DNA of 64,000 nucleotides, from positions 992,001-1,056,000 of the forward strand of contig JAHNUO010000013.1 in the NCBI GenBank assembly GCA_019787685.1. The letters run 5' to 3'. Shown piece by piece: positions 1-64,000 of this stretch (the stretch's first letter is position 1; each line of letters begins with the position of its first letter). Made by a program: the position numbers and the translations under genes. The notes beneath the pieces are model-generated. The model did no database searches and was not told where the DNA came from. It saw only the letters and a program-made list of their open reading frames with translations. This DNA is from Chiua virens. Its lineage: Eukaryota; Basidiomycota; Agaricomycetes; Boletales; Boletaceae.

Positions 1-1255
1 TTGAAGATAGACTTGAGGCTGTAGGGATGAATAAGTGACAATGGGAAGAAAGGATAAAGAAAATAAATGAGTGTGCACTAGCAAGCCACCAAGTGATGGT
101 GCAAATATACTGGTGATACTACCAAATATGTAGTCCATCTTGTTTGGAGGACACTGAACATTCAATATTGGGGTTGTATAGTTGGATACTAAAATGACAA
201 TGTTAAATCAATTGTGGTGGAAAAAAGAAAAGAAAGATGTGCATGTCTCTGAGCTGCATCACTCTTGCTAGAAAATAACACTTGATGAAAATGAAAGAAT
301 GGTTAGTGAGGCATGACCAGCAATGAAGCAACCTACTCTGGAGTGAATTGTAATGATCTATATGTCTGGGGACTGGATCATCCTGATAGATGTGAATGAT
401 GTGTAAAAATTGGATAGCAGATCTAATGACTGCCATGACCATAGAAAGGGGATAGGGTAGGTGGAATAAGGGAATTTGAATCTACTGAACAAGGTTGGCA
501 GAAGAAGAGACAGATAGCTGTGAGTCATCTTCATGTGCTTTTTGTAGTGACAACCTAATTGCAAAAGTGTGATTAGTGTGCCACACTAGCAGTGGATTAT
601 GTAATGAATAAATCATCACTTGTATTGAAGTTTGGTGGTGTTGCTTTGATAGTAATATCAGGCTGATTGGCAAAGTGTGATTTAGCACACTAGCAGTGTA
701 GAAGGGTAGTTTGAAGGACTATAGCATTCACCCAAAGCTGTACTGCTTTCCCTGAAGAAAAGCCCTAGAGCCATTATCTCTTTCTCTACTGGATGGCTTT
801 CCAGAATTGCTGGTAGAATTAATCATGTGTTACTTTCAGAAGTACAGGGTTAATCATGGCTTTGGACTGAAGAGTGATCTAGTACAGGAAGGGAATGGAG
901 AATGGCTGTACTTGTTATTGGGGGTCTGTATCAGCAGATGCCTGGAAACATTGCAGTGTCCATAGTACCCATATACAAGCATATGAGCAGCCATCAGAAT
1001 TGCTAATTTTGCTGAGTGCCTCTGCATTGATGGCTGGGCCATACAATCAAGATGGTGAATAAAGTGCTCTGTACCTGAAAGTATCTTCATGAATGAGAAT
1101 TATCACAGGAAAAGGTTACAATACTCACTGGCAGTAGCACTGCAGCTTAATGACAACATCATAAACAAGTTAGTGATAAATCAATTATCAACTTAACATT
1201 AATTTGAAAACCATGATATGTATTCACACTACCCTTGGTTGATTTGTCTTCTACA
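1..1255. other. No gene recognised
   Basis: AT-rich stretch with only short open frames on the minus strand (for example 203-442, 482-688 and 854-1090), none with a recognisable domain. A short phrase (an aagtgtgat core followed by cacactagcagtg) occurs twice near 565-590 and 675-700. It ends where homology to the family A retrotransposon begins at about 1256. Confidence 0.5.
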
Positions 1256-1284
1256 GTATCACAGGGAAATCACCCTTTTTCCTT

Positions 1285-2145
1285 ATGATGGGTTATGAAC
1301 CTTGTTCCTTGCCCACCATCATAGTGGAAACCAAACTCCCTGCCATTGAGGAACACCTCAAAACCCTCTCTGCCGCTCATGATGAAGCCCTTGCTGCCCA
1401 CAAACTTGCCTGCCAAGCCATGAAGGCCTGCTCTTTCAAGAAGTTCAAACCCTTCTCCAAAGGCAACCAGGTTTGGTTAGAAGCCCATAATTTGAAACAG
1501 GAACTCATCTTCCCGAAACTTGCATTGCACCGAGAGGGACCCTTCACTATCACAGAAGTCCTCTCCCCGCTTACCTATCACCTCCACCTTCCCAAGACTT
1601 GGAAAATCCACCCAGTCTTCCATGCCTCTCTGTTATCACCCTATCATGAAACAGAAACCTATGGCCTGAATTTCCCAAAACCACCACCTGACCTTATCGT
1701 GGGTGAAGAAGAATGCGAGATCAAGCAGATCTTGAACCACAACAAGAATCCACGGAACCATAAGTTCCTGATCCGATGGAAAGGGTACTCCATTGCAGAT
1801 GATTTCTGGGAACCCAAACCCAATCTAGGAAATGCCAAGGACACAGTGGATGCATATACATGTCTCCATCCCAAGAACTTTCCCTCCATCTGCACCCTTT
1901 CCACCCTACCACCACCACCACCACCACCTTGCTCCCCACTCAGACCACCACCACCAGTCTCCGTCAAGGCCGTGATGACCTACCGCTCATGCTCTATCCC
2001 TGACTTCAAGAACAAGATCATTCACTCTGTCCCTGTCTTCACCCCTACCGCATCCATTCCCCACTGCTTGCTGCCACCACCGGCAACCCCCATCACCAAT
2101 GTCTTCTCCCTCTCCTCCAAATCCTCCCTCACGGAGTCTACCTGA
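1285..2145 (+). pseudogene. Ty3 integrase C-terminus with GPY/F and chromodomain (fragment)
   Basis: This 286-residue open frame is the C-terminal part of a Ty3-type polyprotein. A GPY/F-like module lies at residues about 85-103 (GPFTITEVLSPLTYHLHLP), followed by the WKIHPVFHASLLSPY segment typical of chromovirus integrases. A chromodomain at about 141-192 contains FLIRWKGY and FWEP, which carry aromatic-cage positions. The tail is proline-rich, with a CCACCA microsatellite at about 1907-1930. In the family the chromodomain binds histone marks and guides integration. The catalytic core is missing because the copy is truncated. The frame is open here, whereas the corresponding part of the 16-23.5 kb copy has stops, so the two copies decayed independently. 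Confidence 0.85.
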
Positions 2146-2319
2146 CCCTCTTCTCCAGCTGCTTCGGCAGTTGCTGATGCAGGATAGGGAGCCCCTCCTC
2201 AATGGCCTACTCCTGCTCCTGTTCCTAACCCTCTTCATCCTCCTATCACGTCAGTAGATCTCCCCTACCACTCTCACACCATATGTTTCTTTTCGTTCTT
2301 CCCTGAGTACTTTCACCGT

Positions 2320-2885
2320 ATGCGTGAACTTATCCTAGACCCCATGATGGCCTTCCCCATCAAACACCACCTCGACCTGAACTCCCCCCTGAGTGCCTTA
2401 TACCTTGCATACCTCCACTCACCTTTGTCCAGTCAGACCTCTTGGGCCCAAATAGAAACACCTGCCATCTCTCCACAGTCGCTGGACAGATTCATGACCA
2501 GATCTGTGCCTACCTCAAGCATGCCCTGTATCAAATACAGGTGGGCAAATTTTTAGAGGACCTTCACTGCCACCAAGTGGAATTATCCCTGTACATTGCC
2601 ACCTCCTCTGAACCCCTTACCCAACTATCCACGCCCTCTGCTTCTTTGGCCCCATTCACTGAAGAAGAAATGATTGCTGCCAACTGCGCCAAAGCTGAAC
2701 ATCTTTTTCAGACTGGTCAGGTATCCCTCCCTGATGATTACCCCCATTGGCACAAGGCCTGCTTCGAGTGCTGCAAGCTCGGCCACATCCGCATTGAGTG
2801 CAGCATGTACCAATGCCCCATTTGCCTCACTTGGTCCCTGGCCATATCCAGTCCCAGTGCCCTGGATGACCTCCTCATACATTCA
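2320..2885 (+). pseudogene. Post-chromodomain frame with CCHC zinc knuckle (family A, copy 1)
   Basis: Downstream of the chromodomain two overlapping frames (2320-2556 and 2442-3140) encode the same protein region as 21662-22690. The zinc knuckle CFECCKLGHIRIEC (nt 2760-2801) fits C-X2-C-X4-H-X4-C exactly. It is followed by CPIC, but a 1-nt deletion after LTWS destroys the second His/Cys pair that the other copy retains. After about 2875 the frame reads into LTR sequence and has no protein meaning. A knuckle at this end of the element is unusual, since the nucleocapsid knuckle is normally in gag. Confidence 0.65.
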
Positions 2886-3509
2886 TCCATACTTCACCTC
2901 CTTTTACCTTTATGTAACCAGCGCCGGCATTACCTGTGTGCTTACTCATTTCCTTTCATGTCATCATCTGATGACATCACACTTACTCATTTTACTTCTC
3001 ATTATCATTCAATGGCATCATACTTAGTCATTTCATCTTTGTCATTGTCCACTGCCATCGCATCATACAACTCCCCCTTTTGGCCTTTCACCCTTCCGCT
3101 CTTCTTGGCCACCCCTTTTGGACACTTGGTCCATGCATGATTCTCATAGTATAAATACCCTGCAGTGATACTCCTGTATACCAGTCTTGATCTTTGCAAT
3201 CTAGCTGAGTATCACTGCCTCCTCCTTGGGCTTCACCTAAGCCACTCTCAACAACTATGGCCAACACCTAGTTCCACCTCAATCACAAGAGGAAGACCCT
3301 TGGTCCTTCAGGTATAGATTCCCAACAGGATGCTCTTAGCAATGCCCGAGTTCTAACTTGTCTCACTGGTAGCAATCTGCTAACCAGTAACCCTCCTTGA
3401 ACTCTTTCAGCACACCACATATCAAGTGGTGGTTGTTTGAGTTATCGCAGCCACTTGGTACTTAGTGCTTTTGCGGCTATGCTAGGTCCTACCCAGAACT
3501 ATTGTAACA

Positions 3510-5000
3510 TTAGGAGCTTGTTTTCAATAGATGATCACCTGTTTTCCTCTCCTATTCTGCTCGAATAAGCCTCACTGACATAGCTCAGAACATGTACTCA
3601 ATATCTCTAACAGCAAACAAGCCATGCATCACCATTCATGGCCTCAGAAGACAACTCCAGGAGTATCATTGCATACTTCCATGGAGACAGTATGTTTGAA
3701 GGATATGTGAATGTGCACATTGATTGATGTATGGGAACAAAATACCTGAACCTACATCATTTCTTTCTCAGGCATGAAACTTGTTGTGAGTTCTTTCCAC
3801 TCCCATTCCCAATTAACAATTCTTGCTGAGAACATCCTTGAAATTATGCTTGCCGTAGCACTACAAGATAGTCTAAAAGGATTGATCAAGTGTCCTTACC
3901 TACTGCTGAAATGGCAGGCTAGACAATACATCCATGTCACACATGATGATTTACAAGCGATTATGGATGCTATTCAGGAGTGAGCATTAATAACTGTTTG
4001 ATCTGGAACTAATCCTGATACCAACCAGATTTGAAGACAATCAGGAACTGCATCTGGGAGAGCAGCAGTCAACAAGCTACATGGCATACTATGCAGTGCC
4101 ACATAGATGGAGTGGACTAACTGAAATACTTGTTCATGAAACCCGAAATGGTAACTTTATCTTACCTCATATGCACACGCTGTTCCACAATGTCAAAAAT
4201 GTGGTGATGCATGTTGTACAACTGGGAGAACACAATGAAGAAAGACGGTTTGTATGCATTGTTGACAGGTTATCACTTAACGAGGCTCATTTTCAATATA
4301 CCATTGTTGGCCTTGAATGACATTACCTCATCTGTGACCTATTCCAACAAGATATTATGGATGTCACTCGTGTCATTGACACATATGTTCCCAATTGTGC
4401 CATCCAACAATAACTAATCATAAGTATATATGAAAACAAAATATGGACAACCATCACTTAGACTTCATGCCAACTGACTCAAATTTTTGGGTTCTTTTTC
4501 ATCTAATTTCTATGCTATTACTTGCCTTAGTTGGTTTCTTTTTGTGTCAATCATTACACATCTCACATTAAACCTTACAACCACTGTCAATGAGGTCCAG
4601 GTTTGCCTGTAGTAGCATCAGGAAAAGTGCAAACGACCTAGCATGACCTAGCTGGTCTAGCGATAGACTGGCTAGATCATGCTAGGTCGGCTAGACCATA
4701 GTCTAGTGCCAGAGCATCCTGTCAGTGAAAGGACAGACGATCTGGCGCTAGGTTACTGCTAGACCAATGATAGGCCTGTGCCAGCGCTGATAGGACCAGC
4801 CTACGATGGCTAGAATCTGAACTGGTGCCAGATTTGCGCACTATTCAAGCCAGCACTGCACATGAGAGACCACTCAACCAATCATATTTCCTGACACAAA
4901 ACTCTAATAATGACATTATCGCATGCGGGGGCTCGCATGTTGTGGCCACTGTGAGACTTAGTAACCATCCTCCAAGTCTCCATGCCAGCCTGAGTGGCTT
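3510..5000. other. No recognisable gene; two weak open frames and a long hairpin
   Basis: After the LTR end there are two short open frames (3774-3983 and 4081-4320). The second reads RWSGLTEILVHETRNGNF and continues past a stop in the same style, so it may be a decayed exon, but I do not recognise it. From about 4600 to 4830 the sequence is dense in CTAG-containing words and forms the inverted repeat listed separately. Confidence 0.4.
4634..4689. repeat. Long imperfect hairpin with perfect 13-bp outer stem
   Basis: CGACCTAGCATGA at 4634-4646 is the exact reverse complement of TCATGCTAGGTCG at 4677-4689. The 30-bp interior (4647-4676) is itself nearly palindromic (CTAGC...TCTA against TAGA...GCTAG with two mismatches around a 4-nt loop). 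The whole 56 bp can fold into one stem of about 26 bp. Confidence 0.75.
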
Positions 5001-5009
5001 CTATCCTTA

Positions 5010-7526
5010 TCCTCAACATCTTCCGCAGCCACTATCTAAGCCTGCTTCCTTGCCTGCTCCATTTGCGCCAGTGCTCGTCTCCTTGCTCTTGGATTCTGAA
5101 ACTTGGATTTGAGCCTGAGCTGCTGTAAGATATTCTTCAGTTTGGCAAACCCCATTCACCTGGATTGCATCTTGATCTGTGCCTGTTAAGTCAGCAGCTG
5201 ACAATGTTTGTGCTAAAGAGATTATCTTTTTCCACTTATTTTCACTCAAGCCTGATGTGGACGAAGCATACTGCCGTGCTGCAGTGGCAAACTTGTGATC
5301 AAACTGATTTTTGCCAGATCGACATCCTTGACTATCACCATCCCCTGTGAAGTCAAGTACATTCTTCATGTTCTTGCCTCCTCTGAACAATTCCAGTGTG
5401 CGCTTGAGCTTCTGACCATTAGCCTTGCATCACATACAGATAGTGGTGCTTACTGAGGCAGCACACAATGCCAGTGCACCAAAAGGCTTTCCGAATGCCA
5501 AAAACTGATTGGCTCCTACCCGCTGGAGGTGCTTAGCAAGAATTGACGTCATGAGAGGGGCTTCCAAAGCCCCCTTCATGCTCTAACAATAGATGTTGCA
5601 TAAGCAGCTAATGGTGGTGAATATTGAACGCATCCCGCTCACCTCAGGGTCCTTGTAAATGAGTGGAAACATCGGTTTATCATCGCTGTCACGGATGAAT
5701 GGGACTTGAGATTTCACAAACGCTACCCAGGCTTTGTGATCCTTGATATACTCGGATGCTTTGAAGTATTGTTCCAGACAATAAATCCTGCATTTGCTTA
5801 TATCACTGCACCATGTGTTGAGTCAGTCGCATGTCTGGAACAAGTCCTGTCATGATGTCACCTCATTTAGAATAAACACTTGCTATTTTTTTGATCGCTG
5901 GATACTTGGTAACATTGAGATGAGTGTCCCCTGAGTCGAAGATGTTGTCCCACAGCTGTTGGATTGTGGACATGAGATCCGGGTTCTCGTTGGTGCCAAA
6001 GGGGTTATCTGTGGACCCAGCCCAATCAACAAGAAATCAGGATGTCCCATTGATGCTTTGCGAGCAGGGTGTTTTCAATGGGGAGATCCTTGACTTTCAT
6101 GTCCCTCAGTGCCTTCAAGATCAATTGCACCCCTGGGCCCTGTGCAACCTCCATTCCTGGCAACATATGATTGACATTCGCCTTGGAAACCTTCAAATCC
6201 ATCTACGAGAGACCAAAACACACCACAAACACCATGCAACCACATGGTAAGTATGTATTGCTGATGGTTACTAATGACAACTCACGGATTTGGTTGGTTG
6301 CATCACAGCCGCCAAATTCCCACCTCCCTCAGACTCTTGCATTCCGCTGCTTCCTAGCTTTCTGGCTTTTTGGGCTGCCCCATGCCACTCGATCATGTTG
6401 ATCCACTGGCAATCAGCCTCCTTGATTTGTTTTGGGATTAGCAAGGTACGAGGTGCACTGACTTGTAAAGTAACAGCAGCCTTATCTTTCCTGGACATAG
6501 GCGCAATCTGAGCTGTCTGGGTTGCCCCCACTCCTTTGGTATGATTGATTTTTTTCTTCCAATCTTTTGACAGGTTACTGGCAAATTGTGTACCCTTTTT
6601 CAGCCTCTTTGGTGTGGGTCTTTCGCAAACAATGTTGACAGTGAGTAGTACCTCCCTCGTTCAAAACTTACACTCACAATTCATTTCCTTCAGCCTGAAG
6701 GTCTGAGTTGGCAGGGTTTGCAACTTGCTTCTGGACTGTGTTGTTTGTGGGAGCAGTTTTCCAAGCATTCCCAATATCCTCATGCAGGCTATGAGGCTTT
6801 TCACACTATAATGTAGTAAGTGTGGTTCTTTGTCATCCAATCTGGGCCACTTACAGTTGCATTGAAGCTAGACTTTGGTTGATTGTGGTGTTCAGCATTG
6901 CCACCATCATCACCTTTGCTTTCATTTGAATCAATCTGGGCCACCGCATAGGTCCAGCACAGGGCACGAGGATTTTTACCACACTACAAAAAGTAAGTGC
7001 TATGCTTCATGAGCCATAGCTTTGAACATACTGATTCTTTCGAACCAACATTCATGTATTCAGACTCTGATGCAGGGTCTGTGGTAGGTTCCATTTGCAT
7101 GTCGTCATCAGGTCCTAATCTGTCCCCTTCAGCCTGAGGTGCAATGAGATCGTTCATCTCATGCTCAGCAGGGATTCCTGACAATTTTTGTCAGCAAGCT
7201 ATCATCGAGCATTTTAGAGGCTTGGTTGAGTCCTTGCCTGTCTCTGGGTCTTGCATGTGTTGGAGTGCACCCACCCCTCTTTTTGTGGACGTTCTGGTGC
7301 AACTCAGATATGTATCATCCTCATCCTGGGGCTGATCTTCCATCGCAACAATAGCTAGAACCTTTTCACGTCGTTCCTTGGCTACCTGGTCTTGTACCTT
7401 GGCAGCAGCAACAACCTCATGTGCTTCATCAGCATTTTTCTGGGCAGTAGTGCAGCATTTTTGTGTGTTTGCCTGGATGATGGCTGTGGGGTCAACATTG
7501 GTGTTTTTGCAGATAGGGCATGCCAT
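5010..7526 (-). pseudogene. Decayed DUF6532-like basidiomycete gene
   Basis: Pieces of one protein read on the minus strand in several frames. The likely N-terminus at 7526 starts MACPICKN and continues into an Ala/Lys/Glu-rich, probably coiled-coil part (AHEVVAAAKVQDQVAKERRE). Further pieces lie at 7184-6984, 6531-6271, about 6230-6050 and 5950-5880 (STIQQLWDNIFDSGDTHLNV). The C-terminal part, about 5700-5010, includes PMFPLIYKDPEVSG, FGALALCAASVS and FDHKFATAARQYASS. The order charged N-terminus, then QLWDxxF, then fIYKDPE, then GALALxxxxVE, resembles the DUF6532-type proteins expanded in Agaricomycetes. Function is unknown. Several stops and frame changes cannot all be introns, so I call it broken. 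It is divergent from the Plavaka transposase 240-350 bp away. Confidence 0.5.
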
Positions 7527-7766
7527 GACGGTAATGCAAAAGAAAGAGAGATGAGGGAGGTAAGACCTTGCCTCTGGACCTTTTTTTTACTGGCTAATGG
7601 AATTTTTTGGCCACCGACCCAACACATTTTCGTCCTCCTCAATAAAAGTCCCTTACATGGTGATCTTTTTTGCATGGGCTAACATATTCCAAATTACTTG
7701 TTTAGCACAAGGTTGCCCTCTCAAGAATGGAGACCCTTAGCATGGTGATCTTTTTTCCACTGCCCA
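7527..7766. promoter_or_regulatory. Divergent intergenic region
   Basis: This gap separates the minus-strand DUF6532-like gene from the plus-strand Plavaka frame. It holds two copies of a phrase of the form catggtgatctttttt (7658-7674 and 7739-7755) followed by a short diverging tail. The duplicated T-tract phrase could be part of transposon terminal sequence or of a bidirectional promoter; neither is shown. Confidence 0.3.
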
Positions 7767-8626
7767 ATGTATCCTGCAGCACCCATTCGGCATGTCAACA
7801 GTCACCCTGAAATCGTTCGTGGAACTAACAACACTTATTCAGAATCTATCTCTGTGCTTCGCAACATCACTATGTCTCCCCCCACACTACTGAATTGCCT
7901 GCTATGCCCTCATTGCTCCAAAATGTTTACTTCACAGGGGGGGCGCATGGGGCATGTTCATACTGTGCATCCCGACTAATGACACCCTCAAGCTGACTCA
8001 GACTCTGAGTCGGACCCTGTTGGTTCCTCAAGCCACACACCTGAGCATCACAGTACCCACTTCCCCATCGCCCATCCAGATGATCTTGCAGACCTTGGAG
8101 TCAGGGATCAGTCGCCAGAAGGTCCCCATGTCGACCATGAACTTGCAGGAGGGACAGTACAGAAAGAGTATCACCCATATCTGACCGGTTTGTACCACAT
8201 TGTCAAAAAAAAATTTACTGATCATGAAATCCAGTGCAACCCTGTGATGAGTCTGGGGTGCCGTTACCTCCCAGTCATCCTCCTAGCCCTCGTGCTCAGC
8301 ATGACCCCACCGACTGGTCCCCCTTTACTGGTCAGCATGACTTCCTCGCAGATTTTCTCTTTAGGTGCAAGGAGATGTCACTGGGAAATATCAACCACCT
8401 CATGGAACTTTGGGCATTCCAAGCCCTCCAGCAGCAACCCAACAGCCTAGGGAGCAATCCATCATCTTTGGGCACACCTTTCCTATCCACTGCCCACATG
8501 TATGCAACAATTGACCAAATACACTCAGGTGGAACTCCTTGGGAGTGTATGAAAGTCTCACCAAACATGGATAGGGATGAAAATCCACCATCCTGGAAGC
8601 ATGCCAAATATGAAGTGTGGTACCGT

Positions 8627-9333
8627 TGTAGAAAAGTAATATAAGGTTGAATGAGAAGAAAGGTGGGGCGATAAGTTCGTCCCAAGGGGGGTTATGTTTG
8701 AAGGGATGATGGATTCAGGTTTGTCTAAGAGTCCTAGAAGCTGCTGGACAATCCGGAATGAAAAGCGGTCGATATAAGAGTATCCGGGTGGGGGCGAAGC
8801 GATGAGGGTATTGATTCGAGTAGATGAGACGTCGAGGAACGATAGGACGAGGTAAAAGAGAAGCTATCCAGCTCACTCACGCACGGGAGAGTAAACAGGA
8901 GATCTCCTGAACGCAGAAAGACCATATTTTTGTGTTAGAAACAGGGTTTTATAGTCCTGGGCATATCCCAGGACTGTTAAAGGTAATCCGACCCTAAGTA
9001 AGTGTACAGGATTGACATAGGGTGAGTATGGAAAGAAGGGGTGTCAAACCTTGTAGATGACAAAGAAAGGGAAGGTGTTAGGATAGTAATGACCTTAATA
9101 AGGCCAAATCGAGTAGAACAAGTCAAATCGGATGAAGCGGAATACGTACGAAAGCACCGGATTGGATCGCATTGACTCGGATTGGACTCGGATTGAACTC
9201 GGATGATCTGTAAACGCTAGGAATGAAACCGGGCTGGCACGAAGTCGATGGCGGATGAGACGGGAGATGATATGACATGATGAAGAGCGAGGAAAATGTA
9301 TCCTACAACCGTAGGGAGTATCTAACTCCTACA
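8627..9333 (-). repeat. Family B LTR (3' LTR in element sense)
   Basis: On the plus strand it begins TGTAGAAAAG and ends CTCCTACA, giving a 5-bp terminal inverted repeat TGTAG/CTACA. It is the same as the copy at 13642-14348 throughout. It contains the AGTCCTGGG-CATAT-CCCAGGACT palindrome at 8953-8975 and an AGGAGATCTCCT palindrome. Confidence 0.9.
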
Positions 9334-9487
9334 CCCGAGGGGAACTTGGATGCCGACTGTCCTCAGTCGGTCACGTGATGTACGCGCGAGCTGGGTTTGA
9401 AAACTGAACAATGCGCCACCGGACATTACTTGAACGCGTCGCATCCACACTTCTCTTCTATTCTCTTTTATCTTTTACACTTCCACT
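9334..9487 (+). promoter_or_regulatory. Probable promoter and leader of the antisense Cys6 gene
   Basis: These 154 bp separate the LTR from the ATG at 9488. They contain an inverted repeat CCGACTG-TCCT-CAGTCGG (about 9354-9371), followed directly by the palindrome TCACGTGA with a CACGTG core. A pyrimidine-rich run (about 9450-9487) precedes the ATG, typical of fungal transcription starts. The arrangement suggests the gene has its own promoter rather than depending on the LTR. Confidence 0.5.
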
Positions 9488-10774
9488 ATGTCGTACGCCG
9501 AGTCGATCCTCAAATACGTGGACACACAGAAAGCGGTCGATCCGTACGAACCACGCGTCTTCGCCAAGACGGAGCTGAAGCATGCGAACGGACGCGCCAG
9601 GGACTTCGCGAAGACGATCCTGGACGACAGGGAGGACCTGGCCGAGGAGCAAACAATGTGGCGAGAGGAATGGGATGAGATCCTGGTACGTAGTTAACCG
9701 ATCGCGTCTCGTCGTGTACTAACCGCGAACTATTCGTTTTTACAGAAACATCTCAGCGATTGCCTTCGACAGGCTCGGGACGCCGGCGTCGAGGCTCGGG
9801 TTGACAATGCGGTCACCCTCGCGATTCAAGAGTCGCAGAAGGCGATGGAACGGTGGGACGCGGCCAAGAAGCTACGAAAGGCGGCTGATGACGCGGCGAA
9901 GGCAACGGCAGCAGTGCACGAGAGTGAGGAACGAGAGGACGCAGGGGGCGAGAAGACGCGAAGGAGGCGCGAGGAGAAGGGGAAAGCGCCAGAGGGGAGA
10001 GAGAAACGGAAGGTGCGTGTCCGGATACATATCCGGTACGCGCGATGCTAACGAGGTTATACACACAGCGTCCTATCGTGATGGAGAACGAGTCGGAGGG
10101 CGAGGACGAGCCGATCATCGTCGAAAGCAGCACGGCCAAGAGCACGCCGCCGACTCATACCGATTCGCTGCGGGAGGAAGGCGACATCGACCACGAGGTG
10201 CCGTGCGAGCGGTGCGAGGGCGCAGGGTACCCCTGCTTTGGGGTTCCTAGTCGTGTATGCAGACGCTGCGGAAAGGACCGCCAGAGCTGCACATATTCAA
10301 GCGGACGTGGCGGCAAGAGGGCGAAGACGGATGGGAAGGTAGAAGCGACGAGGGTCCCAGGTGAGCAATAACACGTTGCTCATCAATCCGCGTGTATTAA
10401 TACACGGTTTAGCTTCGCAAAAACCGGTGGTATTCGTACCACCGCGCCGACTGTTCGCGGAACCGTCCAATCCGGTTCCGGATACGCGCAAGGCAAGGCC
10501 GAAGCCGCGTCCTAAGGCTAAGGCATCCATCGTGGACAACGAGGAGGAAGAGGATACGGGCCTCAAGAAGAAGCAGAAGACGTCGGGTCAAGACGGACCT
10601 ACGCGCTCTCAGGTCGACGCGGCCAAACGGGCCGTGCTCGCTATGGAGGCAGAGCTGCTCGCCTCCAAAACCGAGTACAAGACGCTTGAGATGCAGTTGG
10701 CGGATAAAGGGACGGCAATCGCGTCGAAGGAGGCTGAGTTGGAGAAGGTGAAGGCCGTACTACGGCTTCTGTAG
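9488..10774 (+). CDS. Four-exon gene for a 372-residue Zn2Cys6-spaced protein, antisense in element B
   Basis: Predicted exons are 9488-9685, 9746-10012, 10069-10360 and 10413-10774. The introns are 60, 56 and 52 nt, all GT-AG; the first two have CTAAC branch sites (GTACTAAC, GCTAAC). Splicing gives an uninterrupted 372-residue frame. The N-terminal half is charged and helical (EQTMWREEWDEIL, then an A/K/E/R-rich stretch). Residues 201-229 hold C-X2-C-X6-C-X7-C-X2-C-X6-C (CERCEGAGYPC, CRRCGKDRQSC), the spacing of the fungal binuclear zinc cluster. The usual basic first loop is replaced by a neutral/acidic one, so DNA binding is uncertain. A basic, nuclear-signal-like patch (KRAKTDGK) and a C-terminal coiled coil (about 315-370) follow. 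Clean splice sites and CpG-rich codons suggest an intact gene. Its role in the element is unknown; regulator or packaging factor are guesses. Confidence 0.75.
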
Positions 10775-11489
10775 ATAGAGTCGTCGTTCCCGCTGTGTCG
10801 TAGTATAGCAATCGATCCGTGTCCTCTGTCCAATCCGGTCGCGATCCCTAATTAAGCAACGAATGGAAAGTGATCAATAAAACGAAATGTGAGTGAAAAG
10901 AAACGAGAATAATTAATACGGGGTGCGGTTGTCCATCTGGCTTGTCTTCTTCGGTCATCTTTCGAGTCTATACCTGCACTAATCGCTTCGCCGAGCGGCC
11001 GGATTGCGTATGACAGTATTCGGTTTCAGATGAGAGAAAAGAAGTAGTAGCGAAAGTGAATATCTAAATAACAACGGTTATGATCGAAGACAAAGGAACT
11101 GGCAGTATACGGATGGTTTCATTGTTTTATTTTTCTGTCTTGTTGTATCGAAGGAAAGAGTGTATCGTATAAATTGTCTGTGTGTTTATCGGCGGTTTTC
11201 GTTGTTTTAGAGGCACCGGATCGAATCCCGGGGTGAGATAGAGAGCACCGGTCGAATCCCGGGGTAGAGACGGATACGTATCATATGGCTGACTTTATGT
11301 TTTATGCTTTGAGACGATGCTTGGACCATTGCCAAGTAGTCGCGACGTCGACTAACAACGGCGGATCATCAGGTTGAACTATAAAATCAATGAACCGGTT
11401 AGTAATGCGCAGAAACGGATCCGTATACGAGCGGATGGCATCGAAAGTGCGTGTTATGCGACTAAAAACGTGAAAAACTGAGCTTGGCA
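10775..11489. other. Non-coding interior of element B between the two convergent genes
   Basis: This 715-bp spacer between the 3' ends of the antisense gene and the gag-like gene holds no open frame of note. It contains two near-identical copies of a phrase reading accgg(a)tcgaatcccggggt (about 11215 and 11247), which resembles a tRNA T-arm, but no tRNA body surrounds them. This is where a pol gene would normally be. Confidence 0.6.
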
Positions 11490-13331
11490 TTAGGTACCAA
11501 CCAAGCTCACACCGAGGGGAACTTGAAATGATGACCTCCCGGGCTGCGTTATATGTACTCGCGGATTAAGCAGTGACAGATGGGGAATAGGCGGATTAAG
11601 TTTTGAAGGCTCCGCGGTGAAACCGGCTACCCAGGCGGATGGTGAGGACGAAGGCAAAGTGGCCGTAACGGAAGACCGGATGTGAACGAGGGGAACTTGA
11701 ATAGTAAACGACAGGAACGCGGATGAACGAATGCAAGAAGGAGGCGGATTAAAATGGGGTAAGGACTCGTGTGTAGGTAGAATGAGTAGTTGAAAGGTGC
11801 CCGCACGAACGTTCAGATGTTTCGTGGGCCTTGGGAGTATGCAAACGGCAGCGATCCGGATACGACCGGTTGGGACTGTCTCAGCCGGCGGATCATGACG
11901 ATCCTTTACAAACCGGCTGACACTCGTTCGTCCTAAAATGTTAGTTTCGCGCGGGTATGAAACAAAAATAGATAAAAATGAATGCCTGGGACGGTCAGGG
12001 TACAGCCGAGGGGGCTCGTGTATGCTGCGGATCGAAACGATATTACCGGCCGGTAATGCCTGACTCGGCACGATAGCGGTCCGCGGATGGAGCAGCTGTA
12101 GTAGGAAAAGGGAAAATGATCGGCGCGAATGGGGGATGGGTCGATAGGGAGCATTTGAGAGTGATTTCGGGGGAATGGGACGAGAGGCCGGATCGGATGC
12201 GAGACCGAGTGCGGACACGACAACGGGGGTATTTCGTAGCTGGGACATGGCGGGGCTGATTATAGGTTCTACCGGTCCGTCATTTGGATCGTCCGAATCA
12301 CGACCGGTTTCGATTGGACGTGGTGCTGTGTCGTGTATTACCAGCCGAGTTGTTACCGAATATGACAGAGTGTCCGGTTCGATGTCAAGCAGGTCGCAAG
12401 GACAGGCTGACCGTGCGTCCGTGATGCTGAGAGGTGTCGTGATGACGGTTGCACGAGGTGCAATCGGGGTTGAGAGTGGTGAGACCGGTTCAGTTAACAC
12501 GGTCGAATCGATAATAAAATCCGTCGGTCGTTCCGTAACCGACGGTCGCGATGACAGAGCAACACACGGGTTGATGTCCGTATCCGGTGCGATAACCGCA
12601 ACACTATACGAGTTAGTAGGCGGTCCTTGGATTGATGGTGAAATAAAAACGGATGAAGAGATGGGTCGGTTGTACGGAAGCGGATTGTAAGTGTCAGGTA
12701 GCGAAAGTGAAGGTGATCGAAGGCAAAGCGAAGGTGTAGGTGTAAAATAAGAATGTGATCCTGATAAAAGAAACTCGGCTGCGTCACGAACGTCATCGAG
12801 CGCATACGAGGCATCCGGGTGGATATCCGGTCGCAGGATCGCTAACCGTCGACGAATCTCGTACTGTAAATCGACTGGGAAACCACTAAGAAAAAGAAAG
12901 TCTCGGTCAAGAGTTGCTATTCGTTGTCGGGTGAGAAGGAATGATGCTACTTTTGTAAATTCCCGAATATACTTCCCCAGCTCGTCAAGGGAGCGCATTG
13001 ACTTGGATCGATAGTGATTGACGAGATTTTGGAGATCCTCGAAACGGTACCGGTTATTGAGTTCCGGGTAGAGTGTCTTGACGGCTATAACGAACGCCTG
13101 CCAATCCGGTGGATCGGCAACCGCTTCAGGTAGGGTCTCCCAAAGGTCGTGTATACTGGGATCGACGTAATGCAATGCATACCGTACTTTCTTCGATTGG
13201 GGCAGTCCGACGCATGTGCAAAGAAAGTCGACGTCGTCTAGATATGGTTGGAGATGGGAAGCTTTTCCGCTGAAGGTTGGTGCATCCAGGGTGCCTCGAT
13301 ACGGCATCCGGATTATGCTAGCCGCGATCAT
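11490..13331 (-). CDS. Gag-like protein of element B (613 residues)
   Basis: An uninterrupted 613-codon frame starts 310 bp inside the element-sense 5' LTR, the expected place for gag. Residues about 10-215 resemble the capsid-type gag domain of Agaricomycete LTR elements: DAPTFSGKASHLQPYLDDVD, KVRYALHYVD, then RSLDELGKYIREFTKVASFL, and RDFLFLSGFPVDLQYEIRRRL. In such elements this region assembles the particle. The remaining 400 residues are Pro/Ser/Thr-rich and low in complexity. No CCHC knuckle is visible, so RNA packaging may use the basic tail or another protein. CpG-rich codon use matches the rest of the element. I chose the ATG at 13331 because the conserved block begins soon after it; a Met nine codons later (IRMPYRG) is an alternative start. 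Confidence 0.8.
   Translation of the reverse strand: MIAASIIRMPYRGTLDAPTFSGKASHLQPYLDDVDFLCTCVGLPQSKKVRYALHYVDPSIHDLWETLPEAVADPPDWQAFVIAVKTLYPELNNRYRFEDLQNLVNHYRSKSMRSLDELGKYIREFTKVASFLLTRQRIATLDRDFLFLSGFPVDLQYEIRRRLAILRPDIHPDASYALDDVRDAAEFLLSGSHSYFTPTPSLCLRSPSLSLPDTYNPLPYNRPISSSVFISPSIQGPPTNSYSVAVIAPDTDINPCVALSSRPSVTERPTDFIIDSTVLTEPVSPLSTPIAPRATVITTPLSITDARSACPCDLLDIEPDTLSYSVTTRLVIHDTAPRPIETGRDSDDPNDGPVEPIISPAMSQLRNTPVVVSALGLASDPASRPIPPKSLSNAPYRPIPHSRRSFSLFLLQLLHPRTAIVPSQALPAGNIVSIRSIHEPPRLYPDRPRHSFLSIFVSYPRETNILGRTSVSRFVKDRHDPPAETVPTGRIRIAAVCILPRPTKHLNVRAGTFQLLILPTHESLPHFNPPPSCIRSSAFLSFTIQVPLVHIRSSVTATLPSSSPSAWVAGFTAEPSKLNPPIPHLSLLNPRVHITQPGRSSFQVPLGVSLVGT
11513..11525 (+). repeat. CGAGGGGAACTTG motif (three copies in element B)
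   Basis: The same 13-mer occurs at 9336-9348 (just inside the 3' LTR), 11513-11525 (at the end of the gag-like frame) and 11687-11699. It is purine-rich on the plus strand. Confidence 0.7.
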
Positions 13332-13641
13332 GATGGACGGAAATGGTGTCAGTTGATTGTCTGATGCGCTCGTGACCTTCGTAGCTAAGGGCGGATGTAT
13401 CGTGAGACACGGCGGAAGGGTTAGTAACGGTACAGGGGTGCGAGCAGGGTGAACGGGGACTAAAAGTCAGAAGGTATCATAACCGGATCCGAAAAAAAAT
13501 ATAAGGTTTGTGAAACCGGACAAGGCACAAGTCTGGGACGGGTGTAGGCGAGGTGCGCGGCAAAATGAAGGAAAAGCAGTAGGAGAGCAAAGACGTCCGA
13601 ATCCGACCCTTCTGAAACCACCCCTCGCGGTGGGCTCCAGT
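13332..13641 (-). other. Element B leader with possible primer-binding site
   Basis: Reading on the minus strand from the LTR edge, the leader begins AC then TGGAGCCCACCGCGAGGGG. A TGG two bases after the LTR is what pairing with a tRNA CCA end would need, but I could not match the rest to a particular tRNA. No segment of the LTR is complementary to it, so family B does not appear to self-prime. Confidence 0.4.
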
Positions 13642-14348
13642 TGTAGAAAAGTAATATAAGGTTGAATGAGAAGAAAGGTGGGGCGATAAGTTCGTCCCAA
13701 GGGGGGTTATGTTTGAAGGGATGATGGATTCAGGTTTGTCTAAGAGTCCTAGAAGCTGCTGGACAATCCGGAATGAAAAGCGGTCGATATAAGAGTATCC
13801 GGGTGGGGGCGAAGCGATGAGGGTATTGATTCGAGTAGATGAGACGTCGAGGAACGATAGGACGAGGTAAAAGAGAAGCTATCCAGCTCACTCACGCACG
13901 GGAGAGTAAACAGGAGATCTCCTGAACGCAGAAAGACCATATTTTTGTGTTAGAAACAGGGTTTTATAGTCCTGGGCATATCCCAGGACTGTTAAAGGTA
14001 ATCCGACCCTAAGTAAGTGTACAGGATTGACATAGGGTGAGTATGGAAAGAAGGGGTGTCAAACCTTGTAGATGACAAAGAAAGGGAAGGTGTTAGGATA
14101 GTAATGACCTTAATAAGGCCAAATCGAGTAGAACAAGTCAAATCGGATGAAGCGGAATACGTACGAAAGCACCGGATTGGATCGCATTGACTCGGATTGG
14201 ACTCGGATTGAACTCGGATGATCTGTAAACGCTAGGAATGAAACCGGGCTGGCACGAAGTCGATGGCGGATGAGACGGGAGATGATATGACATGATGAAG
14301 AGCGAGGAAAATGTATCCTACAACCGTAGGGAGTATCTAACTCCTACA
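13642..14348 (-). repeat. Family B LTR (5' LTR in element sense)
   Basis: Second copy of the 707-bp LTR. On the minus strand it carries a TATA box (TATAAAA, 13968-13962) adjoining the palindrome AGTCCTGGG-CATAT-CCCAGGACT (13968-13990). It should drive the gag-like gene. Confidence 0.9.
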
Positions 14349-15964
14349 CCGTGATGTGGATTGTGTCCTCACTAAGATGCTTGACAATGCTGACTTCAAA
14401 GATAAATTTGACTATTGCCCCTTTACTTACATGGATTCAATGATGCAGCTTTCCGCTCATTCAAAAAGAAATTATATCATGCCTCCGTATCGGTGCTATT
14501 GCAACCGGCGAAGCCAGCCATGATCACTGCAGTCATGTGCCATTGTCCTGATGGCCATTGGTGCTGCGTAATATTTGACTTGGTGGTTTCATTGCTGACT
14601 ATCCTGAGCAAGTTATGCTGAGTGGGATTGTGCAAGGATGGTGTTCCAAGTGTGTATAACATACTATATTGCTGGCACCGTTATTCATATGCACATATCA
14701 GATGTATGGCACTGATGAATGATCTTGATGGTCCAGGGGGGCGACGTACACACGCTCTGCACTGCCTACTTCATGATGTACTTCCTTTGGATGTACTTTG
14801 GCACAAGTATGGGATAGACGTCACTATTATTGTTAGTATCTTTTTCTTTTATTTTCTCATGTGTGTCTGGTTCATTGACAAGGTTTTTGTTAGCCGTTCA
14901 CCCATGATTTCCCTTGTGCAGATATATTTGCGATGATATCGCCCGATCTGCTTCATTAGCTGATCAAAGGGACGTTCAAGGATCACCTTGTGATGTGGAC
15001 TTGTGAATGGATTGAGGCCGAGTATGAGCCTGCCCATGCCAAGGAGATTCTAGATGACATTGATAGGCAGTAAGTGACCGTGCCGATTTATTGTGTTAAA
15101 GAATGACAGTTGTGTAGTCTGGCTGTAGTACCTCATTTCACCAGTCTATATCGCTTTCCCCATGGCTGCTGCTTCAAACAATAGACAGGTGACGACTCTA
15201 AAGCACTAATGAAGGTGCATATTTATACTATGTCTTATAGGGAACTTAACAAAAATATAGATCTACTTACCCACTATTGCTGAATACATTCCCCCACAGC
15301 TGGTGCAGTGTTTAGCTGCTTTTTTGGATTTCTGCTACATTGTTTGTCAATCAGAACTTGGAGTCAAGGACCTGGAAGATGCTGAGAATGCTTTGGCAGC
15401 ATTTCACTCATACCACAAGGTGTTCTGTTCCAAAGTTCAGCCCACTGGATTCTCCCTCCCTCGTCAACATGCACTGTGTCACTACATCCGTATGATTCAG
15501 GAATTTGGGGCACCAAATGGCCTGTGCAGTTCCATTACCGAATCACACCATATAACAGCAGTCAAACGCCCATGGTGTCGCTCAAACCGTTACAACGCCC
15601 TTGGCCAAATGCTTTTGACTATTCAACGTCTCGACAAGCTCACTACTGCCCGGATTTTTTTCATCCAACAGGGTATGCTCCCACCTGATGTTGAAGCTCC
15701 CTCATCGATCCAAGCAGCCTCTACCAGCCAGGATATTGACCAACAAGAGCCAGATGACAAGGCTGTCAATACCGAGCATATTGAAAGCCATATGCATTTA
15801 CCCATGCGACCCCATAAGTATGTTTACATTATTGTTTGACATGATATACTTATCCTGCCTTCAGAACGTGGATATGTGATACAACTAACATGTCTGGCTC
15901 TCCAAATCCATGAACCACAGCTCCCCTGGCTAGTCCACAACTTTCTTGATGCAGAGCATGGCTC

Positions 15965-16670
15965 TGTTACAATTTCTTTCTTTCCTTTGTTTCACTTGTA
16001 CTACTTCTTGTTACTTGATACCTAGGTATCTTCGTACGTTCATCCATACTTCATTTCTCTTATGTAACCAGCATCGGCATCACCTGATAGCTTATTCTCT
16101 TCCTTTCACGTCATCATCCAACGACATCGCTCTTACTTATTTCTTTCTTGTCATCATCCAATGGCTTTGCATTTGTCATTTCATCTTAGTCATCGTCCAC
16201 TGCCTTCACATCGTACAATTCCTCCTTTCAGCCCTTTTCCCTTCTGCTCTTCTTGGCCACCCCTTTTGGACACTTGGTCCATGCACAATTCCTATAGTAT
16301 AAATACCTCGCAGTGTTACTCCTGTACCCTAGTCTTGATCTCCGCAATCTAGCTGAGTATCACTGCTCCACTTGGACCCCTTTCTTGTGACCACTTGACC
16401 AGGGACTTCTCAAGTCATCCCTTGACCACTCAGACTCTACGCAGTCAACCCATAACCCTTGACCATCCCTCGGGTATAGATTCCCAACCGGACAACTCTC
16501 TGCAACACCTGAGTTTTCACTCGTCTCTCTGGTAGCAATCCACTAACCAGAAACTCTCGTCTACTCTTCAGCACACCACATATCAAGTGGTGGTTGTTTG
16601 AGTTATCACAGCCACTTGATACTTAGTGCTTTTGCAGCTACGCTAGGTTCTACCCGGAACTATCGTAACA
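15965..16670 (+). repeat. Family A 5' LTR with TATA box
   Basis: Begins TGTTACAAT and ends ATCGTAACA. The TATA box TATAAATA is at 16298-16305, and AGTCTTGATCT, the predicted mRNA start, is at 16331-16341. The boundaries are supported by exact 5-bp duplications around five solo copies. Confidence 0.9.
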
Positions 16671-16672
16671 TA

Positions 16673-16684
16673 AGATCAAGACTA
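16673..16684 (+). promoter_or_regulatory. Self-priming primer-binding site, family A
   Basis: AGATCAAGACTA, starting 2 nt after the LTR, is exactly complementary to TAGTCTTGATCT at 16330-16341, 33 bp downstream of the TATA start. In Tf1 of fission yeast the first 11 nt of the mRNA fold back to prime reverse transcription at the same place. The match is seen directly; the mechanism is inferred. Confidence 0.75.
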
Positions 16685-16689
16685 TCCTT

Positions 16690-17976
16690 ACAGCTTGCCT
16701 TCGTGCAGTAGCTGCCCACCATTGCTGGACTACCTCCCACTCATCTCTTCTTGAACCCTAGTTGGAGTCTTCGGACATCTAACACCCCATCATCTGACCT
16801 ATCTGACGATGACCCTGAACCCTCGACCCCACCTTCTAAACCTCAGGAGGCAGATCTAGACATCAGCATTGAACACCTTGACTCAGAGGACAAAACTCAG
16901 TAACTGGCTGATCATCTTCACCAATCACTTGACCTCCTTGCCCTTGCCTCCTTCATGTCCTCAATGACCCCATGAAGGATCAATCCCAGACCACCATCTA
17001 TCCAGAATCCAAACCCATCCATTGTTGCACTGTCGGCACCACCACCACCTACCACCTCAACCACTAGCAACATGTCTAGTAGTAAACCCATTGAACTCTG
17101 TCTCAGCAAACCCTCTGCCTTCAATGGCTCCTACGATCATGCCATACCCTGGCTCAACAATGTAGCAACCTACCTTTTCGTCAACAAAGATGTCTACAAC
17201 TCTGAAAACAAATGAATCACCTTTACCCTCTCGTTCATGACTGAAGGATCTGCTCTCACTTGGGCCAACACCTTCCAAGCCAAAGCTATCACCACCAGAT
17301 CCTTTGGTACCTGGACTGACTGGCAGATAGAATTCCGAAGGGATTTCAAACATCACAACACCAAGGGCAATGCAATCGCCTGGCTTTTTACCACTTGTTC
17401 CACCAAGAATGAAGATATTCCTTCCTACATCTTCTTCTTCCACAACAAAGCCATCACTGCTGGACCTACCGGCTCTGACTCAGTCCTCATGAACTTTTTC
17501 GCGGCCAGCCTCCCACCTTCCCTCATGCAGCGCATCCAAGGAATGGACATGGTCCCTACCACAATCGATAAGTGGTACACCCAGGCCATTCATTTCAAAA
17601 CCCAATGGGAATGTGCCGATGAGATCACCCGCCAAAACAAGAAACCAACCGCAGCCGTCGTCTTCCATGACCACACCCCTCACAAGAAGGAGCGAGACCC
17701 TGACGCCATGGACATAGACACCATCTATGTTCCAAAGCTTACCGAAGCAGAGTGAAAGCAATGCTTTGAACAAAAACTCTGTTTCTGCTGTTGCAAACCT
17801 GGACACCAAATGTCTGCATGCACAGCATTCTCGACCAAAACCCCCACATTCTCCTCAAAGAAAGCATGAAAGACAGCTCCAAAACCTGAACTCGTACCCA
17901 CCTTAGTAGAAGTAGAGGGGGATGACAAAGACACCATGAGCATCAACAAGGTGACCACACTGGTCACGGGTTTTTA
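16690..17976 (+). pseudogene. Family A gag
   Basis: One frame runs from about 16690 to 17976 with stops at 16901, 16973, 17213, 17753, 17867 and 17974. It reads an acidic, Pro-rich N-terminus and then the capsid-type region (KPSAFNGSYDHAIPWL, FMTEGSALTWANTF, WQIEFRRDFKH). After that come DAMDID and a CCHC zinc knuckle at 17780-17821 (C-X2-C-X4-H-X4-C, CFCCCKPGHQMSAC). Gag forms the particle and the knuckle binds RNA. Most stops are explained by CGA to TGA. Confidence 0.8.
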
Positions 17977-18000
17977 AGGAGGAAGACTGATTCAACACCA

Positions 18001-18489
18001 GTATCTTCCCATTCTCATACCCATGTACTTGTAGCTGAGCTTTCGTCCCAATCTATGCAAATCCCTATTAGATTGAACATTACTGCTACTTCCCAAGACA
18101 TTGACACCTGCACCCTCATAGACTCTGGAGCCAGGATCAATTGCATCAACTGGCACTTCATCCAGAAACACAAGTTCCTGAAGGATCGCCTTCTGAAACC
18201 CATCCCGGTTCGAAACATTGATTCGACTGCTAACAAAAATGGCGATATCAAGTTCACTACCACCCTCCAGGTTGCTCTTGGCGGAGTACTCCAATATATC
18301 AAGTTCCACATCATCCACTGTGGTTCTCAAAATGTGATCCTAGGACTCCCTTGGCTTAAAGTGATCAATCTGATCATCAATTGGGTTGCCAAAACCATCA
18401 CCATGTCTGCCCCCAAACCCAACCTACCTCCCATCACTACTGATGAACCAAAACATTCCGCCAAGCTCGCTCACCCACCTCCAATCTGA
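18001..18489 (+). pseudogene. Family A protease
   Basis: The frame is -1 relative to gag and is open from about 18001. The aspartic protease motif LIDSGARINC has its catalytic DSG at 18121-18129, and VILGLPWLK further on is the usual second signature. The shift from gag to pol could reflect programmed -1 frameshifting or simply an indel in a dead copy. Confidence 0.8.
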
Positions 18490-20045
18490 CCAGTCCACCA
18501 CCTTGATGTTAACCCTATATGGGATGGCAAACTCTACAACTACCTAGGCACTGAAACCGGGCACCATTTTACAACCCAATCTGTGCAACACTCTGTCAAC
18601 CAAGTCATGCGAGCTGGACAATGCTTCGTTCGAACCACTCTGCGGCCACAGCAAAGAAACCCAAGATCACCCTCTCTTTGGAGTATTTGGAATTCGAATC
18701 TGTATTCACGAAGGAACCCTTCAATCAGATGCCTCCCTCTAGGTCCTGCAACCATGAAATCCATCTAAAAGACACCTTTCAACTGAAAGTCAGGAAGGTC
18801 TACCCCTTGTCCCCAGATAAGTGCAAGGCCACAGACAACTTCATCAACGAACATCTCGCCAATGGCAAGATCCATCCCTTGAACTCCCCCCAATTGGGCC
18901 TCTCCATTCTTCTTCATCAGAAAGAAGGATGGCAAACTCCGTCCTTGCCAAGATTATTGCTATGTCAACGAACATACCGTTCGTGACGCCTATTCCTTTC
19001 CTCTCATCTCCAATCTCATCGACAAACTAAAAGACACCAAACTGTTCACTAAGTTTGATGTCCAATGGGGTTACAACAATGTTCATATCAAGAACAGACA
19101 CCAATGGAAGACCACATTCATCACTCACTGCGGTCTCTTTGAACCCATGGTTATGTTCTTTGGACTGACCAACTCACCCACGATGTTCCAACATTTCATG
19201 AATGAATCCTTCCGTGACATGATTGCTGAAGGATGGCTTGTCATCTACATGGACTTAATCTTCTCCAAGAACAAGGCTGAACACACAGAACACACCAAAT
19301 GTGTCCTTGCCCGTATGAAGGAACTCGACCTTCACCTCAAACTCGAGAAGTGCCACTTTGCCACCACCGAGGTGGAATACCTCGGAATGATTGCCCATCC
19401 TGGTGAGCTCGCCATGGACCCTGTCAAGGTCACTGGTATCACTGATTGGCCAACTCCCACCAAGCTCAAGGACGTCCATTCATTCATGGGCTTCACCAAC
19501 TTCTACTGTTAGTTCATCCCCGACTACTTGACCATTGCTCACCCACTTGTCGATCTCACAAAAAAGGATGCTCCTTGGACTTGGGGAATCCCTCAGGTCA
19601 CCACCTTTGAATGCCTCAAAAAGGCTTTCACCATGGAGCCGGTACTCCGGTTTCCTGACACCTCTAGACCCTTCACCATTGCTATGGATGCTTCCAAGTA
19701 CGCAACCGGCAGTGTACTCCTCTAGACTGATATCAACGGTGACTGGAAACCTTGCTCCTACCTTTTGCAGTCCTTCAATACTGCAGAACAAAACTATGAC
19801 ATCTATGATCAAGAACTCCTCGTGGTCATCAGATCCCTCAAGGCTTGGTGCCACCACCTCCATGGAAGCGCACACCCCATCACGGTCTTTTCTGACCACA
19901 AAAACTTGATGTACTTCCGTCAACCCCAAAACTTGAACTGCTGACAAGCCCATTGGCTCCTGGACTGAACCGACTTTGACTTGACATTTTCCCATGTCCC
20001 CAGGAAACTCCTTGATGGTCCCAACGCACTCTCCCACCGTCTGGA
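18490..20045 (+). pseudogene. Family A reverse transcriptase and RNase H
   Basis: RT blocks are spread over several frames: KLFTKFDVQWGYNNVHIK, GLFEPMVMFFGLTNSPTMFQ, and the catalytic box at 19246, which reads YMDLIFS rather than YMDDILIFS and so lacks one catalytic Asp. VEYLGMI and the thumb region FMGFTNFYC follow, with a TAG at 19508. RNase H traces include [34 protein letters not shown] and VFSDHKNL. Stops and frame changes make the enzyme dead. Confidence 0.85.
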
Positions 20046-20179
20046 CCATATCACTCCTGAATCTGACAATGAAAATGTCACTCTCCTCCCTGACAATGTC
20101 TTTGTCAACCTCATCACTCTTGACCTCCAATCCCTCATTGCCAAATCATCCACTGATGACCCCCTTGTCCTCGACACCT

Positions 20180-21630
20180 TAAATGTGATGGACGGCAGCC
20201 TTCCATCCTCCTTCCGCGCCCACCTCTCTGATTGGAAATATGACACAGGCATCCTGACCTATCAGGGCCATGTCTACATTCCCCCCTGACCTCAACCTCC
20301 GGCAACAGATTGTTGCCCGACATCACGATTCCCTCGCTGCTGGTCACCCTGGCTTCTTGAAAACTCATCAGCTGGTCACTGCCGAATGTTGGTGGCCTGG
20401 CCTGGCTTCCTTTGTCTGTTCCTACGTCTCTGGTTGCGCCACTTGCCAACAACAGAAGGTCAACACACACCTGACCATGCCACCCCTCTCCCTGATGCCC
20501 TCCACGTGTTCTTGCCCATTCCGGAATATCTCTATGGATCTCATCATGGATTTGCCCACTTCCGCAGAGGGCTATGATTCCCTTATGGTCATGGTCGACC
20601 ATGGCCTCACAAAGGGGGTAATTCTTTGCCCAACCGTGAAAACTGCCGACTCCATGGGAATAGCCTGTCTTTTTTTCCACAAGGTATACACATGGTTCAG
20701 CCTCTATGACAAAATAATCTCCGATTGTGGACTGCAATTCACCTCCACCTTCGCCAAGGAACTCGCATGACTCATCGGCTACCGCCTTTTCCTCTCTACT
20801 GCCTACCATTCCCAATCAGATGGTGAAACGGAACAGGTCAACCAGGAAGTCGAAACCTACCTGCACATGTATTGCCAGAACAATCCCACATCTTGGGCTG
20901 ATCTACTCCCCATGGCCAAATTCGTGCACAACCACCGCCCCCACTCAGTCACGGGAAAATCACCATTTTTCCTAATGATGGGTTACAAACCCCGTCCCCT
21001 GCCTGCAATTGTTGCAGAAACCAAAATCCCCACTGTTGAGGAACACCTCAAAACCCTTTCCGCTGCCCATGATGAAGCCCTCACCACCCACGAACTTGCT
21101 CACCAAGCTATGAAAGCCCGCTCCTTCAAAAGGTTCATATCCTTTGCCAAAGGAGATCAGGTTTAGTTGGAAGCCCACAATTTGAAACAGGAACTCATCT
21201 CCCCGAAACTCACATCCCACCAAGAAGGACCCTTCACCATCACAGAAGTCCTTTCTCCACTCACCTACCGACTCCACCTTCCCAAGACCTGGAAGATCCA
21301 TCCGGTCTTCCATGCTTCCCTGTTATCACCCTATCACGAAACAGAAACTTATGGCCACAACTTCCCTAAACCGCCACCTGACCTTATCGCAGGCAAAGAA
21401 GAATACGAGATTGAGCGGATCTTGAAACATAACAAGAATCCACAGAACCACAAATTCCTAATCCAATAAAAAGAGTATTCCACCTCCAATAACTCATGGC
21501 AACCCGAATCCAATTTAGAAAATGCCAAGGACATGGTTGATGCTTATAAATGAGGCCATCCCAAGGATTTCCCCTCCATCCGCTCCCTCACAACCCAACC
21601 ACCACCATGACCATCTCGCTCACCACTCAG
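20180..21630 (+). pseudogene. Family A integrase and chromodomain
   Basis: The HHCC zinc-binding part (HHDSLAAGHPG...CATC) lies at about 20320-20455. It is followed by the DDE core: D in ISMDLIMDLP, D in IISDCGLQFTS, E in DGETEQVNQEVE. GPFTITEVLSPLTYRLHLP and a chromodomain (EEYEIERILKHNK, KFLIQ) follow. Stops interrupt at 20768 (CGA to TGA), 21163 (TGG to TAG) and 21468. The protein is close to that of the 1285-2145 fragment. Confidence 0.85.
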
Positions 21631-21639
21631 ACCACCACC

Positions 21640-22690
21640 ACCAACCCGCATCAACACCGTAATGACCTACCACTCTTGCTCTACCCCCGACTTCGAAAAC
21701 GAAATCACCCACTCAGTTCCTGTCTTCACCCCCACTGTGTCCATTCCTCATTGCCCACTCCCACCACCAGCGACCCCTGCCTCAAATGTCTCCACCCGAT
21801 CCCCTTCTCCTGCTGTTTCAGCAGTTGGTCCTTCTCAATGGCCTGTTCCTTCTGAGCACCCTAGTCGCGTTCATTCTCCTCTCCAGGCAGTAGATCTTCC
21901 CTACCATTCCCACACTATCTGCTCGTCTTCGTCAACCCCCGAATACTTTCACTGTATGTGCAAACTCATCCTAGATCCTGTGATGGCCTTCCCCATCAAG
22001 CATCACCTAGACTTGAACTCGCCCCTCAACGCCCTCTATTTGGCATATCTCCAATGTGAGCGCCTCACCTTCATCCAATCAGACTTACTCAGCTGAGACC
22101 ACCACTCCCACCTCCTTTCCATAGTCACCAGACAAATCCATGACTGAATCTGCACCTACCTTGAGCATGCATTACATCAAATGCAGATGGGGGAATTCTT
22201 AGAAGACCTCCACCACTACCAAACGGAGCTGTCCCTCTATATCCACTTTCCTGCGCGCCAGTCCTCTACTCCATCCGCCTCCTCCAAACCATCTACAGAA
22301 GAGGAGATGATTGCCGGCAATCATGCTGAAGCCGAATACCTTTTTCACACTGGTCAGGTATCCCTCCCCAACACTCACTCTCACTGGCACAAGGCATGCT
22401 TCGAATGCCAAAAACTCGACCATATCCGTATTGAATGTGGAATGTACCAGTGCCCCATTTGTCTTACCTGGGCCCCAGGCCATATCCAGTCCTGCTGCCC
22501 TGGACGACCTCCTAGGGTACGCGCTTACATCCCCCTTGCCGACTCGCTTACTCCTGTGGCTACCAGAACTACTTGGAGAAGGCACTCCCCTTGTCCTGCC
22601 ATCCCATTCACATCATCCTTCTCGACGAATTTGTCTTCTTCGTCTCACTGCAATGGCCACTCTGTACTCCCTGTACCCCCACCTCAATGA
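21640..22690 (+). pseudogene. Family A post-chromodomain frame with two CCHC-like motifs
   Basis: Beyond the chromodomain, frames 21662-22096 and 22181-22690 encode one protein region with a stop between. Residues 73-86 of the second frame are CFECQKLDHIRIEC (C-X2-C-X4-H-X4-C), followed at once by CPICLTWAPGHIQSCC, a C-X2-C-X6-H-X3-C arrangement (nt 22397-22498). The same order appears in the copy at 2760-2860. Upstream is a helical segment (AFPIKHHLDLNSPLNALYLAYL). Conservation in two independently decayed copies argues it was a real part of the element, either a pol extension or a separate frame. Function is unknown; nucleic-acid binding is the obvious guess. Confidence 0.65.
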
Positions 22691-22855
22691 TCCCACCGCC
22701 ATGCGCAACAGCGTTCCATGTCTCCTGATCGACACTTGGCATCCCCATGTGATGACCCCATTGATAACAAGGGCTATGCCAATATCACCAGCAGTCCTGT
22801 CCATGATGCGTTCGATTTTTAGTGATGATCTTTGCTTGATGCTTTGATCGTACTC

Positions 22856-22864
22856 GGGGGGTAA
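22856..22864 (+). promoter_or_regulatory. Polypurine tract, family A
   Basis: GGGGGGTAA directly precedes the 3' LTR start TGTTACAAT; second-strand synthesis would begin here. Confidence 0.6.
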
Positions 22865-23512
22865 TGTTACAATTTCTTTCTTTCCTTCATTTCACTTGTA
22901 CTACTTCTCATTACTCAATACCTAGGTATCTTCATATGTTCATCTGTACTTTGTTTCTCTTACGTAACCAGCATTGGCATCACCCAATAGCTTACGCTCT
23001 TCCTTTCATGTCATCATCCGATGGCATCGCTCTTACTCATTTCTTTCTCATCATTATCCAATGGCTTTGCATTTGTCATTTCATCTTCGTCATCGTCTGC
23101 TGCCTTCGCATTGTACAATTCCTCCTTTCAGCCCTTTTTCCTTCTGCTCTTCTTGGCCACCCCTTTTGGACACTTGGTCCATGCACAATTCCTATAGTAT
23201 AAATACCTCGCAGTGTTACTCCTGTACCCTAGTCTTGATCTCCACAATCTAGCTGAGTATCATTGCTCCACTTGGACTCTTCACAGTCAACCTGTAACCC
23301 TTGACCGTCCCTCAGGTATAGATTCCCAACCGGACAACTCTCAGCAACACCTGAGTTTTCACTCGTCTCTCTGGTAGCAATCTACTAACCAGAAACCCTC
23401 GTCTACTCTTCAGCGCACCATATACCAAGTGGTGGTTGTTTGAGTTATCACAGCCACTTGATACTTTGTGCTTTTGTGGCTATGCTAGGTCCTACCCAGA
23501 ACTATTGTAACA
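22865..23512 (+). repeat. Family A 3' LTR
   Basis: 648 bp, TGTTACAAT to ATTGTAACA. It lacks a block of about 58 bp between the mRNA start region and the 3' end that is present in the 5' LTR, so the two LTRs are not simple products of one recent insertion. Confidence 0.85.
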
Positions 23513-23667
23513 GCAGGTACATTCTAAATGTTGTTGTGTGCCATTCTGGGTGAGTGGGACTTAGAGAGTGAGAATTGTGGGCAAAGTTATGAAGTGGCTA
23601 CTTTTGAGTCTGATAGATTTGAGTTGGATCCCCATCACATTGAGTTAGCAAATTTCATTGTACCACT

Positions 23668-25780
23668 GTGAATCCCCCAGCCATGCCCAGTTGCAAAAAA
23701 AGAAAATGCCAATGCTTACCAAAATGCAAGAGGCAAAAAAAAGCTCTTAGTTATCGAACTTGCCTTCATCACTACAAACAAGCCAACTACAAGGACAGTG
23801 GACATGCCTTGCAGTTACCACCTTTGATAGTTGGTCTAACAGACCAAGCTATGGACTTGGATGTCAATGAGGTTCAAGACAACATCTTGCATGATGTGAC
23901 TAATTCCCCCAAACTGCAACAAGAATCTGGGCATTCATCTTCTGGATCTTTAGATGGTTTTACATCTGATTCTGAATCAGACGATAAGTTTGGCCATACT
24001 CACTCCAAGTCTCTTGTGAATCTTGGCTATCAAGAGTTCGATAAGTATGTGCCTTATCTAGACCCTGCCACCAGTGAGATTGAGACAAAGTACCATGACC
24101 TGTGTACAAGAAACTTGACAGCTACTTACTACTGACAAAGCTCATGGACATTAATTTCAGGAGAGACCTTATTGAGTGACCAAGATCAAGATAACCACCA
24201 AGCCTTTGGCCTGCATATCAGTGCCAATTTACCATAAAAGGCCTTTGCTTAGCTACACATGGCATTTTCACACAGGTTGAAGCTTGCCTCAGAGTTCGTT
24301 ATGGAGAATAGGCTCAAGGTGTTAACAGAGGTTGTTCCGAAACACTTTGACTGCTGTATCAACTCTTTTATGGCATTCACTGGTTGCTACACATATCAAG
24401 ACTATTGCTTGTACTGCAATGAACATCATTACAACACAGACCGTCGACCTCATTACCAGTACTCCTATTTGTTCCTCACCACCTAACTTCAAGGACTCTT
24501 TAGCGACCCAGACACTGTCAAGACTCTTCTCTATCATCATCAATATATAGCTTTTGCAGACCCAACTCAGACATTTTTTATGGAGACCTATATTATCAGC
24601 TGTGTGACACTTGTGTCATTGTTGATGGCACTGAACAGTCATATTGTTTCTTCAGTCACCCAAACAATATAGCATTTTCTCTGGCAACTGATGACTACCT
24701 GCTATTTGGTTGCCAGCGAAAAGGACCATCTGCAAATCCAATACTCATCCAGATATATAATCTCTCTCCCCATATTCGAACCCATCTGAAAAACCTTATC
24801 TGTGTTGGTGTTATATCAGGCCCATCTTCTCTGAAAGACATTGTCTCCTTTTTGGCTCCCCTTGAGGATGACTGTGTTAGGCTTGCAAAAGACATCATCA
24901 TATTTGATTTCCTCACTCAGACCATGTTCCTACTTTGTGCATACAAGATTTTTGAGCTTAGTGATATCATGGCCATCAAGAAGTTGCTTGAGATTTGTGG
25001 TCATAACATGTTCTGTCCATGCCAATCATGTCTTATCACTGGCACTTGGAACTTAGCTGAGAGAAAAACCAATTATTATGTTCCACTGGTCACACCGAAG
25101 CAACAGACTCAGACTCAGACTCAGACACAGCCACATGTCAATGTACACAGTCTTCCACTTCAAACACACATATTTCCATGAGATGTGAGATCAGATTTGA
25201 AATGCTTTCTCAGCAAAATCTTGGGAGAAGATTGGCAAGGCAACAGGGCTTCAGATCAGGGAGATTGACATATCATGACATTAAGTTAATACAATTGACT
25301 TGGCAAGATCCTATCCTTTGGAATAGATGCATTTGTTCCTTGAAAACATAATCCTGACCCTCATAAAGCACTGGATGGAAACCTTCAAAGGTCTTGGGCC
25401 TGGAAATGAAGACTATGAGATTGAAGTGTGTGTGCGGTACGACATCTTGGATGAACTGATTTGCACATTGCCAGAAGTTGCAGCTCAGGCTTTCCAACAC
25501 CTTGCTGGGACAACAATCATGATTGCTCTGCTGACTCCATGTCAAACACTGGGAAGAGATATAACAAGGAGCTCACTAGTTATACCCAAAAACTTGCCAC
25601 CCTTGCAACTGACATTCGAAATGTTCAGTCTGTAGTGGGCCAGTTACAGAAGACCTGCTGGGAAGGTGGTACATTGTTGATCATGGTAGAGAATTTGCAA
25701 GTCCAGCAGCTCCTCAAGATACAGCCTCTGATTATGAGACTGATGGAAAAGAGTTCTGATCCTTTGGTGAAGTAATTACC
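23668..25780 (+). pseudogene. Tnp2-type CACTA transposase remnant
   Basis: The first frame (23668-24135) starts with a Cys/Lys-rich segment (CKKRKCQCLPKCKRQKK). The next holds FDCCINSFMAFTG and YCLYCNEHHYN, the hallmark of fungal Tnp2/CACTA transposases. Further pieces read GDLYYQLCDT, CVGVISGPSSLKDI, FLAPLEDDCVRLA, ICGHNMFCPCQSC and, at 25327, MHLFLENIILTLIKHWMETF with GNEDYEI. The order matches the family from the N-terminus to near the C-terminus. Frames change repeatedly and stops are frequent, so it is dead. A short (CAGACT)n run lies at about 25105-25128. It starts about 150 bp after the family A 3' LTR and is unrelated to the Plavaka gene on the other side. Confidence 0.75.
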
Positions 25781-26192
25781 TCAATTAGACACATCAATAG
25801 ACAATGGAAAGCCTCATAGGGTGATTCAGTACTCACAACAAATGAATGTCACTAATAAGTACAAATCTACAATAGTAGTGCATGGGACAGGCAACGAGGA
25901 GGTCATGGAGCAGCTTAAGCCATGAAACTTAGCCAAATTAGGTCAGGACATTGGAAGCATAAGAACAGCTTGTGCTTATGGTGAGCAGATCTGTGTAAAA
26001 TGCATCAACTCTTGCCTCACCTTGCCTGATGACAATGTGATAACCATTATACTGCAGTTGTCACATTGTCATTGCCCTCATTGCTCTTGCTCTTGCCCTT
26101 GTCACTCTGCCCTTGTCACTCTTGCCCTTGTCACCCTTGCCTTTGCCTTGCCTCTTCTCTTGCCTGACAATGACAATGACAATGATGATGAT
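25781..26192. repeat. CTTGCC/GTCAC-rich tandem repeat, left part
   Basis: From about 26040 the sequence consists of variants of a phrase such as cttgcccttgtcac, ending in gacaatgacaatgatgat. The same array resumes at 27605 after two LTRs, where its period is about 111 bp. The first 250 bp hold nothing recognised. Confidence 0.6.
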
Positions 26193-26862
26193 TGTTATGG
26201 TAGTTCCAGGTAGGACCTAGCATAGCCACAAAACCACTAAGTACCAAGTGGCTGCAATAACTTACACAACCACCACTTGAGACATGGTGCACTGAAGAGT
26301 TCGAGAGTAGGTTACTGGTCAGCGGATTGCTACCAGTGAGACAAGATAGAACTCAGGCTTGTTGCTGAGAGTTTCCTTTTGAGAATCTATACTCAAAGGA
26401 CCAAGGGTCAAGGGTGGACTATGTTGAGTCCAAGGATCATGGGTTGACTACACTGAGTCTGAGGGTCAAGTGGTCACAGGGAGATTCTGAGTGGAGCAGT
26501 GATACTCAGCTAGATTGCAGAGATCAAGACTAGGGTACAGGAGTGTCACTGTGAGGTATTTATATGTATAAATTGTGCACAGACCAAGTGTCCAAAATGG
26601 TGACCATGAAGAGCAGAACCAATCACACATTAATGGTCAAAGGAAATTATACAATATGAAGGCAATGGACGATGACAAGAAAGGAATGAGTAAGCATGAT
26701 GCCATCAGATGATGACGAGAATGTAATGAGTAAGTCATCAGGTAGAGCCAATACAGGGTTACATAAGGTAAAAGAAAACAAAGTACAGATGAATGTACAA
26801 AGATACCTAGGTACTGAGCATAGTGAAGTAGTACAAGTGGAAGGAAAAGAAGAATCATAACA
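26193..26862 (-). repeat. Family A solo LTR, TSD ATGAT
   Basis: A 670-bp LTR, reverse orientation, from TGTTATGG to CATAACA. Exact 5-bp duplications ATGAT lie at 26188-26192 and 26863-26867. It is inserted in the tandem repeat array. Confidence 0.9.
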
Positions 26863-26903
26863 ATGATGACAACATGATAATCGTGATAACATGGTCATCA
26901 CAT

Positions 26904-27604
26904 TGTAGGAGTTAGATACTCACAGTTGTAGGATACCTTTTCCTCACTCTCCATCATGTCCTATCATCTCCCATCTCATCCACCATTGACTTCATGCCAG
27001 TCTGGTTTCATTCCCAGCATTTACAGATCATCTGAATCCAATCCAAGTCCAATCCAAGTCAACACGATCCAATATGGTTTCATCGTATATATTCCGCTTC
27101 ATCTGATTTGACTTGTTCTATTCGATTTGGCCTTATTAAGGTCATTACTATCCTAACACCTTCTTTTCCTTTGTTATCTACAAGGTTTGACACTCCTTCT
27201 TAAATACTCACCCTACATTGATCCTGTACACTTACCTAGGGTCAGATTGCCTGTAACAGTCCTGGGTTATGCCCAGGACTATAAAACCATGTTTTCTAAT
27301 ATAAAATAGGATCTTTCTGCGTTCAGGAGATCTCCTGTTTACTCTCCCATGTGTGAGTGAGCTGGATAGCTTTCCTTTTACCTCGTCCTATTGTTCCTTT
27401 GCATCTCATCTACTCGAATCAATCCTCTCATCACCTCAACTCCACCCGGATACTTTTTCATCAACCACTTTTCATCCTGGATCGTTCAGCAGCCTCTAGG
27501 ACTCCTAGACAAACCCAAATCTTTCATTCCTTCCAGTATAACCCCCCTTGGGACAAACTTATCACCCCACCTTTCTTCATTTCACCTATTATTTGATATC
27601 TACA
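26904..27604 (+). repeat. Family B solo LTR, TSD ACAT
   Basis: The LTR of family B in opposite orientation to the 8.6-kb element, from TGTAGGAGTT to ATCTACA, with ACAT at 26900-26903 and 27605-27608. It shows many CG to TG/CA changes relative to the young copy. The palindrome and TATAAAA are kept near 27261-27290. Confidence 0.9.
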
Positions 27605-27830
27605 ACATCGTCATCACCCTCCTTGCCCTTGTTCTTGTCACCTTCACCTTCACCTCACTTCTCACCTCACCCTGCCCGACAATGATGACACAATAATCAC
27701 AATAACGTGGTTATGACATTGTCATCGCCCTTCTCACCCTTGTTCTCATCACCTTCATCTTTGCCTCACCTCTTGCCTCACCCTGCCTGACAACAACAAC
27801 AACAGGTGTCATGCTTGATGCTGGCGAAAA
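27605..27830. repeat. Tandem repeat, right part (period about 111 bp)
   Basis: Two units, beginning catcgtcatcaccc (27606) and cattgtcatcgccc (27717), continue the array interrupted at 26193. Each ends in a ctcaccctgcc(c/t)gacaa phrase. Confidence 0.65.
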
Positions 27831-28858
27831 CATCAGTCACATGGATCTGAACATACAAGATTGTATGCACCAGTGCTGACACAGGCAGCCCTTGTCACAA
27901 GTCATATGTTTTTGCAAGGTCATGTGTCCAAAAATGGTCCAACTTGACAGCTACCAACATCTGCACAAGAATGATTGGTAAGATGTACATCAGTGGAGTG
28001 ATCCCTACTGTTTGCCAGTTTGCCTCCTAGTCTCTTAGGAGCTCAGGCTTCACAAAAGCAAGGGTGCTGAGCTGTCATTTGGAATAAGGACATGATTCCA
28101 AGGTGGAATGCCAGGAAAATTACATAAAAATTGGACATGCAGCATGGGTACTGAATTTTGGTTGCTTTTGAGCAGTACTAAAATTCATTTGCTCTGTGTT
28201 CAGCAGTGGCAATGCACACACAGTGTGAGTACTGAATTTAGGTTGCTTTTGAGCAGCACTGAAATTAATTTGCTCTGTTTGCAGCAATGGTGATGCACAT
28301 GCAGTATAAGTACTGAATTTTGGTTACTTTTGAAGGGTACTGAAATTAATTTGCTCACTTTTCAGTGGTGGTGGTGCTAAATTTGGTCCTTCAGTACCTG
28401 AAGTCCTTGTTTTGTGTGACCAAGAGCAGTGAATGACCTGGCAGATCCACTGGTCTGCTCTCCATTCATGTTCATGCACTTGTGTGTAATATACATGCAA
28501 TTGAATTCCTCACAGACAAGTGTTTTAGCAGTCTTGATCCACTCAGGCAGGCTCCCAATCAGCAAGTTTGAAGTATTATAGCTTGTGATGAGGATGTAAG
28601 ACTGGAAGAAGGGATTTTGAGAGATGTACACTGAGGTAAAGAATGGAACATACCCATGGCAATTCAATATACTACAGAACCATTGGTTAGCTTGTAATAA
28701 TGATTGAGTGTCTTTTTGGCAAGCTGAAGAGCAGTGCAGACTGCAGGTGAGAGGGTTGCATCATGAGATTTGGTGGTCAAACTCTCATGAATGACATCCA
28801 TGGTGGGATGATGGTTGGGAGGTTGGGGGTAGAACATGAGAAGAATAGAGTAGCATGC
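27831..28858. other. Unassigned region with an 81-bp tandem repeat
   Basis: Three units of 81 bp begin at 28148, 28229 and 28310 with GTACTGAATTT. As 81 is a multiple of three, a plus frame repeats TEF(W/R)LLLSSTxI. A 96-residue minus-strand frame (28667-28377) has no recognised domain. No clear gene is seen. Confidence 0.6.
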
Positions 28859-30079
28859 TATTAAAGACTGTGCAACTCGGAGGTTGCTAACTCTGGATCT
28901 CCAGAGTTGTAGTGTCAGACAGGACTTGGCTTCACTGTATGTGGTGCGCCCTTGTCACAGTCTGTCCCTGTATTTATGGATGTGTGGAGAATGGAGGTCA
29001 AAGTAAGACTCAACACATAAAGTGGAGTTGAGCAGAGTGAAGACTGTCAAGGTCTTCTCAGAGTGTTTGGAGTGAGTCATACAAATAAACTAATATTCAG
29101 ACTGAAGTTACAATCAAAGTAACTACAATTTATATACTTGGAGGAAACTGTTACAATAGCTCCAGGTAGGAACTAGCATAGCCACAAAAGCACTAAGTAC
29201 CCAATAACTCAAACAACCACCACTTGGTATGTGGTGTGCTGGATGAGTCAAACACGGGATTGCTGGTCAGTGGATTGCTACCAGTGAGTCAAGTGAGAGC
29301 TCAGGCATTGCTGCGGTGTCCAGTTGGGAATCTATACCCAAGGAACCAAGGGCTTTCTCTTGTGATTGAGGTAGTATGTAGGTGTTGGCCTAGGGTCAAG
29401 GAATGAGTGGTCGAGGGGTCACAGGGGTGTTCCTGAGTGGAGCAGTATGAGAATCATGCATGGAGCAAGTGTCCAAAAGGGATGGTCAAGAAGAGCAGAA
29501 GGGCGAAAGGCCAAAAGGAGGAATCATACGATGTGAAGGCAGCGCACAATGACAAAAGTGAAATAACTAAATACAATGCCATTGGATAATGATGTGAAAT
29601 GAAATGAGTAAGAGCAATGCCCTTGGATGATGAGGAGAAAGAAATGAGTAAGCACTCGGGTGATGCCGGTGTGGGTTACATAGGTGAAAAGGGAACAAAG
29701 TACAGATGAACATACAAGGATACCTAGGTATCAAGTGAAGAGAAGTAGTACAAGTGAAGAAAAAAAGAAATTGTAACAGAAACAGAGTGATTAGTCATGG
29801 AGCAAGAAGATAAATAATATGGAAAAATGGAGAATAACTGAATGCTGAGTGAGACAGATAGCAGGAAACTACATAACCAGAGGTAATCAGGTACTAAGGA
29901 ACCTGGAGCTGTGCTTGTAAGCAAGACACAGGTTTATGTACTAAAACAAAAGGGGAACATATATATGTAACAGAAGGCCCAGGGTCACAGAGTTGTGTCC
30001 TGAGAAAGATTGACCCAGAGTTATCATCTAAGAGAGTCGGAGTTGTGTCCAGAGGAATGGAGAATGGAGCAGTATGACA
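28859..30079 (-). repeat. Family C solo LTR, TSD CATGC, carrying a nested family A LTR
   Basis: Reverse-orientation LTR of a third family (sense TGTCATA to TTTAATA), flanked by exact CATGC duplications at 28854-28858 and 30080-30084. Without the inserted family A LTR and its duplication it is about 586 bp, matching the copy at 32680. A TATATAAA element lies on the minus strand at 29136-29129. Confidence 0.85.
29149..29778 (-). repeat. Family A solo LTR nested in LTR C, TSD GAAAC
   Basis: A 630-bp LTR in reverse orientation, with GAAAC at 29144-29148 and 29779-29783. It is inserted 12 bp upstream of the TATA box of the host LTR. Confidence 0.9.
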
Positions 30080-30234
30080 CATGCTTCAGAATCTACACAC
30101 ACAAGACATGACATAATCACCACACCCACTTTCAATTGAGTTAGAATGCAGCTTCAACATATCATGCAACTCAATCAGTATGTCCCACTCCATGTCCCCA
30201 AGCTCAAACTGTCTCAAATCTTGTCTCTGGGTTA

Positions 30235-30453
30235 TACAGTGAGCAAAAAAACTGTTGCAATATTTAACCCTAATGTGGTGTGTATAGTACACCACAGACA
30301 CTTGTGGGAAGTTCACTTAGCTTTGGTGAGACCAAATAAAGTACAAATCCTTGGCTACAAATTGGGCTCTGTGTCATGTGATTTAGCCCAGTGGCTGCAA
30401 AAATATTGCCATTTGAAGTCACTCTAGTCATTGCAACAGTTTTGTTACTATAT
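30235..30453. repeat. Short element with Tc1-like inverted ends
   Basis: TACAGTGAGCAAAAAAACTG followed by TTGCAA at 30235-30260 is an imperfect reverse complement of TTGCAACAGTTTTGTTACTATA at about 30432-30453. The second end adjoins the stop codon of the Tc1 pseudogene, so this may be a miniature relative or the 3' terminal part of that transposon. Confidence 0.5.
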
Positions 30454-30458
30454 GGTAA

Positions 30459-31355
30459 TTAGTATGAAGTGTACCCTCCTTTGGCCTTGATAACCTCCTG
30501 AACCTTCCTGGGCATACTCTCAATCAACCTTTGACACTCCTCTGCCCCAATCCTATACCACTCTGCTTGAATTCTCTTCCAAAATTCCAATACCCCCTTG
30601 GCTGGCTCAGGATACTCTGCTAGCCTTCTTTTAAGGATGAACCATAGATGTTATATGGGATTAAGATCTAGGGACTGAGCAGGCCATACCATGATCTCAA
30701 ACCCATGCTCCTCAAACCACTCCTTGGCCTTTCTACTGGTATGTTTGGTATTATTATCTTGTTAAAAGATAATGTCCTCTGGAGAGAATTCAAAATCCAC
30801 CAGGGTTTGTTGGAGATAATCCTCTAAAATCTGCACATAGAGGTTAGCATCCATCTTACCATCCATCTTGCAAGCCATTCCAACCCCTTCCCAACTCATA
30901 CAACCCCATATGATCACTGAACCTCCCCTAAACTTAACTGTACCCTGTACAATTCTATCACTAAGGCCCTCTCCTGGCTTTTTCCAAGCCTATTTCCTGC
31001 CATCTGACCCAATATGATTGATTTTGGTCTCATCTGACCATATGACATGCCTGTAAACATACTTATCTGTGTTGTGGCAGGACAAGGTGCCTCCCTCAGT
31101 GATACTTGGTGATTGGGCTCATAAGTTTTCAGTGTCATACAGGTCTTCCAAGTCCCCATCAGTCATAGTGTTTGATTTTTTGCTCTTTTTGAAGCCACTG
31201 TGGGCCTCTCTGGTAATAGTAGGTATGCCTGCCACTGCATTGACATCACTATTTTTGTGCTTTCTAGAGTTATTCCCAGGTTTGTCAATGGCTGCCACCT
31301 TTACCTTTTCAGTCAGTTTAATTTGGTGTTTTGATAACTGAATGAAGTCAGACAT
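30459..31355 (-). pseudogene. Tc1/mariner-type transposase pseudogene
   Basis: Reading on the minus strand, the C-terminal two thirds is clear: HVIWSDETKINHIG with the first catalytic Asp, then GGSVIIWGCMSW, the second Asp in QDNNTKHTS, WPAQSLDLNPI, and HLWFILKRRLAEYPEP to a stop at 30459. The third catalytic acid, expected as Glu in NPIEHLW, is a TAA stop at 30651-30653 (GAA to TAA), which alone kills the enzyme. Other stops occur. The upstream frame 31355-31119 (LSKHQIKLTEKVKVAAID) probably represents the helix-turn-helix N-terminus. These enzymes cut and paste at TA dinucleotides. Confidence 0.75.
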
Positions 31356-31439
31356 TAGTGCTGCAATGTTAGAAGCCTGAGAAGCCTGTTGTTTTTCTTT
31401 GGTCAGATGACATTGATCTCAGATGGCTCTGGGGCTGAA

Positions 31440-32679
31440 ACTTTGGTTAACATGTACTATATAGTTATTTATTAGATCATTTTTGTATAGCTATTCCAAG
31501 CAAACCCAGCCAACAGGTGCAGGTCAGGTTGTGGGTGTGACAAATGGGTACCTGCACCCACACCTGAGAGGCACCCACACCTAAGACCCATCTGGGTTAT
31601 CCCAACCCATGCCACTCACTAGAGAGGAGAGGTGAAGTTGTCATCATCGTTGTCATCTCATCATGACGAACCAGTGGTAGGTTACCATCATGGGATGTAG
31701 GAACTCAGAGAGGAGAGGAGAGGAGAGGAGGGGGGATTATCATGTCATTCATTGTGTCTGACTCATTGAGCCTCAAGAAGAGATGGAGTCATCATTATCA
31801 TCATCACATGTTGCATCACCATGGAGTGAGATGGCACAGAGGACACAGTGATGATGTGGCAACATGCTGTGTCAACAACACAGCACATTGTGATGTTGTC
31901 ATCATGTTCAGGTGGCATGGGAGATTGAGATGGGAAAGGAAGACAAGGGATAGGCAGGTATGGGGTAGAATGGCTGGCCCAGGGATGAACATGATGTGTT
32001 GACAATATGACACATGTCACATTGTCATCATGTTGCATCACATCTTGTGTGAACATGTGGCACTGACATGGCAAGGGATGAAAGATAATGTGTGAGGTGT
32101 GGCTTGAGAAATGAGGGGTGAGCAAGGTGTAGGAAGAGTGAGGTATAGGGTGGTGAATGTGACAAGACAAACTGAGTTGTCACATCATCCATCATGTCTG
32201 ACTCACTGAGGGAGGGGGAGAAGGAAAGAAAAGGAGGGAGTCATCACATCAACAAACACATCATCGTCATTGTCATCCACTGAGTTGTCACAGTACAGAG
32301 AAGGAAGGAGTGTGGGACAGGTTAGGTGAAGCATGATGATGATGCAACAATATGCTGTGTTGTCATTGTGGCACACTGTGTTATTGTTGTGTCCACTGGC
32401 AGGTGGCATGAAAGGTAAGGATGAGGTGTGGGAGGGTGTGTGTTGTCATGACTCTCACACAAAGTAATTAGAGCAGGCCCTGGCCTCAGGCTCTAGCCAA
32501 GGGCTTCTCAAAATCAAAGCCTGAGCCTCAGGCCCTTTGAAGCCCCAGTGCAGGGCCCAGCCCAGCTCAGCCTGGGGCTTCAGAGGGCTCAAAGCCAGGC
32601 CTGGCAAATCACTAACTGTTACCACTACAGGGTTCAGCATTTGTTCTAGGTTGTTTCACCAAGATGCTCTTCATCCAGC
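31440..32679. repeat. Degenerate long repeats; no gene
   Basis: A phrase around tgtctgactca(t/c)tgag followed by GATGATG and ACACTGTG-rich sequence appears at about 31740-31960 and again, diverged, at about 32180-32420, giving a period near 450 bp. A GAGAG run is at 31713-31733. At 32470-32600 the sequence is dense in AGGCC/GGCCT words and partly palindromic. Long open frames here on both strands are low-complexity. Confidence 0.5.
32600..32658 (+). repeat. Fragment of family D LTR 3' end
   Basis: The last 19 bp (TTTGTTCTAGGTTGTTTCA, ending 32658) equal the end of the family D LTR at 61188, and ccactac upstream also fits. It lies 21 bp before the family C LTR. Confidence 0.5.
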
Positions 32680-33839
32680 TGTCATATACTGTTCTGTCTC
32701 TGTTCCTGTGGATACAACTCCAACCCTCTTAGATGTTAACTCTGGGTCATTCTTCCTTAGAACACAACCCTGTGACCCTGGACTTCCATTATGTATATAT
32801 GTTCCTCTTTTCATTTTAGTATATAAACCTGTGTCTCACTTATGAGCACAGCTCTGGCTTCCTTAGTACCTGATTCACCTCCAGTTATGTAGTTTCCCAA
32901 TTATCCATCTTACTCATATTTAGTCTTTCTTTATTTCTTTGTTTTACTCATCTTTCTACTCCATGTTACAATAGTTCTGGGTAGGATCTAACATAGCCGC
33001 AAAAGCACTAAGTATCAAGTGGCTGTGATAACTCAAACAACCACCATTTGATATGTGGTGTGCTGTCTGATTGAAGATGGGTTACTGGTCAGCAGGTTGC
33101 TACCAGTAAGACAAAATAGGACTCAGGCATGTTACTGAGAACATCCTTTTGAGGATTTATACTCAAAGGACCAAGGGTGACAAGGGTTGACTTGAGAGTC
33201 CAAGGGAAGCAAGGATACTCAACTAGATTCCAAAGATCAAGACTAGAGTTACAGGAGTATTGTTGCAGTTTAAGTAGTGAAATCAGAGCAGGGCAAAGGT
33301 GTGACCAAAGAAAGTGGAACCAATTGTAAATGGTCAAAGAGGATTGTACAATGCATAGGCAGCGGACGAGTATGAAGTAAAAATGACAAGAAAGAGATGA
33401 GTAAGTGATCAGGTTGAACCGATGTGGCTTAACTAAGCAAAGAAGGTAAAGTACAGATGAACACCAAGAGATACCTAAGTATTGAACATAGTGAAGTAGG
33501 ACAAGCAAAGAAAGAAAAGAGTTGTAACACTCCATGACTAATCCTTCTGTTTCCTCCAAGTATATAAATCATAGTTACTTGGTTATAACTTCCTAGTCTG
33601 AATATTAGTTTATCTCTACAACTCACTCTGAACCCTCCAAGAAGATATTGATAATCTTCACTTCTCTCAACTTCACTTTATATATTGAGTCCTACTCCAT
33701 CCCTTGTCCTCCACACATCCATAAATACAAGGACCAACCGTGACAAGGGTGCACCACATATAATGAAGCCAAGTCCTGTCCAACACTACAACTCTGGAAA
33801 TCTGGAGTTGGCAACCTTGGAGTCATATGGTCTCTAATA
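32680..33839 (+). repeat. Family C solo LTR, TSD CCAGC, carrying a nested family A LTR
   Basis: Runs from TGTCATA to CTAATA with exact CCAGC duplications at 32675-32679 and 33840-33844. Without the insert it is about 589 bp. The TATA box TATATAAA is at 33561-33568. The end TAATA is probably a decayed TAACA (see 39369). Confidence 0.85.
32964..33529 (-). repeat. Family A solo LTR nested in LTR C, TSD CTCCA
   Basis: A 566-bp reverse LTR, TGTTACAAT to TTGTAACA, with CTCCA at 32959-32963 and 33530-33534. It is inserted 31 bp upstream of the host LTR's TATA box. Confidence 0.9.
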
Positions 33840-33844
33840 CCAGC

Positions 33845-34440
33845 CATTGCCAGCACGTAAACAACAACTCTCATGTTCCCATACAGACCAGCCAACTTGC
33901 ACATCAAATGTTAGGAACAATGGTCATTTACTTGCTAGTGATCATACAGACCTGTAAGTTGTTCTATATCCTGGTCTAAGCTTATTCTTATGCTCACATC
34001 CCACTAGTCCACAAGATCTTCTTGCAAATTTATGCTCCACAGCTCAGTCTCACAAGCTTCATGCACTGTCTCAAACTCATCCCAAAGTGAACACCCAGGA
34101 ACAGGTACTCCTATTACTACCCCTGTCTTACTCAACCTCTATCACTTTTCACTTAGGTGATGAAATGGCTTGTTTGTATGTATAGTTGCTCAGCTTGCAG
34201 GCAAACTGACAATATCTCAGGTAGGTGTTGACTATGACCTTCTCAAGTGCCACCAATCTATGAACAAGTGTCATTGATCACCCTTACCTACTCAACTTGA
34301 CAAGATCTATTTGAACAGTATAGTAGAACGTAAGAGGGCTAGACAGGACCCTTCAGGCAAACATTCTACTGGGTCTACTGAGTCAAACACTCAATCCTCC
34401 AATGTTCACATTGTTGATGATAATCCAGCACAGGATTAGG
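33845..34440. other. No recognisable feature
   Basis: Stretch between LTR C and the DUF6532-like fragment; short exons of the latter gene could lie here, but I could not support any. Confidence 0.4.
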
Positions 34441-34781
34441 CCAAGGGTAAAGGCAAGGGAAGGTGGTCTGTGAATCTTAAAGGAATAAAGCTCATCAAGT
34501 CAACTATCACTAGTTTTTACCCTCCACTGTGGGTAAAGCTTCTCAATTGCATGAAAGCATGTATACTCTGGAATGTTATAATTGACAACACATTTCCTGG
34601 CCTTCCAGATGCCTTTACTGGTCTATGCAAAGAGACACTCATAGAGACTTTTACATATTATGAGGAGAATAAACTAGAAGTCAAGGCTGGTAAGAGGTTC
34701 AAATCTATTATTATCCTGCATACTCATGCAACATGTTTAATAGGTACATATGTATGTACCATGTACCCCCATGCGAAATGA
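34441..34781 (+). pseudogene. DUF6532-like fragment
   Basis: Frame 34470-34781 reads STITSFYPPLWVKLLNCMK, then FPGLPDAFTGLCKETLIETF, then EENKLEVKAGKRFKSII. This is the arrangement at the start of the DUF6532-type domain (FYPPxWxxVL... FPxxxxxxxxAxECLxEAL). It is followed by a GTACATATG-type splice donor near 34743. No further exon is recognised in the next kilobase, so I take it as a fragment. The function of the family is not known. Confidence 0.4.
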
Positions 34782-34789
34782 AGTTGTTA

Positions 34790-35990
34790 CTGTCTTGACT
34801 GTCAGACACCTGTCTATTGGTGTACAGAGGTAATTTGACTCTGACAGTATGATATGGGATACCTGGTCTATACACTTGTAATATAGACTGTGACTATCAG
34901 ATGATCATATCTGTACAGTATCTGTACAATACCCTAGTAGTATTTGACCACACTATCCTGAGTCAAATTCCATATTGGTACAGATTGCCTGTGTTGTGTC
35001 CACATCAGATATGGACTGTTGCATCCAACTGTGCTGTGACAGACTCTGTCCATGTGTCATGTTCCATATTGAGTATATACAGATTCCTTGTTATGTCAAC
35101 TTAGGTGGCAGTGTCCAGGTGACTGCCAGAAATGTACAAACCCAACAGCATAACATAACTGTGCAGTAACTGTTTAGTAATTGTCCAGGGGGGACCTTTC
35201 TGTGCTGATGTAAACACTATAACCAGCAATACAGGACTGTACAGCCACTTCTGGGTTTGTTGATCAGTGACATTTCTTGAATTGGATTTGAGTTCCCATG
35301 AGTTATCTGGTGCAGAGCACCCTTTCTATCAGATCAGGAACTTGAGATTCCACAGGTTCCTTGAATGTTTCAAGTGTAAATGAGATACATAAGTTAGAGT
35401 CTGGAAATGAACTGTGACTTGTCACACAGTGACATGTTTATACCATGTGACTTATTACATATTGTTCCCCACTCAAGTAATAACCTTTGAGCACTGAGCT
35501 GTGAGAGGCAAACAACAATGATGAATCAATGATGCATGATGGCTCAAGCACTCAAGCACTCAAATTCAAACCTTGATCAGTGCTGGACCAAATTAGTGTT
35601 GGGGATAGGCAGACTAAGGCAATACCACACATATGAGTAACTTGTGTGGTTTTTTTATATATATGCCACTTTGATGCATTACCACACTATGCATGTCCAC
35701 TCAGCTACTGTTTTAAAGTCCTGTCTGGTCCAGTTTTCCACGGTCCAAATGAGGCAACTGGACCGCAACCAGTCTTAGTAAGCTTCCAAAAGTGGTGGGA
35801 CTGGACCAAAACTGGAAACAACCAGTCCTAACAACTTTAACAACTTTTTTAGGACTGATTCAGACTGGTTTTTCACCACAACCAGCTTAGTCATCAGTGT
35901 ACCGAATTTAAATTAAATTCGTGCCTTTCTGGGCGTCCAATTCTCGTGGGAATTGGTCCAGAAATGACCTAGATATCATCATTTTCACAT
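34790..35990. other. No gene; ACTGGTCC-type motif cluster
   Basis: Nothing coding was recognised. From about 35720 to 35880 the words tggtccagt, actggacc, accagtc and gactggacc recur at short intervals on both strands. The same motif cluster occurs at 37440-37620 beyond the two solo LTRs. Confidence 0.5.
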
Positions 35991-35996
35991 CACATG

Positions 35997-36427
35997 TGAA
36001 ACAACCTAGAACAAAACTAGACTGTTAAAGTGTAGTGGTTGTGATGAGAGGGGGTTCAGTCCAGTGAAGAGGCGAAAACTCCAAGAGAACTTTGTTAGAG
36101 CTCTCTGGCTGTCATTCATGGGGTTTATATACTACATGGATATCGGAGTTCTAATCTGAGTGTGAACTACGTAGATAAACATAATGCATCCTATTGGATG
36201 ATAAGGTGTGAATAGATATGAGTCATAGATAAGAGTATAGCCTTGCACTGCCGATGACAAGTCAGTGATAAGGGAAATGAATAGATAAGAACATGAGGTG
36301 ATGGATGCTGTGTTATTGTGGCAGCCAATCGGATATGATCCTTTGGACAGCCTTGACATGAGGCATGTATCTTTAGAATAAGTCGAATGTAGGAGTTGAG
36401 AAGTGAGGAAAAGTTGATATCGTAACA
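35997..36427 (-). repeat. Family D solo LTR, TSD ACATG
   Basis: A 431-bp LTR, reverse orientation, TGAAACAACC to ATCGTAACA, flanked by ACATG at 35992-35996 and 36428-36432. It matches the 5' LTR at 60748-61188 and keeps the AGAACTTTGTT segment used for self-priming. Confidence 0.9.
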
Positions 36428-36599
36428 ACATGTTATCTACAGGGGTTGTCTACTCATCTGAATAGAGATCACAATCAAGATAGGTATATTCACACTCATA
36501 ACACTTCATCACATCAGTGTACATAATGTAGAGTAGACCCCTGGCCTGCTGTGGGTCCAATAACTGTGAGAATTGGTCCATACCTGGCAGAGATATAGC

Positions 36600-37307
36600 T
36601 GTTACAATAGTTCCAGGTAGGACCTAGCATAGCCGCAAAAGCACTAAGTACCAAGTGGCTGTGATAACTCAAACAACCACCACTTGATATGTGGTGTGCT
36701 GAAGAGTCGAACGAGGGTTTCTGGTCAGCGAATTGCTACCAGAGAGACGAGTGAAAACTCAGGTGTTGCTGAGAGTTGTCCTGTTGGGAATCTATACCTG
36801 AGGGTCGGTCGAGGGTCGAGGGTTGACTGCGTAGAGTCTGAGTGGTCAAGGGATGACTTGAGAAGTCCCTGGTTGAGTGGTCACAAGGAAGTATCCGAGT
36901 GGAGCAGTGATACTCAGCTAGATTATGGAGATCAAGACTAGGGTACAGGAGTAACACTGCAAGGTATTTATACTATGAGAATCATGCACAGACCAAGAGA
37001 CTAAAAGGGGTGGCCAAGAAGAGTGGAAGGGATAAAGGCCAAAAGGAGGAATTGTATGATGTGAAGGCATCAGACTATGACAAAGAAGAAATGACAAATG
37101 CGAAGCCATCAGATGATGACGAGAAGGGAATGAGTAAGAGTGATGCCATCGGATGATGACGAGAAAGAAACAAGTAAGCACTCGGGTTGTGCCAGTGCAG
37201 GGTTATATAAGGCAAAAGTGAAATGAGTACAGATGAACATACGAGGATACCTAGGTATTGAGTGTAGTGAAGTAGTACAAGAGAAACAAAAGAAAGAAAT
37301 TGTAACA
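36600..37307 (-). repeat. Family A solo LTR, TSD ATAGC
   Basis: A 708-bp reverse LTR, the longest solo copy, with ATAGC at 36595-36599 and 37308-37312. Its length agrees with the 5' LTR of the two-LTR element. Confidence 0.92.
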
Positions 37308-37312
37308 ATAGC

Positions 37313-37680
37313 CATTTCTGGGTTGAATGTCATATTTAGGGGGTACAAACTCAATTTTGATCATAAAATTCCAAATAAATATCTAAAATACTCCAAGAAT
37401 TATGAAAAGTATGCTCAAGTGGGGGGACCCTGGGCCAATACCAGTTTTCCAAAAAGACCAGTTGCAACTGGTCCAGGACCAGTCTTTTCATTTTTCTCAA
37501 TTTTTGAAAGATCAGGACCACTTCCTTTTCTAAAGTACTAAGACCAGGACCACCCTGGACTGGTCCTAATCAGTCCAGTTCAGTCTGGTTGCTGTTTTTG
37601 ACTGGTCCTGCAACTGGACCTGAAAACACTAGCACAACCAGCCACCCCAATTATATTGCTGTGTACCTGGGAGGCTCCCT
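37313..37680. repeat. ACTGGTCC-rich sequence
   Basis: Contains many copies of ggaccagt/actggtcc words (about 37440-37620), as at 35720-35880. No gene is seen. Confidence 0.5.
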
Positions 37681-37689
37681 CACCATCCC

Positions 37690-38375
37690 AGCTGCTTGAT
37701 GTGCAACTTGAAGGCAGTAGTGATCTCCTTCCAGATCACCACTATCTCCAAGTTCCTGGTCCACTTCCTGCAGCTCCAGTCCCTGCTTGGCCCTGTCTCC
37801 ATCACCTCCATGGACACTAACCTTGTCTTCTTCTTCCTTGGCCCCTCCTCATTGTCCGCACATTTCCTCCACCTCTTCTCCAGTCACTCCTCTCCTGGGA
37901 ACTTGCACTTCAGCTTGCCTTTCTGACAAGCCTCCCAGGACCAACCCTTTTTCCCTTCTCCAGGAACACACTCAATACCCACCATTATGTATCTTGCACA
38001 CAGCTTCCTCTCTTTCTCCTTCCCCTTGCCCTTATCCTTTGGAGTGCTTTGCTCTGCTTGGATCTCCTTGGCCTGCCAACCCCATCAGCTCCACACTACT
38101 TGGACTTAACATTAACTTACCCTTCTCTTGGCCACCTCCTCAGCCATCTTGAGTTGCTTCTCCTCTGTGACCTTGTGTGCCTCCTCCGCCTTCCACCTTG
38201 CCTCCTTTGCTTTCCATCTTGCCTCCTCCACTTTCCTCCATTTCTTCTCCTCCTTCTATGCTTTTGTACATTGATGCCACTCTGATGCCTTTGCCTTGAA
38301 CAGCTCATCGCTGTCATTATCAGCCTCCTTGAGATGCTCATCACTCCATTGCTTAATGTTGTCAATATCAGACAT
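37690..38375 (-). pseudogene. Degenerate Cys6-type gene, antisense next to the family C 3' LTR
   Basis: The minus-strand start at 38375 reads MSDIDNIKQWSDEHL, then a Lys/Glu/Trp/Ala-rich helix (KWRKVEEARWKAKEARW) with a TAG at 38256-38258. A 48-nt GTAAGT...CAG intron (38120-38073) precedes the second exon. That exon reads LCARYIMVGIEC, then EGKKGWSWEACQKGKLKC, which fits C-X2-[C]-X6-C-X10-[C]-X2-C-X6-C if the bracketed Tyr and Trp were once Cys. A charged C-terminal tail follows. The layout (charged helical N-terminus, six-Cys cluster, charged tail) parallels the 372-residue protein of element B. The start lies 169 bp from the LTR and the gene is antisense to the element. Confidence 0.6.
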
Positions 38376-38530
38376 GGTAGAAGTTAGAAGTTAAGGAGCA
38401 AAAAGCACACCCCGAATTTATATGAGGGACTCCACATCTGAGTCTGAAACTGAAGTCCACAAATCCACTTTGACCTTGCTTTGCTTTGACAACTATTGTT
38501 TCTCACTTATGACTTTCAGGGGTTCAGGCC

Positions 38531-38544
38531 TAAAGGGGGGATAC
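38531..38544 (+). promoter_or_regulatory. Polypurine tract, family C
   Basis: TAAAGGGGGGATAC lies immediately before TGTCATA at 38545. It marks this as a 3' LTR and fixes element C as plus-sense. Confidence 0.6.
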
Positions 38545-39369
38545 TGTCATATCCCATATATCTCATTGTTCTAACTCCAAGATCTCCAGGTTTACTCCTT
38601 CATAACTCTGGTATGATCTCTCTCCGGATACAACTCCTGATCTCTGGACTTCTTACTTAGAACCTTCTCAATTCCTCTTCATCAGTGGAACAGCCTTCAC
38701 ACTGTTGAAAGTTTGGGCTTGCCACACAAGTAAATCAATGTCTAGGCTCACAAAAACTATCTCAATTGGCTTCATTTGATGGAAATTTTACCTTGTGAAA
38801 TTTTGAGAAGAAGTTTAGAGGCAGGATTTTTTTTTCGAAAATCTGTCCAGTTCTAGACAGTTGGGAACCTTTCTGTCGAAAACTGTCCAGAGCTGTCCAG
38901 CACTGTCCAGATAATGGTTGGTTTGCTAATGTTGTCTCTTTTCATACTAGTGTTACATTAGTAATAACCTGTGTCTTGCTTAACAGCACAGCTCTGGCCT
39001 CTGTACATACCCAACTCCACTCCAGTTACATACTTTCCTGATTCCCATCTTACTCAGTTTCTTACCAACTCCATTACTAATCTCCATTCTACTCTGAGTA
39101 TATAAACTGTAGTACCTCAACTTTGTTCCCTCAGTCTGAATATTAGTTTTACCTTCTATTCCCTCTGAACTCCATAAAGACCTTGATGGTCTTACCTCTG
39201 CTTAACTTCACTTTGGTGTCAAGTCTCACCTCCAACCTCCATTCTCTGTTCTCCAAAATAAAGGGTAGACTTGTGACAAGGGCACACCACACACGGTGAA
39301 GCCAAGTCCCTCTGCAAGAATAACTTTGGAGTTCTGGAGTTTATACCCCAAGTAGACCCAGTCTTAACA
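38545..39369 (+). repeat. Family C 3' LTR with an internal insertion
   Basis: Runs from TGTCATATCC to CTTAACA. It aligns with the solo copies at both ends, but the middle (about 38680-38920) carries roughly 240 extra bases with repeated ctgtccag words. The TATA box TATATAAA is at about 39098-39105. The 5' part of the element is not in the window. Confidence 0.7.
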
Positions 39370-40200
39370 CTGACCCATATGATCATGCTGACCCTTCGAC
39401 GGTAGGATATTGAACTCTATTTATGAGATGTGACATTCACAAGTGCTAACTGCAATTATGCTTCATACCCAAGGCCAGCAGAGTTGAGTATCTTACCATG
39501 GGTTGTGGTTGAGACTGCCAGCTCCCACTTCATCATGGTGGGAAGCTCATTAATATTATGGGTTGTGGTTGAAGCTGCCTGCTCTCACTTCATCACAATT
39601 TGGAAGAGATAATGAACACCTCACCCTGGGTTGTGGTGGAGACCACCTGCTCCCACTTCATCATGGTGGGAAGCTCATTGTGGGTTGCAGTTGAAGCTGC
39701 CTGCAATTGCAAACAGATTTTGATCTGATATCAGATAGCCCTGAAAAATGAACTTTACTTGTTCTAACATCCACTCATAATTGCCCCCTTCTTCATTTTT
39801 GTATGATAAAATTTGAGCTATTCTGAGAAATTGTGTTCGAGTGTCACATCAGGCTTCAACAGTATACTGGAACTGGAATACAGCACACCGGATGGTGGGT
39901 CTCCTATAATCAAGATATTGGTGTTGAGTGCAAGACAAGCCTGGTTTGTGTCTTTGGCTTCATAAATAAAGTTAAACCTTTCTTGGTGCCATCAGCATAT
40001 TAGTATTGCTTATGATAAGGAGGAAAAACAATGACCTTCACTACTCCTGGCCAGTTAATGAAATTATTGCATCTCTGCCATCCACAACTCCACAACCTCT
40101 GATACTAATGATGAGCTGGAAGGTATGCTGCCAAATTGCTCAAGCTCCCGTATGCAATGTTCATTTGACTACAGCCCTATGGCAATCATAATCAATGTTT
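39370..40200. repeat. Imperfect tandem repeat of about 60 bp; no gene
   Basis: Four units begin TGGGTTG(T/C) at 39499, 39559, 39627 and 39681, each with a gctgcctgct/cccacttcatcatggtgggaagctcatt body. The remainder up to 40200 has only short frames. Confidence 0.6.
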
Positions 40201-40204
40201 CCTT

Positions 40205-40552
40205 AGAACCTGGTGGTCAATGCTAAGAAGAGTGAGTCAGGAACTGGCAAAGGATCATGAAACTCTCTGTAGTAATCCTGATGAGCTCAATGAGGGTCAC
40301 TGTCCTGTAGCTGGTTGTGGTATGAACACACATGTAGCCCACATGTGTGTTTGCAGAGTTTGTCCAAGAGGCAAGCCATCTCCAACAAGATCTCAATGAA
40401 GCATATCGTGTTGGTTTCCTTGGCAAAAATGCATGTGGCTCCGGTTATTCATTTGATGTTTATGTTCACTGCAGAGCTTGCACATGCAGTCAGGTACCAA
40501 GCTATTTTGCATCAGCAACCACACCAACAACCTATGCTTCAATAGGTATGTA
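40205..40552 (+). pseudogene. Fragment of the complex I 51-kDa (NDUFV1/NUO51-type) gene
   Basis: Across two frames the segment reads LVVNAKKSESGTGK (compare LVVNADEGEPGTCKD), then GMNTHVAH, then [17 protein letters not shown] and [18 protein letters not shown]. It then jumps directly to [16 protein letters not shown]. These are consecutive blocks of the FMN/NADH-binding subunit of mitochondrial complex I. About 60 residues including the GAGAYICGEE block are missing before SGTKLF, and frame changes and stops break it. No other part of the gene was found nearby, so this is a displaced copy, not the working gene. Confidence 0.75.
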
Positions 40553-40559
40553 CATAAGT

Positions 40560-42720
40560 TATGATGATCAATGTACAACTAAGTCCCAATGATAGTTGTT
40601 GTTCCAAGGGTGATTCATGTGTAAGCATCCACTGAAGGGAACCTTGGCACCATTGAATGTCGTGTCAACTCGCAAAGAAGCATTGATCACAGAAATGAAC
40701 CAGACAATGTATTGCCAGTGGCAACACACCTGATTGGATCTCCAAGTGATACCCTTTGGAGGTGTTTAGGACAGCACTGAACTTGATGCTCAGGCTAAAT
40801 TGAAGTCCTGTATTGGCTACTGGCATGCTTGAAGCTTGCATATCTGTCTTTTATTAGCTCCTATTTCACCCTAATGAGCTCTGGTCACTCACCATTATCC
40901 ATGGTGGCTCAGTGAACATCTTCAACCACGAGACAGGTGGATTGTCAAGACGTTCAGAGTATCCAATGTCCTAGTTTATTGTATTAAGTTCATCCCACAC
41001 AAAAACTGGTCTGCTACTGGCTTAGACAACTTTCAGCTTGCTTCTTCAACTGCAACATGCACAGGAAAGTCACATCATTCAAATTTCATGGTAGATGTAA
41101 TGATTCTGTGTACTTTTTCTTTCTTGGTCTAATGGGCATGTGCACTATATCATGAGTATCATGTTTAACCCCCAGAGATGCCAGCATTATTTTGTGTCTG
41201 CCTACCTCAGTCAGACAGTCAAGATGTAGTCCCTCAGTTCTCTGACTGCTCACCTCACAATGGACACTCACAACAGGGAAATCAAGTATGGGACTATTCG
41301 AGCAAGAGCTGCATTTGAATGGTGAAAGGTCATACCAGTAATCCTTTTTCACCATGTCTCATCCTAATTTGCTAATTATCATTGGCAGGAATGCGAGGTT
41401 TCAGTGGCGCCAACCCTTGTCTGAGTTGTCCAATGCAGCACTTGTACTTTTTGACTGTAAAGTATCCTGTGGCATGGCTTTGGCATAGAGTTTAGCCATG
41501 GACCTAGCAATTCCCTCATGAAGATACAAGGTATGAACACCTCCAATGTTGTTTTTCATACCTTTGATTTTGATGGTCTTTCATTTCCAACTCCAGAACC
41601 CATCTGTTTTGAAGATCCCCACCTTGTCCAACATCCCCAATCTAGTCTAAGTCATGGCTGGATCCATTTATCTTATGTCCCAGTATGACCTTTGACCTCA
41701 ATGATGAACCCCTTGCCATGGATGGTAGATAGAAACAGAAACCCACCAGAGATGCAGTGGATGATCTAGTCGATGTGTGTTCCAAATGAGAGAGAGCATG
41801 CCAGTGATCACATTCCTTTATTCACTTCACTTGAACTGGGAGGTGGTTCATGGGCTGCAATTGAGGCAGGCATTCAATGTGCCAGTGGTCTTGTTGTGCC
41901 AACCACAGACAATGCCACATCACATGATGGTGGAGTGGCAAGTCATTTTCAAAGTATGAATTTCTCTTGATTGTCCCTCTCTCTCACCTTTTGTTCACCT
42001 AGGCAACATGTGCCACCCTTCTCATTGGAGCATTAGCTGGCTATTTAGCACCAAGTTATAGCGGGGCGCTTCATTCACCCCTTGATTTGTTACTTTGCAA
42101 GAGGTGGAATCCCTGGTCTTATTGATCGTGTTTGTGTTTGTATAGGTCATGTTTCACTAGCATATGGGAATGATCCCAGGGTCAAATCAGCTGAGCATAC
42201 CTGACTGAGACTGACAATGGAGATTACACAAGCCATTGCAGTATAGACTCCAGGCTACCATAATATGTCAAAAATTTATTTCAGCCATGCTAATGCTGCC
42301 AGCTTACGATCCCTTATGACTGTCTTATAAGGATTGTTAATCCTTTTTTGAACATTACAAGGTTCATTATAAGTTATGATAATGGTCATTACAATGAAAA
42401 ATTTAATATAATTTTTTTGAATTTGCATGATCAGGCATGTCAATGGGGTACAATCTTATAATAATTTATGGTAAGTCATTCCTAACTCTGCAAGAAATTT
42501 GTGACAATTATTTGTGGTGTTGGACCTAATAGTTGTTGTTGTCATGGTGAATGGTTACAGTAAGTCCTCAGGATGTACTGAAACTCAGAGGTGGGTTACT
42601 GGTAAATTTGAATGCATGGATTGATACCACTACTAGTAGTACTAAATTGTATGAGCATGCCTGTGACTGCCAGCAATTTGGATGATCCTCAACTGCCAGT
42701 GGCATTCCATAGAACCTCAT
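40560..42720. other. No gene recognised
   Basis: Many short frames exist (for example 41086-41355 minus and 41773-41970 plus: ELGGGSWAAIEAGIQCASGL), but none matches a family I can name and they do not join into a convincing exon series. Confidence 0.4.
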
Positions 42721-42728
42721 TACCATAA

Positions 42729-43133
42729 TCAAGGCTTCAAGAAAAGGAGAATCCCTGTCAGTGTCACGTAAGCAGCATATGTAGTAAATGCAGCAGGAAC
42801 TTCAGTCCGGAAATGAGTCACCTTTTTTGGCTGATCCACCATCACCATGGCTCCAACACCCAAGGACTGAGGCTTCTTTCCATCAGCAATGCTGGTTGCC
42901 ATGTCCAGGACAAACCTGTGGCTGCAATTTGGGGCAGTGTGTCTAATGAGTCTGCTGGCAAGTACATACAGTATGTACCTACATATGTGTGACCTGCAGC
43001 AACAATGGCGAATGGCCATCTTGATAATTAGGTAAGCAAGTCTAGAATAACAGAATGGATATTTACACAAGTATTTGGATATGTTACATTGAAATGGATG
43101 CTGGGTACTGTTGCTGATCCCTCCTCTTTCCAC
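42729..43133 (-). CDS. Unrecognised 134-residue frame
   Basis: The minus-strand frame has a Cys-rich N-terminal part and a C-terminal half SRLIRHTAPNCSHRFVLDMA, then GKKPQSLGVGAMVMVDQPKK. A weaker copy of the latter (LGVRAMVAVNEP) can be read on the minus strand near 47700-47760, so this may be an exon of a small repeated gene family. Function is unknown. Confidence 0.3.
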   Translation of the reverse strand: MERGGISNSTQHPFQCNISKYLCKYPFCYSRLAYLIIKMAIRHCCCRSHICRYILYVLASRLIRHTAPNCSHRFVLDMATSIADGKKPQSLGVGAMVMVDQPKKVTHFRTEVPAAFTTYAAYVTLTGILLFLKP

Positions 43134-43380
43134 TTGATTTCAGTTTAGCATGGCTTGCATCTGGTAAGTTATTACACTGTTGTACTCTGATTCAAGGTGC
43201 TAGGTGGTGCAGAACCATGTCACATGTGCATGATTACCCTGATTCAGGTGAGTAACATATTGCTCACTTACACCGAGCTCATGCAAGCAGACACATTGGG
43301 GCACTGGATTTAGTCAATGTATTCGTATTGGCAGACAAAAGTGAACAATATATTATAGGTAAGTTTATAAAGAGCTGCGT

Positions 43381-44051
43381 TGTGGAAAACTAAAAATAGG
43401 TAAAATGAAGAAAGGTGGGGCAATAAGTTCATCCCAAGAGGGGTTGTTTGTCTAGGAGTCCTAGAGGCTGCTGAACGATCCAGAATGAAAAGCGGTTGAT
43501 GAAAAAGTATCTGGGTGGTCCACAGTCAAGGCAATGAGAGGATTAATTTGAGTAGATGAGACACAGAGAAATGATAGGACAATGTAAAAGGAAAGCTATC
43601 CAGCTCACTCCACACATGGGAGAGTAAACAGGAGATCTCCTGAACGCAGAGATAATATTTTATGTTAGAAACATGGTTTTATAGTCCTGGGCACAACCCA
43701 GGACTGTTAAAGGCAATCCAACCCTAGGTAAGTGTACAGGATCAATGTAGGGTGAGTATTTAAGAAGGAGTGTCAAACCTTGTAGATAACAAAGGAAAAG
43801 AAGGTGTTAGGATAGTAACGACCTTAATAAGGCCAAATCAAATAGAACAAGTCAAATCAGATGAAGTGGAATACGTACAATGAAACCAGATTGGATCGCA
43901 TTGACTCAGATTAGACTCAGATGATCTGTAAATGCTAGGAATGAAACCAGGCTGGCACAAAGTCGATGTTGGATGAGATAGGAGGTAATAGGACATGATG
44001 AAGAGTGAGGAAAAGGTATCCTACAACTGTAAGGAGTATCTAACTCCTACA
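43381..44051 (-). repeat. Family B solo LTR, TSD GCGT/GTGT
   Basis: Runs from TGTGGAAAAC to CTCCTACA, aligned with the young 707-bp LTR, with most CpGs changed. The flanks are GCGT (43377-43380) and GTGT (44052-44055), one CpG-type transition apart. Confidence 0.85.
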
Positions 44052-44249
44052 GTGTCATGTCACTCAGGCAGTAACTTCCACAAAGTTATGCAGCTCAGGT
44101 AAATCTACAAAGTTCAGATTGTTTGACACCACTTTCTTTATCAGCTTGTCCACTAAACTTCAAAATGGCTTAACAAAAGTCTCCTCAAATGAGGGCTTGG
44201 GTGGGGCTGCATATATCTCTGATTGCAGAGGCAATTCTGGCCAATCATA

Positions 44250-46760
44250 CTGCTATCAAATCTCCCACAAAAATTTATAGGCAAGTAGCCAAGTAGACTC
44301 GTAACCTTCTCCAGATTTCTCTGGCGGAGACATGGACAAAAAGGCTGGCTTTTTCTCCCAGCATGTGAGCATATTCACTTTTGGGCATTCATCAAAGGGA
44401 TAATAGCCCATATCACACAGTTTGCCTTTGTCATAGTGGAGACAGATCCACAGTAGCACCCAGAGGAATGACTCCAAGTCTTGCTTATACTTGTGGCCGA
44501 TTTCACCTGCCAACCCTCATTATCAGTTCAACCACCATGAATGGAACCATACCAGTATGCTTGTTTCCTCTCACAGACCCCTCTATCATTGACAAGTCAA
44601 AGTCATTCAGGACACTGACATGGCTGTCCTTTCTTGATTTTGACATTAGGTTAGAAGTGCTGACATCATGGTGACAGATACCATGCCTCCACAGTGCGAG
44701 ATAACCTTTGAAAGTGATCAGATCGAGTTACACCAGAGTGGGAAAGGACTCACATTTGAATGCCTTCCATCAACAGATCCAGAACTTGTCACCATGCAGT
44801 GCTGTAATTGGCTCCAACTTCTTGAATACAATCACATAGAGATCCTGGGCTCCTTCAGTCAATAGCTTGAGATATCGGCAAATCTATGATATGGAAGAAT
44901 TAGAAATTTTGTGGGTAGCCACCATCTCTGGAACATGATCTTTGACATCCAGTTTCACATCTGCAATTTCATTGGCTCTATGCAAGATCTCTGCCTTGCT
45001 TGTATGAGATTCTTTGTCCCAATACAACTTGACGACCAAGTCCTCTGTCAATCCAACCCTATCAACAGAGGCAGAACAGAGATTGGTGACATGCCCATTA
45101 AGGCCATAGTGAGAAAGTTGCTTCATGGGGGAACAGTCTAGAATAACTGGGCCCTTTTCTGGGTCATGAAAGACAACCTGGGAATCCAACAAACACTCCA
45201 AAGGGTCACTAAAACAGGAATCAATCTTGGGATGCAGACCCCAATCATGATTCTTGAACCACTGCATTACTAGGAGAAGTACAAGAAAGTGAGGGAGGTC
45301 CTGAATGAAATCCAGCTTGCTGGTCTTGATTGCATTTTGATAGTCATAATGCCAAATGGTAACATTACACCCTGCTGCAGCAACAGTCAAACAATCTATA
45401 TATGCTGACTGGAAAACCACAAACCTGTAATAAGACAGATAACATGTTGGCAAGCAGCATAGGATGTGAACATCTCAGCTATATATGTTCCAACTTGGAC
45501 AGCAGGATTAGTCTTCTTGGACTTAGCCTTACCATTATCTACTTTCAGCCATTTAGAGTTAGACTGGGACTTCCAGTTTGACCATGTCCTTAACACATCT
45601 TGAGATCAGTGTCCACTTTTGAATGAGTTCACCTTCCTTTTCTGGCCAGTTGTCATCTGTGAGCTCTAAGAAACCGCAGAACCTGACTCCTTGCCACTTT
45701 GTGCTTTGGGAAGGTCATTATCAATGCACCACTGGTAGATTAAAAACCATTTACTTATGCTCTGAGTCCTGTAAAGAACAAGTTACTAAAGAAGCCTTCT
45801 CTGTTTCGACACCACCAACAGAACTCTGGGAATGGTGCTGGTCACCTGCACTGGGTATGGTATACTGTACTATATAGGTGGTCGGAGGGCCTTTGAGACT
45901 GGTCTTGTACTTGAACTCGATGGCAACATGGACGTTGCGCCACTTGAAGGAATCTGTTAGGGGCTGGTTGGCAGCGTTCAAGCAATCAGAATTGGTGGCA
46001 TCCTTGCAACTAAAGTCAGCAGCAGAAACCAGAACCACATCAGATTTGCGAACGGAATGCTATTCCTGACAAAGCTGTGTAATTTCCTTGTGACCAATGT
46101 GGAAATAGAGTTGATCTGCATGGTCCTTAGGAGTGTCATGAAGGTCATTGATTGAAAGATCACTAAGACAGGAAACAACATTGTTCATAGCACAAGTGAA
46201 GTGTGGATATGACTCTATCTTGCACTTGGCAGTACAACTGTGAAGGCTAATCAGCAGGTGCTTGGTTCCCTAATTTCTTTAGAATTCCCATGCATTGATT
46301 TGCCATTGCAGATAGGGAGAATATGATTAAGACATTTCTTGAAGAGGACAGCTGCGTCCTTCATCATCTGGTCCTTTACCATGCAGTCTAAGAGAAATGA
46401 CTGCAGCATCAAGTCTATTTCACATGTCTGGGCATCTTTAATGTCCCTTGCTATCCATGGATGCACATCATTTGCCCTTTGTGCAAGAATCATTTAAGGG
46501 TGGCAGAAAAGGGAAAGAACTCAACAATTTACTTACTTTACACTAGTGACGGAGAGGTCTTTGCCTCTCACAGTGCTCCTGAGTAATTGTGGGGTAGATT
46601 GAAGGTTATTGGCACCTTCCTTGGAGGTCGAAACATGCAGAGGCACCAGGCAATCTGGGGTTGTGGGTGTCATTTTGAATGTGAGAGCCTTAGATAAACC
46701 ATACCTTGGTGGGGAAAGATTAGTCAGCACTGCACTTTGCAGGACCTCAGATACTCATAC
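44250..46760 (-). CDS. FunK1-like fungal protein kinase, multi-exon
   Basis: Pieces in order on the minus strand are: an N-terminal STPQLLRSTVRGK (about 46600); SFKWRNVHVAIEFKYKTS (about 45935), the conserved pre-kinase segment; and ASVDRVGLTEDLVVKLYWDKESHTSKAEIL (about 45060) as the N-lobe Lys region. Then come LEPITALHGDKFWICWWKA, the catalytic loop HGICHHDVSTSNLM (about 44670), VLNDFDLSMIEG in place of DFG, GMVPFMVVELI, and YKQDLESFLWVLLWICLHY (44480). HHDxSxxN, NDFDL and the HxYxxDLESFxWVLxW block define the FunK1 family expanded in Agaricomycetes. Exon boundaries are not settled. At least one stop (TGA in the N-terminal segment near 46063) suggests the copy may be decaying. Targets of these kinases are unknown. 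Confidence 0.6.
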
Positions 46761-46799
46761 ACATTTGTCCAACCAACTTGCTGTTGAATCTGTGCTGTG

Positions 46800-48240
46800 A
46801 CTGAAATGATTTCACATCTTGAACAAAGCTGGCAAAAGTCCTCTGATAAATTTCTCTGTTGTCCCAACAAGTTAACATAAAAACTCACAAGGTGCTTTGG
46901 CACTCAGGAAATGCCATGAATAAGCCATGCTCCACTGGCAAAGTGATTAATGTCAAGTGAACTTAGTCAGCATAAACTCACTTGGTGAGGTATCAACCAA
47001 CAGTTCCCATATTACCAGAACTAGGCCACTGCACCAGCTGTCTGAGGCTAGGCAAGAATTAGATCCCCAGGCATCTTAGAATTGTTTGTCAAAGGATTTT
47101 TGGTACATATCACCAGTAAGCTGATGAGACAGAGACCCCAAAAGGAAAACAAGGCAAGATAGACAACAGCGTACCTGATGAGACAATGAGAAGGATGATA
47201 AACGAGATGTACTCCTAAAGTCCCATCAGTGGGGTGGCTGATTGGTATGGCATAAATAAAATTAACTTTACCAACAATGAACATCAGTAGGGAAGAATCA
47301 GTAACAGTATCTAAAATCCCATAACGACTGATTAGCACAGTATAGAGAAAATCCAACTTTTACCAGCAATGGGTGCAAGTATGCTGAGCTCAAGAGCCTA
47401 GAAAGGAGAAATATGCAATGGCACCTAAAATCCTGTGATGACTGATTAGTGGAATATGAATGGAATCAAACTTTTACTGGGAGTGAGTGCAAGCTGAACT
47501 TGAGAGCCAAGAGAGAGGAAGGGCTACATCAGTATTCTAAATCTATTTCAGCACATACCCAAATATTAAATATCCACCTGTTCTGAACTCACTTACCTAA
47601 AACTGTCAAGATGGCTGCATTATGTAGTGCCAGCATGTTACAGGAGACCTAGCCAGCAATGACTGTTACTTAATTGGGTGACCCAGTCGCTTCTTTCATG
47701 CAGCCTGCTTCTTTCTTGGCTCATTCACTGCCACCATGGCCCTGACACCAAGGAGTGAGGCATCTCTCAATCACTGGCAATTCTCTGCTAGCCGTGATCT
47801 GCATTACAGGCCATCTGCACAACCCTTGTATGTCCCTGTCACTTTTATTAGCAGACTAGGCACACAAAATTTACAGCAAATGCATGAATCAGTATGATTG
47901 CACTGGGATGAAAATATAACACGATCAGTCCTTATTTTCTTTCATATTTCCTGGCTGTATACACTAAGATAATCTAGCCCTTTCCAATGTGTATTTCAAA
48001 TGCATTTGAATAAGATCCTCAATGGGCCAACAAGTGGTGTATCAACCAAGGTCTGGTAATGCCTTTAGAGCCTTCACATTTGGTCAATGACTAATACAGA
48101 GACTGATGATGGTGAAGACACTTTACTTCCTTTTCTACCAATTGTATCACTCTAATGGTCTGGAGGGATCTACATAGTGTCAAGGTGTTTTGCAATTGAG
48201 TGGCGAACAAATCTCTAAAGCTAGTGTGATAAACCCCATG
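46800..48240. other. No convincing gene
   Basis: Only short frames. On the minus strand near 47700-47760 a segment like that at 42729-43133 is readable (LGVRAMVAVNEP). Possible exons of the neighbouring minus-strand gene cannot be excluded. Confidence 0.35.
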
Positions 48241-48249
48241 CATCATCAA

Positions 48250-50110
48250 TATGGAAGAATCATACCTTGAGTTTCAAAAACTTAGAATTGTCCCAGGTCA
48301 ACTGAACCTCTAGGTTGTAACCACCCCTCCCAGGTCTCTCAGGTTCTCCCTTGGGCTTCGGTATCTTGTTGCACAGAGATTTTAGGGACAAATGGGTGGA
48401 AGCTATGTTAGACATAAGGCCATGCTTGGCCTCGGCCCCTGCCAAAGAATGGAGAACTCAAACTGAGGGTGATGGGGCAGAGACACTGGCAAGTGCTGGT
48501 GTAGCACAGTGCGCCAAACAAGATTGGGACTGACATGGGGTGTGAAGACAAACTAAATCCTCACAGCAACCAGGTCACATAGGTGAGAGAAATTTTCTGG
48601 ATAGAAAGGTCACTGGCTCATAATTTATAATAAAATTGGAAATTGGTACTGCTTACCTGTCCTGATGCAACTTTGGATTTCCCAGGTTCTTGCCTATTTG
48701 GGTGTGGGCTTCCTTCTTCAAGTTGACAAAGGGGAGAACCAGAAAGGGGAGTTTGTTCCAAGGCCAGAAAACAGGTGGCCCAGGGGTGTCAGTAGTCAGG
48801 GAAATGGCTGGTGTTCATTGGCTGCCCACCACAGCCAGTGTAACATTATCAGATGATACCTCGAAGAAGCCTACTGGAATTGCTATACTTTCAGCCTTTG
48901 CAATCTGCGATGATGAAAGCTCTAATTGGGTGAGAATCAAGCTGTCCAATGACACCTGAAGCAGTTCCTGCTACATGATATTCTTTGCTTCTAGAAAAAT
49001 GTAAATGAAACATCAAGTGGGTGCTTGCACTATCTAAGACCTCAGGTACACACTGATGTGAGTGATTTCAAGTACAGGAAGAGTCTCAATCTGTATCATT
49101 GATTCTCAATAAAACAACATAATGGCCATAACAATGTCCTACCTTCTCCAGGACTTGTTATTGCTTCTTCTTATGATTTTAGATCTGGCAGTATTCTCAC
49201 TATTCATCTAAGTAAACTACATTCTAGCAAAGTACAGTTCTTGGTATATCAAGATGGTAACTAAAAGAGAAAGATGCCATAGGCTGGAATTTACCTGTAC
49301 TAAACAGTGTCTGATGACTTCAGTCATGTGCCTGAAATTGCTAGTCAGAAATCCTGGCTTGAGAGGACGACCCACTGACTGCATGTTGAACCAATCATCT
49401 CCCTTACCCCATGCTGGACCGGATGTATTACAAGGGAAAGCATGACTGCAACCCCTCAAGGCCATGTCAATCAGGTAGCTGATAGGGCACCAGTGATTTT
49501 GAGGTTTTCCATTCTGTGTTTCCTGGTGGTAAGGAATTGCTAGTTGGCTGAATAGGGGTCTCAGCCACATTAGCAGCCTCTTATTGCATGGGCCAGTGTT
49601 CTCTGAGATGATGAAATCATCTGAGCTAAGTGTTAAGCATTTTGAGAGATGCTGCACAACAAGTGTGTGGGCTTACCATCATCTTCCCTTCCTGTATCTG
49701 AACCCTTCTCTTCCTCTTCATTGCTCACCTGTGCTTTGATGTCCAGGAAAGATTTGACCTGGACAATATTTCTGTAAGCCATAGAACATCAGTGGGAATA
49801 ACAAGTGTACCATTCTTTGGGCCCATTTCTCATGTCTTGGATGGTGCTTGCCATTTTCAGCCTTGCGCTTACCCTTTCCCTTGATGAGTCCACAACTTTG
49901 TATTTGATCTTCTATGTAGACAATGGCTGCAGTGACATTGCTGTCTTCAGAGAGATAAAAAATACAGTTGCAAATTGAGCTCCAGTCTGATGAAACATAT
50001 CAGTTCCCGAAGCTTTGCATTTTATGGTCGAACATAGGAAAGTTGATGGACTCAGATGCCCACTTTCACACAACAATCCAGGCATCCAGGTTGTCTAGCA
50101 AGCTGCAACC
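48250..50110 (-). CDS. Unrecognised multi-exon gene or remnant
   Basis: Several minus-strand frames follow each other. About 49990-49850 reads LSEDSNVTAAIVYIEDQIQ, a Lys-rich segment and HHPRHEKWAQRMVHLLFPL. 49780-49690 reads AYRNIVQVKSFLDIKAQ then an acidic NEEEEKGSD. 49657-49217 is a 146-residue frame with WCPISYLIDMALRGC. 48950-48660 and 48445-48260 (LCNKIPKPKGEPERPG) follow. The order and spacing look like exons of one gene, but I recognise no family. Stops between pieces may be introns or decay. Confidence 0.35.
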
Positions 50111-53100
50111 TAAGTTAGGAGACCAATCAACATGAATCCTATGTTAGATCTACAATGAATATGCACTAGTGGTTGTATGTGCATTCAGCTGGCCTTCCAT
50201 GATAGCTACATATACAAGAATCAGTTATAAGCTAGCTATGCTACTACTGTACTATACTGTACCTGTGTTGGTAGTTGGAAGGAAAGAAGTTGTAAAGGTT
50301 CCAGCTGGCCTTTTGTAGTGATTGCCAATTTGGTCCACACTGCATAGGTGAACCACTGTGACCCTTCGGCTAGTAAAAGGGTGAAGCAAATGCTTAGTGA
50401 GCTCAGGACCTGTAGCCCAATGATTTACTTACGAACTTACTCCTACATTATTTATACAGTAGTACAAAGTTTAAATGTTCTAACTACAAGGCCAAACAGC
50501 CTTTTGACGAAGGGAGGTGTGGATATGTAACAGCACATGTCAACTATCTGTGACAAGTAATTACACAGAAGAGTCTGACGAACTACTGAGATAACTCCCA
50601 TGCTACCTCTCCATACTTTGTCAGGCTGTTTATCTGCCACTGTACATTAGCATCACCATAGACTACATACTGTACTTATACAAATTGCTTATGCATCCGA
50701 ATGTTTGACTGTCAGAGGGAAAGAAGGGACTGTGGGAATTTCTCATTCACATATAGTGCTCTGTGATTTTAGTCATGTGACATTTCCATTTTGAGCTTTC
50801 AATGATAGGCAGAATGGCAGACACTACTTCAGCCAGCACTCAGACAAGTCCTAATATTCCTTTCTTATTATCACCACATCTGCAAGTATAAGTATAAGTG
50901 GTAGTGTCAGTACCATCTCAACCATAATGATAATAATTAATCATCTATACTGATTAGTATTCCCTGCAAATCTGACACTTGAACCAATCTTGACCAATTC
51001 AGATGGCCATAATCACCATGTGTCAGCTGTCTTTGCATGCACTTCTCTAGCCTGTGTTTCCAATCATCCTCAATGATGCAGTGGGTTTGGTTGGTATTGT
51101 GGGTTGTCTGGCATGGTTGGGATGTGGTGTGACATCCATTTTGATTCTGTCTTTATTCCATTCAATCTGACTGTGCTAACAGTCGTATTTCACTTATTTC
51201 AAGTCATAGTGTGTGCTACTCATTGTGTTGTCCACCCTGTGGCCTCTCACATCATATCTGTTTCATTTTGGATTGTTCTGGTGCTGTGGTTTGCTTTCAA
51301 TGTCTCCTGTGTCGACCTGGGTGTTCTCCTGCCCTCCTGGATCTCCAAGTCATCTTGATGCATTCATTTCAATGCTGGATCCTGTTGTCCCGGATGCATA
51401 CAAAGTCGATTACAGCGATGCCCTTGCACCCATCCAACAGAATATCGACCAGTCATTGGCAGGAGAGGTGCACTCTTGCAGCCAATGTTGACCAAGGAGT
51501 TACAAACAGCATCATCACCACCTCAAGGCTGTCACCATTGAGCTCCTCATGTACACATGTACATACAAGAACGACAATACCTTGTTCCTGATCTTGGGAT
51601 TGCATATTCCAAACATTTGTGCAGCAACATCAGATGGCTGGAAGGAGGTGAGCAGGCACTGGGTTGATGGTGCACCTTCACTGAAGGATTAGCTAAGGGA
51701 ATGGCTCACCGGAGTAATTGCCACAAGTTTGGGATGAAACACCACTATTGCTTGGACATCACCAAGGAGTTCCTCACTCAGGTTTCCACCACCACCATCC
51801 TCATCACCATGCTAGCAGTCTCACACAGCCTCAGGCTCTTGTCTGATTGAAGGACCAAGGTCTCTTTGAGCTCCTGCCAGTGCACATACCTCCTTACCAT
51901 CCTTACCACCTGCTCATAATGTCTCCACCCATGTATCATTCCTTGCCTTGGTGACTTACTTGCCGTCTGTCCAACCTGATCCATCCATAGTACTTGTAGT
52001 TCACTGGCATCCTGCCAAGCTTGCTACTAGCTTACGTCCTAGCAGTATCATAGTCAAGTCCATGTCAATACAAGCCAACCTTCCCACACACATCACAAAA
52101 TCATGAATGAACAGATTTCCATGGACTTCTCATACTAGCAGATGACAAGTCTGATGTGTCTTAGTACATCTCCTCACCACTTAGATATTTTGTGTATCTC
52201 TGTCCTTATCACAAATTAACATTGTTCCAATTCAACATACAGCCTGCATCACGAAGGCTAAGCTACTGTGGTGGTGCTCCTGCTCCCTCAACCACTCTGC
52301 CAGGAAAACCCATCAGATGGGTGCTCAAAATGGATGTCATGTGGCTGAAATTGTGAGACACTATTTATGACTGCAAAATTCCCACTGTGTCTTTGTTCTG
52401 TTTCGCTAAGTACCTCTCTTTTTGACTATAATTACTGTTACTGTATTGAAGTATGTAGAGCTTATACTACAGTAAACTATGTGTAGTCATAAGTCACCAT
52501 GTGTGTACTTGTCCGGTCCTAAGCCATTCAATGACTAACAAATCAGTTTCTATCAGGCAATATCTTATCGATCAAAATGCTACTGCCTGTATATCCCATT
52601 ACTTGGTCAGTTTTTCATTTTCCGTCTTCTTGGGCCTTGAGTTCCAACCTCTTGCAATCCAGATCCATTTGCTCTGTGTAAACCTAAGTCCTCAGGATTC
52701 CAATGTTCCCCTATCATAGACTAAGATGATGCCAGTCACATGATATCATCCTTTTTTGGCGAACAGGTGAGCATCACATGCTTGAAATCACTGGACACTA
52801 TTTATGGCTATGAAATTTCCACCTACTCCTTTTTTCTTTCTATCACATGCACATATACAGCCAGTAGTACGGTTAGCACACTTGTGGTAATAATTGAAAA
52901 CATACTAAATCTGTGGAATAAGGAATTATTTAAGACCATACAAGTACACAATGAATATCAACAAAGACGAGGATGCCATTTGATTGACAATCATTGAATG
53001 GTCTGTGACTCAAGATCTGCTCTGTCAGTGTGTTGCAGTCACTAGGCTGTCATTGCAATCTAATATGCTGCTTAATCAACTCATCCTGGGCCAATCTCCT

Positions 53101-53130
53101 TCCAAAAATCATTGCTCATGTGGGAAACAT
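50111..53130. other. No gene recognised
   Basis: Only scattered short frames. Frames at 51104-51591 are Cys/Val-rich with a conserved-looking stretch MLDPVVPDAYKVDYSDAL, but I could not place them in a family. The rest up to the family B LTR is AT-rich and featureless. Confidence 0.4.
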
Positions 53131-54255
53131 TGTAGAAAACTAATAATAAGTGAAATGAAGAAAGGTGGGGCAATATGTTCATCCCAAGGGGGGTTATACT
53201 TGAAGGAATGAAGGATTTGGGTTTGTCTAGGAGTCCTAGAGGCTGCTGAATGATCTGGAATGAAAAGCAGTCAATGAAAAAGTATCCAGGTGGAGTCGAG
53301 GCGATGAGAGGATTGATTCAAGTAGATGAGATGCAATGGAATGATGGGATGAGGTAAAAGGAAAGCTATCCAGCTCACTCACACATGGGAGAGTAGGCAG
53401 GAGATTTCCTGAATGCAGAAAAATAATATGTTATGTCAGAAAACATGGTTTTATAGTCCTGGGCATGTTATGATAGTTCCAGGTTGGACCTAGTGTAGCT
53501 GCAAAAGCGCCAAGTACCAAGTGGCTGCGATAACTCAAACAATCACCACTTGATATGAAGTTGCTAAAAGGGGGAGGCCAGAAGAGTGGAAGAGCAAAAG
53601 GGCCAAAAGGGAAGTGCACGATATCCAAAAGGGATGGCCAAGAAGAGCGGAAGGATCAAAGGGCCAAAAGGAGGAATCATACAATGCTACGGCAGTGGAT
53701 GATGACAAAGAAGAAATGAGTAAAAGCAATGCCATCGGATGATGACAAGAATAAAATGAGTAAGCACACAGGTAAAGCTGGTGCGGAGTTTCAAAGGTGA
53801 AAGAAGAACAAGTACGGATGAATGTGCGAGGATACCTAAGTATCAAGTGGAGAGAAGTAGTACAAGTGAAACGAAAGAAAGAAATCGTAACAGGGCATAA
53901 CCCAGGACTGTTAAAGGCAATCCAACCCTAGGTAAGTATACAGGATTGATGTAGGGTGAGTATTTAAGAAGGAGTGTCAAACCTTGTAGATAACAAAGGA
54001 AAAGAAGGTGTTATGATTGTAACAACCTTAATAAGGCCAAATTGAATAGAACAAGTCAAATCAGATGAAGCAGAATACATATGATGAAACCAGATTGGAT
54101 TGTGTTGACTTAGATTGGACTTGGATTACCTGTAAACACTGGGAATGAAACTGGACTGGCATGAAGTCAATAGCAGATGAGATGGGAGGTGATAGGACTC
54201 GATGGAGAGTAAGGAAAAGGTATCCTGCAACTGTAAGGAGTATCTAACTCCTACA
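53131..54255 (-). repeat. Family B solo LTR with nested family A LTR, TSD ACAT/ATGT
   Basis: Runs from TGTAGAAAAC to CTCCTACA, interrupted by a family A LTR. The flanks are ACAT (53127-53130) and ATGT (54256-54259); each is one CpG-type transition from ACGT. The minus-strand TATA box (TATAAAA) is at 53455-53449. Confidence 0.85.
53466..53892 (-). repeat. Family A solo LTR nested in LTR B, TSD GGGCA
   Basis: A 427-bp, internally deleted reverse LTR, TGTTATGATAG to TCGTAACA, with GGGCA at 53461-53465 and 53893-53897. It splits the AGTCCTGGG...CCCAGGACT palindrome of the host LTR, 10 bp upstream of its TATA box. Confidence 0.9.
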
Positions 54256-54259
54256 ATGT

Positions 54260-55180
54260 GACTCAGACCCAGATTTCTGATGACCAGGATGACCATCCCA
54301 CTCGGACATTATTATATTGTCAAACATTAATGACTCCCCAATATGTGGTGGTTGCTCTGTGTACACCTAGGCCCTCAGTGTTCTTTATCAAGGTTTGTCC
54401 CTCAATGCCACAATCTGTCCTTAAACATTCCATTCACTGCTGAATTCAGTTGTACCCCAATTTATAACCCACACAAGTGAGGGCTTTGAGGGGGTTTAGC
54501 ATCTCATTGGAAGGCAAGGTTCTCGGGTGCAGGTTCCACTGGGGATGGTTTTGTGGCTAGCTAAGTGAGGACACATGAAAAGCCAAGGCAAGGAGAATAC
54601 CATCACTAAGTGGTAGGCTACCAGCTGTTTTTCTTATCCTCATTTTAGACCTGAAGCTTGCTTTGCCACCACGCAAGCCTGGATTGTGATCCTGTTACCA
54701 TTGCTTCAAGGTGGACTTCAATCATGTTTAGAACTATCTCTTCCTTGGTCCCCTGTCTAACAACATTGGGCATGGCTGATTCTGGTAGCAAGCCTCAACT
54801 GACTGTTATTGGACAGTTCATCCTCGCCTTAGGTTATGGCAGTCCTATTCTGGTATGCAATCTTGAGATGTGGATGGGTGTCTGACCATTAAAAATGCAG
54901 ATGGTCACAATCACATGTTGACCCCACCGATGCTTCTCCCAGAACCCACTCCTCCCAGAACCTCAAAGATTGACTCACTTCTCATCCCACCATGCTTTTC
55001 TGTCCTGTCACTCCCAGTGCTTTAAAGACATTGTTACAGTCAGCACTCCCCTATTCCTCTGATTACCATCAATGGCAGAGAATATCTGGTTGAATAGCAG
55101 GATGGTACCCTGTGTTGCCTTGTTAATCAGTGCAAGAGTTGCTACTCAACCAGGGAGAACTTCACCAAGCACATCAAGGG
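54260..55180. other. No settled gene; zinc-finger-like piece
   Basis: At about 55060-55180 one plus frame reads INGREYLVEYQDGTLCCLVN then QCKSCYSTRENFTKHIKGIH, a C-X2-C...H-X4-H arrangement like a single C2H2 finger. It runs into the tandem duplication at 55181. Nothing else was recognised. Confidence 0.35.
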
Positions 55181-55460
55181 GATACATGGTGGGACTGTAT
55201 CTTCTATGCTGTCCCCGTCAGGTTCATCCCAACTCGGTAATGAGTGATTTCCCCCCTATTCATGCAACATTTCAATATCTCAACATCATCCAGAGATGGT
55301 GATGAAGAAGGCCTCCAAGGGATGCATGGTGGGACTGTATCTTCTATGCTGTCCCTGTCAGGTTTATCCCAACTCGGTAATGAGTAATTTCCCCCCTATT
55401 TACGCAACATTTTAACATCTCAACATTTTCCAGAGATGGTGATGAAGAAGGCCTCCAAGT
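55181..55460. repeat. 140-bp tandem duplication
   Basis: Unit 1 (55181-55320) and unit 2 (55321-55460) differ at only a handful of positions. As 140 is not a multiple of three, the duplication shifts any frame that crossed it. Confidence 0.8.
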
Positions 55461-55909
55461 GAAATTGTGATGGCAAGGCTTTGCCACCCCTGGTGTCTGG
55501 TGTCTCATCTAATGGCAAGCTAGGGTTCCCTCTTGACCTGGCAAAAGATGGTGAGAATATTTGCACAACTCCTGACAGGACAAATGAACTCTTGCTATTT
55601 CTCTTATCACAGGAAACAGAGATATTGAAGAGTCCCATGCAAGCTGCTCAGTGCTCTCGCAGGTGGGAGATGAATGTGACCAATATTTCTTGAAATTGAC
55701 ACAAAGCTTAGTTTTCAACTGTAGATACTCCTGGTGGCACCAAGCACTTCTCTGATCAGTTGGGGGCAGGTGAGAACATTTGATGGCTTGCAGAAAGAAA
55801 TGCTGAAAGACAACCACTCTCCCAGTGATCTGGAAGCCCAAGTTAGAAGAGAGGTCTACAGAAGTCAAGAAGAAAATAGGGGACAAGGGTAAGCTTATCA
55901 CACAGTCGC

Positions 55910-57690
55910 TTGCCTGGTGGAAGTATTGACAAACTACCCCAGGAAGGCAAGCTTAGGGTTGTCAACCTCCCTGAAGCAAATGCACTATGCAGTCAGGGCC
56001 CTCATATGCCTGTGCATGCTAGGAGGACTGCAGCCATGCCCAAAAAGCTGCTAGATGCAAGGGAGTTTGTGGCACAGATTTTCAACATAGCTGCTAATGT
56101 AGTCCTGAGCAAGCTGGCAACCATTGGCCTTACTGTAGAGAACATCAAGAAGCTTGAGAACTTGGGGAAAATACTGTCTCTTGTGGAAGGAGGCTTGCAA
56201 GTAGCCAATATCATAGATGCAGTCATGCACAAGCTGGCTGGTGTCAGCCTGATGGAAGAGTGTATCAAGAAGCTTGTGAACTTGGAACAACCTGTTGCTG
56301 CAGGTGAAGACTTGCAGGCAGCTAGGATGTTCCTTCACATGGTCCATGATAGTGACAACTTGGAATATTTGTCTTCTGAATCATCATCTCTCTCTGCCAG
56401 CAAGCCCACTCAATGGAGTTCAGTGTCTAGCTTGTGGAATCTTCCTTCCTTGAGAAAAACATCATCTTTTGCTAGAGTTAGATGCTTATAACCAGTTAGT
56501 ACACTGCTTCATTTAGGCTGCAATGGGAGTAAATTAGAGATCTTGTCACTGTCAACTTTCCTCGAGGATCCAGTTGACTCTTCTACTTGGGCTGTCAACA
56601 CTTCACTCTCTAACTTGCAAAAGCATGTGACTTCTGGAGAAAGAGTACCACCCTTTGCTGCAGTTGAAGGTTTCTAGGCAGCACTTGACTTGGACAGCAA
56701 CATGGACACCATGCAGTTGTCATCTTCATTATCCTTCCTTGATGCTGGGGAGGGTCTAGTGATCAACTTGCAAATTGGTGCAGCTCAGTCAAAACACCTT
56801 GCAAGTGCTATCATACTCTCACATCCTCCTAAGAAACTACATGCATTTGACATGTCCCTGACTGAATTTTGTATCCAGCAAAAGAAATCCATCCCAGAGG
56901 AGCTAATGGTTTTGTGACCTGAAAAGAGGTTGCAGAACAGCAGTGGAGATTGTGAGAAGTGTGAGATATCTCCACTCCCACATTGGACACTGCCCTGGTG
57001 GTTGCAGATGCTGTGGCTTTGAAAATGCAGTGGGTAAAGCAAGTTAGTGCAATGCATTGTAATGCTTCATGGCAAATTGATAAACAACATACCAGGATGT
57101 GTTCCGATACTACTCTGGAGCACCTTTGGGATGTGTGGAGCCTGCTCTCTCACCATTGAATAGTTTCTTGCCAAGGCCAAGGCAATCTAAGCTGGGAAGG
57201 GCAACTCATTTGGAGCATACCCAAGAGTTGAACTGGTGCATGCCCAGGCTGAAGGGCAATTGCATGTTCCACTTCATGCTAGAGGAGCGGTTGGTGCCCA
57301 ACCACTTTTTCTCATGCCAACTCATGGATCAAGTTCTTGAGAAGAATTACAGTGCTTTCAGACAGTCATTCAATTTTCCCACCAAGTTTGAATACTGCTA
57401 CTCCTGCGGAACACCTCAGAATTTCAAGAACAATGGAGAGTGTCCTAAGTTCCACACAAACTTGGCATTTGGAAAATGTGGCTACAATCATATCATGTTC
57501 CAGTTTGCATGTTGCATCTAGCAAAATCCAAAGCTGAGGGGGGAAATGGTTTGGGATCTCAAGATTGCAGTTTCTATTTCCAACCTAGAGGATTTTGCAG
57601 AGTAGGCACAGAATATTGAGGCTGAGAAGAAAAAGTATCACAATTGCTCTGAAGCTTTTCTTTGGTTCTGCAAGCAGTTGCAAAGATGAT
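55910..57690 (+). CDS. Cys/His-rich protein gene, plus-strand copy
   Basis: Exon-like frame 55910-56491 (193 residues) has two related helical segments (LLDAREFVAQIFNIAANVV and ITIGLTVENIKKLENLG-like repeats). Frame 56690-56917 follows, then 57099-57521. The last holds LKGNCMFHFMLEERLVPNHF, YSAFRQSFNFPTKFEYCYSC, CPKFHTNLAFGKCGYNH and, beyond a TAG at 57519, NPKLRGEMVWDL to about 57690. The spaced Cys and His residues and the order resemble the Cys-rich C-terminal region of the expanded RecQ-like helicase families of Agaricomycetes, but no helicase motif is present. The paralogue on the other strand at 58.2-60.7 kb supports the exon order. Stops in the last exon suggest partial decay. Confidence 0.45.
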
Positions 57691-57699
57691 GTTCTTTGT

Positions 57700-58170
57700 T
57701 CTTCGTATGAATATTTACACAGAGTCTGGTTGTACTTTTCCTTTGTTAGTGACTGTGCCTAAAGTTACTTTTGTCTTTTCTGTGATTAGAGATAACCTTA
57801 CACTCATTGGCATCAGCTTCAAATGTTGAAACCTTTGAACCTCATCACTTTGAAGCACTGAATAAGGTAGATTTCCATAGATTGTGTAAATCATCATCAA
57901 GATAACTTATCCAGCCATGTATCAGTAGCCCTCCCTTTGGTATTACTCAATATTGCTTCTAATGTCCTTGGTACACCCACAATTCTTCCCAAGCATGCCA
58001 CAAGTTAAAGGGCAAAGGAATGATGGTCAATGCACTTGTGCAGATGATACAGATGACCTCACCTGAATTAGCTGGAAGCATTAATAGCTCCCTTCTTGCA
58101 TTGACAAAGATTATGGTGCTCAATGAACAAATATGTTGTGTGGAATGACTTTCTCAGGGCAATGTATTCT
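57700..58170. other. Spacer between the two convergent paralogues
   Basis: No frame of note; the centre of the inverted gene pair lies near 57930. Confidence 0.5.
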
Positions 58171-58172
58171 GC

Positions 58173-60740
58173 CTACACAACTGAGCAAATACACAACTCT
58201 TCTATTTCTGTGATGTGATTAGAGGGATACTTTGTAGATTCTTGCATGAAAAATGATGGTTGATGTTGTTCCAATCCCCTGCAGAACCAAAGGAAAGCCT
58301 CAGAGAAATTGTGGTACTTACTATCCGCAGCCTCGATTTCTTGTGCCCACTTCACAAAATCCTCCTGGCTGGATATAGAAACTTCAATCTCAAGACCCCA
58401 AACCATTTCTTCTCTCAGCTTTGGACTCTCCCAGATGCAGAATGTGGTCCTGAACGGGATGTGATTGTAGCTGCATTTTCCAAATGTCAAGTTCACATGG
58501 AACTCCAGACATTCATCATTTTTTTGAGGATCTTGTGGTACTCCACAAGAGTAGCAATATTCAAACTTGGTGGGGAAATTGAATGCTAGTCTAAAGGCAT
58601 TGTAATTTCCATGGACAAGAGATTGATCCTCTACACATGAACATAATGGGAAATGATCAAGCACAAGTCCCTCTTTCTGCATGAAATGGAAGATGCACTT
58701 GCCCTCTAATATGGGCATGTACTTATTCAACTCTTGGGTATGCTACAAACAAGCTGCCTTTCCTAGCCTAGATTGCCTGGCCCTCAGCAAGGAACCACTT
58801 AAATTATTTGGTGGCAAGGAAGCAGCCTCCATGTGTGTCAAAGATACTTCCAAAGAGTCAGAGAGGTATTGGAATACATCCTAGCACATTTTTGGTTAAT
58901 CTGTGGTGAAACACTGTTGTGGATCAAACTAACCTCTTTTGCTAACTTGGGCTCTACAACATCCACATTTGCCAACATGGTGTCCAATGTGAAATGCAAA
59001 GACCACACCGAGTCTGTGTAGCCCTGTCTTGTGACTGCATGGGTTGTAGTACATAAAAACTAAAATAAGACTTAAATGATTAGTTAGCGATTCAGAAAGA
59101 GGTTTATTTACCTTGATATCTCTACCAAATTGGCACTGTTCATCACACAGGCTCTCTTGGAAATCAGTGGCCTTCCTGTTCTCAGTCTGCAATTCACATT
59201 GATGTGGCCTTTTCATCAGTCATGAGACCATTGCCTGCCCTTGGTTAGCTCTCTTTTTTTTCCTAGAAATTTTCATCAGTGGCACATATAGTTCAGTAGA
59301 ATGATGGGATGGCAGTATAGCTTCCACAGTGTGTTTTGGCTGAGCTGCATCCATTTGTAAACTAGAAAGCAAAGCCTGCCAGTTGATCCATGCAGAAAAG
59401 TGAGATGGATTAGTGAAGGGTGAAAACAAAACCCCTATGCTGTCTGCATTGTCGTCCAAGTAAAGGGGTGAGCTAGTCCCCTCCAAACCTTCACCTGCAG
59501 AAAAGGATGGGGGTCCTTCTCTTGAAGCCAGGAATTGCTTGATATTTTTTTTCTGCCAAGCCAGCATCTGCCAACTTGTTGAAAATAGCATCTGTGATAC
59601 TAACCACCTGGGAGCTTCCACTTGCAGCACCAAGGGACTCCAAATCCTCGAGCTTTTTGATGCATTTTGCAGTTAGACCAATAGCCACCAACTTGTTCAT
59701 GATGAGATCAGTGATGTCAGAAAATTGGGTAGTGAGCTCCCTTGCATTCAAGGACTTCTCAGACATCAATATCACTCCCTTGACACACTTATGCTCTGGA
59801 GGCTTCTGAGGTCCCATGCCAAGCAAGCTGGACCACTGCTTTGCCAGCCATCGATGCTGAGTCAAGGTAGTGTTTGACAGGTGGGGGAGCACACCCTGAA
59901 TGATCACATAGTGGGAGAGATTCACTTTAGTGGAATGATTAGTAGTTTCTGTGAGGAGATTGTCAGCACAAACAGGAAATGTCTCATCTGGAGAAATAAA
60001 CTCCCATCCAAGGGTTATTATCCCTTGCCGGAACTCACTTGCTCCCCAGGCACATTGAAAAAGCTCTTGGTTACACCTTTTCATGGTATTGCAGAATGCC
60101 TCTGGCATAATTCTGCACCATTTTTGACACAGAGATAACTGGTAAAGTGAAGATCAAACTTTAATTTCAGCAAGGGTTGATGAAGTGGTGTTGCTTACGT
60201 GCAATATAATAAGCGGGACTCATCACCATAAATTACCCCCACAAGAATGGCCTGAGTTTCCCTCTATCTATTGCCCAACAGCATTAGCAAAAGTTCCTGA
60301 AGTGGCTGAGCTAAGAATGCAGGAATGCAGTTATCTCTTCCCTTCATGTTTGTGGTTTTGCTGTATCTGCCTAGAAATATAGCCTTGTTTCCTTGGAAGA
60401 TCAGATTGTGAGGCCTGTCTGCGTTATGCAGCTGTATCTGCAAAAACTGCATGACATGGGTGGATAGTTGTGCACCAACATAAAGGGCATAGATGACAAG
60501 AGCCCACATCTTGTCCAAATGATAGAGGAACTCCTTGATTGCTATTTTGTTCCAATTCCAACTGCCATTTTCTAAGAAGGAACCAAGTTTCCATTTTTGA
60601 ACTGACAACAAAAAGAATGGATGCTTGCAACTGGCAAAAGGGGGTTCATCTAGGAAGGAATAACCTCTGTCCACATTGCCCAAATCATCAATGATTTGCC
60701 ACTCTGGAATGGTTGGCCAAACTTCTTCTTGACTGAGATA
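58173..60740 (-). CDS. Cys/His-rich protein gene, minus-strand copy with recombinase-like N-terminal part
   Basis: In minus order, frame 60683-60264 reads LHNADRPHNLIFQGNKAIFL then GRYSKTTNMKGRDNCIPAFL. 60108-59491 reads ASEFRQGIITLGWEFI, NHSTKVNLSHYVIIQGVLPH and HRWLAKQWSSLLGMG. 59633-59220 is a linker. 58730-58173 is the Cys-rich end (LEGKCIFHFMQKEGLVLDHF, FNFPTKFEYCYSCGVPQ, FGKCSYNH, SPKLREEMVWGLE). The first two pieces resemble the region preceding the helicase in large Agaricomycete RecQ-like proteins, in part reminiscent of a tyrosine recombinase fold (R...H...Y order), which I regard as tentative. The helicase itself is absent. The last frame is open to its stop, unlike the plus copy, so this is the better-preserved paralogue. 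Confidence 0.45.
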
Positions 60741-60747
60741 GAGGAAG

Positions 60748-61188
60748 TGTTACGATCTTAATGTTTCACCCTCATATGGATTATACTTTCAATCTTTCTA
60801 ATGATCATGCCTCATGTCAAGGCTGTCCACAGGATCATATCCTATTGGCTGCCACAATAACACAGCATCCAACATGACTCATTCTCTTATCTTTCATTTC
60901 CAATTCATCATGACTCATACTTGCCAGATACCTGTGCAAGGCTATACATCTTATCTATGACTCATGCTGACTCTTATCAGTTCATACCTTATTATCCAAT
61001 CATATGCCTTATACTTATCTATGTAGTTCATACTTAGATTAGAACTCCAACATCCATGTAGTATATAAATCCCATGAATTCAGTCCAGAGAGCTCTAACA
61101 AAGTTCTCTTGGAGTTTTTGCCTCTTTGATTGAACACCCTCTCATCCATATCCAACCACTAGTTCAATCTTTGTTCTAGGTTGTTTCA
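60748..61188 (+). repeat. Family D 5' LTR
   Basis: 441 bp, TGTTACGAT to GGTTGTTTCA, matching the solo LTR at 35997-36427. The TATA box TATATAAA is at 61062-61069. The predicted mRNA start AACAAAGTTCT is at 61097-61107. Confidence 0.9.
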
Positions 61189-61190
61189 TT

Positions 61191-61201
61191 AGAACTTTGT
61201 T
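61191..61201 (+). promoter_or_regulatory. Self-priming primer-binding site, family D
   Basis: AGAACTTTGTT, starting 2 nt after the LTR, is the exact complement of AACAAAGTTCT at 61097-61107, 35 bp downstream of the TATA start. The same 2-nt spacing and 11-nt length are seen in family A. Confidence 0.75.
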
Positions 61202-61785
61202 GCTTTCTTCGCCCTCAATACTACTGCCAAGTTCCTCAACCTCATCATAGCCCTTCCAAAGCTATCCTCTCAGTTGCACTAAGCCAGTAAGTCGCACTTG
61301 TATGAAGCAGAAGAGACTCGTTATCAAAGCATCGTATCGCAAAGACTCAAGGTCTATTGACATACATATGGGTTAATTAGCAGAGCAGAGCACCCATTGG
61401 ACAGCTGATTGTATTCTTAACTGAAACCACTCTTCCAGTGTCCCACCTCTACTTCCTTCCACCCTTTGAGGTCACCAGAGAGGAGATTCTTTTTGATCAA
61501 GAGGCAGATCCCACCTGCTATTTGGGGATTGACTCCTGAAGAAGTCCAGGTTTATTATTATGACAAATACAAAACAGAAAAGAAGGGAAAAGGCAAGGTG
61601 AACTGAGAAAACTGGGATCTCATGTTCACACACTTCTTCCAAAAGAATATGAAAACTCTGTCTCTTTAAAGTTTGACTTCTCATACTCTGATAAATGTTC
61701 CCAGCAAGACGTAAAAAGGCCTAACTCACCAAAAACAACAGATATTGACAGTGTCTCTGCAGAGCGCAGCAGACACAATAGTTCC

Positions 61786-64000
61786 GTGCTTAATTCTGTC
61801 ACAAAACAAATACCCGATGGGTCTTTCATTAGATCTACATCTATGGAAACAGAAATTTCCCTTCCGATTCTGGTATCCCCAGTAACCCAGATTAGTGGAG
61901 TTAATGTGATCTTCATACATGAAGATTACATCGCAAAACATAAGCTCCCCACTCATGCACTATCACAACCTATACAAGTCCTTAATGTGGACGGAACCAA
62001 GAATCAAGTGGGTTCTATTACTCATGCTGCCCAAGTCCCGATTGATTACAAAGGTCACAGGGAAATAGTGGATGCTGAAATTACCAACCTTGGAAAGAAT
62101 GATGTAATCCTTGGATATACTTGGTTGAAGCACCATAATCCCCATATAGATTGGAAAACAGGATCAGTCATAATGCAGAGATGCCCAGAGTCATGTCACT
62201 CACAAGATGAAGACAATTTCTTGGATTCTATAATCACAGAAGAACTTAGATATGCAAACTCTATTGTGGAATCCCATATTTTTACTGCAAACATGGAAAC
62301 TCCACCTTCTCCTCCTGAGGAATGTACTCTGGAAGAGATGGTCCCACAAGAATATATGAAATATGCCAAAGTATTTGGAAAAACTGAATTAGAAAGAATT
62401 CCATTATGCAAACCATGGGATCATGCAATAGATCTCAAAGACATGTTCAAACCCAAAAAGGGTCACCTTATTCCCCTCTCCATCACTGAACAAGAGGAAG
62501 TGTTGGTATTTATCAATGATCAACTAAAGAAAGGTTACATTAGACCCTCTAAATCCAAACAAACATTCCTGGTATTCTTTATCCCTAAAAAGGATGGAAA
62601 GAAATGCATGGTTCAAGACTACCAATACCTAAATGAACATACAAGCAAAAATAACTATCCTCTCCCCCTTATCTCCCAACTTGTGGATAAGCTGAAATTG
62701 GCTACACTCTTTACGAAAATGGACTTACAGTGGGGATACAATAATGTATGCATCAAAGAAGGTAACGAATAGAAAGCAGCCTTTGTCTGCCACCATGGGT
62801 CATTCAAACCCATCATTATGTACTTTGGATTATGCAACTCTCCTACTACTTTCTAAACTATGATGAACGAAATCTTCGCCAATATGAATGGTGTTGTAGT
62901 CGTCTACATTGACGATCTTATGATATTCACTGATACCGACGATTATGAAATACATGACAAGATCGTCCTCGAGGTTCTCAAATGCCTTGAAGAAAATAAC
63001 CTATTTGTAAAACCAGAAAAATGTTATTTCTGCATCAAAGAAGTCAATTTCCTCAGAATGATCATGGGAACCAATGGAATTAGAATGGATGACAAGAAGA
63101 CCACAGCAGTAGCCAAATGGCCTGTTCCATCTTCAGTTAAACACATTTGCTCCTTCCTTGGTCTAGCCAACTTCTATTGCAGATTCATTAAAGATTATGG
63201 CAAAATTGCATGACCATTACATGACTTAACTAAGAAAGATCAGAAATTTGAATGGACCTTTGCTTGTGACAAAGCCTTTCATATGCTTAAACAGGCTTTT
63301 ACGACAGCCCCTATCCTCGCATATCTGGACCAGAATGCTAAATATCACTTAGAATGTAATTCATCGGATTTTGCTACCAGAGTGGTCTTATTCCTTGAGA
63401 AAGACGGTGCCTGGCACCCTGTTGCCTATAACAGCGACTCTATGACCCCAGAAGAATGAAACTACCCTATTGCCAACAAAGAAATGTTATTGGTTATTCA
63501 TTCACTAGAATTATGGTATCATTACCTTGAAGGTGCAAAACATGAATTTGAAATATGGAATGATCACCAAAACCTTATGTGGTTCATGACTCACCAAGAC
63601 TTGAATTGATAACAAGCATGATGGGCACAATACCTATCTCGATTCAATTTCACTTGGCACCACAAGGCAGGTATAACTATGGGAAAAGCAGACGCTTTGA
63701 GCAGGAGAGAGAACCACATGCTCAGCATTGAAGATGATAATAAGGGGATATTACTCATGAACCCCAAACAAATCAGATCAGCTGTCACTCTCCTATACAA
63801 CAGAGATGAATTCCTCTCATCTGTTCAACATGAAACTATGAAATTATTACCAAATGCCATGAAACATCTTACATCTATTGGTTACTCAGTCGAGGACGCC
63901 TTCCTTAGAAAGGGGGGTAAGATCTTCATTCCAGATAATTTAAGAACCAAAACCATTATGACATTTCATGACACTCCCGAAGCTGGACACCCTGGCTATG
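61786..64000 (+). pseudogene. Family D pol: protease, RT, RNase H, start of integrase
   Basis: The frame is open from 61786 to 62771. The protease region reads TQISGVNVIFIHEDYIAKHK, where DSG is expected, so the catalytic Asp is lost (ISG at 61891-61899); NDVILGYTWLKHHNPHIDW follows. RT blocks are LVFFIPKKDGKKCMVQDYQY, LFTKMDLQWGYNNV, MYFGLCNSP and an intact YIDD at 62905-62916. RNase H reads YHLECNSSDFATRVVLF, ANKEMLLVIHSLELWYHYL and IWNDHQNLMWF. Stops at 62769 (TGG to TAG), 62854 (CAA to TAA), 63211, 63457 and 63607 fit G-to-A or C-to-T decay. Non-functional as it stands. Confidence 0.85.

What the first reader, a model, noticed from the sequence alone, without database searches (positions are those of the whole stretch)
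8627..14348. Recent pol-less LTR element pairing a gag-like gene with an antisense spliced gene
Seen: identical 707-bp LTRs, CCGT duplications, a 613-codon gag-like frame in element sense, and a four-exon gene on the other strand between gag and the 3' LTR. There are no protease, RT, RNase H or integrase motifs in the 4.3-kb interior. Inference: this is a non-autonomous gag-carrying element, moved in trans by another element, that keeps a second gene under its own promoter. Antisense genes between pol and the 3' LTR are known from some plant LTR elements, but I know of none with this protein type in fungi.
Basis: partly seen in the sequence, partly recalled or inferred. Interest (0 to 1): 0.88.

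Follow-up and report, generated by a model that had tools for sequence, protein, structure and literature searches.

The report
Gag-only retrotransposon with antisense zinc gene
A family of jumping genes in this fungus has lost its own copying enzymes but keeps a shell-protein gene and a back-to-front, intron-containing gene inherited from complete relatives in the same genome, and both kinds appear to land almost only on CG sites.

Summary
8627-14348 is an LTR element read on the minus strand: identical 707-bp LTRs, CCGT duplications, a tRNA primer site, a 613-codon gag frame, no pol, and a four-exon gene on the other strand (9488-10774). Fourteen copies, window included, span the whole interior; all 14 keep the antisense start codon and splice sites. 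The antisense gene is not a trapped host gene: a complete gypsy element read in the same genome (gag-protease, RT-RNase H-integrase) carries a homologous four-exon gene with the same intron phases and six-cysteine pattern, antisense, between pol and the 3' LTR; 18 of 24 further hits of that type fit this layout. So the window element looks like a pol-less derivative that kept gag and an older antisense gene. Non-CpG changes show purifying selection on the antisense gene; gag is unclear. Shared primer site, LTR tips and target choice suggest the complete family as helper. Unexpected: LTR flanks of both families are almost all NCGN or its CpG-decay products, with 4-bp duplications. Antisense genes are known in plant LTR elements and in Boty of Botrytis; I found no report of this protein type, of a pol-less fungal form, or of the CpG rule.

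The parts
8623..8626 (.). target site duplication CCGT
8627..9333 (-). 3' LTR (element sense is the minus strand), 707 bp
   Evidence: identical to the other LTR
9334..9354 (-). sequence next to the 3' LTR where the plus-strand primer (PPT) is expected; as part of a 40-nt junction pattern it recurs at 38 places with up to 3 mismatches
   Evidence: counterpart in the complete element
9488..9685 (+). antisense gene, exon 1 (ATG)
9746..10012 (+). antisense gene, exon 2
10069..10360 (+). antisense gene, exon 3, with CX2CX6CX7CX2CX6C
10413..10774 (+). antisense gene, exon 4 to stop
11214..11282 (-). non-coding stretch matching the stretch after pol in the complete element (81% over 69 bp)
11283..11545 (-). 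stretch at and after the gag end; 40 of 42 candidates scored, 90-100% identity; not every match was placed
11490..13331 (-). gag-like ORF, 613 codons; residues 2-261 align with the complete element's gag
13622..13639 (-). primer binding site, TGG plus complement of the 3' end of host tRNA genes that I read as tRNA-Lys
13642..14348 (-). 5' LTR; an ACTATAAAA box at 13962-13970 aligns with one in the complete element's LTR
14349..14352 (.). target site duplication CCGT

Best explanation
A recently inserted, non-autonomous Ty3/gypsy-type LTR retrotransposon. Shown: it belongs to an amplified family with LTRs, PBS, gag and an antisense four-exon gene but no detectable protease or pol; a complete gypsy element of the same genome has this layout plus protease and pol, antisense gene included. 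Inferred: the family arose by loss of protease and pol from such an element. The 5' LTR makes the sense RNA, which yields its own Gag and is packaged, reverse transcribed from a tRNA primer and integrated by enzymes of the complete family; a shared integrase would explain why both families insert at NCGN with 4-bp duplications. The antisense gene is transcribed from a promoter in or beside the 3' LTR and makes a zinc-cluster, probably nuclear and DNA-binding protein that regulates element transcription or integration. The helper inference is likely; the role of the antisense protein is only a best guess.
For: Structure. Copies: 14 interior-spanning copies, 224 exact LTR starts, 38 interior/3'LTR junctions. 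Complete relative L029/L030: gag-protease frame with DUF4100 and aspartyl protease over their cut-offs; pol frame with RNase H and integrase zinc domain over cut-off, RVT_1 (E 1.6e-6) and rve (E 1.1e-5) just under theirs; gag 42% identical over 263 positions, E 5e-51; antisense protein 27% over 390 positions, E 4e-31, intron phases 0,0,1 in both, six Cys conserved. 18 of 24 antisense exon hits of the complete type have a gag-protease match 3.8-6.8 kb away on the opposite strand, 0 on the same strand. PBS: 22 nt identical between the families, complementary to host tRNA genes. Selection on the antisense gene: shared non-CpG changes 17 synonymous, 8 nonsynonymous, odds ratio 0.20, 0 of 1000 simulations as low. 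Target choice shared.
Against: The LTRs of the two families resemble each other mainly at the tips and in a few boxes, so the helper could be another subfamily. 14 of 32 gag-protease matches have no listed antisense exon within 8 kb and 6 of 24 exon hits have no gag-protease match; many may be truncated, not checked. Gag selection is unclear: odds ratio 0.86 for all changes, 0.71 for non-CpG changes, near 1 for changes shared by three or more. The antisense result rests on 25 changes and on leaving out CpG sites. No transcript, particle or movement was observed. The zinc stretch scores 14.9 bits against Zn_clus, under the 21-bit cut-off; the fold of exon 3 is unusable (pLDDT 55).
Confidence: 0.78

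Rival explanations
1. The antisense gene is a host gene that ended up between two LTRs by recombination, or was captured recently by this family.
For: It has introns, uncommon for an element gene (though sense element RNA would keep antisense introns). One search hits were not all placed, so a lone host copy is not excluded.
Against: Same position in all 14 interior-spanning copies; a diverged homologue with the same intron phases in the complete element and the fitting layout for 18 of 24 further hits.
Confidence: 0.02
2. The antisense unit works as RNA: convergent transcription makes dsRNA that limits the element, and the protein is irrelevant.
For: Gag and the antisense gene are convergent; this idea is discussed for plant elements in PMC7264820 (passages).
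Against: Start codon and splice sites are kept in 14 of 14 copies, non-CpG changes are mostly synonymous, and a homologous protein is kept in the complete family.
Confidence: 0.1
3. The element is moved by a different helper than the complete family found here.
For: Gag is only 42-49% identical to the complete family's; LTR middles differ. I did not check each of the 75 gag matches for pol, so a closer helper could have been missed.
Against: Same PBS, LTR tips, antisense gene and target rule.
Confidence: 0.12
4. The copies are debris of one old element spread by segmental duplication rather than retrotransposition.
For: A truncated copy with an inverted solo LTR recurs at C14 (twice) and C79 with the same match ends (only one of the three was read). 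Three copies have unlike flanks (L015, L018, L020).
Against: 7 copies with both LTRs have their own identical 4-bp duplication and 3 more differ by one CpG-type change; LTR pairs range from no difference to about 95% identity.
Confidence: 0.02

Closest known systems
Boty / BcGypsy1 of Botrytis cinerea with antisense gene brtn (Zhao et al. 2011, not held; seen through passages of PMC8365987 and PMC4227169 and a section of PMC7264820)
   Same: Fungal gypsy element with an extra antisense gene between pol and the 3' LTR
   Different: Ascomycete; gag-pol with chromodomain reported, and a 5-bp duplication CTCAT at a solo LTR (PMC4227169). Those passages mention no pol-less brtn family; BRTN was not compared here
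Retand, Grande, RIRE2 plant elements (PMC11963269 abstract and passages, PMC7264820 passages and one section)
   Same: Antisense gene after pol, thought nuclear or DNA-binding; some recently active Retand forms are non-autonomous
   Different: Plants; Retand antisense protein has the TRP28 domain, which Pfam does not find here
TR-GAG elements of plants (name seen in the listing; definition recalled)
   Same: LTRs, PBS and gag, no pol, thought to move in trans
   Different: Plants; no antisense gene that I know of (recalled)
Zn2Cys6 fungal transcription factors (Pfam PF00172)
   Same: Six cysteines spaced CX2CX6CX7CX2CX6C followed by a basic stretch (sequence reading)
   Different: Under the Pfam cut-off; few basic residues between cysteines 2 and 3

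Membership tests
LTR retrotransposon | Two direct LTRs, TG..CA ends, target duplication | tested here: met
LTR retrotransposon | tRNA primer binding site next to the 5' LTR | tested here: met
   five exact host tRNA-gene places with the matching 3' end
LTR retrotransposon | Polypurine tract before the 3' LTR | tested here: inconclusive
   conserved but not purine-rich on the sense strand
Ty3/gypsy (autonomous) | pol with RT, RNase H, then integrase | tested here: not met
   no Pfam match in the window proteins; order met in relative L029
Ty3/gypsy (as a derivative) | gag homologous to a gypsy gag-pol element | tested here: met
   E 5e-51 to the L029 gag-protease frame
TR-GAG-like non-autonomous element | gag kept, pol lost, family amplified | tested here: met
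   (definition recalled)
Gypsy with antisense gene (Boty, Retand type) | gene antisense to gag, between pol (or gag) and the 3' LTR, in most copies | tested here: met
   14 of 14 pol-less copies; 18 of 24 complete-type hits
Retand lineage | TRP28 domain in the antisense protein | tested here: not met
   no Pfam match at E<=1
Boty | homology of the antisense protein to BRTN | not tested
   no BRTN sequence in hand
Zn2Cys6 transcription factor | six-cysteine spacing | tested here: met
   in 20 of 27 loci L009-L035; L030, L031, L033 and L034 do not hold the exon, and L015, L025 and L027 (changed or cut) lack the pattern
Zn2Cys6 transcription factor | Pfam PF00172 over its cut-off | tested here: not met
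   14.9 bits (window) and 8.5 bits (L029) against 21
Zn2Cys6 transcription factor | zinc and DNA binding | not testable with these tools
   needs protein

The most novel reading that the evidence does not exclude
A gypsy lineage of this (by its pol relatives, basidiomycete) genome integrates essentially only across CpG dinucleotides, and its antisense-encoded zinc-cluster protein, kept even by the pol-less parasite, is a cofactor of that integration (reading CpG, perhaps its methylation state) rather than a transcription regulator.
Probability: 0.1. Interest if true: 0.88.

Novelty: new variant of a known kind. Interest (0 to 1): 0.6.

Why it matters
It suggests that a transposon parasite can shed its enzymes yet keep an antisense accessory gene under selection, so the accessory protein probably matters to its own element or in trade with the helper. 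With a pol-bearing and a pol-less family side by side, the unknown role of such antisense genes can be tested by comparison. A near-absolute CpG target rule would be unusual for an LTR element and ties insertion to the dinucleotide that methylation-based genome defence marks and erodes.

Tried and rejected
Host-gene trap: rejected. A gag-only subfamily without antisense gene at C14/C79: rejected after reading one copy (L033): the second LTR is inverted, as if a solo LTR sat in a truncated copy. A plain dN/dS ratio looked strong (pooled, antisense 0.30 against 1.05 and 0.85 in shifted frames; gag 0.53 against 0.74 and 0.80), but most changes are at CpG sites, so I used a null that keeps base and CpG class. 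The signal then shrank for all changes (antisense odds ratio 0.75, 12 of 1000; gag 0.86, 97 of 1000) and stayed strong for non-CpG changes of the antisense gene (0.35, 0 of 1000; gag 0.71, 44 of 1000). In one search (22 rows): antisense shared by two or more, non-CpG 0.20 (0 of 1000, 25 changes), all 0.74 (14 of 1000); shared by three or more 0.28 (10 of 1000, 14 changes) and 0.78 (75 of 1000); singletons 0.63 (43) and 0.84 (197). Gag shared by two or more 0.71 (52) and 0.88 (110); by three or more 0.94 (465) and 0.98 (453); singletons 0.76 (54) and 0.69 (5 of 1000), the last unexplained. Homologues of the antisense protein in the large protein set: none at E<=0.01 for one sequence, none at E<=1 for a two-row alignment; these searches need shared 5-mers and score only part of the candidates. 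Solved structures: nothing meaningful for the zinc stretch or gag. Folds of gag (pLDDT 37) and exon 3 (pLDDT 55), made without an alignment, were too poor to search. One scan of viral contigs found no relative of the pol. Papers: ten searches.

Full report
What is there. The window is G000:C13:992001-1056000 of a 48.3-Mb, 136-contig genome. The finding is real at the stated coordinates. Two identical 707-bp LTRs (8627-9333, 13642-14348) are flanked by CCGT. The element is read on the minus strand. After the 5' LTR comes a primer binding site (13622-13639) whose complement matches the 3' end of host tRNA genes: five exact and one two-mismatch hit to a tRNA-shaped pattern. ARAGORN, in bacterial mode, calls the genes of four fetched loci Arg, Lys, Lys (the same gene in overlapping loci) and His; they carry introns and I read them as tRNA-Lys from the sequence, so the amino acid is my reading. 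Then gag (13331-11490, 613 codons), on the other strand a gene of four exons (9488-10774), and the 3' LTR. Neither protein has a Pfam match at E<=1. CpG observed/expected is 1.33 in the element against 0.26 and 0.21 on its two sides.

A family, not a single oddity. The interior gave 57 matches from 38 scored of 68 candidates; 14 rows span the whole interior, window included. Counts are lower bounds. The exact 19-nt LTR start occurs 224 times; 38 places have the interior/3' LTR junction with up to 3 mismatches. I aligned the 14 interiors. LTR pairs run from no difference (2 copies) to about 95% identity (L018) (the rows L012, L016, L017, L020 and L023, truncated or wrongly bounded, not counted). 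The window copy alone lacks 19 bp at 11544, which changes the end of gag.

The antisense gene is real. Start codon and GT/AG at all three introns hold in 14 of 14 copies; 13 of 14 have no indel in the exons; 8 of 14 have no internal stop. For gag up to the 19-bp site, 4 of 14 have no stop. The pattern CX2CX6CX7CX2CX6C is in 20 of 27 loci, two of them complete-type (L029, L035). With a null that keeps base and CpG class, changes shared by two or more of 22 sequences and not at CpG sites were 17 synonymous to 8 nonsynonymous in the antisense gene (odds ratio 0.20, 0 of 1000 simulations) and 41 to 68 in gag (0.71, 52 of 1000); with all changes 0.74 (14 of 1000) and 0.88 (110 of 1000). The other cuts of these data, some weaker, are in Tried and rejected. 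I take the antisense gene to be under purifying selection and leave gag open.

The complete relative. The gag search also hit 16 frames at 44-49% identity, some open for up to 903 codons. One locus (L029 with L030) was read in full. LTRs of 885 and 884 bp differ at 22 sites; CCGG on both sides; the same 22-nt PBS; a gag-protease frame with a CCHC-like stretch (zf-CCHC 13.6 bits, under cut-off), DUF4100 and aspartyl protease; a pol frame with RNase H and integrase zinc domain over cut-off and RVT_1 and rve just under theirs. Between pol and the 3' LTR lies, antisense, a four-exon gene with intron phases 0, 0, 1 as in the window; the proteins align over 390 positions at 27% identity, E 4e-31. 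A 69-bp stretch just after pol matches one after gag in the window. The zinc exon has 70 matches in the genome. Of the 24 with 41% identity or less, 18 have a gag-protease match 3.8-6.8 kb away on the opposite strand and none on the same strand; 6 have none within 8 kb, and 14 of 32 gag-protease matches have no such exon hit (one hit of 48% identity at C12:819581 was left out as neither type). Hence the antisense gene most likely predates the loss of pol. The pol has 1193 relatives at E<=1e-20 among the 7988 candidates scored; of the best 120 listed, the few that bear an organism name are basidiomycetes (Leucocoprinus, Rhodofomes, Candolleomyces, Pleurotus). Whether those elements carry the antisense gene could not be seen.

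Target choice. Of 13 LTR elements or solo LTRs held with identical 4-bp duplications, 12 are NCGN; the other, an old LTR at 26904-27604, is ACAT (paired by me from the printed flanks). Three copies differ by one CpG-type change (GCAT/GCGT, CCGG/CCAG, TCGC/TCAC) and three have unlike flanks (ACGC/GCGA, GTGT/TCGC, CCGT/CCGG). Genome-wide, of 224 exact LTR starts, 193 are preceded by YRN and 107 by CGN. By my count, 29 of the other 31 are junctions to the element's own interior and 2 are not accounted for; at least one of the 193 (C35:244183) is also a junction. In the 100 listed of the 193 the dinucleotide is CG 54, CA 24, TG 22, TA 0. CA and TG are what CpG deamination gives. For the complete family, 100 of 111 places were listed: CG 46, CA 21, TG 14, AG 9, GG 10. 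AG and GG fit the interior junction, and 13 of these 19 lie next to an antisense exon; the other 6 were not checked. That pattern admitted G as first base only as the mismatch, so the census is incomplete for it. CG is 4.8% of dinucleotides in the held DNA and 1.7% in the window. A control LTR family in the window (TGTTA...TAACA) shows 5-bp duplications, ATGAT, GAAAC, CTCCA, ATAGC and GGGCA, none with CG (flanks printed, read by me; 5 of 5). So the rule is not general in this genome, and both families follow it, which suggests one integrase type for both.

Mechanism. Shown: anatomy, family, relation, target rule. Inferred: pol-less RNA is copied and inserted by enzymes of the complete family; its own gag may help packaging or interfere. 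The antisense protein is probably nuclear and DNA-binding: six cysteines in Zn2Cys6 spacing, a basic stretch after them and a C-terminal end that reads like a coiled coil (sequence reading; no fold supports it). Plant and retroviral parallels are discussed in PMC11963269 (passages). The CpG rule itself is more likely a property of the integrase than of a tether (inference); retroviral integrases that make 4-bp duplications are recalled to prefer a flexible pyrimidine-purine step there.

Known or new. Antisense genes in LTR elements are known in plants and, in fungi, in Boty (PMC7264820 passages and section 5; PMC8365987 passages). Pol-less gag elements are known in plants (listing). I found no report of a CpG-restricted LTR element, of a zinc-cluster antisense protein in basidiomycete gypsy elements, or of a pol-less fungal family with such a gene. 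I looked into only a few of the listed papers and the library lacks most subscription journals, so this is weak evidence of novelty. A plant survey notes GC-rich centres in 4-bp duplications (PMC6911290, passages), by its text a milder preference.

Noticed in passing
8623-8626 and LTR flanks genome-wide: Near-absolute NCGN target with 4-bp duplications in both the pol-less and the complete family: 193 of 224 LTR starts YRN (107 CGN), 29 of the other 31 interior junctions; complete family 81 of 81 listed non-junction-type flanks CG, CA or TG.
   Followed up: yes
26193, 29149, 32964, 36600, 53466: A second LTR family (TGTTA...TAACA) in the same window shows 5-bp duplications without CG, 5 of 5.
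   Followed up: partly
L033 (G000:C14:41000-47500): Truncated copy ending in an inverted solo LTR; matches with the same ends at C14:115124 and C79:24697 suggest segmental duplication.
   Followed up: partly
L028 4476-5182: A 99% identical solo LTR of the family inserted inside an older family member, with GCGC on both sides.
   Followed up: no
9339, 11516, 11690: The junction motif CAAGTTCCCC (element sense) occurs three times in the element and nowhere else in the window; the copy at 11516 is followed by TGTGAG and an inverted repeat, like an LTR start, hinting at an old chimeric joint (search with the neighbouring stretch, showed no other element).
   Followed up: partly
window 1-64000: CpG observed/expected is 0.07-0.47 in the 4-kb bins outside 8001-16000, against 1.16 and 0.97 in the two bins that hold the element, so the surroundings look like decayed repeat DNA.
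   Followed up: no
26904-27604, 43381-44051, 53130-54264: Older relics of the same LTR family in the window, the last split by a solo LTR of another family.
   Followed up: no
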